The notes under the pieces are model-generated. The model worked only from the letters and a program-made list of their open reading frames with translations, ran no database searches and was not told the DNA's origin. Source: Fontimonas thermophila (GTDB lineage: Bacteria; Pseudomonadota; Gammaproteobacteria; Nevskiales; Nevskiaceae). From it: a DNA stretch of 64,000 nucleotides. Position 1 is the stretch's first letter. Each line of letters opens with the position of its first letter. The stretch is taken from positions 1-64,000 of the forward strand of contig NZ_FOOC01000007.1 in the NCBI RefSeq assembly GCF_900113085.1, given 5' to 3'. Positions 1 to 64,000 of this stretch are shown one piece after another. The translations under genes and the position numbers were made by a program.

Positions 1-1194
<1,194 letters not shown>

Positions 1195-1221
1195 GCGGGT
1201 TTCTCCGACGGTCGAAGCTTT

Positions 1222-1250
1222 TTGACTTGCGGGCGCGGATTCCCTAAAAT
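1222..1250 (+). promoter_or_regulatory. Sigma-70 promoter for trnW-secE-nusG, lying inside the tuf terminator
   Basis: A -35 box TTGACT (1222-1227) is separated by 17 bases from a -10 box TAAAAT (1245-1250), close to the consensus for a housekeeping promoter. Transcription would start near 1257, about 30 bases before tRNA-Trp. The -10 box lies in the loop and 3' arm of the hairpin that should terminate tuf. This is read from sequence only; no mapped start is available. Confidence 0.7.
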
Positions 1251-1265
1251 CCGCGCCCCTTTTTT
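1231..1265 (+). terminator. Intrinsic terminator of tuf
   Basis: An 11-bp perfect GC-rich stem (1231-1241 with 1248-1258) has a 6-base loop and is followed by six T residues (1260-1265). This is the classic rho-independent form. It overlaps the promoter for the downstream tRNA/secE unit. Confidence 0.85.
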
Positions 1266-1285
1266 GGCTTTCCGCAGTGCGCGCT

Positions 1286-1361
1286 AGGGCGGTAGCTCAA
1301 CTGGTAGAGCGGCGGTCTCCAAAACCGCAGGTTGGGGGTTCGAAACCCTCCCGCCCTGCCA
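1286..1361 (+). tRNA. trnW: tRNA-Trp (anticodon CCA)
   Basis: The 76-nt cloverleaf has acceptor stem AGGGCGG pairing with CCGCCCT, discriminator G and an encoded CCA end. The anticodon stem GCGGT/ACCGC carries loop CTCCAAA with anticodon CCA at 1319-1321. The T arm contains GGTTCGAAA-type sequence. The gene sits between tuf and secE, the usual place for tRNA-Trp in gammaproteobacteria, and is probably cotranscribed with secE-nusG. Confidence 0.97.
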
Positions 1362-1400
1362 CCCGTGCGGCGTCAGCACCGGCGGTGCCGGAACGACTTC

Positions 1401-1790
1401 ATGGACGTTCAAACCTCTGAACAAAAACCCGCCTCTTCGCGCCGGGATACGGTTCTGCTGGCCGTGGCCGCCGGCGCGCTGCTCGGTGGTATGTTCGCTT
1501 TTTACTATTTCGAGGCCCGGTTCAACGCGTTGGTGCGCACGCTGATGCTGCTCGGTGGCCTGGCCGCCGGGCTGGTGCTGGCTTACCAGACGGCCGCCGG
1601 CAAGACGCTGTGGGGTTATGTCGTCGGCTCGCGCATCGAGCTGCGCAAGATCGTCTGGCCGACCCGCCAGGAGAGCGTGCAGGCCACGCTGATGATCGCG
1701 GTCGTCGTGCTGATCATGGCCCTGCTGTTGTGGGGCTTGGATTCGGTGCTCCTGTGGGGCGTTGAAACACTCACTGGCCGGGGGAGCTGA
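1401..1790 (+). CDS. secE: Preprotein translocase subunit SecE
   Basis: SecE is the essential small subunit of the SecYEG channel in the inner membrane. The 129-residue protein has three predicted membrane segments (about 18-37, 43-63 and 95-115), as in E. coli SecE. It carries the conserved cytoplasmic amphipathic stretch [13 protein letters not shown] at about 80-92, just before the last helix. I chose the ATG at 1401. The frame is open further upstream, but only through the tRNA gene, so a longer product is unlikely. nusG follows after 4 bases, consistent with the conserved secE-nusG operon. Confidence 0.97.
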
Positions 1791-1794
1791 GACC

Positions 1795-2328
1795 ATGGCG
1801 ATGCGGTGGTACGTCGTGCATGCCTATTCTCAGTACGAGAACAGCGTGATGAAGGCGCTCAAGGAGCGCATCAAGCGGGCCGGGTTGCAGCACAAGTTCG
1901 GCGAGATCTTGGTGCCCACCGAAGAAGTCGTCGAGATCAAGGACGGCGTCAAGCGCACCACGGAGCGCAAGTTCTTCCCCGGCTATGTGCTCGTGCAGAT
2001 GGAGATGGACGAGGACACCTGGCATCTCGTCAAGTCCACGCCCAAGGTGATGGGCTTCATCGGTGGCACGCCCGACAAGCCGGCGCCGATTTCCGAGAAG
2101 GAGGCCGAGCGCATCCTCAACCGCGTCACCGAGTCGGTGGAGAAGCCGCGGCCCAAGACCTTGTTCGAACCCGGCGAGGCGGTGCGCGTCAAGGAAGGTC
2201 CGTTCGCCGATTTCAGCGGTGTCGTCGAAGAGGTCAATTACGACAAAAACCGCCTGCGCGTCGCGGTTCTGATTTTCGGGCGTTCGACGCCCGTGGAGCT
2301 GGAGTTCTCACAAGTCGAGAAGGCTTGA
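1795..2328 (+). CDS. nusG: Transcription termination/antitermination protein NusG
   Basis: NusG binds RNA polymerase, increases processivity and links it to Rho or to ribosomal protein S10. The 177-residue protein has the NGN domain ([13 protein letters not shown] at the N-terminus, FFPGYVLV near residue 62) and a C-terminal KOW domain ([13 protein letters not shown] near 130). A purine-rich ribosome-binding site (about 1780-1786) precedes the ATG at 1795; a second ATG lies two codons downstream. The gene is followed by rplK after 81 bases. Confidence 0.98.
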
Positions 2329-2409
2329 GTCTCGGTCGGCAAGGATCGAGGCACATCACCGGGGAGCTCGCCTGAAAGTCGAGCGTTCGCACCCACTTTG
2401 GAGTAGTCC

Positions 2410-2841
2410 ATGGCAAAGAAGGTCACGTCGTACATCAAGCTGCAGATTCCTGCAGGCAAGGCCAATCCGGCGCCGCCGGTCGGCCCTGCGCTCGGCCAGG
2501 CCGGCGTCAACATCATGGCGTTCTGCAAGGAGTTCAATGCGGCAACCCAGAAGCTGGAACCGGGCATGCCGATTCCGGTCGTGATCACGGTCTATTCGGA
2601 CCGCTCGTTCACGTTCATCACCAAGACGCCGCCGGCGACCGTGCTGATCAAGAAGGCGGTCGGCATCGAGTCCGGCTCGCCGACGCCGCACACCAAGAAG
2701 GTCGGCAAGATCACGCGCAAGCAGATCGAGGAAATCGCCAAGCTGAAGATGGCGGACCTCAATGCCGGCAGCCTGGAGGCGGCCTGCCGCCTGATCGCCG
2801 GTTCTGCCCGCAGCATGGGCGTCGAAGTGGTGGAGAAGTAA
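2410..2841 (+). CDS. rplK: 50S ribosomal protein L11
   Basis: L11 builds the base of the ribosomal L7/L12 stalk with 23S rRNA and is part of the GTPase-associated centre. The 143-residue length is normal. The N-terminus [29 protein letters not shown] is followed by the C-terminal rRNA-binding domain containing [16 protein letters not shown] and ending in [13 protein letters not shown]. It is the first gene of the rplKA pair; rplA starts 3 bases after its stop. In E. coli this pair is autoregulated by L1, but I did not identify an L1 site here. Confidence 0.99.
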
Positions 2842-2844
2842 GCC

Positions 2845-3552
<708 letters not shown>

Positions 3553-3589
3553 TGGTGATGGCGGGACGGCCTGGCCGCTCCCGCCGGAT

Positions 3590-3771
3590 GTGATTCGAAG
3601 TGTGGTGGCGCAAGCCAACCCCACGTCGAAGACCGTATGTGGGAAGGGCGTGGTTGGCCCGGACATTAAAGGCCGCAAGGCCGCATACGCAGACGGTGGC
3701 AACACCGTAAAGGCGGGTTCGTCGCCGCAGGGTGGCGGGCCCATTTATGGAAGAAGCGACTAGGAGTTCTG
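3590..3771 (+). promoter_or_regulatory. L10 leader: autoregulatory mRNA structure before rplJ
   Basis: The region between rplA and rplJ is non-coding and strongly structured. Stem GCCAACC (3614-3620) pairs with GGTTGGC (3652-3658) and encloses CCAC/GTGG (3621-3624 with 3639-3642). Downstream hairpins carry GCAA tetraloops: GGCC-GCAA-GGCC near 3671, and ACGGTG-GCAA-CACCGT at 3693-3708. In gammaproteobacteria the L10-L12 complex binds such a leader to repress its own translation. Boundaries are approximate and I could not run a covariance search. Confidence 0.7.
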
Positions 3772-4299
3772 ATGGCGCTCAAGCTGGAAGACAAGAAAGC
3801 CCTGGTTGCGGAAGTCAACGAAGTCGCCAAGCGCGCGCTCTCGGCCGTCGTGACCGAGTACCGCGGTCTGCCGGCCGGCAAGTTCGACCAGCTGCGTGCA
3901 AAAGCCCGCCAGAGCGGCGTTTATCTGCACGTGGTGAAGAACACGCTGGCCCGGCGTGCCGTGGAGGGCACGGCATTTGAGTGCCTCAAGCCCGCGCTGG
4001 TGGGGCCGATCGTGCTTGGATTCTCGCTCGAGGATCCGGGTGCGGTCGGTCGCCTGATCAAGGACTTCGTCAAGGAAAACGAAGTGATGGTCGTCAAGGC
4101 CGTCGCGGTCGGCGGCACCCTCTATGGGGCCAAGGATCTCGACCGTCTGGCCACATTGCCGACGAAGGAGCAGGCGCTTGCCATGCTCATGGGCACGATG
4201 AAGGCGCCCATCGGCAAGTTCGTTCGTACCTTGGCCGAACCCACCGCCAAGTTCGTCCGCACGGTCAAGGCCGTGGCGGATCAAAAGGGCGCGGCGTAG
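3772..4299 (+). CDS. rplJ: 50S ribosomal protein L10
   Basis: L10 anchors the L7/L12 dimers to the ribosome. The 175-residue protein begins [27 protein letters not shown], has the conserved YRGL near residue 30 and [11 protein letters not shown] near 64, and ends in the helical L12-binding tail. A ribosome-binding site (AGGAG at about 3761) sits just downstream of the structured leader, consistent with translational autoregulation. rplL follows after 66 bases. Confidence 0.99.
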
Positions 4300-4365
4300 G
4301 CCTTTCGCATCGGGATTCCTGTTTTGGATTGCAGGCTACCCACACTTTATCGGAGTAAATGAAAC

Positions 4366-4752
4366 ATGGCTGCTACGAAGGAAGAAATTCTTGACGCGAT
4401 TGCGAACATGTCCGTGATGGATGTGGTCGAGCTGGTCAAGATGATGGAAGAAAAGTTCGGCGTCACCGCCGCTGCCCCGGTTGCGGTTGCCGCTGCCGGC
4501 CCGGCGGCCGCAGCTGCCGCGGCACCGGCCGAGGAGAAGACCGAGTTCACGGTCGTCCTCGCCAGCATCGATGCGGCGAAGAAGGTGGGCGTCATCAAGG
4601 TCGTGCGCGAGCTGACCGGTCTGGGTCTGAAGGAAGCCAAGGACCTGGTCGAGGGCGCGCCGCAGACGGTCAAGGAGGGTGTCGACAAGAAGACCGCCGA
4701 AGACATGAAGAAGAAGCTGGAAGAAGCCGGCGGCAAGGTCGAGCTGAAGTAA
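4366..4752 (+). CDS. rplL: 50S ribosomal protein L7/L12
   Basis: L7/L12 is the multicopy stalk protein that recruits translational GTPases. The 128-residue acidic protein has the N-terminal dimerisation domain ([22 protein letters not shown]), an alanine-rich hinge (about 37-62) and a C-terminal domain with [24 protein letters not shown]. It is followed by a hairpin that probably tunes read-through into rpoBC. Confidence 0.99.
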
Positions 4753-4785
4753 GTTGCCGACGCTACGCGGTCTTGCAGGCTGACA

Positions 4786-4825
4786 CTGGCCGGGGGCTTT
4801 GGGCCCCTGGCCAGGTTTCGTTTTT
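4786..4825 (+). terminator. rplL-rpoB attenuator hairpin
   Basis: CTGGCCGGGG (4786-4795) can pair with CCCC-T-GGCCAG (ending at 4814) with one bulged base, and a T-rich run (GTTTCGTTTTT) follows. E. coli has a partial terminator at this position that lowers rpoBC relative to ribosomal protein expression; the same role is inferred here. Confidence 0.7.
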
Positions 4826-4833
4826 CGCGATGG

Positions 4834-4893
4834 GTGACTGGTGATTGGTGATTCCAGCGGCGCAAAGTCCACGAATCTCCAATCACGAATCAC
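4834..4893. repeat. Long imperfect inverted repeat between rplL and rpoB
   Basis: Two 21-base arms (4834-4854 and 4873-4893) are inverted copies of each other with 18 of 21 positions matching, separated by 18 bases. Each arm is built from repeated GTGATT units. The composition is AT-richer than the flanks and looks like a dispersed extragenic palindromic element rather than part of the rpoB leader. It ends 25 bases before the rpoB start codon. No second copy was noticed in this window. Confidence 0.75.
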
Positions 4894-4918
4894 GCTGTTA
4901 CACGGTCCGGAGTGACTC

Positions 4919-9067
<4,149 letters not shown>

Positions 9068-9100
9068 ACCGACATCGGCTCAGGAATATCGGGAGTCATC

Positions 9101-13378
<4,278 letters not shown>

Positions 13379-13411
13379 CACGCCGCCTGCCCCGTCGGGC
13401 ATCCATGATCG

Positions 13412-13437
13412 GGCCCTGGCTTCGCGCCAGGGCCTTT
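13412..13437 (+). terminator. Terminator of the rpoBC operon
   Basis: GGCCCTGGC (13412-13420) pairs perfectly with GCCAGGGCC (13426-13434) across a TTCGC loop, followed by TTT. The T tract is short, but the position directly after rpoC supports a terminator. Confidence 0.75.
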
Positions 13438-13454
13438 CGTCTGTCTTGGACTGA

Positions 13455-13943
<489 letters not shown>

Positions 13944-13996
13944 AGACCGTGGGCCGTGCCGGCGGCATATGCGCAGCTCGAGCTGATCGGCGGGGT

Positions 13997-14254
13997 TCAG
14001 GTCCGGAGGCGGTGGTGGCGGCCGTCGCAGTACGGCGCCTTCGCGGACAGGCCACAGCGGCATAGCCAGACCGTACGCACGCGTCCGGTGATGGTGAAGT
14101 CGCGTGCGGTGTGGCACTCGGCGGCTGGTCTGGCCTCGCAAAAGGGCGCGGTGCGGGAACGGCCGCAGCCGCACCAGCGGTACGCTCCGGCAGGCAGGTC
14201 GATGACCCAAGGGCCGGTTTGCCGGCAGCGCCGGTGATCACGGTGTTGATCCAC
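13997..14254 (-). CDS. Small CDGSH-type iron-sulfur protein with one degenerate motif
   Basis: The 85-residue protein has two cysteine clusters. The second, CRCGLSAKAPYCDGRH, fits the CDGSH consensus (C-x-C-x2-S-x3-P-x-C-D-G-x-H) that binds a 2Fe-2S cluster through three Cys and one His. The first, CGCGRSRTAPFCEARP, keeps the three cysteines but has lost the D-G-x-H part. Two-motif CDGSH proteins of about 70-80 residues are common in bacteria; their role is poorly known (redox or iron handling). The start is uncertain: I chose GTG at 14254, but the frame stays open to an ATG at 14335, which would overlap the divergent gene. It is convergent with the PII gene. Confidence 0.7.
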   Translation of the reverse strand: MDQHRDHRRCRQTGPWVIDLPAGAYRWCGCGRSRTAPFCEARPAAECHTARDFTITGRVRTVWLCRCGLSAKAPYCDGRHHRLRT

Positions 14255-14337
14255 GGGGTCTGTTCTGCAGCAAGGGGATTCTGGTCCGTCTGCGAATCGT
14301 ACTAGACTGCCCGATGTTGACTGACACCGAGGCACCC

Positions 14338-14757
14338 ATGACCCTGCCGATCCGGATCGCTTTTGCCGTTTGGATGAGTCTTGCCGCAGTCGTGGCCGAA
14401 GCCGGCCAGGTCTATAAATGGGTCGATCGGGATGGCCGCGTGCATTTCAGCGATACGCCGCGCCCGGGCTGGACGCGGGTCGATCTCCAATCCGCACCCG
14501 CTGCGCCGGCGCAAGATGCCGGCGGTGAAGCCAACCCGCGGACCGAGCCATCGGCCGGCAGCGCCCGCGATCGTCTGCGCGCCGAGGAGTGCCGCAACCG
14601 CCGCGAGCAATTGCAGGCGTACCGCAATGCGGCGACGATCATCGAACGCGACGCGCTCGGCAACGAAAAGCGCTACAGCGAGACCGAGCGTCTGCAACTG
14701 ATCGAGCAGACGCAGAAACAGGTCGCGGAGCTGTGCGGCGAGCCGGTTTTGCAGTAA
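14338..14757 (+). CDS. DUF4124-domain periplasmic protein
   Basis: The 139-residue product has an N-terminal signal peptide (MTLPIRIAFAVWMSLAAVVAEA) followed directly by a DUF4124 core, YKWVDRDGRVHFSDTPRPGW. The C-terminal half is charged and helical with two cysteines (ECRNRR and ELCGEP). DUF4124 proteins are common in gammaproteobacteria and have no established function. The ATG at 14338 is preferred because of the GAGG at about 14329; an upstream in-frame ATG at 14314 lacks a good site. It is convergent with speE (11-base gap). Confidence 0.8.
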   Translation: MTLPIRIAFAVWMSLAAVVAEAGQVYKWVDRDGRVHFSDTPRPGWTRVDLQSAPAAPAQDAGGEANPRTEPSAGSARDRLRAEECRNRREQLQAYRNAATIIERDALGNEKRYSETERLQLIEQTQKQVAELCGEPVLQ

Positions 14758-14768
14758 GAACGGCGCTT

Positions 14769-15620
14769 TTAGTCCGCGAGCGCCGCGCGGACGTACGTCG
14801 GCAGCGCGAACGCGGCGCGGTGTGTGTCGGCGTTGTAATAGCGCGTATCCAGCGCGGCGATGGCCTGCGCATCCAGGCGTGGCGTCAGCGCACCGGCTTT
14901 CTTGCACGCCAGGGATGCCGACCACCAACCGGATGGATAGATCGGCTGCGGAAAATGCAGCAGATGCGTCTGCGCAAAGCCTGCCTCGCGCATTGCGGTG
15001 TGCATGGCGCGGATCAATTCGAGATGCAGCAGCGGTGACTCGGACTGCTGGATCAGCATGCCGTCCGGTCTGAGCGCGCGCAGGCAGTCTGTGTAGAAGC
15101 GTTTGCCGAACAGTCCTTCGGCGGGGCCGACCGGATCGGTCGAGTCGATGATGACGAGATCGATCGAATCGGGCGCTGCGTTTTTCATCCACTGGATGCC
15201 GTCGCCGAAGAACAGGGTTGCGCGGGGGTCGTTGTTTTTTTCGCAGAGCTCGGGGAAATATTGTTCAGCCAGGCGCGTGACCCGTTCGTCGATCTCGACC
15301 TGGGTGGCGGATTTCACTTCCGGATGCTTGAGCACCTCGCGCAAGGTGCCGCAGTCGCCGCCGCCGATGATGACCACCGTTTCCGGATGCGGATGCGAGT
15401 TCAGCGCCGGGTGCGCCATCATCTCGTGGTAGAGGAAGTTGTCGCGCGTGGACACCATCGTGCAGCCATCGATGGTCATCAAATAGCCGAAGGTTTGCGT
15501 CTTCCAGATCGCGATTTTCTGGTACGGCGTCTGTTCCTCGTGGATTTTCTCGCCCATCAGGGAGAATGCGGTTCCGGTTGTTTCGATGGCTTCGGTGAAC
15601 CAGCGCTGATCCAGGGTCAT
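14769..15620 (-). CDS. speE: Spermidine synthase (polyamine aminopropyltransferase)
   Basis: SpeE transfers the aminopropyl group of decarboxylated S-adenosylmethionine to putrescine, giving spermidine. The 283-residue protein has the N-terminal beta domain and a Rossmann-like domain with VVIIGGGDCGTLREVLKH; most family members have GGGDGG here. The catalytic-loop segment DSTDPVGPAEGLF and the substrate motif QSESPLLH are present. The ATG at 15620 matches the usual start (MTLDQRWFTE). It is divergent from speA with 98 bases between the starts, so the two polyamine genes may share control. Confidence 0.95.
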   Translation of the reverse strand: MTLDQRWFTEAIETTGTAFSLMGEKIHEEQTPYQKIAIWKTQTFGYLMTIDGCTMVSTRDNFLYHEMMAHPALNSHPHPETVVIIGGGDCGTLREVLKHPEVKSATQVEIDERVTRLAEQYFPELCEKNNDPRATLFFGDGIQWMKNAAPDSIDLVIIDSTDPVGPAEGLFGKRFYTDCLRALRPDGMLIQQSESPLLHLELIRAMHTAMREAGFAQTHLLHFPQPIYPSGWWSASLACKKAGALTPRLDAQAIAALDTRYYNADTHRAAFALPTYVRAALAD

Positions 15621-15718
15621 GATGCGGTCTCGGTCGGTGAACGGGCGGCTTGTCGCGGTCGCGGGGCACACCCCCGCACTCTAAAATGCGCGCCGAGTAT
15701 AAGGGCAGAAGACCGCCG

Positions 15719-17614
15719 ATGAATGACCGCAAGACCTGGACCGCTGCGCGGGCGCTCGACCAGTACAACGTGCCCTACTGGGGCGAGGGGTACTTCGACG
15801 TCGCCGAAGACGGGCATTTGCTGGTGCGGCCTTTCCGTGACCGCTCACCGGTGGCCATCGATCTTTACGCGCTGGCCCGGCGTTTGCCCGAGGAGGGTTT
15901 GCCGCTGCCCGTGCTCGTGCGTTTCGTCAACATCCTGCACGACCGTATCGATGCCCTGACCGGCGCATTCGCCAGCGTCATCGATGAACTCGGTTATACC
16001 GGACGTTACACAGCGGTCTATCCGATCAAGGTCAACCAGCAGGGCGATGTCATCGAGGAAATCGTCCGATATGGCGGCGCACGCGTCGGTCTGGAGGCCG
16101 GCAGCAAACCGGAGCTGGCCGCGGTGCTGGGTATGGCCTCTCCCGGCAGCGTCATCGTCTGCAACGGCTACAAGGATCGCACTTACATTCGCCGCGCGCT
16201 GATCGGCGAAAAACTCGGGCACAAGGTGTACATCGTCGTCGAGAAGCGGTCCGAGCTGCCGCTGGTGATCGAGGAATCGCGCAGGCTGGGCGTGGCTCCG
16301 CGCATCGGGCTGCGTGTGCGTCTGGCCTCGATCGGCGCGGGCAAGTGGCAGAACACCGGAGGCGAGAAATCCAAGTTTGGCCTGTCCAGCGCGCAGGTGC
16401 TCGCCGCCGTCGAAGAGCTGCGCGCCGCGGGCTGTCTCGATGCGGTGCAGATGGTGCACTTCCATCTCGGCTCGCAGGTTGCCAACGTGCAGGACATCGC
16501 CCGTGGCATGCGCGAGGCTGCGCGCTTTTATGTCGAACTGCGTGCCCTGGGCGCGCCGGTGACGGTCGTCGATGTCGGCGGCGGGCTCGGGGTCGATTAC
16601 GAAGGCACGCGTTCCCGCTCGTACTGCTCGATGAACTACACGCAGCGCGAGTACGCGCGCAACATCGTGCGCACGCTGCAGGAGGTCTGCAGCGAGTCGG
16701 GTCAGCCGGAGCCGGACATCATCTCCGAGTCGGGCCGCGCGTTGACCGCGCACCACGCCGTGCTCATCACCTCGGTGATCGACCATGAGACGCTGCAGGT
16801 GCAGAGTGTGCCGCTGCCGGCAGCCGACGATCCGCCGATCCTGCACGATCTCGCTGAGTTGCTCGACGAGCTGGACACGCGCGGCCCGCTCGAGTGTCTG
16901 CACGATGCCGCCTCGCAGCTGCAGGAGGCCCAGGCCCAGTACACGCATGGCCTGCTGACGCTGCGCCAGCGTGCATACGCCGAGAGCACGTATTACGCGG
17001 TATGCCGCGCGATCGAACCGCGCCTGGACCCGAGCATCCGCGCCCATCGTGAGGCGCTCGAAGAGCTGCGCGAAAAGCTCGCCGAGAAGTATTTCTGCAA
17101 TTTCTCGGTGTTCCAGTCGATTCCTGACGCCTGGGCGATCGATCAGGTGTTCCCGATCATGCCGATCCACCGCCTGAACGAGCGCCCCGACGTGCGCGCG
17201 ACTTTGTGCGATCTCACCTGCGATTCGGACGGCCGCATCGATCATTACGTCGAGCGTGAGGGTCTCGAGCCAACCCTGCCAGTGCATCGCTTGCGCGAGG
17301 GCGAGCCGTATCTGATTGGCCTGTTCATGGTCGGCGCCTATCAGGAGATCCTCGGCGACATGCACAACCTGTTCGGCGATACCAATGCCGTCAACGTCGT
17401 GCTCGATGCCCATGGCGGGTGGACGCTGACCGGTGCGCAGCGCGGCGACCGTACCGACGAGCTGCTGCGGTACGTCCATCTGGAGCCGGAGCGTCTGGCA
17501 CGCGCCTATCGCGACAAGCTCGATGCTGCGGGGCTTGACGCGCATGAGCGCGAGATGCTGCTCGCCGAGCTGGAAAGCGGATTGTCCGGCTATACCTACC
17601 TGGGCGGGCCATGA
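15719..17614 (+). CDS. speA: Biosynthetic arginine decarboxylase
   Basis: SpeA is a PLP enzyme converting arginine to agmatine, the first step of the arginine route to putrescine. The 631-residue protein has the PLP lysine in YPIKVNQQ (about residue 104), the glycine-rich loop VDVGGGLGVDYEGT, the segment SESGRALTAHH and the active-site cysteine region TLCDLTCDSDG. The ATG at 15719 gives the family N-terminus (KTWTAARALDQYNVPYWGEGYF). A TAAAAT box at 15682 could be its -10. Its stop codon overlaps the start of the next gene (ATGA). Confidence 0.96.
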   Translation: MNDRKTWTAARALDQYNVPYWGEGYFDVAEDGHLLVRPFRDRSPVAIDLYALARRLPEEGLPLPVLVRFVNILHDRIDALTGAFASVIDELGYTGRYTAVYPIKVNQQGDVIEEIVRYGGARVGLEAGSKPELAAVLGMASPGSVIVCNGYKDRTYIRRALIGEKLGHKVYIVVEKRSELPLVIEESRRLGVAPRIGLRVRLASIGAGKWQNTGGEKSKFGLSSAQVLAAVEELRAAGCLDAVQMVHFHLGSQVANVQDIARGMREAARFYVELRALGAPVTVVDVGGGLGVDYEGTRSRSYCSMNYTQREYARNIVRTLQEVCSESGQPEPDIISESGRALTAHHAVLITSVIDHETLQVQSVPLPAADDPPILHDLAELLDELDTRGPLECLHDAASQLQEAQAQYTHGLLTLRQRAYAESTYYAVCRAIEPRLDPSIRAHREALEELREKLAEKYFCNFSVFQSIPDAWAIDQVFPIMPIHRLNERPDVRATLCDLTCDSDGRIDHYVEREGLEPTLPVHRLREGEPYLIGLFMVGAYQEILGDMHNLFGDTNAVNVVLDAHGGWTLTGAQRGDRTDELLRYVHLEPERLARAYRDKLDAAGLDAHEREMLLAELESGLSGYTYLGGP

Positions 17615-18765
17615 TCGAGCGCATCGCCAGCTTTGCCGCACAGGCCGGCGATCGCGCGGTGCAATGGGTGTCGAATGCCGTCGAGCGGCGGCTGCGTGCC
17701 GAGAATTTCATCGCTGCCAACCAGACCCCGTATACCGAGATTCACCGCAACGGTCTGCTCAGCGTGCGCCGCTACACGCCGCTGCAGACCGATGCCATCC
17801 TGGTCGGCAAACGGACGCTTGCGGTTGCGCGCCACCGCCATCGAATTCCGGTCGTGCTGGTGCCGCCGCTGGCTGCCAACTCGCTGAACTTCGACTTGCT
17901 GCCCAACCGCAGCCTGGTCAAGTTCCTGCTCGCACACGGGTATGCGGTCTATCTGGTGGATTGGGGTGATCCCGACGAGGATCACTCGCATCTGGGTTTG
18001 AAGGACTATACGACGGTGATGCTGCCCGAGGCGCTCGCCGCCGTGCGCGCCGACGCAGGCGAACCGGCACTGACATTGCTGGGCTATTGCATGGGCGGGC
18101 TGTTCTGCCTGGTCTATGCCGGCTGGTCGCACGATCCGAAGATCCGCAACATCGTGACCATTGCCAGCCCGATCGATGCCCACCAGATCGGCATCGCCGG
18201 CAAGCTCGCGTCGATGATGAACGCGCCGCTGCGTGTGGCCGCACGCTATGTGCCGTTTTCGCTGCACGACGTCGATCCGAAATATCTGCGCGTTCCCGGC
18301 TGGGTATCGTCGGCGGTTTTCAAGCTGACCAATCCGTTGGGGACGGTGCAGAGCTACGTCGATCTGCTGATGAACCTCTGGGATCGGGAGTTCGTCACCG
18401 AGTACCAGACGATGGCCACCTGGTTCAACCGCATGCACGATTATCCCGGCGGCATCGTCCAGGATTTCGTCGTGCGTGTCGGACTCGCCAACGAGCTCGC
18501 CAAGGGAGAAGTCCGGCTCGGCAAGGACCGTTCGGCGCCGCGCGCACTGCTCGACCGCATCGAGTGCTCCCTGCTGGCGATCGCCGGGAGAACCGACCGC
18601 ATCGTCACCATCGAGGCTGCAAAAAAGGTGCTCGACATCGTCGCCAGCGAGGACAAGGACTTCGTCGTCGCGCCTGGCGGTCATGCCGGAGTTTTCGCCG
18701 GGCGCGAGGCGCCGGATACGACCTGGGCATTCGCTCAAGACTGGCTGTCGTCACGGTCGGATTGA
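17611..18765 (+). CDS. PhaC-family alpha/beta hydrolase
   Basis: The 384-residue protein resembles the catalytic subunit of class III polyhydroxyalkanoate synthases. It has a lipase-box variant GYCMGG with the nucleophile Cys160, acidic residue Asp329 (AGRTDRIV) and His358 (PGGHAGVF), and the PhaC-like segment YLVDWGDPDEDHSHLGLKDY. No phaE, phaR or phasin gene is adjacent, so a bona fide synthase needs a distant partner. It overlaps speA by four bases (ATGA), implying translational coupling, and converges on a thiolase gene 15 bases downstream. Polymer synthesis is inference; it could be another acyl-transferring hydrolase. Confidence 0.8.
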   Translation: MIERIASFAAQAGDRAVQWVSNAVERRLRAENFIAANQTPYTEIHRNGLLSVRRYTPLQTDAILVGKRTLAVARHRHRIPVVLVPPLAANSLNFDLLPNRSLVKFLLAHGYAVYLVDWGDPDEDHSHLGLKDYTTVMLPEALAAVRADAGEPALTLLGYCMGGLFCLVYAGWSHDPKIRNIVTIASPIDAHQIGIAGKLASMMNAPLRVAARYVPFSLHDVDPKYLRVPGWVSSAVFKLTNPLGTVQSYVDLLMNLWDREFVTEYQTMATWFNRMHDYPGGIVQDFVVRVGLANELAKGEVRLGKDRSAPRALLDRIECSLLAIAGRTDRIVTIEAAKKVLDIVASEDKDFVVAPGGHAGVFAGREAPDTTWAFAQDWLSSRSD

Positions 18766-18780
18766 AGATGAGCGAGCGGC

Positions 18781-19965
18781 TCAGACCCGCTCGAAGATGG
18801 CAGCGATCCCCTGGCCGCCGCCGATGCACATCGTCACCAGCGCATAGCGGCCGTTGATGCGCTGCAACTCGTAGATCGCCTTGGTGGTGATGATGGCGCC
18901 AGTGGCGCCGACTGGATGACCGAGCGAGATGCCCGAGCCGTTCGGATTGACCTTGGCCGGATCGAGATCGAGTTCGCGCATCACCGCACAGGCCTGTGCC
19001 GCGAAGGCTTCGTTCGCTTCGATGACATCGAGTTGCCCGATCGTAAGGCCGGTGCGCTGGAGCACGAGGCGCGTCGCCGGCACCGGCCCGATGCCCATGT
19101 ATGCCGGATCGACGCCGGCATGCGCATAGCCGACCAGGCGCGCCAGCGGCTTGAGGTTCAGGGCCTTGACCTTCGCCGCCGTCGCCAGCACGACGGCAGC
19201 CGCACCGTCGTTGAGCGTCGAGGCATTGCCGGCCGTGACCATGCCGTCTTTCTTGAACACGGGTTTGAGTTTGGCAAGCACTTCCGGCGTCGTATCTGCG
19301 CGGACGTTCTCGTCGGTGTCGAAGTGGATGACGGCTTTGCGTGTCTTCACCTCGACCGGAACGATCTGGGATTTGAAGCGCCCTTCGGCAATCGCTCGTG
19401 CGGCGCGTTGCTGGCTGGTTGCCGCCAGTTCGTCCTGCATCTGCCGGGTGATGCCGTAGCGTTCGGCTACGTTTTCCGCGGTCACGCCCATGTGGATGCC
19501 GTGGAACGGGTCGTGCAGCATCGTGTTCATGTAGTCGATGAGCGCGCCGTCTCCCAGGCGCGTGCCCCAACGCGCCGTCGGGACGATGTAGGGGCCCCGG
19601 CTCATCGATTCCGCGCCGGCGCCGATCGCGATCCCGGCGTCGCCGAGCAGCAACGACTGTGCGGCCGAGACGATCGCCTGCAGACCAGAACCGCACAGGC
19701 GGTTGACGTTGAATGCCGGCGTTTCCTTGGGAATGCCGGCGTTGATCGCCGCGATGCGCGACAAGTAGGCATCGTGCGGCTCGGTGGGCACGACGTTGCC
19801 GATGACCACGTGGCCGACTTCCTGCGGCGGAACACCGGCGCGCTCGAGCGCGGCTTTGACGGTGGTAGTCGCCAGATCCTTCATCGGCACGTCCTTGAGC
19901 GTGCCGCCGAAGCTGCCGATGGCGGTGCGCGCGGCACCGACGATGAAGATCTCAGGCAAAGACAT
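18781..19965 (-). CDS. Acetyl-CoA C-acetyltransferase (thiolase)
   Basis: The 394-residue thiolase cleaves or forms acetoacetyl-CoA. It has the acyl-accepting Cys91 (NRLCGSGLQAI), the GHPVGATGA histidine near 349 and the second catalytic Cys near 380 (CIGGGQG), in the usual positions. The ATG at 19965 gives a normal N-terminus. It lies 26 bases downstream of the fused mutase gene on the same strand and is probably cotranscribed with it, so it may finish degradation of the butyryl-CoA the mutase makes. Supplying precursor to the neighbouring PhaC-like protein is an alternative. Confidence 0.92.
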   Translation of the reverse strand: MSLPEIFIVGAARTAIGSFGGTLKDVPMKDLATTTVKAALERAGVPPQEVGHVVIGNVVPTEPHDAYLSRIAAINAGIPKETPAFNVNRLCGSGLQAIVSAAQSLLLGDAGIAIGAGAESMSRGPYIVPTARWGTRLGDGALIDYMNTMLHDPFHGIHMGVTAENVAERYGITRQMQDELAATSQQRAARAIAEGRFKSQIVPVEVKTRKAVIHFDTDENVRADTTPEVLAKLKPVFKKDGMVTAGNASTLNDGAAAVVLATAAKVKALNLKPLARLVGYAHAGVDPAYMGIGPVPATRLVLQRTGLTIGQLDVIEANEAFAAQACAVMRELDLDPAKVNPNGSGISLGHPVGATGAIITTKAIYELQRINGRYALVTMCIGGGQGIAAIFERV

Positions 19966-19991
19966 GGGATTTTTCGTCCAGGGTGGGATGG

Positions 19992-22900
19992 TTACATGTT
20001 GCGGCGGTAGCGGCCGCCGACTTCGAACAAGGTCTGGGTGAGCTGGCCGAGCGAGCAGACGCGCACCGCGTCCATCAGCACTTCGAAGGTGTTGCCGCCG
20101 TCGATGACGGTGCGGCGCAGCCGTTCGAGCATCGCCGGTGCTTCTTGGGCATGACGTGCTTTGAATTCGGCGAGCCGTTTGAGTTGCGACTGCTTTTCTT
20201 CTTCCGTCGAGCGCGCAAGCTCGAGATGCTCGGGGATCGGGTCGCCATGCGGATTGCGGAAGGTGTTGACACCGATGATCGGCAGCGAGCCGTCGTGTTT
20301 CTTCTGCTCGTAATAAAGCGATTCTTCCTGGATCTTGCCGCGCTGGTAGCCCGTCTCCATCGCGCCGAGCACGCCGCCGCGGGCGGCGATGGCCTCGAAT
20401 TCCTTGAGCACGGCCTCTTCGACCAGGTCGGTGAGTTCCTCGATGATGAAGCTGCCCTGGTTGGGGTTTTCGTTCTTGGCCAGGCCCCATTCGCGGTTGA
20501 TGATGAGCTGGATGGCCATGGCGCGGCGAACGGATTCTTCGGTGGGCGTCGTGATCGCCTCGTCGTAAGCGTTGGTGTGCAGGGAGTTGCAGTTGTCGTA
20601 GATCGCGATCAGCGCCTGCAGCGTGGTGCGGATGTCGTTGAACGCCATCTCCTGCGCGTGCAACGAGCGCCCCGAGGTCTGCACGTGGTACTTGAGCTTT
20701 TGGCTGCGCTCGTTGGCGCCGTACTTGTGTTTCATCGCCACCGCCCAGATCCGGCGCGCGACACGGCCGATCACCGAATACTCCGGGTCCATGCCGTTGG
20801 AAAAGAAAAACGACAGATTCGGCGCGAAGTCATCGACGTGCATGCCGCGCGCGAGGTAGCTCTCGACGTAGGTGAAGCCGTTGGCCAGCGTGAAGGCGAG
20901 CTGGGTGATCGGGTTGGCGCCGGCTTCGGCGATGTGATAGCCCGAGATCGACACCGAGTAAAAATTGCGCACCTGGTGGTGCACGAAGTATTCCTGGATG
21001 TCACCCATCATCTTCAGCGCGAACTCGGTCGAGAAGATGCAGGTGTTCTGGCCCTGGTCTTCTTTCAGGATGTCGGCCTGCACGGTGCCGCGCACCACCG
21101 ACAGCGTCCAGGCCTTGATCTTCTGGTATTCGTCCTCGGTGGGATCGCGGCCGTTTTCGGCGCGGAACTTGTCGACCTGCTGATCGATGGCCGTGTTCAT
21201 GAACATGGCCAGGATCATCGGTGCCGGACCGTTGATGGTCATGGACACGGAAGTCGTCGGCGCGCAGAGGTCGAAGCCGTCGTAGAGCGCCTTCATATCG
21301 TCCAGCGTGCAGATCGACACGCCGGAATTGCCGATCTTGCCGTAAATGTCCGGACGCAGATCCGGATCCCAGCCGTAGAGCGTGACCGAATCGAAGGCGG
21401 TGGACAGCCGCGCTGCGGGCATGCCCTCGGAGAGCTTCTTGAAGCGGCGGTTGGTGCGGAAGGCATCGCCTTCCCCGGCGAACATGCGCGTCGGGTCCTC
21501 GCCCTCGCGCTTGAAGGCGAACACGCCGGCAGTGAACGGGAACGACCCCGGCACGTTTTCCTTCATCAGGAAGCGCAGGATTTCGCCGTCGTCCTCGAAT
21601 GGTGGCAGCGCGACCTTGCGGATCCGGGTGCCGGAGAGCGAGGTATGGGTCAGCTTCGTGCGGATCTCCTTGTCGCGGATTTTCACCACGTATTCGTCCC
21701 GCGCGTAGAGTTCGCGCAGCGTCGGCCACTGTTCGAGGAGCTTGCGCGCAGCCGGCAGCAGCTCGCCGTCCTTGGCCGAGATCATCTGGTCGAAGCCGGT
21801 GACGGGCTGGCCGGCAGCCTCGAACAAGGCCTTGGCGATCTTGAGCGACTGCCGCTCGCGCGCCACGCGCACCTGTTGCTGCACGGTTTTGTGATAGCCG
21901 CGCACGGTGTCGGCGATCTCGGCGAGGTAGCGCGCACGCTCGGGGGGTACGATCGCGCGGGTTTGCGAGGGATGCTTCACCGATACCTTGGGCAGCCGAC
22001 CTTCGGTCACCGGCAGGCCCTTTTCCTTCAGGCGCGGCAGCAGCGCCTGGTAGAGCGCGGTCACGCCGTCATCGTTGAAGCGCGAGGCCATCGTGCCGTA
22101 CACCGGCATCGCATCCAACGGCTGCGCGAACAGTTCGCGGTTGCGCTGGTATTGCTTGCGCACGTCGCGCAGCGCGTCGGCAGCCCCGCGCCGGTCGAAT
22201 TTGTTGATCGCGACGAAATCGGCAAAGTCGAGCATGTCGATTTTTTCGAGCTGGCTCGCGGCGCCGAACTCGGGCGTCATCACGTAGAGCGAGACATCGA
22301 CGAATGGCACGATCGCCGCATCCCCCTGGCCGATGCCGGAAGTCTCGACGATGACCAGATCGAAGCCGGCGAGCTTGCACGCCGCGATGACTTCGGGCAG
22401 CGCCGCGGAAATCTCGGTACCGGTGTCGCGCGTGGCCAGCGAGCGCATGTAGATCTGCTCGGAGTCGATCGCATTCATGCGGATGCGGTCGCCGAGCAAC
22501 GCGCCGCCGGTGCGCTTGCGCGAGGGATCGATCGAGATGATCGCGATCTTGAGCCGGTCGGCCTGATCCAGGCGCAGGCGCAGCACCAGCTCGTCGGTCA
22601 GCGAGGATTTGCCGGCGCCGCCGGTGCCGGTGACGCCCAGCACCGGCACCGCGCGCTGCGATGCGGCGTCAAGGATGGCCTGCCGGGTGGCATCGTCGTA
22701 GGCCTGGTTCTCGAGGGCGGTGATCACGCGCGCGAGCAGGCGGCGGTCGCCGGATTGCAGCGCGCCGAGCGCATCGGCCGCCTTGGGTGCGAGCGCGGTC
22801 AGGTCGTAGTCGCTGCTCTGGATGACGTCGTCGATCATTCCCTGCAATCCGAGCCGCGCGCCGTCCTCCGGCGAGTAGATCCGCGTGACGCCGTAAGCCA

Positions 22901-23258
22901 TCAGCTCGCGGATCTCTGCGGGCACGATCACGCCGCCGCCGCCACCGAAGACCTTGATGTTCTCGCCGCCGTGACGGCGCAGCAGGTCGACGATGTATTT
23001 GAAGAACTCGATGTGCCCGCCCTGATAAGAGGTGATCGCGACGCCCTGTACGTCTTCCTCGAGCGCGGCCTTGACGATCTCGCCGGCCGAGCGGTTGTGA
23101 CCGAGATGGATGACCTCGGCGCCGCTGGCCTGCAGGATGCGGCGCATGATGTTGATCGACGCATCGTGACCGTCGAACAGCGCGGTGGCGGTGACAAAGC
23201 GCAGCTTGTGCTTGGCCTTGTAGCGTTTGAGCGTGGCGGCGACAGACGGATCGGTCAT
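19992..23258 (-). CDS. icmF: Fused isobutyryl-CoA mutase (IcmF)
   Basis: IcmF interconverts isobutyryl-CoA and n-butyryl-CoA with coenzyme B12; fused forms carry their own G-protein chaperone. The 1088 residues show the B12-binding domain (FDGHDAS near 28, His31 as the expected cobalt ligand), a MeaI-type GTPase with P-loop [12 protein letters not shown] (about 208-219), and a long mutase domain containing [40 protein letters not shown] and [14 protein letters not shown], ending in GGRYRRNM. The length matches the family (about 1090). The ATG at 23258 starts [10 protein letters not shown]. Some fused homologues prefer isovaleryl/pivalyl-CoA; I cannot settle specificity from the sequence alone. 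Confidence 0.93.
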
Positions 23259-23357
23259 GGCGGTTTTTCCGGCAACGGCCGTTTGCAGAGGCGAAAACGG
23301 CTCTCGTAAGACAGCCCAAATGGGCAAAGTTTATGCAGCCGGTGGTATGGGCGGCGA

Positions 23358-23394
23358 TGTCCGAAACTGACGCCTTCGATGCGAGAATCGGACA
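23358..23394. promoter_or_regulatory. Inverted repeat in the icmF/araC divergent region
   Basis: TGTCCGA (23358-23364) and TCGGACA (23388-23394) are perfect inverted copies separated by 23 bases. The site lies between the divergent starts of icmF and the AraC-type gene and could be the regulator's operator. No binding data are available. Confidence 0.4.
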
Positions 23395-23416
23395 CTGCCG
23401 CATCCGGTGAGCTGCG

Positions 23417-24448
23417 ATGGAGAAAGACAGCGTTTCCATCAGTTTCGTGCACGAAGCCCTGGCGGGCGTGCGCCGCCGCGGCCTCGACCCCGCCCCGTTG
23501 CTGCGCCGCGCCGGTATCCCCGAGGGTTTGCTTGCGGTCGAACAGGCACGCGTGTCGGCCGAGTCTTTCAGTGCGCTATGGCTCGCCGTGGCCTCCGTGC
23601 TCGACGACGAATTCTTCGGGCTAGATTCGCGGCGGATGAAGGTCGGCAGTTTCGCAACCCTGTGCTATTTCATGCTGGGCGCGCGCAATCTGCGCGGCGC
23701 ACTGGTCCGCGCCTGCCATTTCTTCGACATCGTCCTCGACGACACCGCGGTGGCGCTTGAGGTGCACGATGGCCAGGCACATCTGGTACTGGCGCCGAGC
23801 GCGCGCGCGCTCGGGGCCGGGGTGCCGCTACACCCTTTTGCCCACGAGACGCTGCTGGTTCTGCTGCACGGACTGATGTGCTGGCTCGTCGGCCGGCGCA
23901 TTCCGATCACCGAAGCCCGCTTTGCCTATCCAAGACCGGCGCGCTGGCGCGAATACACGGTCATGTATTCGCAGATCCTGCGTTTTGATGCGCCGCAGAC
24001 CTGCCTGGTCTTCGATGCCGACGTGCTCGTTGCGCCGATCAACCAGGACGAACGCAGCGCCAAGGCGTTCTTGCGCGGCGCGCCGTACAACATCGTGCTC
24101 AAATACAAAGACGCGCATAGCTGGTCGGCGCGTGTGCGCCACGCGCTGCGCGATACGCATCCCGCGCAGTGGCCCGATTTTCCTACGCTCGCACAGCGGC
24201 TCGGCGTCGGGCCGTCGGCGTTGCGCCGCGGGTTGGCGCGCGAGGGTTCGAGTTTCCGTGCGATCAAGGATGCGCTGCGCCGTGACATGGCGATCGAGCA
24301 TCTGAGTCATTCCGATCTGCCTTTGCCCGAGATTGCGCAGGCGGTCGGTTTTCTCGAACCCAGCGCTTTCCACCGCGCGTTCAAGCAGTGGACCGGTGTG
24401 CGCCCCGGCGAATACCGCCGGCAAATGGCCGGGCAGGATCCGCGCTAG
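23417..24448 (+). CDS. AraC-family transcriptional regulator
   Basis: The 343-residue protein has an N-terminal ligand-sensing domain of the arabinose-binding-like type found in OruR/ArgR-like regulators (about 15-190). A C-terminal AraC helix-turn-helix pair follows, with the second motif at LPEIAQAVGFLEPSAFHRAFKQWTGVRPGEYRR (about 305-337). It is divergent from icmF with 158 bases between starts, so it most likely controls icmF and the thiolase, perhaps in response to a branched-chain or fatty acyl compound. The ligand is unknown. Confidence 0.88.
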   Translation: MEKDSVSISFVHEALAGVRRRGLDPAPLLRRAGIPEGLLAVEQARVSAESFSALWLAVASVLDDEFFGLDSRRMKVGSFATLCYFMLGARNLRGALVRACHFFDIVLDDTAVALEVHDGQAHLVLAPSARALGAGVPLHPFAHETLLVLLHGLMCWLVGRRIPITEARFAYPRPARWREYTVMYSQILRFDAPQTCLVFDADVLVAPINQDERSAKAFLRGAPYNIVLKYKDAHSWSARVRHALRDTHPAQWPDFPTLAQRLGVGPSALRRGLAREGSSFRAIKDALRRDMAIEHLSHSDLPLPEIAQAVGFLEPSAFHRAFKQWTGVRPGEYRRQMAGQDPR

Positions 24449-24491
24449 CCCGTCGTGATCCCGCGTCCGGGGTGTGTGGACGGCGGCTGGC

Positions 24492-25241
24492 TCATCCGCC
24501 GCGGTGGACCGCCAGCGGCGCAAAGGCCTGATCCACCGGCATCACCGACAAGGTGTTGACGTTGACATGCGGCGGCCGTGTCACCACCCAGTGCACGATG
24601 TCGGCGATGTCTTCGGCGGACAGGGGTGTGGTGTTCTCATAGACCTTCGCGGCTTGCGCCGCATCGCCGTGGAAACGGACGACGGAGAACTCGGTACCGC
24701 CGGAAAGCCCGGGCTCGATGTCGGTGACGCGCACCCGGGTGCCGAGCAGGTCGGCGCGCAGATTGAGCGAAAACTGGCGCACGAAAGCCTTGGTGGCGCC
24801 ATAGACGTTGCCACCGGGGTAGGGCCATTCCCCGGCGATCGAGCCGATGTTGACGATGTGTCCGCGCTGGCGCGCGACCATGCCGGGCAGTAGCGCGCGC
24901 GTCATGTACATCAAGCCCTTGATGTTGGTATCGACCATCTGCTCCCAGTCCTCCAGCCGTGCCTTGTGTGCCGGGTCGAGGCCGAGTGCAAGCCCGGCGT
25001 TGTTGACCAGCACGTCGATGTCGGCGAACGCGGCCGGCAGGCCGGCGAGTACGGTGTCGATGGCCGTTTTGTCGCGCACGTCCAGACTCACCGGCAGCGC
25101 AAGCGGGCCGAGCTCGGCGGCGAGCCGGCGCAGCCGTTCACCGCGACGCCCGGCGATGATCACGCGTGCACCAGTAGCGATGAAACGGCGGGCGATCGCA
25201 GCACCAAAACCGGCGCTGGCGCCGGTGACGAAGACGATCAT
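24492..25241 (-). CDS. ydfG: Short-chain dehydrogenase, YdfG-like
   Basis: The 249-residue SDR has the N-terminal cofactor motif TGASAGFG, an arginine pair (AGRRGERL) indicating NADP, NNAG near residue 84, and the catalytic Ser/Tyr/Lys set (NIGSIAG, then YGATK). It closely resembles E. coli YdfG, a 3-hydroxy acid (serine/allo-threonine) dehydrogenase that also reduces malonic semialdehyde. The substrate here is not proven. It is convergent with the araC-type gene and lies downstream of the fatty-acid hydroxylase gene on the same strand (69-base gap). Confidence 0.88.
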   Translation of the reverse strand: MIVFVTGASAGFGAAIARRFIATGARVIIAGRRGERLRRLAAELGPLALPVSLDVRDKTAIDTVLAGLPAAFADIDVLVNNAGLALGLDPAHKARLEDWEQMVDTNIKGLMYMTRALLPGMVARQRGHIVNIGSIAGEWPYPGGNVYGATKAFVRQFSLNLRADLLGTRVRVTDIEPGLSGGTEFSVVRFHGDAAQAAKVYENTTPLSAEDIADIVHWVVTRPPHVNVNTLSVMPVDQAFAPLAVHRGG

Positions 25242-25310
25242 GGACAGATCAGGGCAGATGACGGAAATGCGATGCGCGGATTGTAAGCGCTGTTCTCGAG
25301 GCGTGCGGTT

Positions 25311-26021
25311 TCAGCGTCCACCCACGGCATGCGTCGTGCCGGAGCGCCGTACGTCTTCGACTTTCGGTGCGGTGCCGAACAGCCGGTCGCCGAGTCCCAT
25401 CGACACGCCCCACCAGTAGTTTTCGTTGCGGAAATGGTGATAGCGATGTTCGCGCACGCGGCGCTGGTAGTACGCAAGATTGGGGCACCACGGGATGTGC
25501 GCGAGGAAGTGCACCCATTCGTAGTGCAGGCCGAGCAGCAGATAAACCGTGACACCGGTCAGCGCCCAGGCTTTCCACGGCCATAGCGTCCAGAGCAGCA
25601 GGCCAATCACCGGCAGCACCAGCAGGTGGACGTGGCGCGGGATGAACACCCATTTCAGATTCCACGGGTCGGCATGGTGGCGCCGGTGGGTGATCGGTAG
25701 GTAGAAGTCGATGGTGCGGCCGAACAGCCGACGCGGCCGGTAATGCAGCATGAACACGTGAATCAGCCACTCGTTGACCGGGAAGAAAGCCAGAATCGCG
25801 AGCGCGATCAGCGCATCGACCCAGCCGAGATCGCCGAGCGCAAGGCGCCATGCACCGAACAGCAGCGTAAAGCCGGCGATCAACAGGCTGCTCGGATGCA
25901 TCCAGAACACCCGCAGCGCATGGCGGGCGTCGCGCGGCAGCGTGTCCGGCGGGCGCATCGGGTTGCGCTGCGCGGTTTCGGCAGCGGCCATCATGCGGCG
26001 GTCGTCGGCAGTGTCGGTCAT
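25311..26021 (-). CDS. Sterol desaturase/fatty-acid hydroxylase-family membrane protein
   Basis: The 236-residue protein has several hydrophobic segments and the histidine clusters of the fatty-acid hydroxylase superfamily: HVFMLH (about 87-92), HRRHH (about 111-115), HFLAH (about 171-175) and HRYHH (about 192-196). These would bind a di-iron centre that hydroxylates or desaturates a lipid at the inner membrane. The substrate is unknown. Its start overlaps the stop of the upstream GntR-type regulator by four bases, so the pair is one transcript and the regulator probably controls the enzyme. Confidence 0.85.
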   Translation of the reverse strand: MTDTADDRRMMAAAETAQRNPMRPPDTLPRDARHALRVFWMHPSSLLIAGFTLLFGAWRLALGDLGWVDALIALAILAFFPVNEWLIHVFMLHYRPRRLFGRTIDFYLPITHRRHHADPWNLKWVFIPRHVHLLVLPVIGLLLWTLWPWKAWALTGVTVYLLLGLHYEWVHFLAHIPWCPNLAYYQRRVREHRYHHFRNENYWWGVSMGLGDRLFGTAPKVEDVRRSGTTHAVGGR

Positions 26022-26764
26022 CGCCGGTCTCCTTCGTTTTCGAGCGTGGTCAGGACGCGTTCCAGCGCGCGCCGGCCGATGTCCACGTGCCGGCGTCCGG
26101 CAGCGCGCGCCGTCTCGGCATCGCCATCGCGCACCGCGCGCGCAATCAACCGCAGATTCTTGAGGTCGCGAAACTCGGGTTCGAGTACTGCGGCGAGCGT
26201 TTCCCAGACCAATGTGTAAGTCCGGATCATCGAGTTGAAGGCGAGACGGAAAGCGATGTTGCCGCTGCTCTCGACGAGCTTTTTCCAGAACGCGAGGGCG
26301 AGATGCTGCAGCGCGCCGCGGTCGTCGGCCTGGGCGTGCATCTGCGCGAGGATGGCGTCGAGCGCATCGGCCAGGGGTGCGCCGCCGTGGGTTGCCGCGG
26401 CTGCGGCAATTTCCGGTGCCAGCGCGGAGCGCATCGCCATGATCGAGCGCACGACGGCGCCGTCGATCTGACCGTTGGCGCGTACCAGCAGGCTCGGCAG
26501 CAGCTCAAGCCCCCCTGCATCGCGATAGTCGCACACCACGCTGTGGCCGCCCTGGCGAACGGCGACGAGCCCGGCCTGCTGCAGCCGCTTGAGGGCCTCG
26601 CGCACGGCGCCGCGGTTGACGCCGAGCGCATTAGACAGCGTGCGCTCCGCCGGTAGTGGTGTGCCTGCCGGCAGCTCGCCGTGCAGGATCTTGTGTTCGA
26701 TCTGGCGGTACACCGCCTCGGACAAGGCCTGTTTGCGGACGGCAGAAAACGCGGTTGCGGTCAT
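26018..26764 (-). CDS. GntR-family (FadR/FCD type) transcriptional regulator
   Basis: The 248-residue protein has an N-terminal winged helix (YRQIEHKILHGELPAGTPLPAERTLSNALGVNRGAVREAL, about 19-58) and an all-helical C-terminal FCD-type ligand domain. It is the first gene of a two-gene unit with the fatty-acid hydroxylase (ATGA overlap), so a fatty-acid-like effector is a reasonable guess. A TGGTATGATA half-palindrome on the minus strand sits directly upstream of its start and may be its own operator. Confidence 0.88.
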   Translation of the reverse strand: MTATAFSAVRKQALSEAVYRQIEHKILHGELPAGTPLPAERTLSNALGVNRGAVREALKRLQQAGLVAVRQGGHSVVCDYRDAGGLELLPSLLVRANGQIDGAVVRSIMAMRSALAPEIAAAAATHGGAPLADALDAILAQMHAQADDRGALQHLALAFWKKLVESSGNIAFRLAFNSMIRTYTLVWETLAAVLEPEFRDLKNLRLIARAVRDGDAETARAAGRRHVDIGRRALERVLTTLENEGDRR

Positions 26765-26772
26765 ATGGACAG

Positions 26773-26784
26773 CTTATCATACCA
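26773..26784 (-). promoter_or_regulatory. Candidate operator of the GntR-type regulator
   Basis: Read on the minus strand the sequence is TGGTATGATAAG, close to the TGGTATnATACCA-like palindromes bound by FadR-subfamily GntR proteins; only the second half-site deviates. It lies 9 bases upstream of the regulator's start codon, a place suited to autorepression. Confidence 0.4.
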
Positions 26785-26908
26785 GTTGAGCGGAGGTCAT
26801 CCGCCACCGTTGATGCCCCAAGGTTGGCGCCCAAACACGTAGGGGCTCTACCGGATGCGCGCGGCGTGTCGATCTGCAATGCTTGCGGCGGGGAAATGCG
26901 CAGAAGCC

Positions 26909-28516
26909 ATGCCTCTGCACATGCGTTTTGGGTTGGGTTTTTTCGCCGTCGTCCTGCTCGCTGGCTGTGGCGCCAGTTCGGTGCCGCAACCATCCGGTGC
27001 GCCGGCGCCATTGCCGCGCAGCGCGGCCAAATGGGAGAACGGCCGGCTCGCCGTCGATGTGCCGGTGCCGGTGGTGACCATCAGCTTTCCGCAGGATGCG
27101 GTCGAGGCGCTGCGCGCCGCGCTGCAACCGTTCACCGTCAATCACGCCAGCGGGGATCTCAATCAGACGTTTCCGCCGGATGTCGATGAAGTACTCGAAA
27201 CCGGGGATCCGGTGGTACTGCTTCCGGCATTCGGTGAAACCATCACGCTGCCGGTGTTGCCGACGGCGCACTATCAGGTGACCGCCGCATCCCCGGCGCT
27301 CACCCAGGCGTTCGCACGGGCGCTCGATGCCGCCCGGATCGACGAGCAGACCTTCGATGCCAACACGATCGAGGATTTCCTTGCTAACGCGCTGCCGGCG
27401 CATGGCATCGCGCTCAATCCGAATGCGCCCGGCATCGTCCTCCTGCACCTCGAGGCGCTGGGCGTCGGCACACATGGCTGGAAGATCCAGGGGCAGACTG
27501 GCTTTCTGGCGCCGGTGCGCCTGTTTGGTGAACGTCACCCCGTGCTGGTCATCGACCCGTCCGCGGTGCCGGACAGCTATACCGGCGGCAGCGCATACGA
27601 CTCGCCGCTGGCCGCCGATGCCACTGCGGAGATTGTACAGTTCGTGCGCGATGCGACCGAATACCGCGTGCTCCAGGGCAGCATATATCCGATCGCACAG
27701 GCGCCGTGCCATGCGGTCACCGGCATCCTGGGCATCCGTCACAACACCAGTCTCGGCGAGGCGATCCTGCGCCAGGTCGAGGATGCCTTCGATGCCGCGC
27801 GCGTGAAAGCCGGCTGGGATCATCTGACCGGGAGCGACGTCTTTTTCGACGTGAAGATTCTGAGCCTGCCCGAGGACGATCCGGTCCTCGATGCGCTCGC
27901 CCGCGGCGAATTCCCGGCATTCGAAGTGCTGCGCGCCTATCTGAGCCTGATGTTCGAGCAGTACCACGTCGAGCATCCGGGCTGCGAGGCGTATTTGTCG
28001 GTGGTTTTTGCCGGCGACGTCGCCACCGTCCCGGGCGGCGGAGTGATCGGTATCGGCACGTATGACGACTCGCCGGGTCAACGCATCAGCATGAGCTGGG
28101 TGCACGAGGTGTTCCGCTTCACCTTCGATCCCGAGAGTCCGCTGTGCATCGCCAGCTGCGATGGCAAGGATTATCTGAACTGGTGGGAATACCTGTTCAG
28201 CCACGAAACCGGGCATATCCTCGGTCAGCGGCACCCGCATGACATCACGCGCGCCGACCCGGGTCCCGAGGAGTCGCTGCTCGGCGCGTCGAACAATTCG
28301 TTTTCGAGTATCTGGAGCAGCATGAGCTATGAGCAGGATGGCCGCATGATCGATTTCGGCGCGATCGATCAGGCCAACTGGCGGCGTAACCGTGCCGGCT
28401 TTGCGCTCGCGCTGGCGGCGCAGAACGGGCGCGAGAACACGCCCGAATGGGCGCTGGCGATGGATGCGGCCTCGCGGCTCGATTGGCAGGGCGTGTGGGC
28501 AGCGCTGTCCCGCTGA
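26909..28516 (+). CDS. Metzincin-like zinc metalloprotease lipoprotein, unrecognised family
   Basis: I do not recognise this 535-residue protein as a named family. It has a lipoprotein signal (FFAVVLLAGC, lipidated Cys20) and a zinc-binding HETGHILGQRH at about 432-442, matching HExxHxxGxxH of metzincins. A plausible Met-turn, SSMSYEQD, has its Met near 472, about 30 residues later as in metzincins. About 400 residues before the zinc site have no motif I can name; cysteines occur at CHAV, GCEAY and CIASC. It probably sits in the outer membrane facing the periplasm or the outside. The ATG at 26909 gives a proper signal peptide; ATGs at 26879 and 26921 are alternatives. It is convergent with the MBL gene (9-base gap). 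Confidence 0.75.
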   Translation: MPLHMRFGLGFFAVVLLAGCGASSVPQPSGAPAPLPRSAAKWENGRLAVDVPVPVVTISFPQDAVEALRAALQPFTVNHASGDLNQTFPPDVDEVLETGDPVVLLPAFGETITLPVLPTAHYQVTAASPALTQAFARALDAARIDEQTFDANTIEDFLANALPAHGIALNPNAPGIVLLHLEALGVGTHGWKIQGQTGFLAPVRLFGERHPVLVIDPSAVPDSYTGGSAYDSPLAADATAEIVQFVRDATEYRVLQGSIYPIAQAPCHAVTGILGIRHNTSLGEAILRQVEDAFDAARVKAGWDHLTGSDVFFDVKILSLPEDDPVLDALARGEFPAFEVLRAYLSLMFEQYHVEHPGCEAYLSVVFAGDVATVPGGGVIGIGTYDDSPGQRISMSWVHEVFRFTFDPESPLCIASCDGKDYLNWWEYLFSHETGHILGQRHPHDITRADPGPEESLLGASNNSFSSIWSSMSYEQDGRMIDFGAIDQANWRRNRAGFALALAAQNGRENTPEWALAMDAASRLDWQGVWAALSR

Positions 28517-28525
28517 AAGCGCGGT

Positions 28526-29602
28526 TCAGCCCGGCGGCGTGCGGCGGTACCAGCGCACGCCGTTTGTATCGATGGTGGCCTCGATACGGCCGCGCCGCAG
28601 CAGCCAGTTGAGGTGAGCGAGGCATTCGCCGGTGGCCATCAGGTAGTGTTCGCCGCGCAGGGGCTTGCGGAACAAAAGGCCGAGCAGATCGACCGCGCGT
28701 TGCGGGCTGTCGAGGGCGGCGTAGAGGCGGTCCAGGCTGCGCGTGTGACCTTCGCGCAGACTGGCGAGGCGCGCGTGCAGGCCGCGGAAGGGTTCGTTGT
28801 GCGCCGGCAACACGAGCGCGGAATCGGGAATCGCGGCGCTCAACCGGTCCAGGGAATCCAGCCAGTCGCCGAGCGGATCGGCGTCGGGTTCGGTGGGGAA
28901 GACCGAGACGTTGGAGCTGATGCGCGGCAGCACCTGATCGCCCGAGATCAGCACATCCAGTCCGGCGCAGTACAGGCAGGCGTGCTCGGGCGAGTGGCCG
29001 CGACCGACGACGACGGTCCATTCGTGCGCGCCGATGCGCAGGCGCTCGCCGTCGCTCAAGCGGCGGAAGCTGTCCGGCAGGCGATAAATGCCGCGGCCGA
29101 AGCTGCCAAAGCGTTCGCGGTAACGGGCGAGCTGTTCGTCGTTCCAGCCCGCGGCGCGGTAGAAGCGCACGCCGTCTTCCGGGGCCGGCCGTCCAGTGTC
29201 GGCGACCAGTGTGCGGCAGGTCAGATACTCCAGGCGTGTGATCCACAGCCGGCAGCCGGTGCGCTCGGCGAGCCAGCCGGCCATGCCGATGTGGTCCGGA
29301 TGCATGTGTGTGCAGATCAGGCGCCTCACTGGTTTTCCACCGAGGGCGCCGCCGAGCAGGGTTTCCCAGGCAGCGGCCGTGGCTTCGGTGTTGAGGCCGG
29401 AATCGACGAGGGTCCAGCCTTCATCGTCGGCGAGTGCCCACAGGTTGATGTGGTCGAGCGCGAGAGGCAGCGGCATGCGCAGCCACAGCACGCCTGGCGC
29501 GACTTCGACGGCGGTTCCCGGTGATGGCGGCGTGCCGCAGGGATACTGCAGGCCGCCGGCCGTTGGTGCGTGTGCGGATTCGGCGTCGATCACGTGGGTC
29601 AC
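28526..29602 (-). CDS. Metallo-beta-lactamase-fold hydrolase
   Basis: The 358-residue protein has the metal-binding motif THMHPDHIG (His99, His101, Asp103, His104), further ligands at GHSPEHA and SGDQVL, and a C-terminal helical extension ending in a winged-helix-like region ([18 protein letters not shown]). It resembles the glyoxalase II/LACTB2-like group that hydrolyses thioesters or similar esters; the substrate is unknown. The start is GTG at 29602, overlapping the argH stop (GTGA), so it is translated from the argH transcript. Confidence 0.85.
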
Positions 29603-30996
29603 GTGCGCTTGCGTGCGCGCGCGATCGCTGCGCGCACTTGGGCAGGAGCAGTCGCGCCGTAGTGATTGCGTGCGGCGAGCGAGCCTTCGAGGGTGATGTA
29701 GGTATAGACGTCGGCCTCGATCAGCGGTGAGAAGCGTTTGAGTTCATCGAGCGTGAGCGCGGCGAGATCACAGTTCTTCTGTGCCGCGTAGGCCACCGCA
29801 CTGCCGACTGCATGGTGCGCGTCGCGGAACGGCAGGCCTTTCTTGACGAGGTAGTCGGCCAGATCGGTCGCCGTCGAGAAACCGCGGGCGGCGGCGGCGC
29901 GGCAGTTGTCGCGGTTGACGACGATGTGCGGAATCATCTCGGCATAGACCTCGAGGCAGATCGTCACCGTATCGACGGTGTCGAACAGCGGGGGTTTGTC
30001 CTCCTGGTTGTCGCGGTTGTAGGCGAGTGGCTGGCCTTTCATCAGCACCAGCAGGGCGGTGAGATTACCGATCACGCGGCCGGCCTTGCCGCGCACCAGT
30101 TCCGGAACATCCGGATTTTTCTTCTGCGGCATGATCGAGCTGCCGGTGCAGAAGCGGTCCGGCAGATCGACGAAACCGAACAGCGGCGTCGCCCACAGAA
30201 TCAGCTCCTCGCTCCAGCGCGACAGGTGTACGAGGATCAGGCTCGCCGCTGCGCAGAACTCGATTGCGTAGTCTCGATCCGAGACGGCATCGAGCGAGTT
30301 TTCGGTAACCCCGTCGAAGCCGAGCTGCTCGGCGACGAAGTGGCGGTCGATCGGATAGACCGTGCCGGCCAGCGCCGCGGCGCCCAGCGGCAGGACGTTC
30401 ATGCGCTTGCGGCAGTCGAGCAGACGGGACTTGTCACGCAGGATTTGCTCGCGCCACGCCAGCATGTGATGGCCGAACGTCACCGGCTGTGCGATCTGCA
30501 AGTGGGTGAAGCCGGGCATGACGGTATCGGCTTCGCGCTCGGCGAGATCGAGCAGGGCTTCAGCCACGCGGTCGATCAGCGGAATCAGTGCATCGATGAC
30601 GTCGCGCACGTACAAACGCATGTCGGTCGCGACCTGATCGTTGCGGCTGCGGCCGGTATGCAGACGCTTGCCGGCGTCACCGATGCGGGCGGTGAGCTCG
30701 GCCTCGATATTCATATGCACGTCTTCCAGCTCGCGTTTCCATTGGAAGCGGCCGGCCTCGATGTCGGCGAGGATGCCCTCGAGTCCTTCGACGATCGCCC
30801 GGGCGTCCGCGTCCGACAGCACGCCGATCTTGGCGAGCATGCGCGCATGGGCCTGCGAGCCGCGGATGTCCTGGCGGTACAGCCGGGCGTCGAAACTGAC
30901 CGATTCGGAGAACCGCTCGACGAGCGCCGAAGTCGATTCGGCGAAACGGCCGCCCCAGAGTTTCTGGGGATGACCGGAGGTGGGAGTCTTGGACAT
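29599..30996 (-). CDS. argH: Argininosuccinate lyase
   Basis: ArgH releases arginine and fumarate from argininosuccinate, the last step of arginine synthesis. The 465-residue protein has the fumarase/aspartase signature [11 protein letters not shown], the catalytic-region motif [16 protein letters not shown] and [12 protein letters not shown]. Its length and N-terminus ([25 protein letters not shown]) are normal. It is divergent from algZ, an arrangement known from Pseudomonas. Confidence 0.98.
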
Positions 30997-31129
30997 GGCG
31001 GCGCAGCGCGCACTGACGTGGATAGGCGGCCATTATAGGCGCCGGACGGCGGTCTTCAGGCGACGATCCGGCTTGATCCGCCTGCGCGTGCTTGCCAAGC
31101 TTCGGAAGAGCCCGTCCGCCGTCCGCTTC

Positions 31130-32218
31130 GTGCAACGCATCCGCCCGTCCACGCTTCCGGCGCTGAATCTGATTCCTGATTTCTGCACTGGGCGCAGCGT
31201 GCTGTCGCTGGCCTACATGATGGAGCTGGTCGCCATCGTGCTGACACTGGCGGGGGATGTCCGTGGCGGCAATGCCCTCGAGCGGCTGCTGCTGCTGTCG
31301 TTGTACCTGCAGTGGATCGGCCTGTGCTGCGCCGCGGCGCTGTGTGCGGCGCGGCGCGGGTTGCGCTATGCGCGCCCGGGCGTGGTCTTCTTCGTCTGCT
31401 GGGGCATGCTGGTGCTGATCGTCATGATCATCGCCGACCTCGCCCATCGCACCAGCGGGCTGCTCAACTGGCAATTCATGTTGCCGGCACAGACGCGGAT
31501 CGAATTCGTGCTGCGCCACACCGCGATCGCGGCCATCGTCGCCGGTCTGTTGCTGCGCTATTTTTGGGTCCGCAACCAGTGGAGCCTGCAGGTGCAGGCA
31601 GAAGGCGAGGCACGGTACCAGGCCCTCAACGCGCGCATCCGCCCGCACTTTCTGTTCAACGCGCTCAACAGCCTTGCCGCGCTGATCCAGGTGCGGCCCA
31701 ACGAGGCCGAAATGATGGTCGAGGATTTGTCCGACCTGTTTCGCGCCAGTCTGGACAAACGCGGTCAACTGGCCCCGCTGGTCGAGGAGATCGGCCTGTG
31801 TCACGCCTATCTGCGCATCGAAAAGCTGCGCCTGGGTGACAAGCTCAAGGTCGAGTGGGACGTGCCCGAGGAGCTGCTGAGCTGGCCGGTGCCCAAGCTC
31901 GTCGTGCAGCCGCTGATCGAGAATGCCGTCCATCACGGCGTGTCGCGCCTGGCCGGCGGCGGGGTGATCCGCATCGCGGCACGCGAAATCTTCGGCCGGC
32001 TGGTCATCGAAGTCACCAATCCGATGGCCGGCGGCGATGACGGTACGCCAAGCAAGGGCAACCGCATCGCCATCGACAATATTGCCCAGCGCCTGAACCT
32101 GATTTACGGTGAGAGCGGGCGCTTGGAAATGGGGCGCGATCTGCGTCTGGAAGGCGGCGTGTTCCGGGCGCGGCTGGTGTTGCCCAAAGAAGCGCGAGGC
32201 GAAGAACCGGCGGAATGA
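31130..32218 (+). CDS. algZ: Sensor histidine kinase, AlgZ/LytS family
   Basis: The protein has four predicted membrane helices in its N-terminal half and a LytS/YehU-type kinase domain with RIRPHFLFNALNSLAALIQ carrying the phosphorylatable histidine. The ATP-binding N box QPLIENAVHHGV follows. It is followed after 36 bases by the LytTR regulator AlgR. In Pseudomonas this pair governs alginate, twitching and virulence genes. The start is uncertain: no ATG lies at a sensible place, so I chose GTG at 31130 (362 residues, close to P. aeruginosa AlgZ); GTG at 31088 is an alternative. Confidence 0.9.
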   Translation: MQRIRPSTLPALNLIPDFCTGRSVLSLAYMMELVAIVLTLAGDVRGGNALERLLLLSLYLQWIGLCCAAALCAARRGLRYARPGVVFFVCWGMLVLIVMIIADLAHRTSGLLNWQFMLPAQTRIEFVLRHTAIAAIVAGLLLRYFWVRNQWSLQVQAEGEARYQALNARIRPHFLFNALNSLAALIQVRPNEAEMMVEDLSDLFRASLDKRGQLAPLVEEIGLCHAYLRIEKLRLGDKLKVEWDVPEELLSWPVPKLVVQPLIENAVHHGVSRLAGGGVIRIAAREIFGRLVIEVTNPMAGGDDGTPSKGNRIAIDNIAQRLNLIYGESGRLEMGRDLRLEGGVFRARLVLPKEARGEEPAE

Positions 32219-32254
32219 AGCCGGTTCCAGCCAACCTAGCGAGGGGAAAAGACA

Positions 32255-32998
32255 ATGCGCGTGGTGATCGTCGATGATGAACCGCTGGCCCGCGAACGGT
32301 TGAAGCGTCTGCTGCAGGAGTTTCCTGGTTACGAAGTCGTCGGCGAGGCCGGCGATGGCGAGAGCGCACTCGACGTGATCGATGACGAAGAACCGGATCT
32401 GGTGCTGCTCGACATCCGCATGGGGGGTATCGACGGCCTGCAGGTGGCGCGCCAGCTCGCGGAAATGGACGTGCCGCCGGCGGTGATCTTCACGACGGCG
32501 TATTCCGAGCATGCGCTGTCGGCCTTCGATGCCAGTGCCCAGGGCTACCTGCTCAAGCCGATCCGGCTCGACAAGCTGCGCGAGGCCCTGCAGCGCGTGC
32601 GCAAGCCTACGCGCGCGCACAAGCCACAGGTCAAGGGCGCCGAGGACGGCGGCAAGCCCAAGCGCGAGTTCGTGCTGGCGACGACGCGCGACGGGCTCGT
32701 GCGCGTGCCGGTCGAGGACATTCTGTATTTCCTCGCCGACCAGAAGTACACCACCGTCTGCCATCTGCACGGCGAAGTCCTGATCGAAGAATCGCTCAAG
32801 ACCCTCGAGCAGGATTTTGCGCCGCTGTTTTTGCGTGTCCATCGCAAGGCGCTGGTCAACACGCGCTACATCGCCGGGCTCGAGCGCGACCGCCACGGCG
32901 AGCAGCACCACTGGCTCAAGATCAAGCACGCTGCCAATCCGCTGCCGGTGTCGCGGCGCCGGCTCGCCGAGGTGCGGCGGTTTCTCACCGAGACCTGA
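32255..32998 (+). CDS. algR: LytTR-family response regulator AlgR
   Basis: The 247-residue protein has a receiver domain (VIVDDEPLARERL, phosphoacceptor Asp53 in LLDIRM, switch Lys in LLKPIR) and a C-terminal LytTR DNA-binding domain (about 145-245) with LYFLADQKYTTVCHLHGE and FLRVHRKALVNTRYI. It is paired with the kinase gene and precedes hemC, exactly as in Pseudomonas. A good ribosome-binding site (GAGGGG at about 32242) supports the ATG at 32255. Confidence 0.95.
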   Translation: MRVVIVDDEPLARERLKRLLQEFPGYEVVGEAGDGESALDVIDDEEPDLVLLDIRMGGIDGLQVARQLAEMDVPPAVIFTTAYSEHALSAFDASAQGYLLKPIRLDKLREALQRVRKPTRAHKPQVKGAEDGGKPKREFVLATTRDGLVRVPVEDILYFLADQKYTTVCHLHGEVLIEESLKTLEQDFAPLFLRVHRKALVNTRYIAGLERDRHGEQHHWLKIKHAANPLPVSRRRLAEVRRFLTET

Positions 32999-33091
32999 GG
33001 CCCACACGGCGATTCGCGTGCACGGCATCGCGCCGATACCATTGCGCGATTCCCTCGTTGCCGCCGGCGCTTTTCCCTTTCTGCAAACCGC

Positions 33092-34015
33092 ATGCTCCTG
33101 AGAATCGCCACCCGCGAATCCCCGCTTGCGCTGTGGCAAGCGCGTCACGTCCAGCATGCGCTGCAGCGCGCCCATCCCGGGCTCGAGGTGCAGCTGGTGC
33201 CGATGACCACGCAGGGCGACCGCATGCTCGCAACCTCGCTATCCGCCCTCGGCGGCAAGGGATTGTTCGTCAAGGAGCTGGAACAGGCGCTGCTCGAACA
33301 TCGTGCCGACATCGCGGTGCATTCGATGAAAGACGTTCCGGTACACCAGCCGCAGGGCCTGTGTCTGGCCGCTTATCTGCCGGGAGAGGATCCGCGCGAT
33401 GCTTTTGTCTCGAATGCGTATGCGACGCTCGATGCGCTGCCGCCGGGCGCATCCGTCGGCACCGCGAGCCTGCGCCGGCAGGCACAGCTGCGCGCGCTGC
33501 GGCCCGATCTGCGCGTCGGCGATCTGCGCGGCAATGTCGGCACGCGGCTGCGCAAGCTCGACGAAGGGCATTACGACGCGATCCTGCTCGCCTGCGCGGG
33601 GCTGATCCGGCTCGGGCTGGAGGCACGCATCCGCGAACCGCTCGGGCCACCGCGATTTCTGCCGGCGATCGGCCAGGGGATCATCGGTATCGAATGTCGC
33701 GAGGATGATGCCGCAACGCGTGGTTTGCTCGCGCCGCTGCACGATGCGCGGATGGCGACCCGCCTGGCAGCCGAGCGGGCGTTCAACGCCCGCTTGGGCG
33801 GTGCCTGCCAGGTACCGGTCGCCGGGCATGCCGTCGTCCACGGCGACCGAGTGCAGCTCTCCGGCCTGGTCGGTGCGCCGGATGGCTCGCAACTCGTGCG
33901 CGCCGACGTCGAAGGTCCGGCCGACCAGGCCGCCGCTTTGGGCACGCGGCTCGCCGAACAATTGCTGGATCGCGGCGCGCGCGCGATTCTCGCTGCGCTG
34001 GGCATGGCCGTGTGA
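33092..34015 (+). CDS. hemC: Porphobilinogen deaminase (hydroxymethylbilane synthase)
   Basis: HemC joins four porphobilinogens into hydroxymethylbilane in tetrapyrrole synthesis. The 307-residue enzyme has the N-terminal [35 protein letters not shown] and the cofactor-attachment cysteine at 239 (GGACQVPV). hemD follows after 46 bases with its own AGGAGG, so the two act in consecutive steps of one operon. Confidence 0.98.
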
Positions 34016-34061
34016 TGACCCGTTCGCGCGAATATCGGCCGCAGGAGGCGCTAGGCAGCCC

Positions 34062-34841
34062 ATGACATCGGCCAGCTTGCAAGGCTTGCGCGTGCTGGTG
34101 ACGCGGCCGGCCGATCGCGCCGAGACGCTGTGCCGGCTGCTCGCGAGCCATGGCGCCGAGGTCGTGCATCTGCCGATGCAGGCGATCGAGCCGGTGCGCC
34201 AGAGTGCGGCGGCAGCGCGCGCCCTGCAGCAGGGACGCGACGCACTGGCCTGGATTTTCACCAGCGTCAATGCCGTGCGGTACGCACGCCGGCTCGACGC
34301 CGGGGTCTGGCCTACGTGCATCGCCGTCGGCCCGGCCACTGCGGCGGCGCTCGCACAGGCCGGTATCACCGACGTGCGTCTGCCGGCCGACCGTCATGAC
34401 AGCGAGGGTGTACTCGCCCTGCCCGAGCTCGCCGAAGTGCAAGGGCGCAGCGTTCTGATCATCACCGGCGAAGGTGGGCGCGAAGCGATCCAGGGCGGAC
34501 TCGTTGCGCGCGGAGCGCAGGTCGTGCGCGTCGAGGTGTACCGGCGCGTGTTCTTGCCGCACGCCCCTGAGACCCTGGCACGGGCTCTGGCGGGTATCGA
34601 TGCGGCGATCGTGACCAATGGCGAGGCCTTGCAGCAGCTGATCGAACGTGCGCCCGCGGATCTGCGCAATCCGTTGCGCGCGGTGCAACTGGTTGTGCCG
34701 AGTCAGCGTGTGGTAGAACAGGCGCTCGAACTGGGTTTCACGCGCATCCCGCTGGTTCCCGAACAGATCACTGACACCGGATATCTCCATCGTCTCGAGC
34801 GCTGGTGGGCGACGATGCGCAGGATGACCAATGACCGATGA
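34062..34841 (+). CDS. hemD: Uroporphyrinogen-III synthase
   Basis: HemD cyclises hydroxymethylbilane to uroporphyrinogen III. The 259-residue protein has the two-domain HemD outline, with GLRVLVTRPADRAETLC at the start, FTSVNAVRYA near 62, AVGPATAAAL near 88 and the C-terminal half ending in ITDTGYLHRLERW. HemD sequences vary widely, so the assignment rests on these segments plus its position after hemC. The GGAGG at 34044 supports the ATG at 34062. It overlaps hemX by 11 bases. Confidence 0.93.
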   Translation: MTSASLQGLRVLVTRPADRAETLCRLLASHGAEVVHLPMQAIEPVRQSAAAARALQQGRDALAWIFTSVNAVRYARRLDAGVWPTCIAVGPATAAALAQAGITDVRLPADRHDSEGVLALPELAEVQGRSVLIITGEGGREAIQGGLVARGAQVVRVEVYRRVFLPHAPETLARALAGIDAAIVTNGEALQQLIERAPADLRNPLRAVQLVVPSQRVVEQALELGFTRIPLVPEQITDTGYLHRLERWWATMRRMTNDR

Positions 34842-35937
34842 ACGAATGAGCGACGACGACACCGACGCCAAGGCGGATGCAGCGGCCGCAGCGGTGACGG
34901 ATGCATCCCCCGTGGACACGGAGGCGCCGCTGCGCCGTCGCCGGCGCGTGTGGGTGTTGCTGGCCGCGCTGCTCGGCGTAGTGGCCCTGGCTGCGCTTGT
35001 CTACGCGGCCGTGCAGCGCGGCAGGGATTTGCTCGCCGAGCGCGATGCGCGCATCGCGGCGCTCGCCGAAGGGCTCAACGCCGCCGAGGCGCAAATCGAC
35101 CGTCTGCAGACACGCTTGTCGGATCAGGCCGTCGGCATTCAGCGCACCGCGGCCGAGATGGCGCGTTTCGCCGAGCGGCTCGCGGCCCAGGACCAGGCCA
35201 TCGGCCTGTTGCGCGATGAACTCGGTGGCGGACGCGCGCGCGTGCAGCTGGCCGTCGTCGAGCAACTGCTGATGCTCGCGAACGATCGCCTGCAAGTCGG
35301 CCGCGAGGTTGCCGCGGCGCTCGCCGCGCTGGAGGCTGCCGATGCGCGTCTGGCTGCGCTCAAGGATCCGCGCCTGTATCCCGTGCGCGAGGCGATCGCG
35401 CGCGAGCGATCGGCCCTGCAGGCCGTCGATCTGCCCGACGAAGTCGGCATCGCGCTGACGCTATCCGGGTTGATCGAGCGCGCGCCGCGCCTGCCGCTCG
35501 CCACCGAAGCGCCCGTGCGTTTCGAGCCGCAGCCGTCTGCAGCGACGTCGCTGCCCGAGACCGCCAGCGCCGCGACCCGCGCCTGGGCCGCGGTGCAGCG
35601 CGCGCTGTCCAGCCTGTTCTCCGTGCGTCGTGCGCAGGGGCTGCCACCGCGGCTGGTCTCCGAGGAGCAGGCCGCGTTGATCCGCCAGATCCTGCAGACC
35701 CAGCTCGAAGGCGCGCGGCTGGCGCTGCTGCGCCGCCACACCGCGGTTTTCCGCGAACTCTGCGGTTCTGCCGCCCGCTCGCTCGAGGCGTATTTCCATG
35801 CGGGTGATCCGGCGGTTGCATCCGCGCGCGCCGAGTTGCTGCGATTACAAGGCATCCAGCTGGAGCCGCCCTTGCCCGATATCAGCCGCAGCCTCGTGCT
35901 GCTGCGCAGCCAGCTCGAAGCAGAAGCGACGCACTGA
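34831..35937 (+). CDS. hemX: HemX-like membrane protein
   Basis: The 368-residue protein has an acidic, alanine-rich N-terminus, an RRRRR stop, one membrane helix (about 40-61) and then a long coiled-coil (about 62-130), followed by a helical HemX domain. Although often annotated as uroporphyrinogen-III methyltransferase, it shows no SAM-binding methylase motif; its true role is unsettled. It overlaps hemD and touches hemY by one base, so the operon is translationally coupled. An ATG five codons downstream (34846) is an alternative start. Confidence 0.88.
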   Translation: MTDERMSDDDTDAKADAAAAAVTDASPVDTEAPLRRRRRVWVLLAALLGVVALAALVYAAVQRGRDLLAERDARIAALAEGLNAAEAQIDRLQTRLSDQAVGIQRTAAEMARFAERLAAQDQAIGLLRDELGGGRARVQLAVVEQLLMLANDRLQVGREVAAALAALEAADARLAALKDPRLYPVREAIARERSALQAVDLPDEVGIALTLSGLIERAPRLPLATEAPVRFEPQPSAATSLPETASAATRAWAAVQRALSSLFSVRRAQGLPPRLVSEEQAALIRQILQTQLEGARLALLRRHTAVFRELCGSAARSLEAYFHAGDPAVASARAELLRLQGIQLEPPLPDISRSLVLLRSQLEAEATH

Positions 35938-37124
35938 TGATCCGCACCTTGCTGCTCGCCATTCTCGCGCTCGCCGCCGGTGCCGCGGCCGCGTATTACC
36001 TGCACGATGAGACCGGCTACGTGTTGATCAGCGTGCATGGCTGGATCGTCGAAACCTCGGTGCTCGGTTTCGTTCTCGGCCTGACACTTGTGATCGGCAC
36101 CCTGTGGGTGCTGCTGCGTTTGTTCGTCGGCGGTCTGCGCCTGCCCCAACGCATGCGGGACGTGCTTGCGCGCCGGCGCCGCGAGCGGGCGCAGGCTTCG
36201 TTCGAGGCCGGATTGCTGCACTTGCTGGAAGGTGACTGGAAGCGCGCCGAGATCGAGCTGGTGCGTCGCGCGGCCGACCATCACGCTGCGCACCTCAACT
36301 ACCTGGCTGCGGCACGCGCGGCACAGCGACTCGGCGCCGGCGACCGGCGCGATCACTATCTGGGCCTTGCCGCGCGTCTGGCACCGGAGATCGAGCGTGC
36401 GACGTTGCTGACGCAGGCCGAGCTGCAACTGGAGCGGCGTGAGTTCGCCGCCGCACGTGAAACCGCGCTGCGCCTGCGCGCGCTCGATCCGCGCCAGCCT
36501 TATGCGGTCGAGCTGCTCGCCGAGGCCTTGTATGAGCTGGCGGAGTGGGAATCGCTGCGCCGTTTGCTGCTGGAGGACATTGCCCGTCAGGCGCTGACCG
36601 AGGTGCGCTGGCGTCAGATGTTCGAGCGCGCACTCATCGAACGACTGCGCGTAGCCGAAGCCGATGCCCGTCTCGATCAACTCAAGGCGCTATGGGACGC
36701 CACGCCACGCGAGTGCCGAACATGGCCGGCGCTGCGGCTGCAATACGCGCGCAGCCTCGCGCGGCTCAACGCGCAGGCCGAGGCGATGGCGCTGGCCGCC
36801 GACACCCTGGCCCGCGAGTGGGATGCCGGACTCGCCACGCTCTACGGCGAGCTCGAGGCCGCAGACGCCTTGACGCAGCTCGCCACGATCGAGGAATGGC
36901 TGACCCGTTACGGCGAACGTCCGGAGCTGCTGGTCGGCGCCGGTCGCGCCTGCCTGCGCAACCGGCTGTGGGGCAAGGCGCGCAGCTATCTGGAAGCCGT
37001 CGTGCGCGTCGCGCCCTCGCCCGCGGCCTATCTGGAGCTGGCGCGTGTCTGCGAGCAGACGCAGAATCCCGAAGAGGCGCACCAGTTCTACAGGCGGGGA
37101 TTGGAGATCGCTGCCCAGGGCTGA
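35937..37124 (+). CDS. hemY: HemY-type TPR membrane protein
   Basis: The 395-residue protein has two N-terminal membrane helices (about 3-22 and 42-63; HemY_N domain) and a cytosolic tetratricopeptide-repeat region to the end. This is the proteobacterial HemY of the hemCDXY operon, not the Bacillus protoporphyrinogen oxidase of the same name. Its function is thought to be scaffolding around haem synthesis. The start overlaps the hemX stop by one base (TGATG). Confidence 0.92.
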   Translation: MIRTLLLAILALAAGAAAAYYLHDETGYVLISVHGWIVETSVLGFVLGLTLVIGTLWVLLRLFVGGLRLPQRMRDVLARRRRERAQASFEAGLLHLLEGDWKRAEIELVRRAADHHAAHLNYLAAARAAQRLGAGDRRDHYLGLAARLAPEIERATLLTQAELQLERREFAAARETALRLRALDPRQPYAVELLAEALYELAEWESLRRLLLEDIARQALTEVRWRQMFERALIERLRVAEADARLDQLKALWDATPRECRTWPALRLQYARSLARLNAQAEAMALAADTLAREWDAGLATLYGELEAADALTQLATIEEWLTRYGERPELLVGAGRACLRNRLWGKARSYLEAVVRVAPSPAAYLELARVCEQTQNPEEAHQFYRRGLEIAAQG

Positions 37125-37133
37125 CGCAATGCA

Positions 37134-37178
37134 CCGCCCGGTCGGATCGGCGGATCCGATCGGTCTGGATCCGGGCGG
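37134..37178. terminator. Hairpin between convergent hemY and reductase genes
   Basis: CCGCCCGG (37134-37141) pairs with CCGGGCGG (37171-37178), and the interior holds a second hairpin TCGGATC-GGCG-GATCCGA (37142-37159). The structure sits exactly between two convergent stop codons and could act in both directions, but no T tract is present. Confidence 0.5.
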
Positions 37179-37186
37179 ACGCACGT

Positions 37187-38209
37187 TCAGCCGAGCGTCG
37201 GCCAGGTCTCGAAGGCGTAGTCGAAGCTGTCGTAAAACAAATGGTCGGCATCCAGCCCGGCGGCGAGCAAAGCGCTCTTGCCGGCACGGACCATCGCTGG
37301 CGGGCCGGATAAATAGGCCTCAAAACCGTGCAGATCGGGATGCCGGCGCAGCACGGCCTCGTGCACGAGGCCCTTTTCGCCGGGCCAGGGTGCATCCGCC
37401 TCCGACAGCACCGGCGTGTAATCAAAATGCGCATGCGCAGCGGCCCAGTGCAGCAGGCGCTCGTGCAGATAGAGGTCGCGTTGCGTGCGCGCGCCCCAGA
37501 ACAGATGCAGCGGACGGGTGAAACCGCTGCGGCCGAGCACGTCCTCGAGCATCGCGTGGATCGGTGCGATGCCGGTGCCGCCGGCCACCATCAGAATCGG
37601 ACGCGCCGAATCCTCGCGCAGATAGAACGCACCGAGCGGGCCCTCGAAGCGCAGGATCGCGCGCTGTGGCATCTCGTGCGCGGCCCAGTGGGCGAAGCGG
37701 CCACCGGGCGTCACCCGCACGTGCAGCTCCAGCAGTTCGCCGCCCGGGGCGTTGGCGATCGAGAAACTGCGGCGACGGCCGTCGTCGAGCAAGATGTCCA
37801 GATACTGTCCGGGCAGCCAGCGGAAGTCGGCACCGCGCGGCAGCTTGAGCGAAAGTCCGAGCACGTCGTGCGCAAGCCAGCGACGGTGCTGCACGCGGCA
37901 GGGTAGCTGGCGCGGGCGCAACGCATCGAGCATCGGCGGCTGGTGCAGGGCGATGATCAGATCCGTTTTCGGGCGCGCCAGGCACATCAGGATGTAGCCG
38001 GCCTGGATTTCCGCGTCCGACAGCGCCGGCGGCGGGAATGGATATTCGACTTCGCCTTGGGTCAGGCGCACGCGGCATGATGCACAGCCGCCGGACTGGC
38101 AGCCGAACGGCAAGGCGAGATGGTGGCGCAGACCAGCCTGTAACACGGTTTCACCGGGCTGTACCGTGAAGTGCTGCGGACGGTCGGCCAGGTACACTTG
38201 GTGGCTCAT
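37187..38209 (-). CDS. Ferredoxin-type NAD(P)H-flavin reductase (2Fe-2S + FNR)
   Basis: The 340-residue protein starts with a plant-type 2Fe-2S ferredoxin domain with Cys37, Cys42, Cys45 and Cys76 (CQSGGCASC...CLA). A flavin reductase-like module follows, with the FAD motif RRRSFSIANAP and the NAD(P) segment MVAGGTGIAPIHAML. This layout is shared by CDP-6-deoxy-3,4-glucoseen reductases and oxygenase reductases, delivering electrons to a partner. No partner oxygenase or sugar cluster is adjacent, so the substrate is open. The start at 38209 overlaps the divergent epimerase region; in-frame ATGs a little upstream are possible. Confidence 0.85.
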   Translation of the reverse strand: MSHQVYLADRPQHFTVQPGETVLQAGLRHHLALPFGCQSGGCASCRVRLTQGEVEYPFPPPALSDAEIQAGYILMCLARPKTDLIIALHQPPMLDALRPRQLPCRVQHRRWLAHDVLGLSLKLPRGADFRWLPGQYLDILLDDGRRRSFSIANAPGGELLELHVRVTPGGRFAHWAAHEMPQRAILRFEGPLGAFYLREDSARPILMVAGGTGIAPIHAMLEDVLGRSGFTRPLHLFWGARTQRDLYLHERLLHWAAAHAHFDYTPVLSEADAPWPGEKGLVHEAVLRRHPDLHGFEAYLSGPPAMVRAGKSALLAAGLDADHLFYDSFDYAFETWPTLG

Positions 38210-38219
38210 GGACATGCTC

Positions 38220-39119
38220 ATGGACGAAACCGGTGGCATTAAGCCGGCGCTCGTGGCTGGCTGCGGCGACATCGGCCTGCGCGTGGTGCGGGCGCTGCGC
38301 AGGTCGGGCGGCGAGGTTACGGCAATCGTGCGCGACCCGCAAAAAGCCGGTGTGTTGCAGGCACTGGGTGCCGGCGTGCGCATCGAGGATCTGGATGACC
38401 CGCAGGATGCCGGCGACTGGCCGTGGCTGTTCTGGTTCGCGCCGCCGCCGACGAATGGTGGTCGCGACACCCGCCTGCGTGGCTGGCTGGCAGCACAGCG
38501 CGGCCGCATCGGCCGCATCGTGTACATCTCCACTTCCGGCGTCTATGGCGACTGCGGCGGACGCTGGATCGACGAGGACGAACCCCTCAAGCCGCGGACC
38601 GCGCGCGCGCAGCGGCGCGTCGATGCGGAGCGCGCGCTGCGCGACTGGAGTGCCGCGAGCGGCGGCGAAATCGTCATTCTGCGCGTGCCGGGGATTTATG
38701 GACCGGGACGCTTGCTGGTCGAACGCCTGCGTCAGGGGCTGCCGGTCCTGCGCGACGAGGAGTCTTCGTACAGCAACCGGGTGCATGCCGACGATCTCGC
38801 CGCCGCTGCGATCCTGGCGGCGCAGCGCGGGCGCAGCGGTGCGGTCTATCACATCGCCGACGGCCAGCCGACGACGATGGCGGATTATTTCCGCCGCTGT
38901 GCGCGCCGGCTTGGTCTGCCGGAACCGCAGGCGGTGGGGCGTGCAGAAGCACAGCGGTGCTTCACGCCGGCGATGTGGTCGTTCATGGAGGAGTCCAAGC
39001 GGCTGTCCATCGAGCGCGCGCGCCGTGAGCTCGGCTTTGTCCCGCGCTACCCAGACTTGGACGCAGGCCTGTCCGCCTGTTTTGAGCCAGCAGATCCGAC
39101 TGATACGGAGGCAGCATGA
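38220..39119 (+). CDS. NAD-dependent epimerase/dehydratase-like protein (YeeZ-like)
   Basis: The 299-residue atypical SDR has a degenerate nucleotide-binding start ([19 protein letters not shown]), the segment [13 protein letters not shown] and IYGPGRL. The usual catalytic YxxxK is replaced by RTARAQRR, typical of the YeeZ-like subgroup with no known substrate. ATGs at 38208 and 38220 are both possible; the first would overlap the divergent reductase start. Its stop overlaps mscL (ATGA). Confidence 0.82.
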
Positions 39120-39511
39120 TGCGCATGATCGAAGAATTCAAACAATTCGCGATGCGTGGCAACGTCGTCGATCTGGCCATCGGTGTGGTCATCGGCACCG
39201 CGTTCGGTAAGATCGTGTCATCCCTGGTTGCCGACATCCTCATGCCCGTCGTCGGGCTGTTCACCGGAGGAATCGATTTTTCCGACCAGGTATTGATCTT
39301 GCGCGCGGCCAGCGGCGGACAGCCGGCCGTGGTGCTCGGCTACGGCCGGTTCGTGCAGGCCGTGCTCGATTTCGTCATCGTCGTGTTCGCACTGTTTCTC
39401 GTCGTCAAGCTGGTCAACCGCCTCAGGCGCGAAGAGCAGGCCAAGCCCGCGGCGCCGAGCGCGCAGGAGCGGCTGTTGGCCGAGATTCGTGACCTGCTCA
39501 AGAAGGGATGA
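39116..39511 (+). CDS. mscL: Large-conductance mechanosensitive channel
   Basis: MscL is the inner-membrane emergency valve opened by membrane tension at low osmolarity. The 131-residue protein has the N-terminal amphipathic helix [30 protein letters not shown], where the first membrane helix forms the pore, a periplasmic loop, a second membrane helix (about 82-104) and the cytoplasmic helix [20 protein letters not shown] precedes three near-consecutive in-frame ATGs (39116, 39119, 39125). The 3' end overlaps the convergent patatin gene by 14 bases. Confidence 0.97.
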
Positions 39512-41024
39512 GGCCAGCGGGTCTGCGCTGAATGTGGCTGCGTGCCGCATCTGCCCGGCGCTGTGCGCGCATCAGCTGCTGTTCCTCGGCCTTGAGCAGA
39601 CGCAGGCAATCCTCGAAGGTGCGCGAGATGCGGGTCTGGTTGCGGATGCGCTCGATCTTCGGCCAGGTGGCACGCTCGCCGGAGCGGACATAACGCTGGA
39701 TATCCTGCGGCTGCGGATTGCTGAAGATGCGCAGCAGGCGCTTGGGTGTATGGCGCGGATAGATGTTGATATCGCCCGAGTAGCGCTGGCGCACGATGTT
39801 GTCGATCCGGCCGAGGACGCGGCCACCGCCGTATGGATCGAGATGCTTGCGCGCCAGGCGCAGTGCGCCGCTGCCGCCCTGTTTGACCAGCTCGGCGGCG
39901 AGCGGTGCCAGACCGCGGCGCTGGCCCTGCTCGCGGTCGATCTGGGCCATGAACGGCACGACGTGGGGATTGGTCTGGCTGACGATGTAATGGTTGACGT
40001 TGTGCAGACGCGCGAGCCGCAGCATCGGCAGATCCGCGGACAGCGTGCCGTCGATCCAGCGTTTGCCGGGCATGTATGGCACGATCTCGCCGGCGTAATT
40101 GCGTGCTTGCAGCATCACTGGCGGGAATACACCGGGGACCGCGCAGGAGGCGAGCACGGCGCGGCGCAGCAGCACGTGCGGTGCCGTCAGGTAATTGAGC
40201 AGGCGGCCCTGTTGATGCGGTTCGGCTGGTGATACGGTGATGCAGACGATGCGCTTGGTGCGGTCGAAGGCTTCGACGAAGCTGTAGCCGCCGATGTTGT
40301 CGTCCAGGCAGCGTTCGAGCTGCGCGCCGTCCATCATCGCGCCGTCGCGCAGCGCCTCGCGCAACCCCAGCGCGCGGAAGGCATCGAGGTTGAGCCCATC
40401 CGGCGCGAACAAGGTGTCGATCTCGTGGTCCAGCCGTACGCCCACGCAGGCGGCGATGATCGAACCCGCCGAAGATCCGGACAGTACGCGGGGTAGCAGG
40501 TTTTCCGCGTGCAGGGCCTTGATCACGCCCAGATGGAACAGCCCCAGGGTCCCGCCGCCGGAGAGCATCAGTGCCGAACGGCCGAAGGCCGTCGCCGTGC
40601 GCTTGAAGAACTGGATCTTGTCCTCGAGCCCGAAATCGGGGAAGTTGCCGGCGCATAGAAAGTCGAGGCAGCGGGCGACCTCGGCGATGTAATCTTCGAT
40701 CAGCTTTTTGGTTCCGACCCGCGCGACGGCGTAAAGGGCCGGGTTCGACATGTTGCCGAGGTTGCCGTGCAGCCCCTCGTAGAGCTCGAAGGCGAGCTGG
40801 CGCGCGTCCCCGGCACAGCGCAGGCGGCGCAGGCTGAGCAGACGTTCCTTGATCAGCAGGTAGTCGTAATCGTCGCTGGTATCGTCGGCCTTCCAGGCAT
40901 CGGCGCCCTCGAGGCGGTCGAGTTCGAGCGCGATCTCGCGCCAGGACCGATAATCGGTGGCATGGTCGAGATCCTTCAGGCGCTGTGCGCGCAACCGGCT
41001 GAAGAAGCGGGGCGGATTTTTCAT
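39498..41024 (-). CDS. Patatin-like phospholipase with N-terminal DUF3336
   Basis: The 508-residue protein has an N-terminal DUF3336 region (about 5-140) and a patatin domain with oxyanion loop [12 protein letters not shown] (about 153-164), nucleophile motif GSSAGS (about 182-187) and catalytic DGT in [12 protein letters not shown]. This layout is shared by yeast TGL3/4/5-type triacylglycerol lipases and many bacterial homologues, suggesting cleavage of neutral lipid or phospholipid esters. It is monocistronic and convergent with mscL, overlapping its last codons. Confidence 0.9.
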
Positions 41025-41132
41025 GCGACAGGGAGTGTGAACACCATGCAGAAATTACGCATCATAGCCGGGCCCGGCGCTGGCGACAGAGGTCAGCGGC
41101 AACAGTGCGCCGACCGGTGGAAGGGGTGATGC

Positions 41133-41624
41133 ATGGATCCGCTCGCCGTGACTCTGCTGTGGCTCGCCGTCGTCGGCCTGGTCATCGTCGGCCTGGCCGG
41201 GACGGTCGTGCCGGCATTGCCGGGATTGCCCGTGGTATTTGCCGGCCTGTGGCTCGGCGCCTGGATCGATGACTATGCGCGGGTCGGCGTGCCGACGCTC
41301 GTTTTGCTCGCCGTGCTTGTCGTCCTTGGCATGGCAGTCGATTTTCTTGCCTCGGTGCTGGGCGCCCAACGGGTTGGTGCCAGCCGCCAGGCGATCGCCG
41401 GTGCGGTGCTCGGCAGCATCGCCGGGATGTTCTTCGGGCTGCCGGGCATCGTGCTCGGGCCATTCGTCGGTGCAGTGGCTGGCGAGTTGTGGGCGCGCAG
41501 CGGCGCCACACGCGCTGCCCATGTCGGACTTGCCACCTGGCTCGGACTGCTGCTCGGCGCGGTGGCCAAGCTGGCCCTCGCGCTGGTGATGCTGGGCATC
41601 TTCACCTTCGCGTATCTTTTCTAA
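41133..41624 (+). CDS. DUF456 membrane protein
   Basis: The 163-residue protein consists mostly of hydrophobic helices rich in glycine and alanine, with the DUF456 pattern GTVVPALPGLPVVFAGLWLGAW near the N-terminus and FFGLPGIVLGPFVGAVAGE in the middle. Its function is unknown. A purine-rich site (GAAGGGG at about 41120) supports the ATG at 41133. About 160 bases without a recognisable gene follow before apbE. Confidence 0.88.
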   Translation: MDPLAVTLLWLAVVGLVIVGLAGTVVPALPGLPVVFAGLWLGAWIDDYARVGVPTLVLLAVLVVLGMAVDFLASVLGAQRVGASRQAIAGAVLGSIAGMFFGLPGIVLGPFVGAVAGELWARSGATRAAHVGLATWLGLLLGAVAKLALALVMLGIFTFAYLF

Positions 41625-41782
41625 GAATTTTCCGGGAGATGGATTCGGGTCCGCTGGGGACTGCCTGGCGGCTGGATCGTTCAGGTGTCGGGGCGGCTTT
41701 CAGGCGGGCTTTGCATGTCGGGATGGGCGACGGTACGTATCGGGGCCATGCGTATCTCTCCCCGGACGGGTGCGCCATCGCG

Positions 41783-42679
41783 CTACGGTGCCAGCGGGCC
41801 ACTCAGGCGGCCGTCTGCGTGCACGCACAGATGCGGCAGGCCCAGGGCCTTGAGCCAGCGCGCGCCGGCGTCCGCGCCGAGCAGCATGGCGGTCGTCGTC
41901 GCAGTACCGGCGACCAGTGTCTGCGGCGCGATCACCGAAACGGCAGTGAAGGTGTGCTCTACCGGCCAGCCGCTGCGCGGATCGAGGATGTGCCCATAGC
42001 GCCGACCGTTGACGACGATGCAGCGTTCGTAATCGCCACTGGTGGCAACCGCACCACCGATCAGTTCGACACGCACAAGCGCCGTATGCGGGCGGTACGG
42101 GTCGCGTAGCCCGATTCGCCACGGAGTGCCATCCTGCTGCGGGCCGAGCACGCGGATGTCACCGCCGAGTTCGATGTAGCCATGGTCGATGCCGAGCGCG
42201 CGCGCACGCGCCGCCGCGCTGTCCGCGGCGTATTCCTTGACCCAGCCGCCGAAATCGAGCTCCATGCCGGCCTGCGGCAGACGCAAATGTGGGCGCTGCC
42301 AGCACACGCGGTGCCAGCCGACCAGCGGCAGCAGGCGTGCGATCTCGGCCTGGGTCGGCAGCCGCTGCGTGCGGAAATCCCAGGCGCGGCGCAGCACGCC
42401 CGAAGTAGGGTCGAACAGACCTCCGCTCTCGCGCCAGGCCACCTCGGCGTAATCGAGCAGTGCCGCGGTTTCGTCGTCCACGTCGATGCCCGTTTTGCCG
42501 GCTGTGGCGTTGATGCGCTGCGTGAGGCTGTCGGCGCGATAACGTGAGTACTTCGCTTCCAGGCGCAGCACTTCGGCATGCACGGCTTGTGCAGCGGCGC
42601 GTAGCTGGGCGTCGTCGTCGCCGTCGAGGGCCAGCGAGCAGGGGCTGCCCATCGCGCGGAAAGCGTGGTGCAGCCGCAT
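41783..42679 (-). CDS. apbE: FAD:protein FMN transferase
   Basis: ApbE attaches FMN covalently to threonine of target flavoproteins such as NqrB/C or RnfG. The 298-residue protein has the family segments AMGSPC, SRYRADSLTQRIN, DFGGWVKEYAAD, ELGGDIRVLG, the DPRSGWPV metal-site region and the terminal TATTTAMLLGADAG. No lipobox is visible, so this copy may be cytoplasmic. It lies 12 bases downstream of the lytic transglycosylase on the same strand. No target flavoprotein is encoded in the window. Confidence 0.92.
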   Translation of the reverse strand: MRLHHAFRAMGSPCSLALDGDDDAQLRAAAQAVHAEVLRLEAKYSRYRADSLTQRINATAGKTGIDVDDETAALLDYAEVAWRESGGLFDPTSGVLRRAWDFRTQRLPTQAEIARLLPLVGWHRVCWQRPHLRLPQAGMELDFGGWVKEYAADSAAARARALGIDHGYIELGGDIRVLGPQQDGTPWRIGLRDPYRPHTALVRVELIGGAVATSGDYERCIVVNGRRYGHILDPRSGWPVEHTFTAVSVIAPQTLVAGTATTTAMLLGADAGARWLKALGLPHLCVHADGRLSGPLAP

Positions 42680-42691
42680 GGTCTGGGCTTT

Positions 42692-44593
42692 TCAGTCGCG
42701 CACCGGGATGCGCAGGGTCTGGCCGACCTTGATCAGGCTGGACTCACCCAGGCCATTGGCGCGGCGCAACTCGGCGATGCTGACGTCGTAGTGACGGGCG
42801 ATCGAGGCCAGCGTCTGGCCGGCACTGACGCGGTGGTTGCGCCAGCCGGAGGAAGGCGCAGGAGAGCCGGCACGGTCGGGGATTTTCAGTACCTGGCCGA
42901 TGCGGATCATCGACGAGTCGAGCTGGTTGATTCGCTTTAAGTCGGCTTCGCTGACGCGATAACGGCGCGCGATCGCACCGAGCGTATCGCCGCGGCCGAC
43001 AGTATGCGTGGTGCCGTCGGCTGCGCGTGCGGCGGTGAGCTGTTCGCGCGTCAGCATCGGTTTGGACTCGCCGACGGCGACGCTGATCGGCCCTGGCCGG
43101 GGCTCTTCGCGGGGCGGGATCTTCAGCACCTGGCCGACGCGGATCGTTGACGAGCGCAGGCCATTGGCGGCACGGATCCGGTCGATGCCGATACGGTAGC
43201 GTCTGGCGATGCCGCCGAGGGTTTCGCCCTTGCCGACCTTGTGCAGCAGGTAGTAGACGCGCTGGCTGTCGAAACGCTCGTGGGTGCCAAGGCGCGCATA
43301 GCCGACTTCGAAGCTGCGCGCCGAGCCGGCGGGAACGCGGATCAGGTGGCCGGGTGGCACGTAGAGCTTGCCGTCGATCACTTCCGGCCGGTAGGCCGGG
43401 TTCAGGCGGCGGAATTCTTCATCGCTCGCACCGCACAGCCGGCGCAGGGTTTCGTAGGGCACGTAGTGCTTGGTTTCGACCACCTCGAATTCGATGGCGC
43501 GTGTCCTTTCGGTGGCATCGCGTCGGGCGCGCCAGGCGCGTTCGACGTCGAGTGCGGCGAGGAATTCGGCGTAGTAATTCTTGCCGGCGAAGCCGAAGCG
43601 CGGCGAGTCGTAGCGTTCGATCAGATCGACGAGGGTCTTGCCGCCCGTGGCCGCGAGTCCGCGCGCGATGCCATTGCGACCGTGGTTGTAGGCGGTGATC
43701 GCCAGCGGCCAGTCGCCGAGCAGGGCGTAGTCGTCGCGCAGATGGCGGGCGGCCGCGTCGGTGGAGGTCCACGGGTCGCGGCGGTCGTCGACGATCTCGT
43801 TGAGCCGCATGTATATGCGCGCCGACGATGGAATGAACTGCCAGACGCCGGCCGCGCCGGAGCGGGAGTAGGCGTTAAGGTTGAAGCTCGATTCGACGAT
43901 CGGCAGACGCGTCAGCGCGGTGGGCAGGCCGTAATCCGCGAAGACTTTCTCCATGTGCGGCAGGTAGGCATCCGAGACGCGCAGCGCGTTCTCGGTGCGC
44001 TCCTTGAGGCCGCGCTGGATGCGGATCGTGCCTTGCAGGGTCTTGAACGGATCGCGGTCGCGCACGTCGGCAAACAGCTCGTAGATACGGCGCTCCTCGG
44101 CCGTCATCGTCTGCGGTGCATGGTGCTTGGCGTGGATGGAGCGGATCAGGGCCTCGGCCGCCTCACGCGCTTGCTGTTCGACCTGCCGGCGGTGGTTTTC
44201 GAGCGCCGCCTCGGACATCTGCATCGACGCGCCGCGGAAATCGAGGACGCGCAGCACCTTGTGCGGGTAAGCCTTGGAGTGCACGACGCTCTGCAGCTCG
44301 GAATACTCGCCGAACACGCGCGTCCAAAACGCGATGTTCGGGTGCAGGATCTCGTAACGCGGGAACAGCTGGTCCAGTTTTGCGTCCGCCGGCGGCATCG
44401 GTGGCACGGACGCTGGCAATGCCTCGATTTGCGGGGCGGGAATGGTCAACAGTTCGGGAGCGGTATCCGGAGCCGCGTCATCTGGCGCGGCGCCGGCGAG
44501 GCCGCCGACGGCCATGCCGGTGACGAGCATCAGAGCTTGGATCGGCGTTCGGATCGAAATGGACGGTGGTCGGTGGGAGACACGACGGGGCAT
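42692..44593 (-). CDS. mltD: MltD-like lytic transglycosylase with three LysM domains
   Basis: The enzyme cleaves the peptidoglycan glycan strand to form 1,6-anhydro ends. The 633-residue protein has an N-terminal hydrophobic export signal (about 15-37; no clear lipobox, unlike E. coli MltD), an SLT domain with catalytic Glu234 (LPIVESSFN), SGAAGVWQF and AYNHGRNG, and three C-terminal LysM repeats beginning HKVGKGETL, HTVGRGDTL and HRVSAGQTL. The ATG at 44593 is chosen because codons upstream do not resemble a signal peptide. It is divergent from pip. Confidence 0.92.
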   Translation of the reverse strand: MPRRVSHRPPSISIRTPIQALMLVTGMAVGGLAGAAPDDAAPDTAPELLTIPAPQIEALPASVPPMPPADAKLDQLFPRYEILHPNIAFWTRVFGEYSELQSVVHSKAYPHKVLRVLDFRGASMQMSEAALENHRRQVEQQAREAAEALIRSIHAKHHAPQTMTAEERRIYELFADVRDRDPFKTLQGTIRIQRGLKERTENALRVSDAYLPHMEKVFADYGLPTALTRLPIVESSFNLNAYSRSGAAGVWQFIPSSARIYMRLNEIVDDRRDPWTSTDAAARHLRDDYALLGDWPLAITAYNHGRNGIARGLAATGGKTLVDLIERYDSPRFGFAGKNYYAEFLAALDVERAWRARRDATERTRAIEFEVVETKHYVPYETLRRLCGASDEEFRRLNPAYRPEVIDGKLYVPPGHLIRVPAGSARSFEVGYARLGTHERFDSQRVYYLLHKVGKGETLGGIARRYRIGIDRIRAANGLRSSTIRVGQVLKIPPREEPRPGPISVAVGESKPMLTREQLTAARAADGTTHTVGRGDTLGAIARRYRVSEADLKRINQLDSSMIRIGQVLKIPDRAGSPAPSSGWRNHRVSAGQTLASIARHYDVSIAELRRANGLGESSLIKVGQTLRIPVRD

Positions 44594-44764
44594 GACTGCG
44601 ATACATCCATGACGGCGCGGCCGTCGGCACGACGAGGATGCGCGGATGTTACGGGCTCGCACGCGGCAGCGGCAACGCTTGCCGGCGGTGGACACGATTC
44701 GTCGCCCCCGCGCGATGCCGCTAAGCTAGCGGCTCGTGCCTTGATAGACGAAACCGAGATCGAC

Positions 44765-45709
44765 ATGGTGCAGCCGTATCCCGCCATCGAGCCTTACCGC
44801 ACGCTGCGGCTGAAGGTGTCCGACCTGCATGAGCTCTATGTCGAGGAGTGCGGCAACCCTGCGGGCCAGCCGGTGGTCTTCATCCACGGTGGGCCGGGCG
44901 GTGGTGCCGAACCCTGGCACCGGCAGTTCTTCAACCCGCAGAAATATCGCATCGTGCTGTTCGATCAGCGCGGCTGCGGACGATCGACGCCCTATGCCGA
45001 GCTGCGCGAGAACACCACCTGGGATCTCGTCGCGGACATCGAGCGGATCCGCGAGGCCCTGGGCATCGATCGCTGGGTCGTGTTCGGCGGCTCCTGGGGC
45101 TCGACGCTGGGGCTGGCCTATGCCGAAACCCACCCCCAGCGCTGCAAGGCGCTGGTGCTGCGCGGCATCTTCTTGCTGCGCGAGGCGGAGATCCGCTGGT
45201 TTTACCAGGAGGGCGCGAGCTGGATCTTCCCCGATGCCTGGGAAGATTTTCTGCGCCCGATCCCGCAAGCCGAGCGTGGCGATCTGGTCAAGGCTTATTA
45301 CAGACGCCTGACCAGCCCCGATCCGGCCGAGCGCATCGCCGCCGCGCGGGCCTGGAGTGTCTGGGAGGGAACGACGAGCAAGCTGTTCCCGAGTGCGGAC
45401 ATGGCGGCGCGCTTTGGCGAAGACCGCTTTGCCGAGGCCTTCGCGCGCATCGAGTGCCATTATTTCATCCACAAAGGTTTCTTCGACCGCGACGACTACC
45501 TGCTGGCCCACGTGCATCGCATCCGGCAGATCCCGGCCGTGATCATCCAGGGGCGCTATGACGTGGTCTGCCCGATGAAATCGGCCTGGGATCTGCACCG
45601 CGCCTGGCCGGAGGCGGATTTCATCGTCGTGCCGGACGCCGGCCACGCCGCGAGCGAGCCCGGCATCCTCAGCCGTCTGATCGAGGCGACCGACCGCTTC
45701 GCGGATTAG
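44765..45709 (+). CDS. pip: Proline iminopeptidase
   Basis: The 314-residue alpha/beta hydrolase removes N-terminal proline from peptides. It has the oxyanion motif HGGPGGG, the DQRGCGRSTP segment, the nucleophile GGSWGSTLGL, and acidic and histidine residues in QGRYDVVCP and DAGHAASEP. The ATG at 44765 gives the family N-terminus YPAIEPYRTLRLKVSD. The stop codon overlaps that of the convergent Lrp-type gene. Confidence 0.95.
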   Translation: MVQPYPAIEPYRTLRLKVSDLHELYVEECGNPAGQPVVFIHGGPGGGAEPWHRQFFNPQKYRIVLFDQRGCGRSTPYAELRENTTWDLVADIERIREALGIDRWVVFGGSWGSTLGLAYAETHPQRCKALVLRGIFLLREAEIRWFYQEGASWIFPDAWEDFLRPIPQAERGDLVKAYYRRLTSPDPAERIAAARAWSVWEGTTSKLFPSADMAARFGEDRFAEAFARIECHYFIHKGFFDRDDYLLAHVHRIRQIPAVIIQGRYDVVCPMKSAWDLHRAWPEADFIVVPDAGHAASEPGILSRLIEATDRFAD

Positions 45710-46176
45710 TCCGGCAGCGGCAGACCTTCGTCGCGCTTGATCGCCTCGAGCACGAGGCTCGAGCGCACGTCCTTGACTCCAGGCAGGCCGATCAGCACGT
45801 TCATCGAAAACTCGGCAAAGGCCTTGAGGTCGGCCACCTGCACGTGCAGCAGGAAATCGAGGTCGCCGGTCATCACATAGCAGGCGCGCACCTCGGATCG
45901 GGCGCGGATCGCGTTTTCGAAGGCCAGCGTCACATCGCGCGACTGGCGCTCGATGGCGACGCGGACGAAGGCCTCGACCTCGCGCCCGAGCGCGCGTGCA
46001 TCGAGTACGGCGGCGTAGCCGGCGATGACACCGGCCTCCTCGAGCTTTTTCACGCGGCGCTGGCAGGCGGTCGCCGACAGCGCGACACGCTCGGCGAGCT
46101 CGACGATCGGCAGCCGGCCGTCGCGCTGCAGCTCGCGGAGGATGCGCAAGTCGGTGCGGTCCAGCTCAATGCGCAT
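45706..46176 (-). CDS. Lrp/AsnC-family transcriptional regulator
   Basis: The 156-residue protein has the N-terminal helix-turn-helix (LDRTDLRILRELQRDGRLPIVELAERVALSATACQRRVKKLEE) and the RAM effector-binding domain (about 65-145) with VMTGDLDFLLHVQV. It is divergent from the phenylalanine/tyrosine degradation operon with 136 bases between starts, so it is the likely local regulator, perhaps responding to an aromatic amino acid. The ATG at 46176 is chosen over an upstream one because it gives the standard N-terminus. Confidence 0.9.
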   Translation of the reverse strand: MRIELDRTDLRILRELQRDGRLPIVELAERVALSATACQRRVKKLEEAGVIAGYAAVLDARALGREVEAFVRVAIERQSRDVTLAFENAIRARSEVRACYVMTGDLDFLLHVQVADLKAFAEFSMNVLIGLPGVKDVRSSLVLEAIKRDEGLPLPD

Positions 46177-46312
46177 GAAATCATCATTAAAATGACAATA
46201 AGCGCAGAATATCACCAATAAAACGCGGTTTCATGCGTGAGTTTGCAGCAATTCTCCGCACCGATAGCGCTAAAGTAAGCGCAGGATGCAGGCAATCGGA
46301 GCGGAGGAGATC
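46177..46312. promoter_or_regulatory. Divergent control region lrp-type gene / phhA
   Basis: This spacer is markedly AT-richer at its left end (about 46180-46225) than its surroundings, as expected for Lrp binding. It holds a direct repeat TAAGCGCAG (46199-46207 and 46276-46284) and a palindrome GCGCT-AAAGTA-AGCGC (46267-46282). No convincing -35/-10 pair was found for phhA. GGAGGAG just before 46313 is its ribosome-binding site. Confidence 0.45.
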
Positions 46313-47170
46313 ATGTTCGGCGCCAACACCACCAGCCCGCTGCGCGGCGATTACTCGCGCGCCCGTGCCGATTTCACCGTCGAGCAGTCCTGGCATGTCT
46401 ATACGGAGGCGGATCACGCCCTGTGGCGGCGCTTGTATGCGCGACAGTCGCAGCTCGTTACGCGCTACGCCTGCCGTGAGTTCGCTGATGGTCTTGCGCA
46501 CACCGATTGTGCGGATGCGATTCCTGATCTGGCGCAGGTGAGTGCGCGACTCGAGCGTGCGAGTGGCTGGCGCCTGGTCGCCGTACCGGGCTTCATTCCG
46601 GACGACCAATTCTTCCGCCATCTTGCGGCGCGGCGTTTCCCGGTCACCGTCTGGCTGCGCAAGCCCGAGGAGTTCGACTACCTCGTCGAGCCCGACATCT
46701 TCCATGACTTCTTCGGTCATGTCCCGATGCTGTTTGACCGGCGCTTCGGCGATTTCATGCAGCGCTACGGCGAACAAGGGCTCAAGGCGATGGCATCCGG
46801 CGCGCTGGCGATGGCCGCGCGGCTGTACTGGTACACGGTGGAATTCGGATTGATCGAGGCCGAGGATGGCCTGCGCGCCTATGGCGCCGGCATTCTGTCG
46901 TCCGGCGGCGAGACCCCCTACGCGGTGGAAAGCCAAAAGCCCTTGCGCGTGCGTTTTGCGATGCCGCGGTGCATGCGCACGCGCTACATGATCGATGCCT
47001 TCCAGCAGACGTATTTCGTGATCCGCTCGTTCGACGAGTTGACGCAGGCGCTCACAGACGATCTGGCGCCGCTCATCGAGCAGTTGCGCGGCGAGCCCGA
47101 GCTCGCGCCCGACCGCCTGTATCCGGGCGACGAGCCGGTTGCGCCGCGCAGCCCCCGGTTGGCCGCCTGA
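46313..47170 (+). CDS. phhA: Phenylalanine 4-monooxygenase
   Basis: PhhA hydroxylates phenylalanine to tyrosine with tetrahydropterin and non-haem iron. The 285-residue protein has the two iron histidines in FHDFFGHVPML (about 136-146) and the glutamate in WYTVEFGLI (about 177-185), plus the pterin-region VPGFIPDDQFF. The strong GGAGGAG supports the ATG at 46313. It is first in a five-gene degradation operon. No pterin-4a-carbinolamine dehydratase (phhB) lies next to it, unlike in Pseudomonas. Confidence 0.97.
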   Translation: MFGANTTSPLRGDYSRARADFTVEQSWHVYTEADHALWRRLYARQSQLVTRYACREFADGLAHTDCADAIPDLAQVSARLERASGWRLVAVPGFIPDDQFFRHLAARRFPVTVWLRKPEEFDYLVEPDIFHDFFGHVPMLFDRRFGDFMQRYGEQGLKAMASGALAMAARLYWYTVEFGLIEAEDGLRAYGAGILSSGGETPYAVESQKPLRVRFAMPRCMRTRYMIDAFQQTYFVIRSFDELTQALTDDLAPLIEQLRGEPELAPDRLYPGDEPVAPRSPRLAA

Positions 47171-47253
47171 AACGCTTATACCCGCCGATCATGGGTTCGC
47201 ATAAAGTCCCTGGAGCGTCCGGGGCGAAAGCCACTCTTGCGATGAACCTTGCG

Positions 47254-48333
47254 ATGAACGACACAGCAACTATGACCGCCAATCCGCTGGGCACCGACGG
47301 TTTCGAATTCGTCGAATTCACGGCGCCGACGCCGGAAGGCATCGCGCAACTGGATGCCTTGTTCACGACGATGGGTTTCACCGCGGTGGCCCGGCATCGC
47401 AGCAAGGACGTCACGCTCTATCGCCAGGGCGACATCAACTTTCTCGTCAACGGTACGCCGTATACGCATTTCGAGCAGTTCGCAAAAGCGCATGGGCCGA
47501 GCGCCTGTGCGATGGGCTGGCGCGTCAAGGATGCGGTGCGCGCCTATCAGCATGCGGTCGCGCAGGGGGCGGTGCCGTTCGATGCCAAACCGGGTTTGAT
47601 GGAACTGCGTCTGCCGGCGGTTTATGGCATCGGCTCGAGCGTGCTCTATCTGATCGACCGCTACGGTCCGCAGCACTCGATCTACGACGTGGATTTCCGT
47701 TTCTTTGACGGTGTGGACCGCAATCCCGAGGGTGTGGGCCTGGTCGGGATCGACCACCTGACCCACAACGTTGCGCGCGGCAACATGGACACCTGGGCCG
47801 ATTTCTACCGGCGCATCGGCAATTTCCGCCAGATCCGCTACTTCGACATCGAAGGCAAGCTCACCGGTCTTTTGTCGCGGGCGATGACCTCACCCTGCGG
47901 CAAGATCCGTATCCCGATCAACGAATCTGCCGACGACAAGTCGCAGATCGAGGAATTCCTGCGCCAGTATCGCGGTGAGGGCATCCAGCACATCGCGCTG
48001 TCCACGCACGACATCTACGCCACGGTCGAAGCCTTGCGCGCACGGGGGGTGCAGTTCATGGACACCCCGGATGCCTATTACGACAAGATCGATCAGCGCC
48101 TGCCCGGTCACGGCGAGCCGCTCGCGCGGCTGCGCAAGCTCAGAATCCTGATCGATGGCGCGCCCGAGGAGGGCATTCTGCTGCAGATCTTCACCAGCCC
48201 CGTGATCGGTCCGATCTTTTTCGAGATCATCCAGCGCAAGGGCAACGAAGGTTTCGGCGAAGGCAACTTCAAGGCCTTGTTCGAGTCGATCGAGGACGAC
48301 CAGATCAGGCGCGGTGTCTTGAGCGATGCGTAA
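47254..48333 (+). CDS. hppD: 4-Hydroxyphenylpyruvate dioxygenase
   Basis: HppD converts 4-hydroxyphenylpyruvate to homogentisate. The 359-residue protein has the iron ligands His168 (GIDHLTHNV), His246 (IQHIALSTHD) and Glu324 (IFFEIIQRKG), and the C-terminal GNFKALFESIE segment. Three in-frame ATGs (47242, 47254, 47272) are possible; I chose 47254, and none has a clear ribosome-binding site. Its 3' end overlaps hmgA by eight bases. Confidence 0.97.
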   Translation: MNDTATMTANPLGTDGFEFVEFTAPTPEGIAQLDALFTTMGFTAVARHRSKDVTLYRQGDINFLVNGTPYTHFEQFAKAHGPSACAMGWRVKDAVRAYQHAVAQGAVPFDAKPGLMELRLPAVYGIGSSVLYLIDRYGPQHSIYDVDFRFFDGVDRNPEGVGLVGIDHLTHNVARGNMDTWADFYRRIGNFRQIRYFDIEGKLTGLLSRAMTSPCGKIRIPINESADDKSQIEEFLRQYRGEGIQHIALSTHDIYATVEALRARGVQFMDTPDAYYDKIDQRLPGHGEPLARLRKLRILIDGAPEEGILLQIFTSPVIGPIFFEIIQRKGNEGFGEGNFKALFESIEDDQIRRGVLSDA

Positions 48334-49474
48334 GTGGATCTACCGCCCGATCGTCGAGGGTCTGGCCTCGCGCCAGGCGCATGCCGACCTGCCGCCCGGC
48401 ACCTTCGAGCGCGAACTCGGCAAGGAGGGCTTTTTCGGCCCTGCGACGCACATGATCCACCCGCGGCCGCCGACCGGCTGGACGCACTGGGAGGGGCCGC
48501 TTAGGCCGCGCGCCTTCGATCTCAACCGCCTCGCCGGCGGGTCGGCCTCGCCGTGGCAGGCGCATGGCGTGCTCGCCAACGCCCATCTGCGGCTGCGCTA
48601 CTGGGTGTGTCCGCGCTCGATGGACGAGCTGGCGCGCAATGCCGACGGCGACGAGCTGCTGTTCCTCCACCACGGCACGGCCGAACTGTTCTGTGACTAC
48701 GGGCACTTGAGCCTGACCACCGGGGACTATCTCGTGCTGCCTCGCGGCACCATGTGGCGCATCGAGTGCGCCGCGCCGACGACCTGGCTGTTGATCGAGG
48801 CGACCAACGCCAGCTATCAACTGCCGGACAAGGGGCTGGTCGGCGAGCATGCGCTGTTCGATCCCGCGCTGCTCGACTATCCGCGCATCGACGATGCCTT
48901 CAAGGCCCAGCAGCAGGGCGCCTTAGCACAGCGCGACTGGCACGTGCGGATCAAGCGCGCCAACCAGATCTCCACGGTCACCTATCCCTACAATCCCCTC
49001 GACGCGCTCGGCTGGCATGGCACGCTGATGCCGGTGCGCATCAACGTCAAGGACATCCGCCCCTTGATGTCGCACCGTTATCACCTGCCGCCGTCGGCGC
49101 ATACCACATTCGTCGCGCACCGCTTCGTCGTCTGCACCTTTGCGCCGCGACCGTTCGAAACCGATCCCGGCGCGATCAAGGTGCCGTTCTTCCACAACAA
49201 CGACGATTACGACGAAGTGTTGTTCTATCACGCCGGCGACTTCTTCTCGCGTGACAACATCCGTCCGGGCATGCTCACGCTGCACCCCTGCGGATTCACG
49301 CACGGCCCGCACCCCAAGGCGCTGCGCAACATGCTCGCGCAGCCCAAACCGGGTACCGAGGAATATGCGGTGATGATCGATGCCCGCGATGCACTCGAAG
49401 TCGGCGATGGGCTGTCCACCGTGGAGTGGACCGACTACCATCGCTCGTGGCAAGAGCCCTGCGAGCGCGCATGA
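48326..49474 (+). CDS. hmgA: Homogentisate 1,2-dioxygenase
   Basis: HmgA opens the ring of homogentisate to maleylacetoacetate. The 382-residue length fits the shorter bacterial subgroup rather than the ~430-residue Pseudomonas type. The C-terminal iron site is recognisable: VPFFHNN, DDYDEVLFYH and FTHGPHPKAL supply the His/Glu/His ligands. Overlaps on both sides (8 bases with hppD, ATGA with fahA) indicate tight translational coupling. Confidence 0.93.
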   Translation: MRKWIYRPIVEGLASRQAHADLPPGTFERELGKEGFFGPATHMIHPRPPTGWTHWEGPLRPRAFDLNRLAGGSASPWQAHGVLANAHLRLRYWVCPRSMDELARNADGDELLFLHHGTAELFCDYGHLSLTTGDYLVLPRGTMWRIECAAPTTWLLIEATNASYQLPDKGLVGEHALFDPALLDYPRIDDAFKAQQQGALAQRDWHVRIKRANQISTVTYPYNPLDALGWHGTLMPVRINVKDIRPLMSHRYHLPPSAHTTFVAHRFVVCTFAPRPFETDPGAIKVPFFHNNDDYDEVLFYHAGDFFSRDNIRPGMLTLHPCGFTHGPHPKALRNMLAQPKPGTEEYAVMIDARDALEVGDGLSTVEWTDYHRSWQEPCERA

Positions 49475-50493
49475 AACTCGCCAGCCTCAAAGACGGCACG
49501 CGTGATGGTCGTCTCGTCGTCGTTGCGCGCGACCTGTCGCGCTGCGTGCCCGTGCCGGAGATCGCCGCGACCCTGCAGGCCGCGCTCGACCGCTGGGACG
49601 AGGCCGAACCCCGCCTGCGCGCCGTCGCGGCGCAGCTCGAGGCCGGCGGCTATGCGGATACCGCGCTCGATTTTCATCCGATCGATTGCCGTTCCCCGCT
49701 GCCGCGCGCCTACCAGTGGGCCGACGGCTCGGCATACGTCAACCACGTTGCGCTGGTACGCAAGGCGCGCGGCGCCGAGCTGCCGGAGAGTTTCTGGACC
49801 GATCCGCTGATCTACCAGGGCGGCAGCGACAGCTTTCTCGACCCGATGGGGCCGATTCTCGTGGCCTGTGAGGACTGGGGTATCGATCTTGAGGCGGAGC
49901 TGGCGGTCATAACCGGTGATGTGCCGATGGGCTGCACGCCCGAGGCTGCGCGGCGTCACATCCGTCTGCTGATGCTGGTCAACGATGTTTCGCTGCGCAA
50001 CCTGATTCCCGCGGAGCTGGCCAAGGGCTTCGGCTTTTTCCAGTCCAAGCCGTCCAGTGCGTTCTCCCCGGTCGCGATCACACCCGACGAACTCGGTGCG
50101 GCCTGGGATGGCGGGCGCGTCCACTTGCCGCTGCGCTCGTCGATCAACGGACAGCTGCTGGGTATGCCCAACGCCGGCATCGACATGACCTTCGATTTTC
50201 CGACGTTGATCGCGCACGCCGCCAAGACACGGCCGCTTGCATCCGGCAGCATCATCGGCTCCGGCACGGTCTCCAACCGCGGCGCCGACGGCGGACCGGG
50301 CCGGCCGATCGCCGACGGCGGCGTCGGTTATTCCTGCCTCGCCGAGCTGCGCACCGTCGAGACCCTGCTCTACGGCAAGCCGCGGACACCGTTCCTGCGC
50401 TTTGGCGATCAGGTGCGCATCGAAATGCTCGATGCCGAGGGCTGCTCGATTTTCGGTGCGATCGAGCAGGTCGTCGCGCGCTACAAAGGATGA
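49471..50493 (+). CDS. fahA: Fumarylacetoacetase
   Basis: This enzyme splits fumarylacetoacetate into fumarate and acetoacetate. The 340-residue protein belongs to the FAH family, with metal-binding acidic residues in the CEDWGIDLEAELAVITGD region (about 130-147) and the C-terminal GSIIGSGTVSNRG. It is shorter than the ~420-residue mammalian/Pseudomonas fumarylacetoacetase and lacks the long N-terminal SH3-like domain. The function is supported mainly by its place between hmgA and maiA. The ATG at 49471 overlaps the hmgA stop. Confidence 0.92.
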   Translation: MKLASLKDGTRDGRLVVVARDLSRCVPVPEIAATLQAALDRWDEAEPRLRAVAAQLEAGGYADTALDFHPIDCRSPLPRAYQWADGSAYVNHVALVRKARGAELPESFWTDPLIYQGGSDSFLDPMGPILVACEDWGIDLEAELAVITGDVPMGCTPEAARRHIRLLMLVNDVSLRNLIPAELAKGFGFFQSKPSSAFSPVAITPDELGAAWDGGRVHLPLRSSINGQLLGMPNAGIDMTFDFPTLIAHAAKTRPLASGSIIGSGTVSNRGADGGPGRPIADGGVGYSCLAELRTVETLLYGKPRTPFLRFGDQVRIEMLDAEGCSIFGAIEQVVARYKG

Positions 50494-50526
50494 GGGGAGC
50501 GGGTGCGCCGCGAACGGGAGAACCCC

Positions 50527-51174
50527 ATGCTCAAGCTCTATGCCTACTGGCGCTCATCGGCAAGCTATCGCGTGCGCATCGCGCTCAATCTCAAGGGCCT
50601 GGCTTACGAAATCGTGCCGGTGCATTTGCTGCGCGATGGCGGCGAGCAGTTCTCGCAGGGCTATCGGGCGCTCAACCCGCAGGCGCGCGTGCCGCTGCTG
50701 ATCGACGGTGATTTCCGCCTCAACCAGTCGCAGGCGATCCTCGAATACTTAGAAGCCCTGTATCCGCATCCGGCGCTCGTGCCGGCCGATCCGCGCCAGC
50801 AGGCGCGCGTGCGTGCGTTCTGCCTGACCATCACCGCCGACATCCAGCCGCTGCAGAACACCTCCGTGCTGCGCTATCTCGGCGAACGCCTCAAGATCGG
50901 CGAAGACGCCCGCGCCGACTGGCTCAAGCACTGGATCACCCGTGGACTCACCGCGCTGGAGGCGGAACTGCACGCTGCGCCACAGACCCCCTTTGTCTTT
51001 GGCGAGACACCGACCTGGGCCGACTGTGTGCTGGTTCCACAGATTTACGCGGCGCAACGCTTCGGCTGCGATGCGACGCTCTACCCACGGCTGGCGCGCA
51101 TCGCCGCCCACTGCAACACGCTGCCGGCTTTCCAGCGCGCGCACCCCGATCTGCAACCCGACGCCGGCACCTGA
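50527..51174 (+). CDS. maiA: Maleylacetoacetate isomerase (zeta-class GST)
   Basis: MaiA isomerises maleylacetoacetate to fumarylacetoacetate with glutathione. The 215-residue protein has the zeta-class motif SSASYRVRIALNLKG (about 9-23), NPQARVPLL and the glutathione-binding NQSQAILEYLE. In most zeta GSTs a Cys follows SS; here the position is Ala-Ser, which may affect activity. It lies 33 bases after fahA and its stop abuts the convergent thioesterase stop. Confidence 0.93.
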   Translation: MLKLYAYWRSSASYRVRIALNLKGLAYEIVPVHLLRDGGEQFSQGYRALNPQARVPLLIDGDFRLNQSQAILEYLEALYPHPALVPADPRQQARVRAFCLTITADIQPLQNTSVLRYLGERLKIGEDARADWLKHWITRGLTALEAELHAAPQTPFVFGETPTWADCVLVPQIYAAQRFGCDATLYPRLARIAAHCNTLPAFQRAHPDLQPDAGT

Positions 51175-51693
51175 TCAGCCGGCGGGACGGGCGGCGCGCA
51201 GCGCTTTCAGCGCCTCGGCGTGACGCAGGCGCAGCTCGCGGCGGAGCTGCGCTTCCTCGTAGCGATGACGTTCCTCGACCGTCTCCGGGATCACGGGCGG
51301 CACCGGTCGCGGCTTGCCCTCGCGATCGACGGCGACGAACGTCAGATAAGCCGACAGAATGTGGCGGCGCTCGCCACCGCCGATGCGCTCGGCCTCGACC
51401 TTGCAGCCGATTTCCATCGACGTCTGCCAGGCGCGGTTCACTGAGCAATTGAAGATCAGCACATCGCCGCCCTTGGCCGGCGCGATGAAATGCACCGCAT
51501 CGACGCTGGCGGTCACGCACACCCCGCCGGCGTGGCGGTCTGCGACCACGGCGGCGAAGCGGTCCATCTGCGCCATGATCAGGCCGCCGAACACCGTGTC
51601 GTTGGAATTGAGATCGTTGGGAAACACCATGTACACCTGCTCGCGCACGGCCGAATACGCGACGGTACGGCCCTGCAGGGGTTGAGTCGTCAT
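51175..51693 (-). CDS. Acyl-CoA thioesterase, hotdog fold (YciA/BACH-like)
   Basis: The 172-residue protein has the hotdog-fold acyl-CoA hydrolase core: NDTVFGGLIMAQMDRFAAVVADRHAGG (about 30-56) with the catalytic-region Asn/Asp, then VTASVDAVHFIAPAKGGDVL and SAYLTFVAVDREGKPRPVP. A charged C-terminal helix (EERHRYEEAQLRRELRLRHAE) follows. It hydrolyses acyl-CoA to free acid and CoA; chain-length preference is unknown. It is last on the minus strand after DUF2062, with 110 bases between. Confidence 0.88.
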   Translation of the reverse strand: MTTQPLQGRTVAYSAVREQVYMVFPNDLNSNDTVFGGLIMAQMDRFAAVVADRHAGGVCVTASVDAVHFIAPAKGGDVLIFNCSVNRAWQTSMEIGCKVEAERIGGGERRHILSAYLTFVAVDREGKPRPVPPVIPETVEERHRYEEAQLRRELRLRHAEALKALRAARPAG

Positions 51694-51803
51694 CGTCCGA
51701 ATCCTCTTGTCCGGGCTTGTGCGGCTATGCATTGTCCCATGCGGGCAGACGATAGGGGCCCGCCATGCGGGATGCAGCGGATGTGCGAGCGCGCCGGCGA
51801 GGC

Positions 51804-52301
51804 TTACCGTCGCTGGTGCAGATCCAGCCGCGCGGCGGTTGCGCGCAGCACCCGACCGGCGACGGCGTACAGCGCCAGCGCGCACGCCGGCGCGATCAGC
51901 ATCCACACCGCGATCCCGCACAAGGCGACCTTGCCGTAGTCGATGACGAATTGGAGCGGGTCGGCCTGGAAGCGGGCGATGAGATCGGTGACGGCGAGGA
52001 TGGGCACCGGGTCGAGACCGAACAACCACTCGCCGGCACGGTAGAACGGCACGAGCAGGGCGATCTGCAGCGGATAGACGAGGTAGTTCACGAGCTGCAG
52101 GATCGGCTGGTTCAGGCGCAGCCAGATGCCCGCGATCAGGCACAGCAGCGTCGTCGCGCCGAGGATCGGAAAGATGCCGAGCGCAGTGCCGAGCGCGAGG
52201 GTGAGTGCGATCTGCTGCGGGCTTATGCCCTGACGCAGCTGCGCGAGGATCGGCGCAACGACGTAGCGGCGCCAGGGCGAAGTGGTGGCCGTGCCGTTCA
52301 C
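51804..52301 (-). CDS. DUF2062 membrane protein
   Basis: The 165-residue protein has the DUF2062 pattern: SPQQIALTLALGTALGIFPILGATTLLCLIAG near residues 27-58, followed by further hydrophobic helices including a C-terminal one (about 128-148). Function is unknown; relatives lie next to lipid or sugar metabolism genes. The start is GTG at 52301, overlapping the stop of the upstream DUF1475-like gene (GTGA). Confidence 0.82.
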   Translation of the reverse strand: MNGTATTSPWRRYVVAPILAQLRQGISPQQIALTLALGTALGIFPILGATTLLCLIAGIWLRLNQPILQLVNYLVYPLQIALLVPFYRAGEWLFGLDPVPILAVTDLIARFQADPLQFVIDYGKVALCGIAVWMLIAPACALALYAVAGRVLRATAARLDLHQRR

Positions 52302-52627
52302 CGCCGCAGCAGCAACTGGTCAACTCCCGCGCCGGGGGGCAGGCGCCAGAGCTGGATCAGGACATAGGCGGCCATCGCCATGTTGCCGGTGAGCAGGATC
52401 AGCAGCAGCCAGACCAGGCGCGCCAGACCCGAGGTTTCCTTGTAGGCCACCCAGATCCAGAAGGTCAAAAAGGCGAGATAGGTATCGGTGAGCGTGGCGA
52501 TGAACCACGGGTGCAGCACCACCTCGCGCGGCGTTTCCCATAACGGGACCTGTAGCCCGGCCCAGGTGGTGACGCCGACGATGGTCAGCAAAAACAGCGA
52601 AAAGACGATTTTCAGAGGCAGGGTCAT
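52298..52627 (-). CDS. Small DUF1475-like membrane protein
   Basis: The 109-residue protein has three hydrophobic helices (about 5-24, 45-62 and 70-92), with DTYLAFLTFWIWVAYKE in the middle. It resembles small DUF1475/DUF2834-type membrane proteins; the family call is tentative and the function unknown. It is coupled by GTGA overlap to DUF2062 and lies 63 bases downstream of the TesA-like esterase on the same strand. Confidence 0.7.
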   Translation of the reverse strand: MTLPLKIVFSLFLLTIVGVTTWAGLQVPLWETPREVVLHPWFIATLTDTYLAFLTFWIWVAYKETSGLARLVWLLLILLTGNMAMAAYVLIQLWRLPPGAGVDQLLLRR

Positions 52628-52690
52628 GGCGGATCTCGCGGATCTGGATGGTCTATACGCGGCCGGTATGCACCGTGGATGCAGGAAGAA

Positions 52691-53344
52691 TCAACGTTCG
52701 AGCAGCGGCTGCAGCGTGGCCCAGACGGCGTCGAGCATCGCGGCCTGTGCACCAGCCGTGGGGTGGATGCCGTCTTCCTGGAAGGCGGTGGGATCGGTGG
52801 CGATGGCGGCGAGGAAGAACGGCACCAGCGGCGTTGCGGTTTCGCGGGCAACGGTCGCGAAGCTGGCGCGGAATCCTTCGGCATAATCGGGTCCGTAATT
52901 GCTCGGGATGCGCATTTCAAAGAGCACGGGTCTGGCGCCGGCTGTCTGGGACAGCGCGACGATCCGGCGTAGGTTGTCGCGCAGTTGGGTCAGCGGCAGC
53001 CCGCGCAGACCGTCGTTGCCGCCGAGTTCGACGAGAACCCACTGCGGTTTGTGGCGGTCGAGCAAGGCCGGCAGCCGCGCCAGTCCGCCGGCGGTGGTTT
53101 CGCCGCTGACACTGGCATTGACGACGCGGTGCGGATAGCCTGCGGCCGACAGCCGTGCCTGGAGCAGCGCCACCCAGCCTTTATCGAGGGCGATGCCGTA
53201 GGCGGCGCTCAGGCTGTCGCCCAGCACGAGGATCACGGGCGCGCCGGCAGTACCGCCGGAGGGCGCAGTGCCGGCCTGCGCCGCGGCGGCGCACAGGCAC
53301 AGGATGCAGGATGCAGCGATACGCAGACAGGAAAGCAAGGACAT
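52691..53344 (-). CDS. tesA: TesA-like GDSL esterase/thioesterase (arylesterase)
   Basis: The 217-residue protein has a Sec signal peptide (LLSCLRIAASCILCLCAAAAQA) and an SGNH hydrolase fold with block I GDSLSAAYG, block III GGNDGLRG and block V DGIHPT. It is the periplasmic multifunctional thioesterase/lysophospholipase type. Its ATG at 53344 overlaps the start codon of the divergent ABC ATPase gene (the shared bases are CATG), so each promoter must lie within the other's gene or coding start. The same tesA/ybbA/ybbP grouping occurs in E. coli. Confidence 0.93.
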   Translation of the reverse strand: MSLLSCLRIAASCILCLCAAAAQAGTAPSGGTAGAPVILVLGDSLSAAYGIALDKGWVALLQARLSAAGYPHRVVNASVSGETTAGGLARLPALLDRHKPQWVLVELGGNDGLRGLPLTQLRDNLRRIVALSQTAGARPVLFEMRIPSNYGPDYAEGFRASFATVARETATPLVPFFLAAIATDPTAFQEDGIHPTAGAQAAMLDAVWATLQPLLER

Positions 53345-54020
53345 GGGGCGGGTGAATCTGATCAGTGCACGCGGTGTGGGCAAGGATGTGATGAGCGGCG
53401 GACAGCCGCTGACGATTCTCGCCGATGTCGATCTGGACGTCGCCGCCGGCGAGTCAGTCGCCATCGTCGGCGCCAGCGGCTCGGGTAAGACCACGCTGCT
53501 GTCGCTGCTCGCCGGCTTGGACCTGCCGAGCCGCGGAGAGATTCGGCTCGATGGGCACGACCTGTCCGGGCTCGACGAGGACGCACGGGCAGAGCTGCGC
53601 GCCGGGCGCGTCGGCTTCGTTTTCCAGTCGTTCCAGTTGCTGTCCGGATTCACGGCGCTGGAGAACGTGATGCTGCCGGCGGAGCTCGCCGGGTACAAGG
53701 ATGCGCCGGCACGGGCGCAGGCGGCGCTCGAGCGGGTCGGCCTGGGGGCACGGCTGTCGCACTATCCACATCAGCTTTCCGGCGGCGAGCAGCAGCGCGT
53801 CGCGATCGCGCGTGCTTTCTGTGCCGAGCCGACGGTCCTGTTCGCCGACGAGCCGACCGGCAATCTCGATGCCGCGACTGGTGCGCGCATCATCGATCTG
53901 CTGTTCGAAATGAACGCCGCGCGCGGCACGACGCTGGTGCTGGTCACGCACGATGCGGCGCTGGCATCGCGCTGTCGCCGCGTGCTGCGTCTGCGCGAGG
54001 GGCGCATCGTCCATGGCTAG
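53343..54020 (+). CDS. ybbA: ABC transporter ATP-binding protein, YbbA-like
   Basis: The 225-residue ATPase has Walker A GASGSGKTT (about 43-51), the Q-loop FVFQSFQLL, ABC signature LSGGEQQRVAIARA, Walker B VLFADEPTGNLD and the H-loop VTHD. It belongs to the MacB/LolD-like group that couples ATP to FtsX-type permeases. The adjacent permease overlaps by eight bases. Its physiological cargo is unknown, although neighbourhood with tesA suggests an envelope or lipid role. Confidence 0.95.
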   Translation: MGRVNLISARGVGKDVMSGGQPLTILADVDLDVAAGESVAIVGASGSGKTTLLSLLAGLDLPSRGEIRLDGHDLSGLDEDARAELRAGRVGFVFQSFQLLSGFTALENVMLPAELAGYKDAPARAQAALERVGLGARLSHYPHQLSGGEQQRVAIARAFCAEPTVLFADEPTGNLDAATGARIIDLLFEMNAARGTTLVLVTHDAALASRCRRVLRLREGRIVHG

Positions 54021-56496
54021 CGCGATGCTGTTCGCCGTGCGCCGGCTGCGCCGCGGCTGGCGAAGTGGCGAGCTGTTCATTCTGGTGCTCGCGCTCGCCG
54101 TGGCCGTGGCCGCATCCGCAGCGGTGAATCTGTTCACCGAACGCGTGCGCTCGGCCCTGGATGCACAGACCGGCGAGGCACTCGGCGGCGATGTGCTGTA
54201 CAGCGCGCGCAGGCCATTGCCACCGTCGTTGTCCCCATCGGCGCAAGCGCTCGGCTTGCGCACCACCGAGCTGGTCCATTTCACCAGCGTCGTGTTCCAC
54301 GGCGACGCCAGCCAACTGGCCTCGATCAAGGCCGTGGGCGCGGGCTATCCGCTGCGCGGCGCGCTGCGCGTCTCGTCCGAGCCGTTTGGTCCGGCGCGCG
54401 CGGCAGCAGGTGTGCCGGCGCGTGGCGAGGCCTGGGTCGACGCACGGCTGTGGCAGGCGCTGCGGCTTTTTCCGGGGGCGATGCTCAAGGTCGGCGCGCT
54501 CGAGCTGCGTGTGAGCGCGGTCATCCAGGCCGAACCGGACCGCGGCAATGGTTTCGCCGACCTCGCCCCGCGGTTGATGATGAATGGCGCCGACGTTGCC
54601 GACAGTCAGCTGCTCGGTCCGGGCAGTCGCGCGCAATACAGCCTGCTCGTCGCCGGTGATGCTCCGGCCGTGCAGGCCGTGCTCGCGCAACCCGTGCCCG
54701 ACGGTGTGCGCCGGCAGACGCCGCGGGAGGCGCGTCCGGAAATCCGCAATGCGCTGTCGCGCGCGGGGCAGTTTCTCGATATCGCCATTGTCGCGGCAAC
54801 GCTGCTCGCCGCCGCTGCCGTCGCTCTGTCGGCGCGCCAGTACGGCGAGAAACTGCGCGACGAGATCGCGCTGCTCAAATGTCTGGGGGCGCGGCAGGGT
54901 TTTCTCGTGCGCGCGCTGCTGCTGCAGCTCGTCTTGCTCGGTGCCGCCGCCGCCCTGGCGGGCGCCGCCGTCGGCTATCTGGCTCAGGCCGCGCTGGCCC
55001 GCGTGCTCGCCGATCTGATGCAGCTCGAACTGCCGCCACCGCCGCTTAAGCCACTGCTCGCCGCCGCGGCGCTGGGTGGTCTCATGCTCCTTGGATTTGC
55101 CGCGCCGCCGATGCTCGATGCACGGCGGACACTGCCGCTGCGCGTGTTCCAGCGCGATCTTGCGGCATCGCCCCTGTCGCGTAGCGTCTGGATCGCGGCG
55201 TTTGCCGCCGCCGCGGCCCTGCTCTGGCTCGCCAGCGCGGATACGCGGCTCGTGCTGATCGTGCTCGCCGGCATCGGCTTGTCCGCCGTGGCGCTGGCGC
55301 TGCTCGCCTGGCTGCTGGTGCTGGCGCTGCAGCCGCTGCGCCGCCGTGTGGGCATATCGTGGCGTTTCGGACTGGGTAACGTCGCCCGCCGCCGCGCGGC
55401 ATCGGTGGCGCAGGTGACCGCGCTGGGGTTGGCGCTGCTGGCCCTGCTGCTGGTGTCGGTGGTGCGCGAGGATTTGCTGCGGAGCTGGCAGCGCAAGCTG
55501 CCAGCGGATACGCCGAACCAGTTTCTGATCAACATCCAGACCGATCAGGTGCAACCGCTGCGCGCTTTCTTCCAGCAGCGCGGGTATCCAGCGCTCGAGC
55601 TGTGGCCGATGGCGCGCGGCCGCCTGGTCGAACTCAATGGCACGCCGGTTACGGCCGATTCGTTCCCGGACCCAGAGACACAACGCTGGATCAACCGCGA
55701 TTTCAATCTGTCGTGGAGCACCACGCTCAATCCCGACAACCGCATCACCCAGGGTCAGTGGTGGGGCGAGGCCGGCAGGGGTCAGCCCTGGCTGTCGGCG
55801 GACGAATACGCGATCGAACGCTTGCATCTCAAGCTGGGCGATACGCTCACGCTCGATTTCGCCGGCGAGCGCGTCACGCTGACGGTGCACAACTTCCGCA
55901 CCGTCGAGTGGGATAGCTTCCGCCCCAATTTTTTCCTGCTCGCGCCGCCGGGTGTGGTGCCGGAAACGGTGCCGACGCAGTGGCTGACGAGTTTCTATCT
56001 GCCACCGGGCGACCGCGCGCTGCTGCGCGAGCTCATCGATGCGTTTCCAAACGTCACCGTGCTCGACATCGAGGCAATGATGAATCAGGTGCGCGGCATC
56101 ATCGATCGCATCGTCACCGCCGTGGAGTTCATCTTTCTGTTCACGCTCGCCGCCGGGGTGACGGTGCTGCTGGCCGCCATCGAGGGCACGCGTGCCGAGC
56201 GCATCCGCGAGACGGCACTGCTGCGCACACTCGGTGCCCGCGCCGGTCTGATCGCGCGCGGACTGCTCGCCGAATATGCGGTGCTTGGCGCGCTGGCGGG
56301 ATTCATCGCGGCGATCGCATCGCAGACCGTGGCCTGGGTCCTCGCCGCGCAGGTGTTCGGCATCGCCTACGGTCCGCGGCCGCATCTGTGGGCGCTCGGC
56401 ACGCTGGGCGGCGCGGTGCTCGTCGCGCTGCTCGGCGGACTGTCCCTGCGCAGGGTATTGCACACCCCGCCCAGGCGCGTGCTGCAGCAGATCTGA
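54013..56496 (+). CDS. ybbP: FtsX-family ABC permease, YbbP-like
   Basis: The 827-residue permease has the long YbbP layout: one N-terminal helix (about 20-40), a large periplasmic domain, then clusters of membrane helices (about 255-480 and 700-815) around two FtsX domains separated by a second periplasmic domain. Typical FtsX segments are [16 protein letters not shown] and [18 protein letters not shown]. It forms a complex with the preceding ATPase. No lipoprotein partner is encoded beside it. Confidence 0.92.
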
Positions 56497-56600
56497 CGGG
56501 GTGCTTTTCGATTTCCCGCGATGCGCCGGGAGTGGTTAGAATTGCGCCCCTGCGCTTTCCCCATGCGCCCGTATCACCGTCTCCTCGGAGCTCCTCACCC

Positions 56601-57578
56601 ATGAAAAAGCCCGTCAAGGTTGCCATCACCGGTGCTGCCGGCCAGATCGCCTACTCGCTCATTTTCCGTGTCGCCAGCGGTTCCATGCTGGGACCGGATC
56701 AGCCCGTGATCCTGCAGTTGCTCGACATCCCCGACGCGATGGAGAAGCTCAAGGGCACGGTCATGGAGATCGAAGACTGCGCGTTCCCGTTGGTCGCCGG
56801 TATCGTATCCACGGCCGATCCGATGGAAGCCTTCGACGGCACCGATTACGCGCTGCTCGTCGGCGCACGGCCGCGCGGTCCCGGCATGGAGCGCAAGGAT
56901 CTGCTTTCGGCCAACGCCGCCATCTTCTCGGTGCAGGGCAAGGCCTTGTCGGAGAAGGCCAGCCGCGACGTGCGCGTGCTCGTCGTCGGCAATCCGGCCA
57001 ATACCAACGCGCTGATCGCAGCGAGCAACGCCAAGAAGCTCGATCCTAGGCAGTTCACGGCGATGGTGCGCCTCGACCACAACCGCGCGCTCTCGCAGCT
57101 CGCCGCCAAGACCGGCGCGGCGACGACCGACATCGAGAAAATGATCGTCTGGGGCAATCACAGCTCCACGCAGTATCCGGACATCAGCCACTGCACGGTC
57201 AAGGGCAAGCCGGCGAAGTCGCTGGTGGACCAGGCCTGGATCGAAAAAGAGTTTATCCCCACCGTACAGCAGCGTGGCGCTGCGATCATCAAGGCACGCG
57301 GGCTGTCGTCGGCCGCATCGGCGGCGTCCGCGGCGGTCGATCACATGCGTGACTGGGCCTTGGGCACCAATGGCAAGTGGGTGTCGATGGCGGTGCCGTC
57401 GGATGGCTCCTACGGCATCAAGCCCGGCGTCGTCTATGGTTACCCCTGCGTCTGCAAGAATGGTCAGTACGAGATCGTGCAGGGGCTGGACATCGATGCC
57501 TTCTCGCGCGCACGCATGGATGCAACCGATGCCGAGCTGCGCGAGGAGCGTGCGGCGATCGAGGATCTGCTGAAGTAA
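56601..57578 (+). CDS. mdh: Malate dehydrogenase
   Basis: MDH oxidises malate to oxaloacetate with NAD in the TCA cycle. The 325-residue protein belongs to the cytosolic-type MDH group found in Xanthomonas and beta-proteobacteria, with N-terminal [14 protein letters not shown], the substrate-binding loop [39 protein letters not shown] and the catalytic histidine in [12 protein letters not shown]. The ATG at 56601 follows a usable GGAG at about 56587. A hairpin follows the stop. Confidence 0.98.
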
Positions 57579-57596
57579 CGCGTCTTCGTATCTGCG

Positions 57597-57628
57597 CAGG
57601 CCCGCCGGCGCTTTGGCCCGCGGGCCTG
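57597..57628 (+). terminator. Probable terminator after mdh
   Basis: CAGGCCCGC (57597-57605) pairs perfectly with GCGGGCCTG (57620-57628) across a 14-base loop, followed by a short T-rich stretch (TTATGTTTG). It lies between mdh and the CorA-like gene. Confidence 0.6.
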
Positions 57629-57643
57629 TTATGTTTGTCGGTC

Positions 57644-58606
57644 ATGAAAATCTGCCACTTCGTCAACGGCCAGAAGCCGCGCATGCTCGACCCGGCAGCC
57701 GCCCTGCCCGAGGACGGCTTGCTGTGGATCGATTTTGTCCGTGACCAGGCCCGGGACTGGGCGATCTGGGTCGAACCGCGCATCGGCGTGGCGATCGAGC
57801 CCCAGCACGTCGAGGACAGCCTCAATCCGACGCATCCGTCTTTCTTCGACGGGACCGCCGACTACGACATGCTGGTCTTCGAGGGGCTCGCCGCGGGCAC
57901 CGCACCGTTCCCGATCACCACGCGCGCATCGACGTTCTTCATGTTTGACCGCGTGCTGGTCACGGTCCGCGCCGCCGACGGTGCCGGCCTGGTCCAGGTG
58001 CGGGAACGTCTGCTCGATGGCCGCCTCAAGCCGCCGGGCTCGCCGCTGCGGCTGACCCACCTGATCGTCGATGCGATGGTGGATCGCTACCTCGCGATCC
58101 GCGAGCCGATGGACCGCTATCTCACGCAGTTGCAGGACGCGCTGCTCGATGCCGTCGGCCCGACCCGGGACTGGCGCGAACTGCTGGTCGGCCGCCGCGA
58201 AACGCGCCGGCTGGAAGCGCTGTCGGAAAGCCAGCTCGAGGCGCTCGATGCCTGGTACCGCAACAGCCGCTTCGACTGGGACCAGGCCGACATCGTGCGC
58301 TACCGCGATCTCGTCGATCACGTCGGCCGGGTGCGGGCGCATGCCAGCGACCAGGAGCGCGATCTGGAAGCCGCCGTACAGCTGCACTTCGCCGCCGTCG
58401 CCCATCGCACGAATCGTGTGATTCAGGGGTTGACCGTGCTGTCGGCGATTTTCTTTCCGCTGACGTTCGTCGTCGGCATTTACGGCATGAATTTCGAATA
58501 CATGCCGGAGCTGCACTGGCACTATGGCTATTTCTACGTGCTGGGCCTGCTCGCCGCGATTGCCGGTGGTCTGGTGCTTTACTTCAAGCGCAAGCGGCTG
58601 TTGTAG
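57644..58606 (+). CDS. corA: CorA-family divalent metal transporter
   Basis: The 320-residue protein has a cytosolic N-terminal funnel domain and two C-terminal membrane helices. The selectivity motif YGMN at about 280-283 lies between helix 1 (TVLSAIFFPLTFVVGI) and helix 2, and a basic tail (KRKRLL) follows. It is probably a Mg/Co channel. It could also be a zinc exporter of the ZntB group, but the GMN motif does not distinguish these. It is convergent with the FecR-SPOR gene (15-base gap containing seven T residues at 58614-58620). Confidence 0.92.
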   Translation: MKICHFVNGQKPRMLDPAAALPEDGLLWIDFVRDQARDWAIWVEPRIGVAIEPQHVEDSLNPTHPSFFDGTADYDMLVFEGLAAGTAPFPITTRASTFFMFDRVLVTVRAADGAGLVQVRERLLDGRLKPPGSPLRLTHLIVDAMVDRYLAIREPMDRYLTQLQDALLDAVGPTRDWRELLVGRRETRRLEALSESQLEALDAWYRNSRFDWDQADIVRYRDLVDHVGRVRAHASDQERDLEAAVQLHFAAVAHRTNRVIQGLTVLSAIFFPLTFVVGIYGMNFEYMPELHWHYGYFYVLGLLAAIAGGLVLYFKRKRLL

Positions 58607-58621
58607 CAGGCGGTTTTTTTC

Positions 58622-59596
58622 TCACGGCAGCGGTGCGATCCAGGCGCGGGCCAGACCGTGCTGCGCGCGCAGCACGCGTAGATCCGCCGCCGCCGCGGCC
58701 TTGCTGGCATAGTGTCCGCTGACGACGCGATACGTGATGCCGCCACCGTCGCGCGGCGCGGCGACGACCCGGGCATCGGCGGCGATCGCGCGCAGCCGGC
58801 GGGCCTCCTGTTCGGCCCGGCTGGCATCGGGCAAGGACGCGAGCACGATCGTCCAGGCCACTCCCACCGTGGCACTGGGCGCCGGTTGGCTGTCCGCGGC
58901 CCGGGCCGCCACCGATGGTGTTGGGCGCCAGGGCGCTGCCCCCGGGATGCGTGCAGCGGGATCGCCCGGGAACGCCGTGTGCGCCAGGCGTACGGCCAGC
59001 GTCCCATCGGCGGTGGCATCGAACGGCTGCAATCCACCGCGCCCGGCGCGCAGGCAGTGGCCGGGCGTATCGAGCCGCTGTGGGCCCTCGGGGGTCTGCA
59101 GTTCGACGGCGCCGGCGAGCACGCAGACCTCGTCGCCATCGGATGCGCGCCCGATCCATGCGTCGGCACCGAACACGCGCAGCCGCAACGCGCCGACATT
59201 GATGCGCAGATCCGCGGGCGGCAGCGGGGGTTGCGCGCGTGCATCGGCGCGCAGTGTGCCCTGGACGAGCACGAGGCGGGCGAGTCCAGCGTGCGATGGC
59301 GGATCGCCCGGCTCGAGGCTGTGCACCCACAGCTCGCTTTCCGCACCGAGCATGAGATTGCCGGCAGGGGCGAGCTGCAGGCCCACGTGCCCCACGACAC
59401 CGGTGCGCAGACGGTCGCCGGAATGAGCGGCCTCCCCCTCGTTCAGCACGGCAGGCTCGCCGCCGCGCTCGCGCTGGACTTCGCCGTACACTCGCAGTGC
59501 AGCGAGAGCCGGCGGCTGGGCGGGCGCCGCCGCCGTGAACGCCGCAAGTACGGCGGCGCAAGCTGGAACACACACAGACAGTGCAGATTTGTCCAC
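58622..59596 (-). CDS. Secreted FecR-domain protein with C-terminal SPOR domain
   Basis: The 324-residue product (GTG start at 59596, preceded by AGGGAGA) has a signal peptide ending near APAQP. A FecR-like domain follows (about 50-160; GDRLRTGVVGHVGLQLAPAGNLMLG and the VNVGALRLRVFGADAWI region). A C-terminal SPOR domain (about 248-324; WTIVLASLPDASRAEQEARRL, YRVVSGHYASKAAAAADLRVL) should bind denuded peptidoglycan at the septum. The middle is proline/alanine-rich linker. No sigma factor or TonB receptor is near, so a FecR signalling role is unlikely. An ATG at 59626 is an alternative start. Confidence 0.78.
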   Translation of the reverse strand: MDKSALSVCVPACAAVLAAFTAAAPAQPPALAALRVYGEVQRERGGEPAVLNEGEAAHSGDRLRTGVVGHVGLQLAPAGNLMLGAESELWVHSLEPGDPPSHAGLARLVLVQGTLRADARAQPPLPPADLRINVGALRLRVFGADAWIGRASDGDEVCVLAGAVELQTPEGPQRLDTPGHCLRAGRGGLQPFDATADGTLAVRLAHTAFPGDPAARIPGAAPWRPTPSVAARAADSQPAPSATVGVAWTIVLASLPDASRAEQEARRLRAIAADARVVAAPRDGGGITYRVVSGHYASKAAAAADLRVLRAQHGLARAWIAPLP

Positions 59597-59777
59597 GCCG
59601 TCGTCTCCCTGGACGGTGCTTCGCATCAAGGGTATTGCCAATCGCCCGCGGGTGTCAGCCGGCCGGCGCGCTGCTAGGATGGCGCCCGCGGTAATTCCCA
59701 GAACACATCCGCGCCCACATGCCCGAGCCTCCCAGTTCTCCTGAATTCCCGCGCGCACGGCCTGCCGCGGTTACGCC

Positions 59778-61238
59778 ATGAGCGGCATCGTCGTCGTCGA
59801 CCAGCGCACCGACTGGCCAGTCGATATCCCCGGCATCGAAGTGGTCACTGCCTGGGACTATCTGACCCACGAGATGCATACCCGCGCGCGGCGTCAGCGT
59901 GTCTACAACCTGTGTCGCTCGTTTGCCTACCAGTCCACCGGCTATTACGTGTCGCTGCTCGCCGGTGCGCGTGGCCACAAACCTTTGCCGGAGATCACGA
60001 CGATCCAGGACCTCAAGCTCGCCGAGTCGCCGCGAATCATCAACGACGAGGTCGAGGAGCTGATCCAGCGCTCGCTGGCACGCATCGGCTCGTCGGAATA
60101 CGTGATGAACGTCTATTTCGGCGACAGCCTGGCCAAACGCCACGAACGCCTCGCGCGCGCGCTGTTCAATCTGTTTCCGGCGCCGCTTTTGCAGGTCAAG
60201 TTCGTTTACCGCGGCGAGGAATGGCGGGTGGATTCGCTCGGGCCGATCGCCCTCGGCGAGGTCCCTGCATCGCATCATGAATTCCTCTACGAAGCGGCGC
60301 GCGACTATTTCTCGCGCAAGCGCAGTCCGCGCGTGCGCCGCGAGTCGGCGCGCTATGACCTTGCGATCCTGATCAACGAGGACGAGAAAGAGCCGCCGTC
60401 GAATCCCCGTGCCCTCAAGCTGTTCGAGAAAGCAGCCGAGGATCTCGGCTTCGACGTCGAGTTCATCGACAAGAGCGACTATGGCCACGTCGCCGAGTTC
60501 GATGCCTTGTTCATCCGCGAGACCACCGCGGTCAATCACCACACCTACCGCTTCGCGCGCCGTGCCGCGCGCGAGGGTCTGGTCGTCGTCGACGATCCGT
60601 TGTCGATTCTGCGGGCGGCCAACAAGGTGTTCCTGGCCCAACTGATGGAGCGGCATCGCATTCCGCAGCCCAAGACGATGCTGATCCACTCGCGCAACCT
60701 CAAGCAGGTCGCGCAGGAGCTGGGTTTCCCCTGTGTACTCAAACAGCCGGACTCGCAGTTCTCCAGGGGTGTGATCAAGATCGAAAACGCAGCCGAACTC
60801 AAGGAAAAGGCCGGCGAGATGCTGGAACGCTCGGATCTGATCATCGGCCAGAGTTTCGAGCCCACCGACTACGACTGGCGGGTCGGCGTACTCGATGGCC
60901 AGCCCTTGTACGCCTGCCGCTACTTCATGGCCAAGGATCATTGGCAGGTGGTCAAGCGCGCCGGCAACGGCGACAAGGTCGAGGGGGGTCACGAAACCCT
61001 GGCCATCGAGGATGTCCCCGCGCCGGTGCGCCAGATCGCAGTGCAGGCGGCGCGCGCGGTCGGCAATGGCCTGTATGGGGTCGATCTCAAACAGTTCGGC
61101 AAGGTGGTCAAGGTCATCGAAGTCAACGACAACCCGAACATCGACCACGGCGTCGAGGATCTTGTCCTCAAGGAGGCGCTGTACCGGCGCGTGATGGAAT
61201 ACTTCATCAAGCGCCTGGAAGCGCGCACGCGGACGTGA
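59778..61238 (+). CDS. RimK-like ATP-grasp ligase with N-terminal RLAN domain
   Basis: The 486-residue protein has an N-terminal RimK-associated (RLAN-type) domain (about 1-190, with ARRQRVYNLCRSFAYQSTGYYVSLLAGARG) and a C-terminal ATP-grasp domain (about 290-475). ATP-grasp features are the lysine segment CVLKQPDSQFSRGV, the QSFEPTDYDWRVGVLDG strand and the metal-binding GVDLKQ...VIEVNDNPNIDHGVED. RimK relatives join amino acids through carboxylate-amine ligation, for example adding glutamates. The substrate is unknown. Its stop overlaps the start of a GNAT acetyltransferase gene (GTGA), so the two likely act together. Confidence 0.88.
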   Translation: MSGIVVVDQRTDWPVDIPGIEVVTAWDYLTHEMHTRARRQRVYNLCRSFAYQSTGYYVSLLAGARGHKPLPEITTIQDLKLAESPRIINDEVEELIQRSLARIGSSEYVMNVYFGDSLAKRHERLARALFNLFPAPLLQVKFVYRGEEWRVDSLGPIALGEVPASHHEFLYEAARDYFSRKRSPRVRRESARYDLAILINEDEKEPPSNPRALKLFEKAAEDLGFDVEFIDKSDYGHVAEFDALFIRETTAVNHHTYRFARRAAREGLVVVDDPLSILRAANKVFLAQLMERHRIPQPKTMLIHSRNLKQVAQELGFPCVLKQPDSQFSRGVIKIENAAELKEKAGEMLERSDLIIGQSFEPTDYDWRVGVLDGQPLYACRYFMAKDHWQVVKRAGNGDKVEGGHETLAIEDVPAPVRQIAVQAARAVGNGLYGVDLKQFGKVVKVIEVNDNPNIDHGVEDLVLKEALYRRVMEYFIKRLEARTRT

Positions 61239-61714
61239 GCGCAAGGCCTGTGCGCGCGCGGATCCGCGATGGCCGCCCCGCCGATGCCGCGGCGGTCCTG
61301 GCGCTGGAGGCGGTCTTTGCGACGGACCGCATGTCGGCGCGCAGCATACGGCGCTTTCTTGCCAGGCCGGGCACCGTGCTCGTGGCCGAGATGGAGGGCG
61401 AGATCGTCGGCGCACTGGTGTTTTTGTTGCGCCGCAACAGCCGCTGGGCGCGGATCTACTCCGTGGTGGTCCATCCCGCGCGGCGCGGCCTGGGTCTGGG
61501 CCGGCGCCTGGTGCTGGCGGCCGAGGCGCGTGCGCGCCGTGCCGGCTGCGTGGGCATGAGCCTGGAGGTGCGCACCGACAATCTTCCCGCCCAGCGGCTT
61601 TACCGCGCCCTCGGCTATGCTGACCACGCGCAACTGGCGCGATACTATGATGACGGTGCGCCGGGCATCCGCCTGCGCAAACCCTTCGGTCGGATCGTCG
61701 AGCACAACCGGTAG
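61235..61714 (+). CDS. GNAT-family N-acetyltransferase coupled to the ATP-grasp ligase
   Basis: The 159-residue protein has the GNAT fold with RIRDGRPADAAAVLALE at the N-terminus, the acetyl-CoA motif A IYSVVVHPARRGLGLGRRLV (about 77-96) and motif B LPAQRLYRALGYAD. It starts with GTG at 61235, inside the stop codon of the ligase gene, which indicates translational coupling. It may acetylate the ligase's product or its acceptor amine. It is short for RimI, but RimI-like protein acetylation cannot be excluded. Confidence 0.82.
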   Translation: MSARPVRARIRDGRPADAAAVLALEAVFATDRMSARSIRRFLARPGTVLVAEMEGEIVGALVFLLRRNSRWARIYSVVVHPARRGLGLGRRLVLAAEARARRAGCVGMSLEVRTDNLPAQRLYRALGYADHAQLARYYDDGAPGIRLRKPFGRIVEHNR

Positions 61715-61769
61715 AAGCCGGCCTGGACTTGCTTTAAGGTTGCCAGCCTTTTCGTGAGGAGAACGTGTA

Positions 61770-63122
61770 ATGAAACGCGCATCGCTCTTTGCAGCGACCC
61801 TGATGCTGACGGCGCTTCCCTTGGCAGCCAAGGTCAGCCCCGAAGAAGCCGCCAAACTCAAGACCACTCTGACGCCGATGGGCGCCGAGCGGGCCGGCAA
61901 CAAGGACGGCAGCATCCCGGCCTGGGAGGGCGGGTACACGGTGTCGCCGCCTTGTTACAAAGGCAAGGGGACGCGTTACTGCGATCCGTTCCCGGACGAC
62001 AAGCCGCTGTTCACGATCACCAAGGCGAACATGGCCCAGTACGCCGACAAGCTCAGCGAAGGGCAAAAGGCCATGTTCGAGAAGTTCCCGACCACCTACA
62101 AGATGCACGTCTATCCGACGCGGCGCACGGCCGCGTACCCGGACTTCGTCTACGAGGCGACGTACAAAAACGCCCTCAACGCCGAGCTCGGCGGCGGGGG
62201 TGAAGCCCTGATCAATGCGATCATGGGTGTTCCGTTCCCGATCCCGAAGACCGGCGTCGAGCCGGTGTGGAACCACAAGGTGCGCTACCGCGGCCAGAGC
62301 GGCCGGCGCTGGAACAACCAGGCTGCGGTCACGACCACGGGGGATTTCAATCTGGTCACGCTGCGCGAGGACGTGATGTTTCCGTACACGCAGCCCGGTG
62401 CAACGCCGGAATCGCTGAACAATGTCATCATCTACTTCCTGCAGGTGGTGACGCAGCCGCCGCGTCTGGCCGGTACGATCACGCTGGTCCACGAGACGAT
62501 GGATCAGGTCAAGGAGCCGCGCCGCGCCTGGCAGTACAATCCCGGTCAGCGGCGCCTGCGCCGTGCCCCCAACGTCGCCTATGACAACCCGGGCACCGGC
62601 GCCGACGGCCTGCGCACCAACGACCAGACCGACACCTTCAACGGCGCCACCGACCGTTACACCTGGAAGATCGTCGGCAAGAAAGAGGTTTACATCCCGT
62701 ATAACGCGTACAAGATCCACAGCGACCAGTACAAGTACCGCGACATCATCCAGAAAGGCCACATCAACCAGGATCTGGCGCGCTACGAGCTGCATCGCGT
62801 CTGGATCGTCGAGGGCGAGGTCAAGCCGACGACGACGCACATGTACGCCAAGCGCCGCTTCTATATCGACGAGGACACCTGGCAGATCGCACTGGTGGAC
62901 ATCTACGATCGCCGTGGCGCGCTGTGGCGCTGGCAGGAGGCGCACCAGTTCCAGGCCTACGACCAGCCGTTCCCCGGCATCGCCATCGAAACGATCTACG
63001 ATTTGCAGAACAACCGTTATCTCGCCCAGGCGATGAACAACGAGGATCCGGAGACGCAGGAAATGCCGTTCCCGCCGTCGTACTTCGATCCGGCCAACGT
63101 GCAGAAGCAGGCCACGAAGTAA
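61770..63122 (+). CDS. DUF1329 outer-membrane-associated protein
   Basis: The 450-residue protein has a signal peptide (MKRASLFAATLMLTALPLAAKV) and a DUF1329 body, with KLKTTLTPMGAERAGNKDGSIPAWEGG near the N-terminus and RRFYIDEDTWQIALVDIYDRRG near the C-terminus. The family has a LolA/LolB-like lipid-binding fold and often accompanies genes for hydrocarbon, sterol or fatty-acid use. Its precise function is unknown. GAGGAG (about 61756) supports the ATG at 61770. A perfect 15-bp hairpin follows. Confidence 0.9.
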   Translation: MKRASLFAATLMLTALPLAAKVSPEEAAKLKTTLTPMGAERAGNKDGSIPAWEGGYTVSPPCYKGKGTRYCDPFPDDKPLFTITKANMAQYADKLSEGQKAMFEKFPTTYKMHVYPTRRTAAYPDFVYEATYKNALNAELGGGGEALINAIMGVPFPIPKTGVEPVWNHKVRYRGQSGRRWNNQAAVTTTGDFNLVTLREDVMFPYTQPGATPESLNNVIIYFLQVVTQPPRLAGTITLVHETMDQVKEPRRAWQYNPGQRRLRRAPNVAYDNPGTGADGLRTNDQTDTFNGATDRYTWKIVGKKEVYIPYNAYKIHSDQYKYRDIIQKGHINQDLARYELHRVWIVEGEVKPTTTHMYAKRRFYIDEDTWQIALVDIYDRRGALWRWQEAHQFQAYDQPFPGIAIETIYDLQNNRYLAQAMNNEDPETQEMPFPPSYFDPANVQKQATK

Positions 63123-63134
63123 TCGCCGGTTCTG

Positions 63135-63168
63135 ATCGACAAGGGCGCCGATCGGCGCCCTTGTCGAT
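63135..63168. terminator. Strong hairpin after the DUF1329 gene
   Basis: A perfect 15-bp stem (63135-63149 with 63154-63168) has a four-base loop. It sits between the convergent DUF1329 and P450 genes. It lacks a T tract on either side, so termination may need Rho or the hairpin may protect the mRNA end. The next ~200 bases (to 63370) contain no gene I can support. Confidence 0.6.
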
Positions 63169-63370
63169 TCAACAACGGCTCAAAAAAGTGGAAATGGGTA
63201 TTGGGCCGCGCAATGGCGGCGACGGACGCGCCGGTCGATGGGCGAGGTGCCAGGCAGACGCAAGAGGCCGTTGAGGCCGCCCACCGGCGGATGTGCCGGA
63301 CGGCTCCGCCGCGCACACAAAACCACTGCGCGGTGAAAGCGGCTTGCGCGGACCTGGCCGCCGGCCGAGG

Positions 63371-64000
63371 TCAGTGGCGGTAACCCTTGACGCGGACCTT
63401 GAAATTCATCGCCGGTCCGGGCGTGGGCGCGGTCTTGGTCTTGAGCGTGTAATGGGGCGAGACGAGTTCCAATTCGAGCTTGTAGAACACGCGCGCCATC
63501 GTCAGCGCGATCTGGATTTCGGCCAGGCTCTTGCCCAGACAGGTATGCGGACCGCGGCCGAACGGTGAATAGGCGCCGGGCTGCATGTGTTCAGCGCGCG
63601 GTTTGCTGTAGCGGTCGATGTCGAAGCGCTTGGCGTCGGGGAAGTACTCGTCCATGAAATGCGGCACCGAGGTGCCGATGTAGATCATCTCGCCCTTGCG
63701 GATCAGATGCCCTTCGAACACGAAGTCGCGGGTGGCCGTGCGCATCTGCGCCACCGCGATCGGATACAGGCGCATGGTTTCCATGATCGCGCCCTGCAGC
63801 GCCGGAATGCGCTTGAGCAAGTCCTCCTCTTCGATGGCGCCGTTCGCGAACAAGGCATCGACTTCTGCGAGCACGCGGGCCTTGACCTCCGGGTGCTTGA
63901 GCACCGTGTAAACGACCGCCGCCGTGGTGTTGGCGACGGTATCGAGTCCGGCAACGTAAGGTCCGGTCAGCGAGACGATCAGGTCGGAGGCCGGCATCAC
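63371..64000 (-). CDS. Cytochrome P450, C-terminal part (cut by window edge)
   Basis: Only the last 209 residues are inside the window; the 5' part lies beyond base 64000. Visible motifs are the I-helix oxygen-binding GPYVAGLDTVANT, the ExxR motif (ETMR), and the haem-binding loop FGRGPHTCLGKSLAE with the cysteine ligand. The sequence ends in KVRVKGYRH. This is a bacterial monooxygenase; substrate and redox partner are unknown. It is convergent with the DUF1329 gene, a family often found with lipid or sterol oxidation genes. Confidence 0.95.
   Translation of the reverse strand: MMPASDLIVSLTGPYVAGLDTVANTTAAVVYTVLKHPEVKARVLAEVDALFANGAIEEEDLLKRIPALQGAIMETMRLYPIAVAQMRTATRDFVFEGHLIRKGEMIYIGTSVPHFMDEYFPDAKRFDIDRYSKPRAEHMQPGAYSPFGRGPHTCLGKSLAEIQIALTMARVFYKLELELVSPHYTLKTKTAPTPGPAMNFKVRVKGYRH

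Follow-up and report, generated by a model that had tools for sequence, protein, structure and literature searches.

Several enzyme systems that have been described previously provide points of comparison for the locus examined here. The ATP-grasp ligases RimK, LysX and ArgX all act on protein carriers, and the synthesis of N-acetylglutaminylglutamine (NAGGN) is understood to pair GNAT and ATP-grasp ligase activities within a single pathway. Within the Pseudomonadota, ligases bearing an RLAN domain are associated with a GNAT and a DUF3335 peptidase, and Iyer et al. reportedly made related amidoligase predictions in 2009. Fusions of GNAT and DUF3335 are already noted in one report (PMC10318531), and another proposes, for other ATP-grasp families, that ligation is followed by acyl capping by an associated GNAT (PMC4431377). 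The RloABC/RimABK systems of Pseudomonas display a similar logic of an ATP-grasp protein plus a peptidase, but their description (PMC12239564) indicates that the peptidase is of the retropepsin type, and that rlo includes a membrane protein and not a GNAT or C39; the Rlo system (PA1766-PA1768) was rejected as another ATP-grasp system. In the literature searched, no characterised RLAN ligase was found, nor was anything found that joins a RimK-like or ATP-grasp ligase to GCS2, FGase or C39/DUF3335 peptidase partners of the kind described below.

The window analysed here (the whole stretch of 64,000 nucleotides, from Fontimonas thermophila contig NZ_FOOC01000007.1) contains a ligase that an earlier note had described as RimK-like, with an additional N-terminal domain and with a terminal GTGA shared with the start of a GNAT gene. 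Open reading frames and Pfam searches confirmed that description (Table 1), and a profile search of the window's own genome returned a single RLAN match, which is the window ligase. The further claim that the ATP-grasp metal residues are intact was upheld: D436, E448 and N450, which are taken here to be putative metal ligands, align with the D, E and N residues of LysX and are unchanged in all 18 aligned ligases, the window's included. In a structure search that covered residues 191-486 of the predicted ligase model (mean pLDDT 77.7), residues 193-480 matched the fold of RimK, LysX and ArgX (Z about 25). Both genes look to be under constraint, judging from dN/dS values of 0.09-0.13 for the ligase and 0.10-0.37 for the GNAT (three species pairs), and the GNAT is diverging much faster, with 59% identity to the nearest congener versus 91% for the ligase.

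Table 1. Features of the ligase-GNAT locus, in window coordinates.
Feature	Position	Strand	Details and basis
RLAN-type RimK-like ATP-grasp ligase	59778..61238	+	ORF, ATG start, 486 aa; Pfam domains; fold match
RLAN domain PF14401	59856..60293	+	residues 27-172; E 1.3e-44, 151.9 bits, over cut-off
RimK-like ATP-grasp domain PF08443	60615..61145	+	residues 280-456; E 1e-9, 38.7 bits, over cut-off
GNAT acetyltransferase, RLAN-associated subfamily	61235..61714	+	GTG start, 159 aa; PF00583 (Acetyltransf_1) E 1.1e-21
GTGA overlap, ligase stop / GNAT start	61235..61238	+	sequence

The flanking genes encode envelope proteins, as had been described. A FecR/SPOR gene (58622-59758), divergent from the ligase, scores over the cut-off for SPOR and under it for FecR (21.2 bits; cut-off 24), and a DUF1329 gene, identified by Pfam, lies downstream of the pair. 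The FecR/SPOR gene and the pair may share a control region, since in 25 of 34 same-family loci (the window's included, and some of them cut short) the ligase has a relative of that gene nearby. Beyond the DUF1329 gene, on the opposite strand, lies a cytochrome P450 gene (PF00067; 63371-64000) that runs off the end of the window.

The GNAT resembles N-terminal (alpha-amine) acetyltransferases, enzymes whose members Ard1, NatC, NatA and RimI acetylate the alpha-amines of peptides and proteins. Its predicted model (pLDDT 91.6) finds its best fold matches among those four (TM 0.78-0.85 by query length), and a profile search ranked Ard1 and NatC at the top, with RimI close behind. Residues E111, Y123, Y137-Y138 and G141 (a YY..DG loop) align with E103, Y115 and the YYPTTDG segment of Escherichia coli RimI, in which E103 and Y115 presumably form the catalytic pair. 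E111 is unchanged in all 16 aligned GNATs (again including that of the window), and F replaces Y123 in both of the relatives shown in the alignment that carry the GNAT upstream of the ligase. From these comparisons, activity on a peptide alpha-amine is predicted.

The resemblance of both proteins to ribosomal modification enzymes led to no assignment as such. Against the RimK profiles TIGR00768 and NF007764, the ligase scored 74.2 bits (cut-off 143.4) and 25 bits (cut-off 331), and the GNAT scored 66.6 bits against the RimI profile TIGR01575 (cut-off 86.4). The same genome encodes a separate RimK (L057:4741-5757; 276.8 and 458.3 bits against the same two profiles) and a separate RimI (G000:C10; 134 bits), all over their cut-offs. 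Ribosomal modification by RimK and RimI was rejected because over-cut-off genes for both sit elsewhere in the genome and the window pair stays under those cut-offs. The ATP-grasp half of the window ligase has the fold of RimK; the protein carries an extra RLAN domain, scores far under the RimK cut-offs and is not the enzyme that modifies S6. Synthesis of NAGGN was likewise rejected: the GNAT reached 20.4 bits against the synthetase profile TIGR03103 (cut-off 569), for which the ligase is not listed, and a search of the genome for the amidotransferase TIGR03104 returned nothing over the cut-off (best 358 versus 570 bits). Two further candidates fared no better. Anti-phage defence was rejected when PADLOC matched none of four proteins, and RiPP maturation is not supported: 19 bases separate the ligase from the longest FecR frame and a gap of 55 bases follows the GNAT, which leaves little space in the window for a precursor gene.

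The association of the two genes was evaluated across 398 Pseudomonadota genomes, using a profile made solely from GNATs that adjoin window-type ligases; the same sample was searched for RLAN, which was found at 75 places in 72 genomes. The RLAN-associated GNAT (at least 100 bits) was present in 71 of the 72 RLAN genomes versus 8 of the 326 others (Fisher p 3e-68, with kinship between genomes not counted in). Scores were bimodal, at 101-220 bits or at 75.2 bits and below, with none between; the window GNAT scored 219.8 bits but is itself part of the query profile, and other members scored 101-170. The best match in the one remaining RLAN genome (G261) is a fragment scoring 75 bits, located where a contig ends. 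High-scoring GNATs number 87, and in 77 cases the estimated ends of a ligase are no more than 1.5 kb away; the GNAT may be on either flank and on either strand, and the link is retained as its position varies (downstream, upstream, convergent or divergent). In one genome (G253), the ligase and a GNAT-DUF3335 gene lie on different contigs, and in another (L192:5282-7285) GNAT, RLAN and ATP-grasp are fused in a single frame of 667 aa, adjoined by a GNAT-DUF3335 gene. Frames similar to that fusion were seen in two further genomes of its genus.

All eight RLAN-free genomes that carry the GNAT subfamily belong to one family. In two loci of that family the GNAT adjoins a periplasmic glucan biosynthesis gene, identified as mdoG by Pfam in one (L228:4163-6243) and judged by eye to be similar in the other (L231:4254-6367).

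Closer relatives, from the same genus, family and order as the window, were surveyed in 61 genomes, of which 55 encode a full-length ligase (one locus per genome) and six do not. A GNAT scoring 122-234 bits adjoins the ligase in 50 of those 55: it lies downstream only in 31 and upstream in 12, is fused to DUF3335 downstream on the opposite strand in four, and lies downstream with a C39 gene upstream in three (G011, G014 and G025). Three of the remaining five (G020, G023 and G031) have the GNAT at another site in the genome, scoring 192-205 bits. The other two (G022 and G042) are without it (best 52 and 51 bits), and have GCS2 and C39 instead: in G042, FGase also lies within the ligase/GCS2/C39 operon, and in G022 the start of GCS2 follows the ligase at a contig end, with GCS2 and FGase together on another contig. 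None of the six relatives without a full-length ligase has the GNAT (none above 73.1 bits; two of these assemblies are only 76-79% complete).

The pairing is not due to chance, and this follows from its conservation rather than from the four-base overlap, as compact operons often have such short overlaps. The proposal that the two genes form a dedicated pathway is thereby upheld in part: a shared function is well supported, because neither of the two refuting conditions set in the earlier note holds (ligase and GNAT stay together in relatives, and the S6-modifying RimK is a different gene), and the acetylated amino-acid conjugate named as its product is a prediction that goes beyond co-occurrence. 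Searches of the window genome did not find the peptidase that the earlier note had anticipated as a conserved third member.

That note had also missed the context in which the nearest relatives of the ligase occur. Among the nearest 80 of at least 588 confirmed ligase loci (with flanks of up to 8 kb, in some cases shortened by a contig end), GCS2 was found in 65, a C39-like peptidase in 65 and an N-formylglutamate-amidohydrolase-like gene (FGase) in 39; these counts do not describe a random sample, because the 80 were chosen as nearest to the window ligase. The usual order is C39-like peptidase, RLAN ligase, GCS2 and FGase, without a GNAT, and the records in which close relatives of the ligase occur bear titles such as Bacteroidetes, Planctomycetota, Nitrospirae and Verrucomicrobia, among others. 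Pontibacter ruber (L088) and Thiobacillus thioparus (L102) are examples of species with a GCS2 operon. A GNAT is present in only eight of the 80, all without GCS2, FGase or C39, and two loci are without all four partners; GNAT and GCS2 were mutually exclusive in the loci examined. In seven of the eight, ligase and GNAT lie side by side, and these are close relatives of the window (ligase identity 75-86%), with records titled Solimonas (two), Nevskia, Panacagrimonas, Nevskiaceae bacterium, Gammaproteobacteria bacterium and, oddly, Rhodospirillales bacterium. Solimonas flava DSM 18980 (L064) is a carrier of the pair. The eighth, from a gammaproteobacterial MAG (L076:5220-9458), has its GNAT 2.3 kb upstream and neither GCS2 nor C39; its ligase groups in a tree with those of Pontibacter (L088) and Imperialibacter (L124), both Bacteroidota, and it is possibly a second, independent partner exchange. 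On a plasmid of Legionella adelaidensis, the record annotation gives the order ligase, GCS2, FGase; near a ligase copy on a Pseudomonas aeruginosa plasmid, no such GNAT, C39, GCS2 or FGase was found within 4 kb.

The window ligase lies in the clade of these C39-RLAN-GCS2-FGase operons, and three relatives retain C39 beside ligase and GNAT; these C39-ligase-GNAT loci look like steps between the two arrangements. The window genome differs from those operons in that a search of it found no GCS2, FGase or C39 partner, and the GNAT occupies the slot of GCS2. With respect to the RLAN/GNAT/DUF3335 association, the locus shares the ligase architecture and the adjoining GNAT subfamily, whereas its GNAT has no DUF3335 domain (PF11814 peptidases were likewise not found in the one genome searched, the window's own) and its ligase lies in another clade. 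The pathway set of the window genome thus consists of ligase and GNAT only. That genome comprises 2.73 Mb in 28 contigs and is 99.6% complete. The ten congeners searched have genomes of 3.2-4.7 Mb, and the pair has survived an apparent genome reduction.

Phylogenetic analysis began from a ligase tree of 143 loci chosen from 206, of which 53 were placed in a more careful tree. In the latter, the window clade groups with GCS2-linked ligases (100/100, on a stem of 0.55), apart from other GNAT-linked ligases; the window ligase groups with the GCS2-linked L039 and L040 (97/94), adjoining G042 and G022 (97/94). The window ligase therefore belongs on the GCS2 side of that long stem. An AU test did not reject a tree in which a single branch sets the GNAT-linked ligases apart from the rest (p 0.381), and branching of the window ligase at the base of the GCS2-linked clade is compatible with it; replacement of GCS2 by GNAT, or the reverse, are therefore both compatible with the tree. 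In a GNAT tree that omits identical rows and rows under 100 residues, and that has many weak forks and very long background branches, the GNATs of the window type fall together (97) and join those that lie upstream of the ligase within the same order (88), at a fork that also contains L192 and a long background row (L210). The tree serves here solely to show this grouping of same-order GNATs.

These observations suggest a two-enzyme pathway, to which a probability of roughly one half is assigned. The RLAN-type ligase would couple a carboxylate with an amine at the expense of ATP, forming a small peptide or amino-acid conjugate, and the GNAT would acetylate, after or before ligation, a free alpha-amine, either on that conjugate or on one building block. 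The acetyl cap would stand in for the GCS2 step (probably the transfer of a glutamyl-type acyl group onto an amine), which acts with the FGase-like hydrolase in most relatives of the ligase, and the C39-like peptidase of the related operons would be dispensed with in the window's version. GCS2 enzymes acylate an amine, as in glutamate-cysteine ligases, so that GNAT and GCS2 are possibly alternative capping steps; the chemistry of GCS2 at these loci is presumed here from the family name. We infer an active ligase, a single small molecule as the target of both enzymes, and equivalent jobs for GNAT and GCS2. The GNAT subfamily of the 8 RLAN-free genomes among the 398 sampled is evidence against a single shared molecule, and the GNAT could act on another. 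Also weighing against the pathway are the faster divergence of the GNAT, the P. aeruginosa plasmid copy and the two of the 80 loci that lack all partners, and the placement of the GNAT-DUF3335 gene on a contig apart from the ligase in G253.

A second reading, which is rather unlikely, is that the ligase tags the C-terminus of a specific protein in the manner of RimK, that the GNAT acetylates that protein, or a partner of it, at its N-terminus, and that the peptidases of relatives undo the tag. The nearest folds to the ATP-grasp half are all enzymes of protein carriers, the GNAT is nearest to protein N-terminal acetyltransferases and the peptidases are indeed present in relatives, but no conserved substrate protein stands out beside the ligase: the commonest neighbours in the nearest 80 of at least 588 loci are the three partners, and the next two neighbour families (14 and 11 loci) resemble, by eye, opposite-strand frames. 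Moreover, GCS2 and FGase, which occupy this same slot, have small-molecule substrates in the families where they are known.

It is quite improbable that a free amino acid is acetylated by the GNAT to begin with and that the ligase then couples this N-acetyl amino acid to a second, as in the osmolyte route to N-acetylglutaminylglutamine amide. The GNAT-RLAN-ATP-grasp fusion matches the order of activities understood for NAGGN synthetase, and the GNAT lies upstream of the ligase in 12 relatives; against this stand the score of the GNAT (20 bits, versus a cut-off of 569), the failure to find an over-cut-off TIGR03104 amidotransferase in the genome, and a GNAT fold nearest to enzymes that accept peptide N-termini. 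That ligase and GNAT are merely co-regulated housekeeping genes without a shared pathway is very unlikely, for although short overlaps are frequent in compact operons and eight sampled genomes have the GNAT without RLAN, the link outlasts changes of order and strand, presence and absence are coupled, and one GNAT-RLAN-ATP-grasp fusion exists.

Returning to ligation with an acetyl cap, the earlier interpretation as a whole is partly supported; the ligase-GNAT association is already predicted, and the partner exchange and the loss of the peptidase are new here. More tentatively, RLAN ligases may mark out a widespread and unrecognised family of capped-peptide metabolites with an interchangeable amine cap, either a glutamyl-type cap from GCS2 (trimmed by FGase and C39) or an acetyl cap from a dedicated Nat-type GNAT, with the window's lineage capturing the exchange. 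RLAN ligases are widespread (72 of the 398 Pseudomonadota genomes sampled, with relatives in many phyla), and the occurrence of the same type of ligase with either GNAT or GCS2 (often with FGase) narrows the chemistry, in that both partners would acylate an amine, so that the question of the product shrinks from an open-ended one to a small set of candidates.
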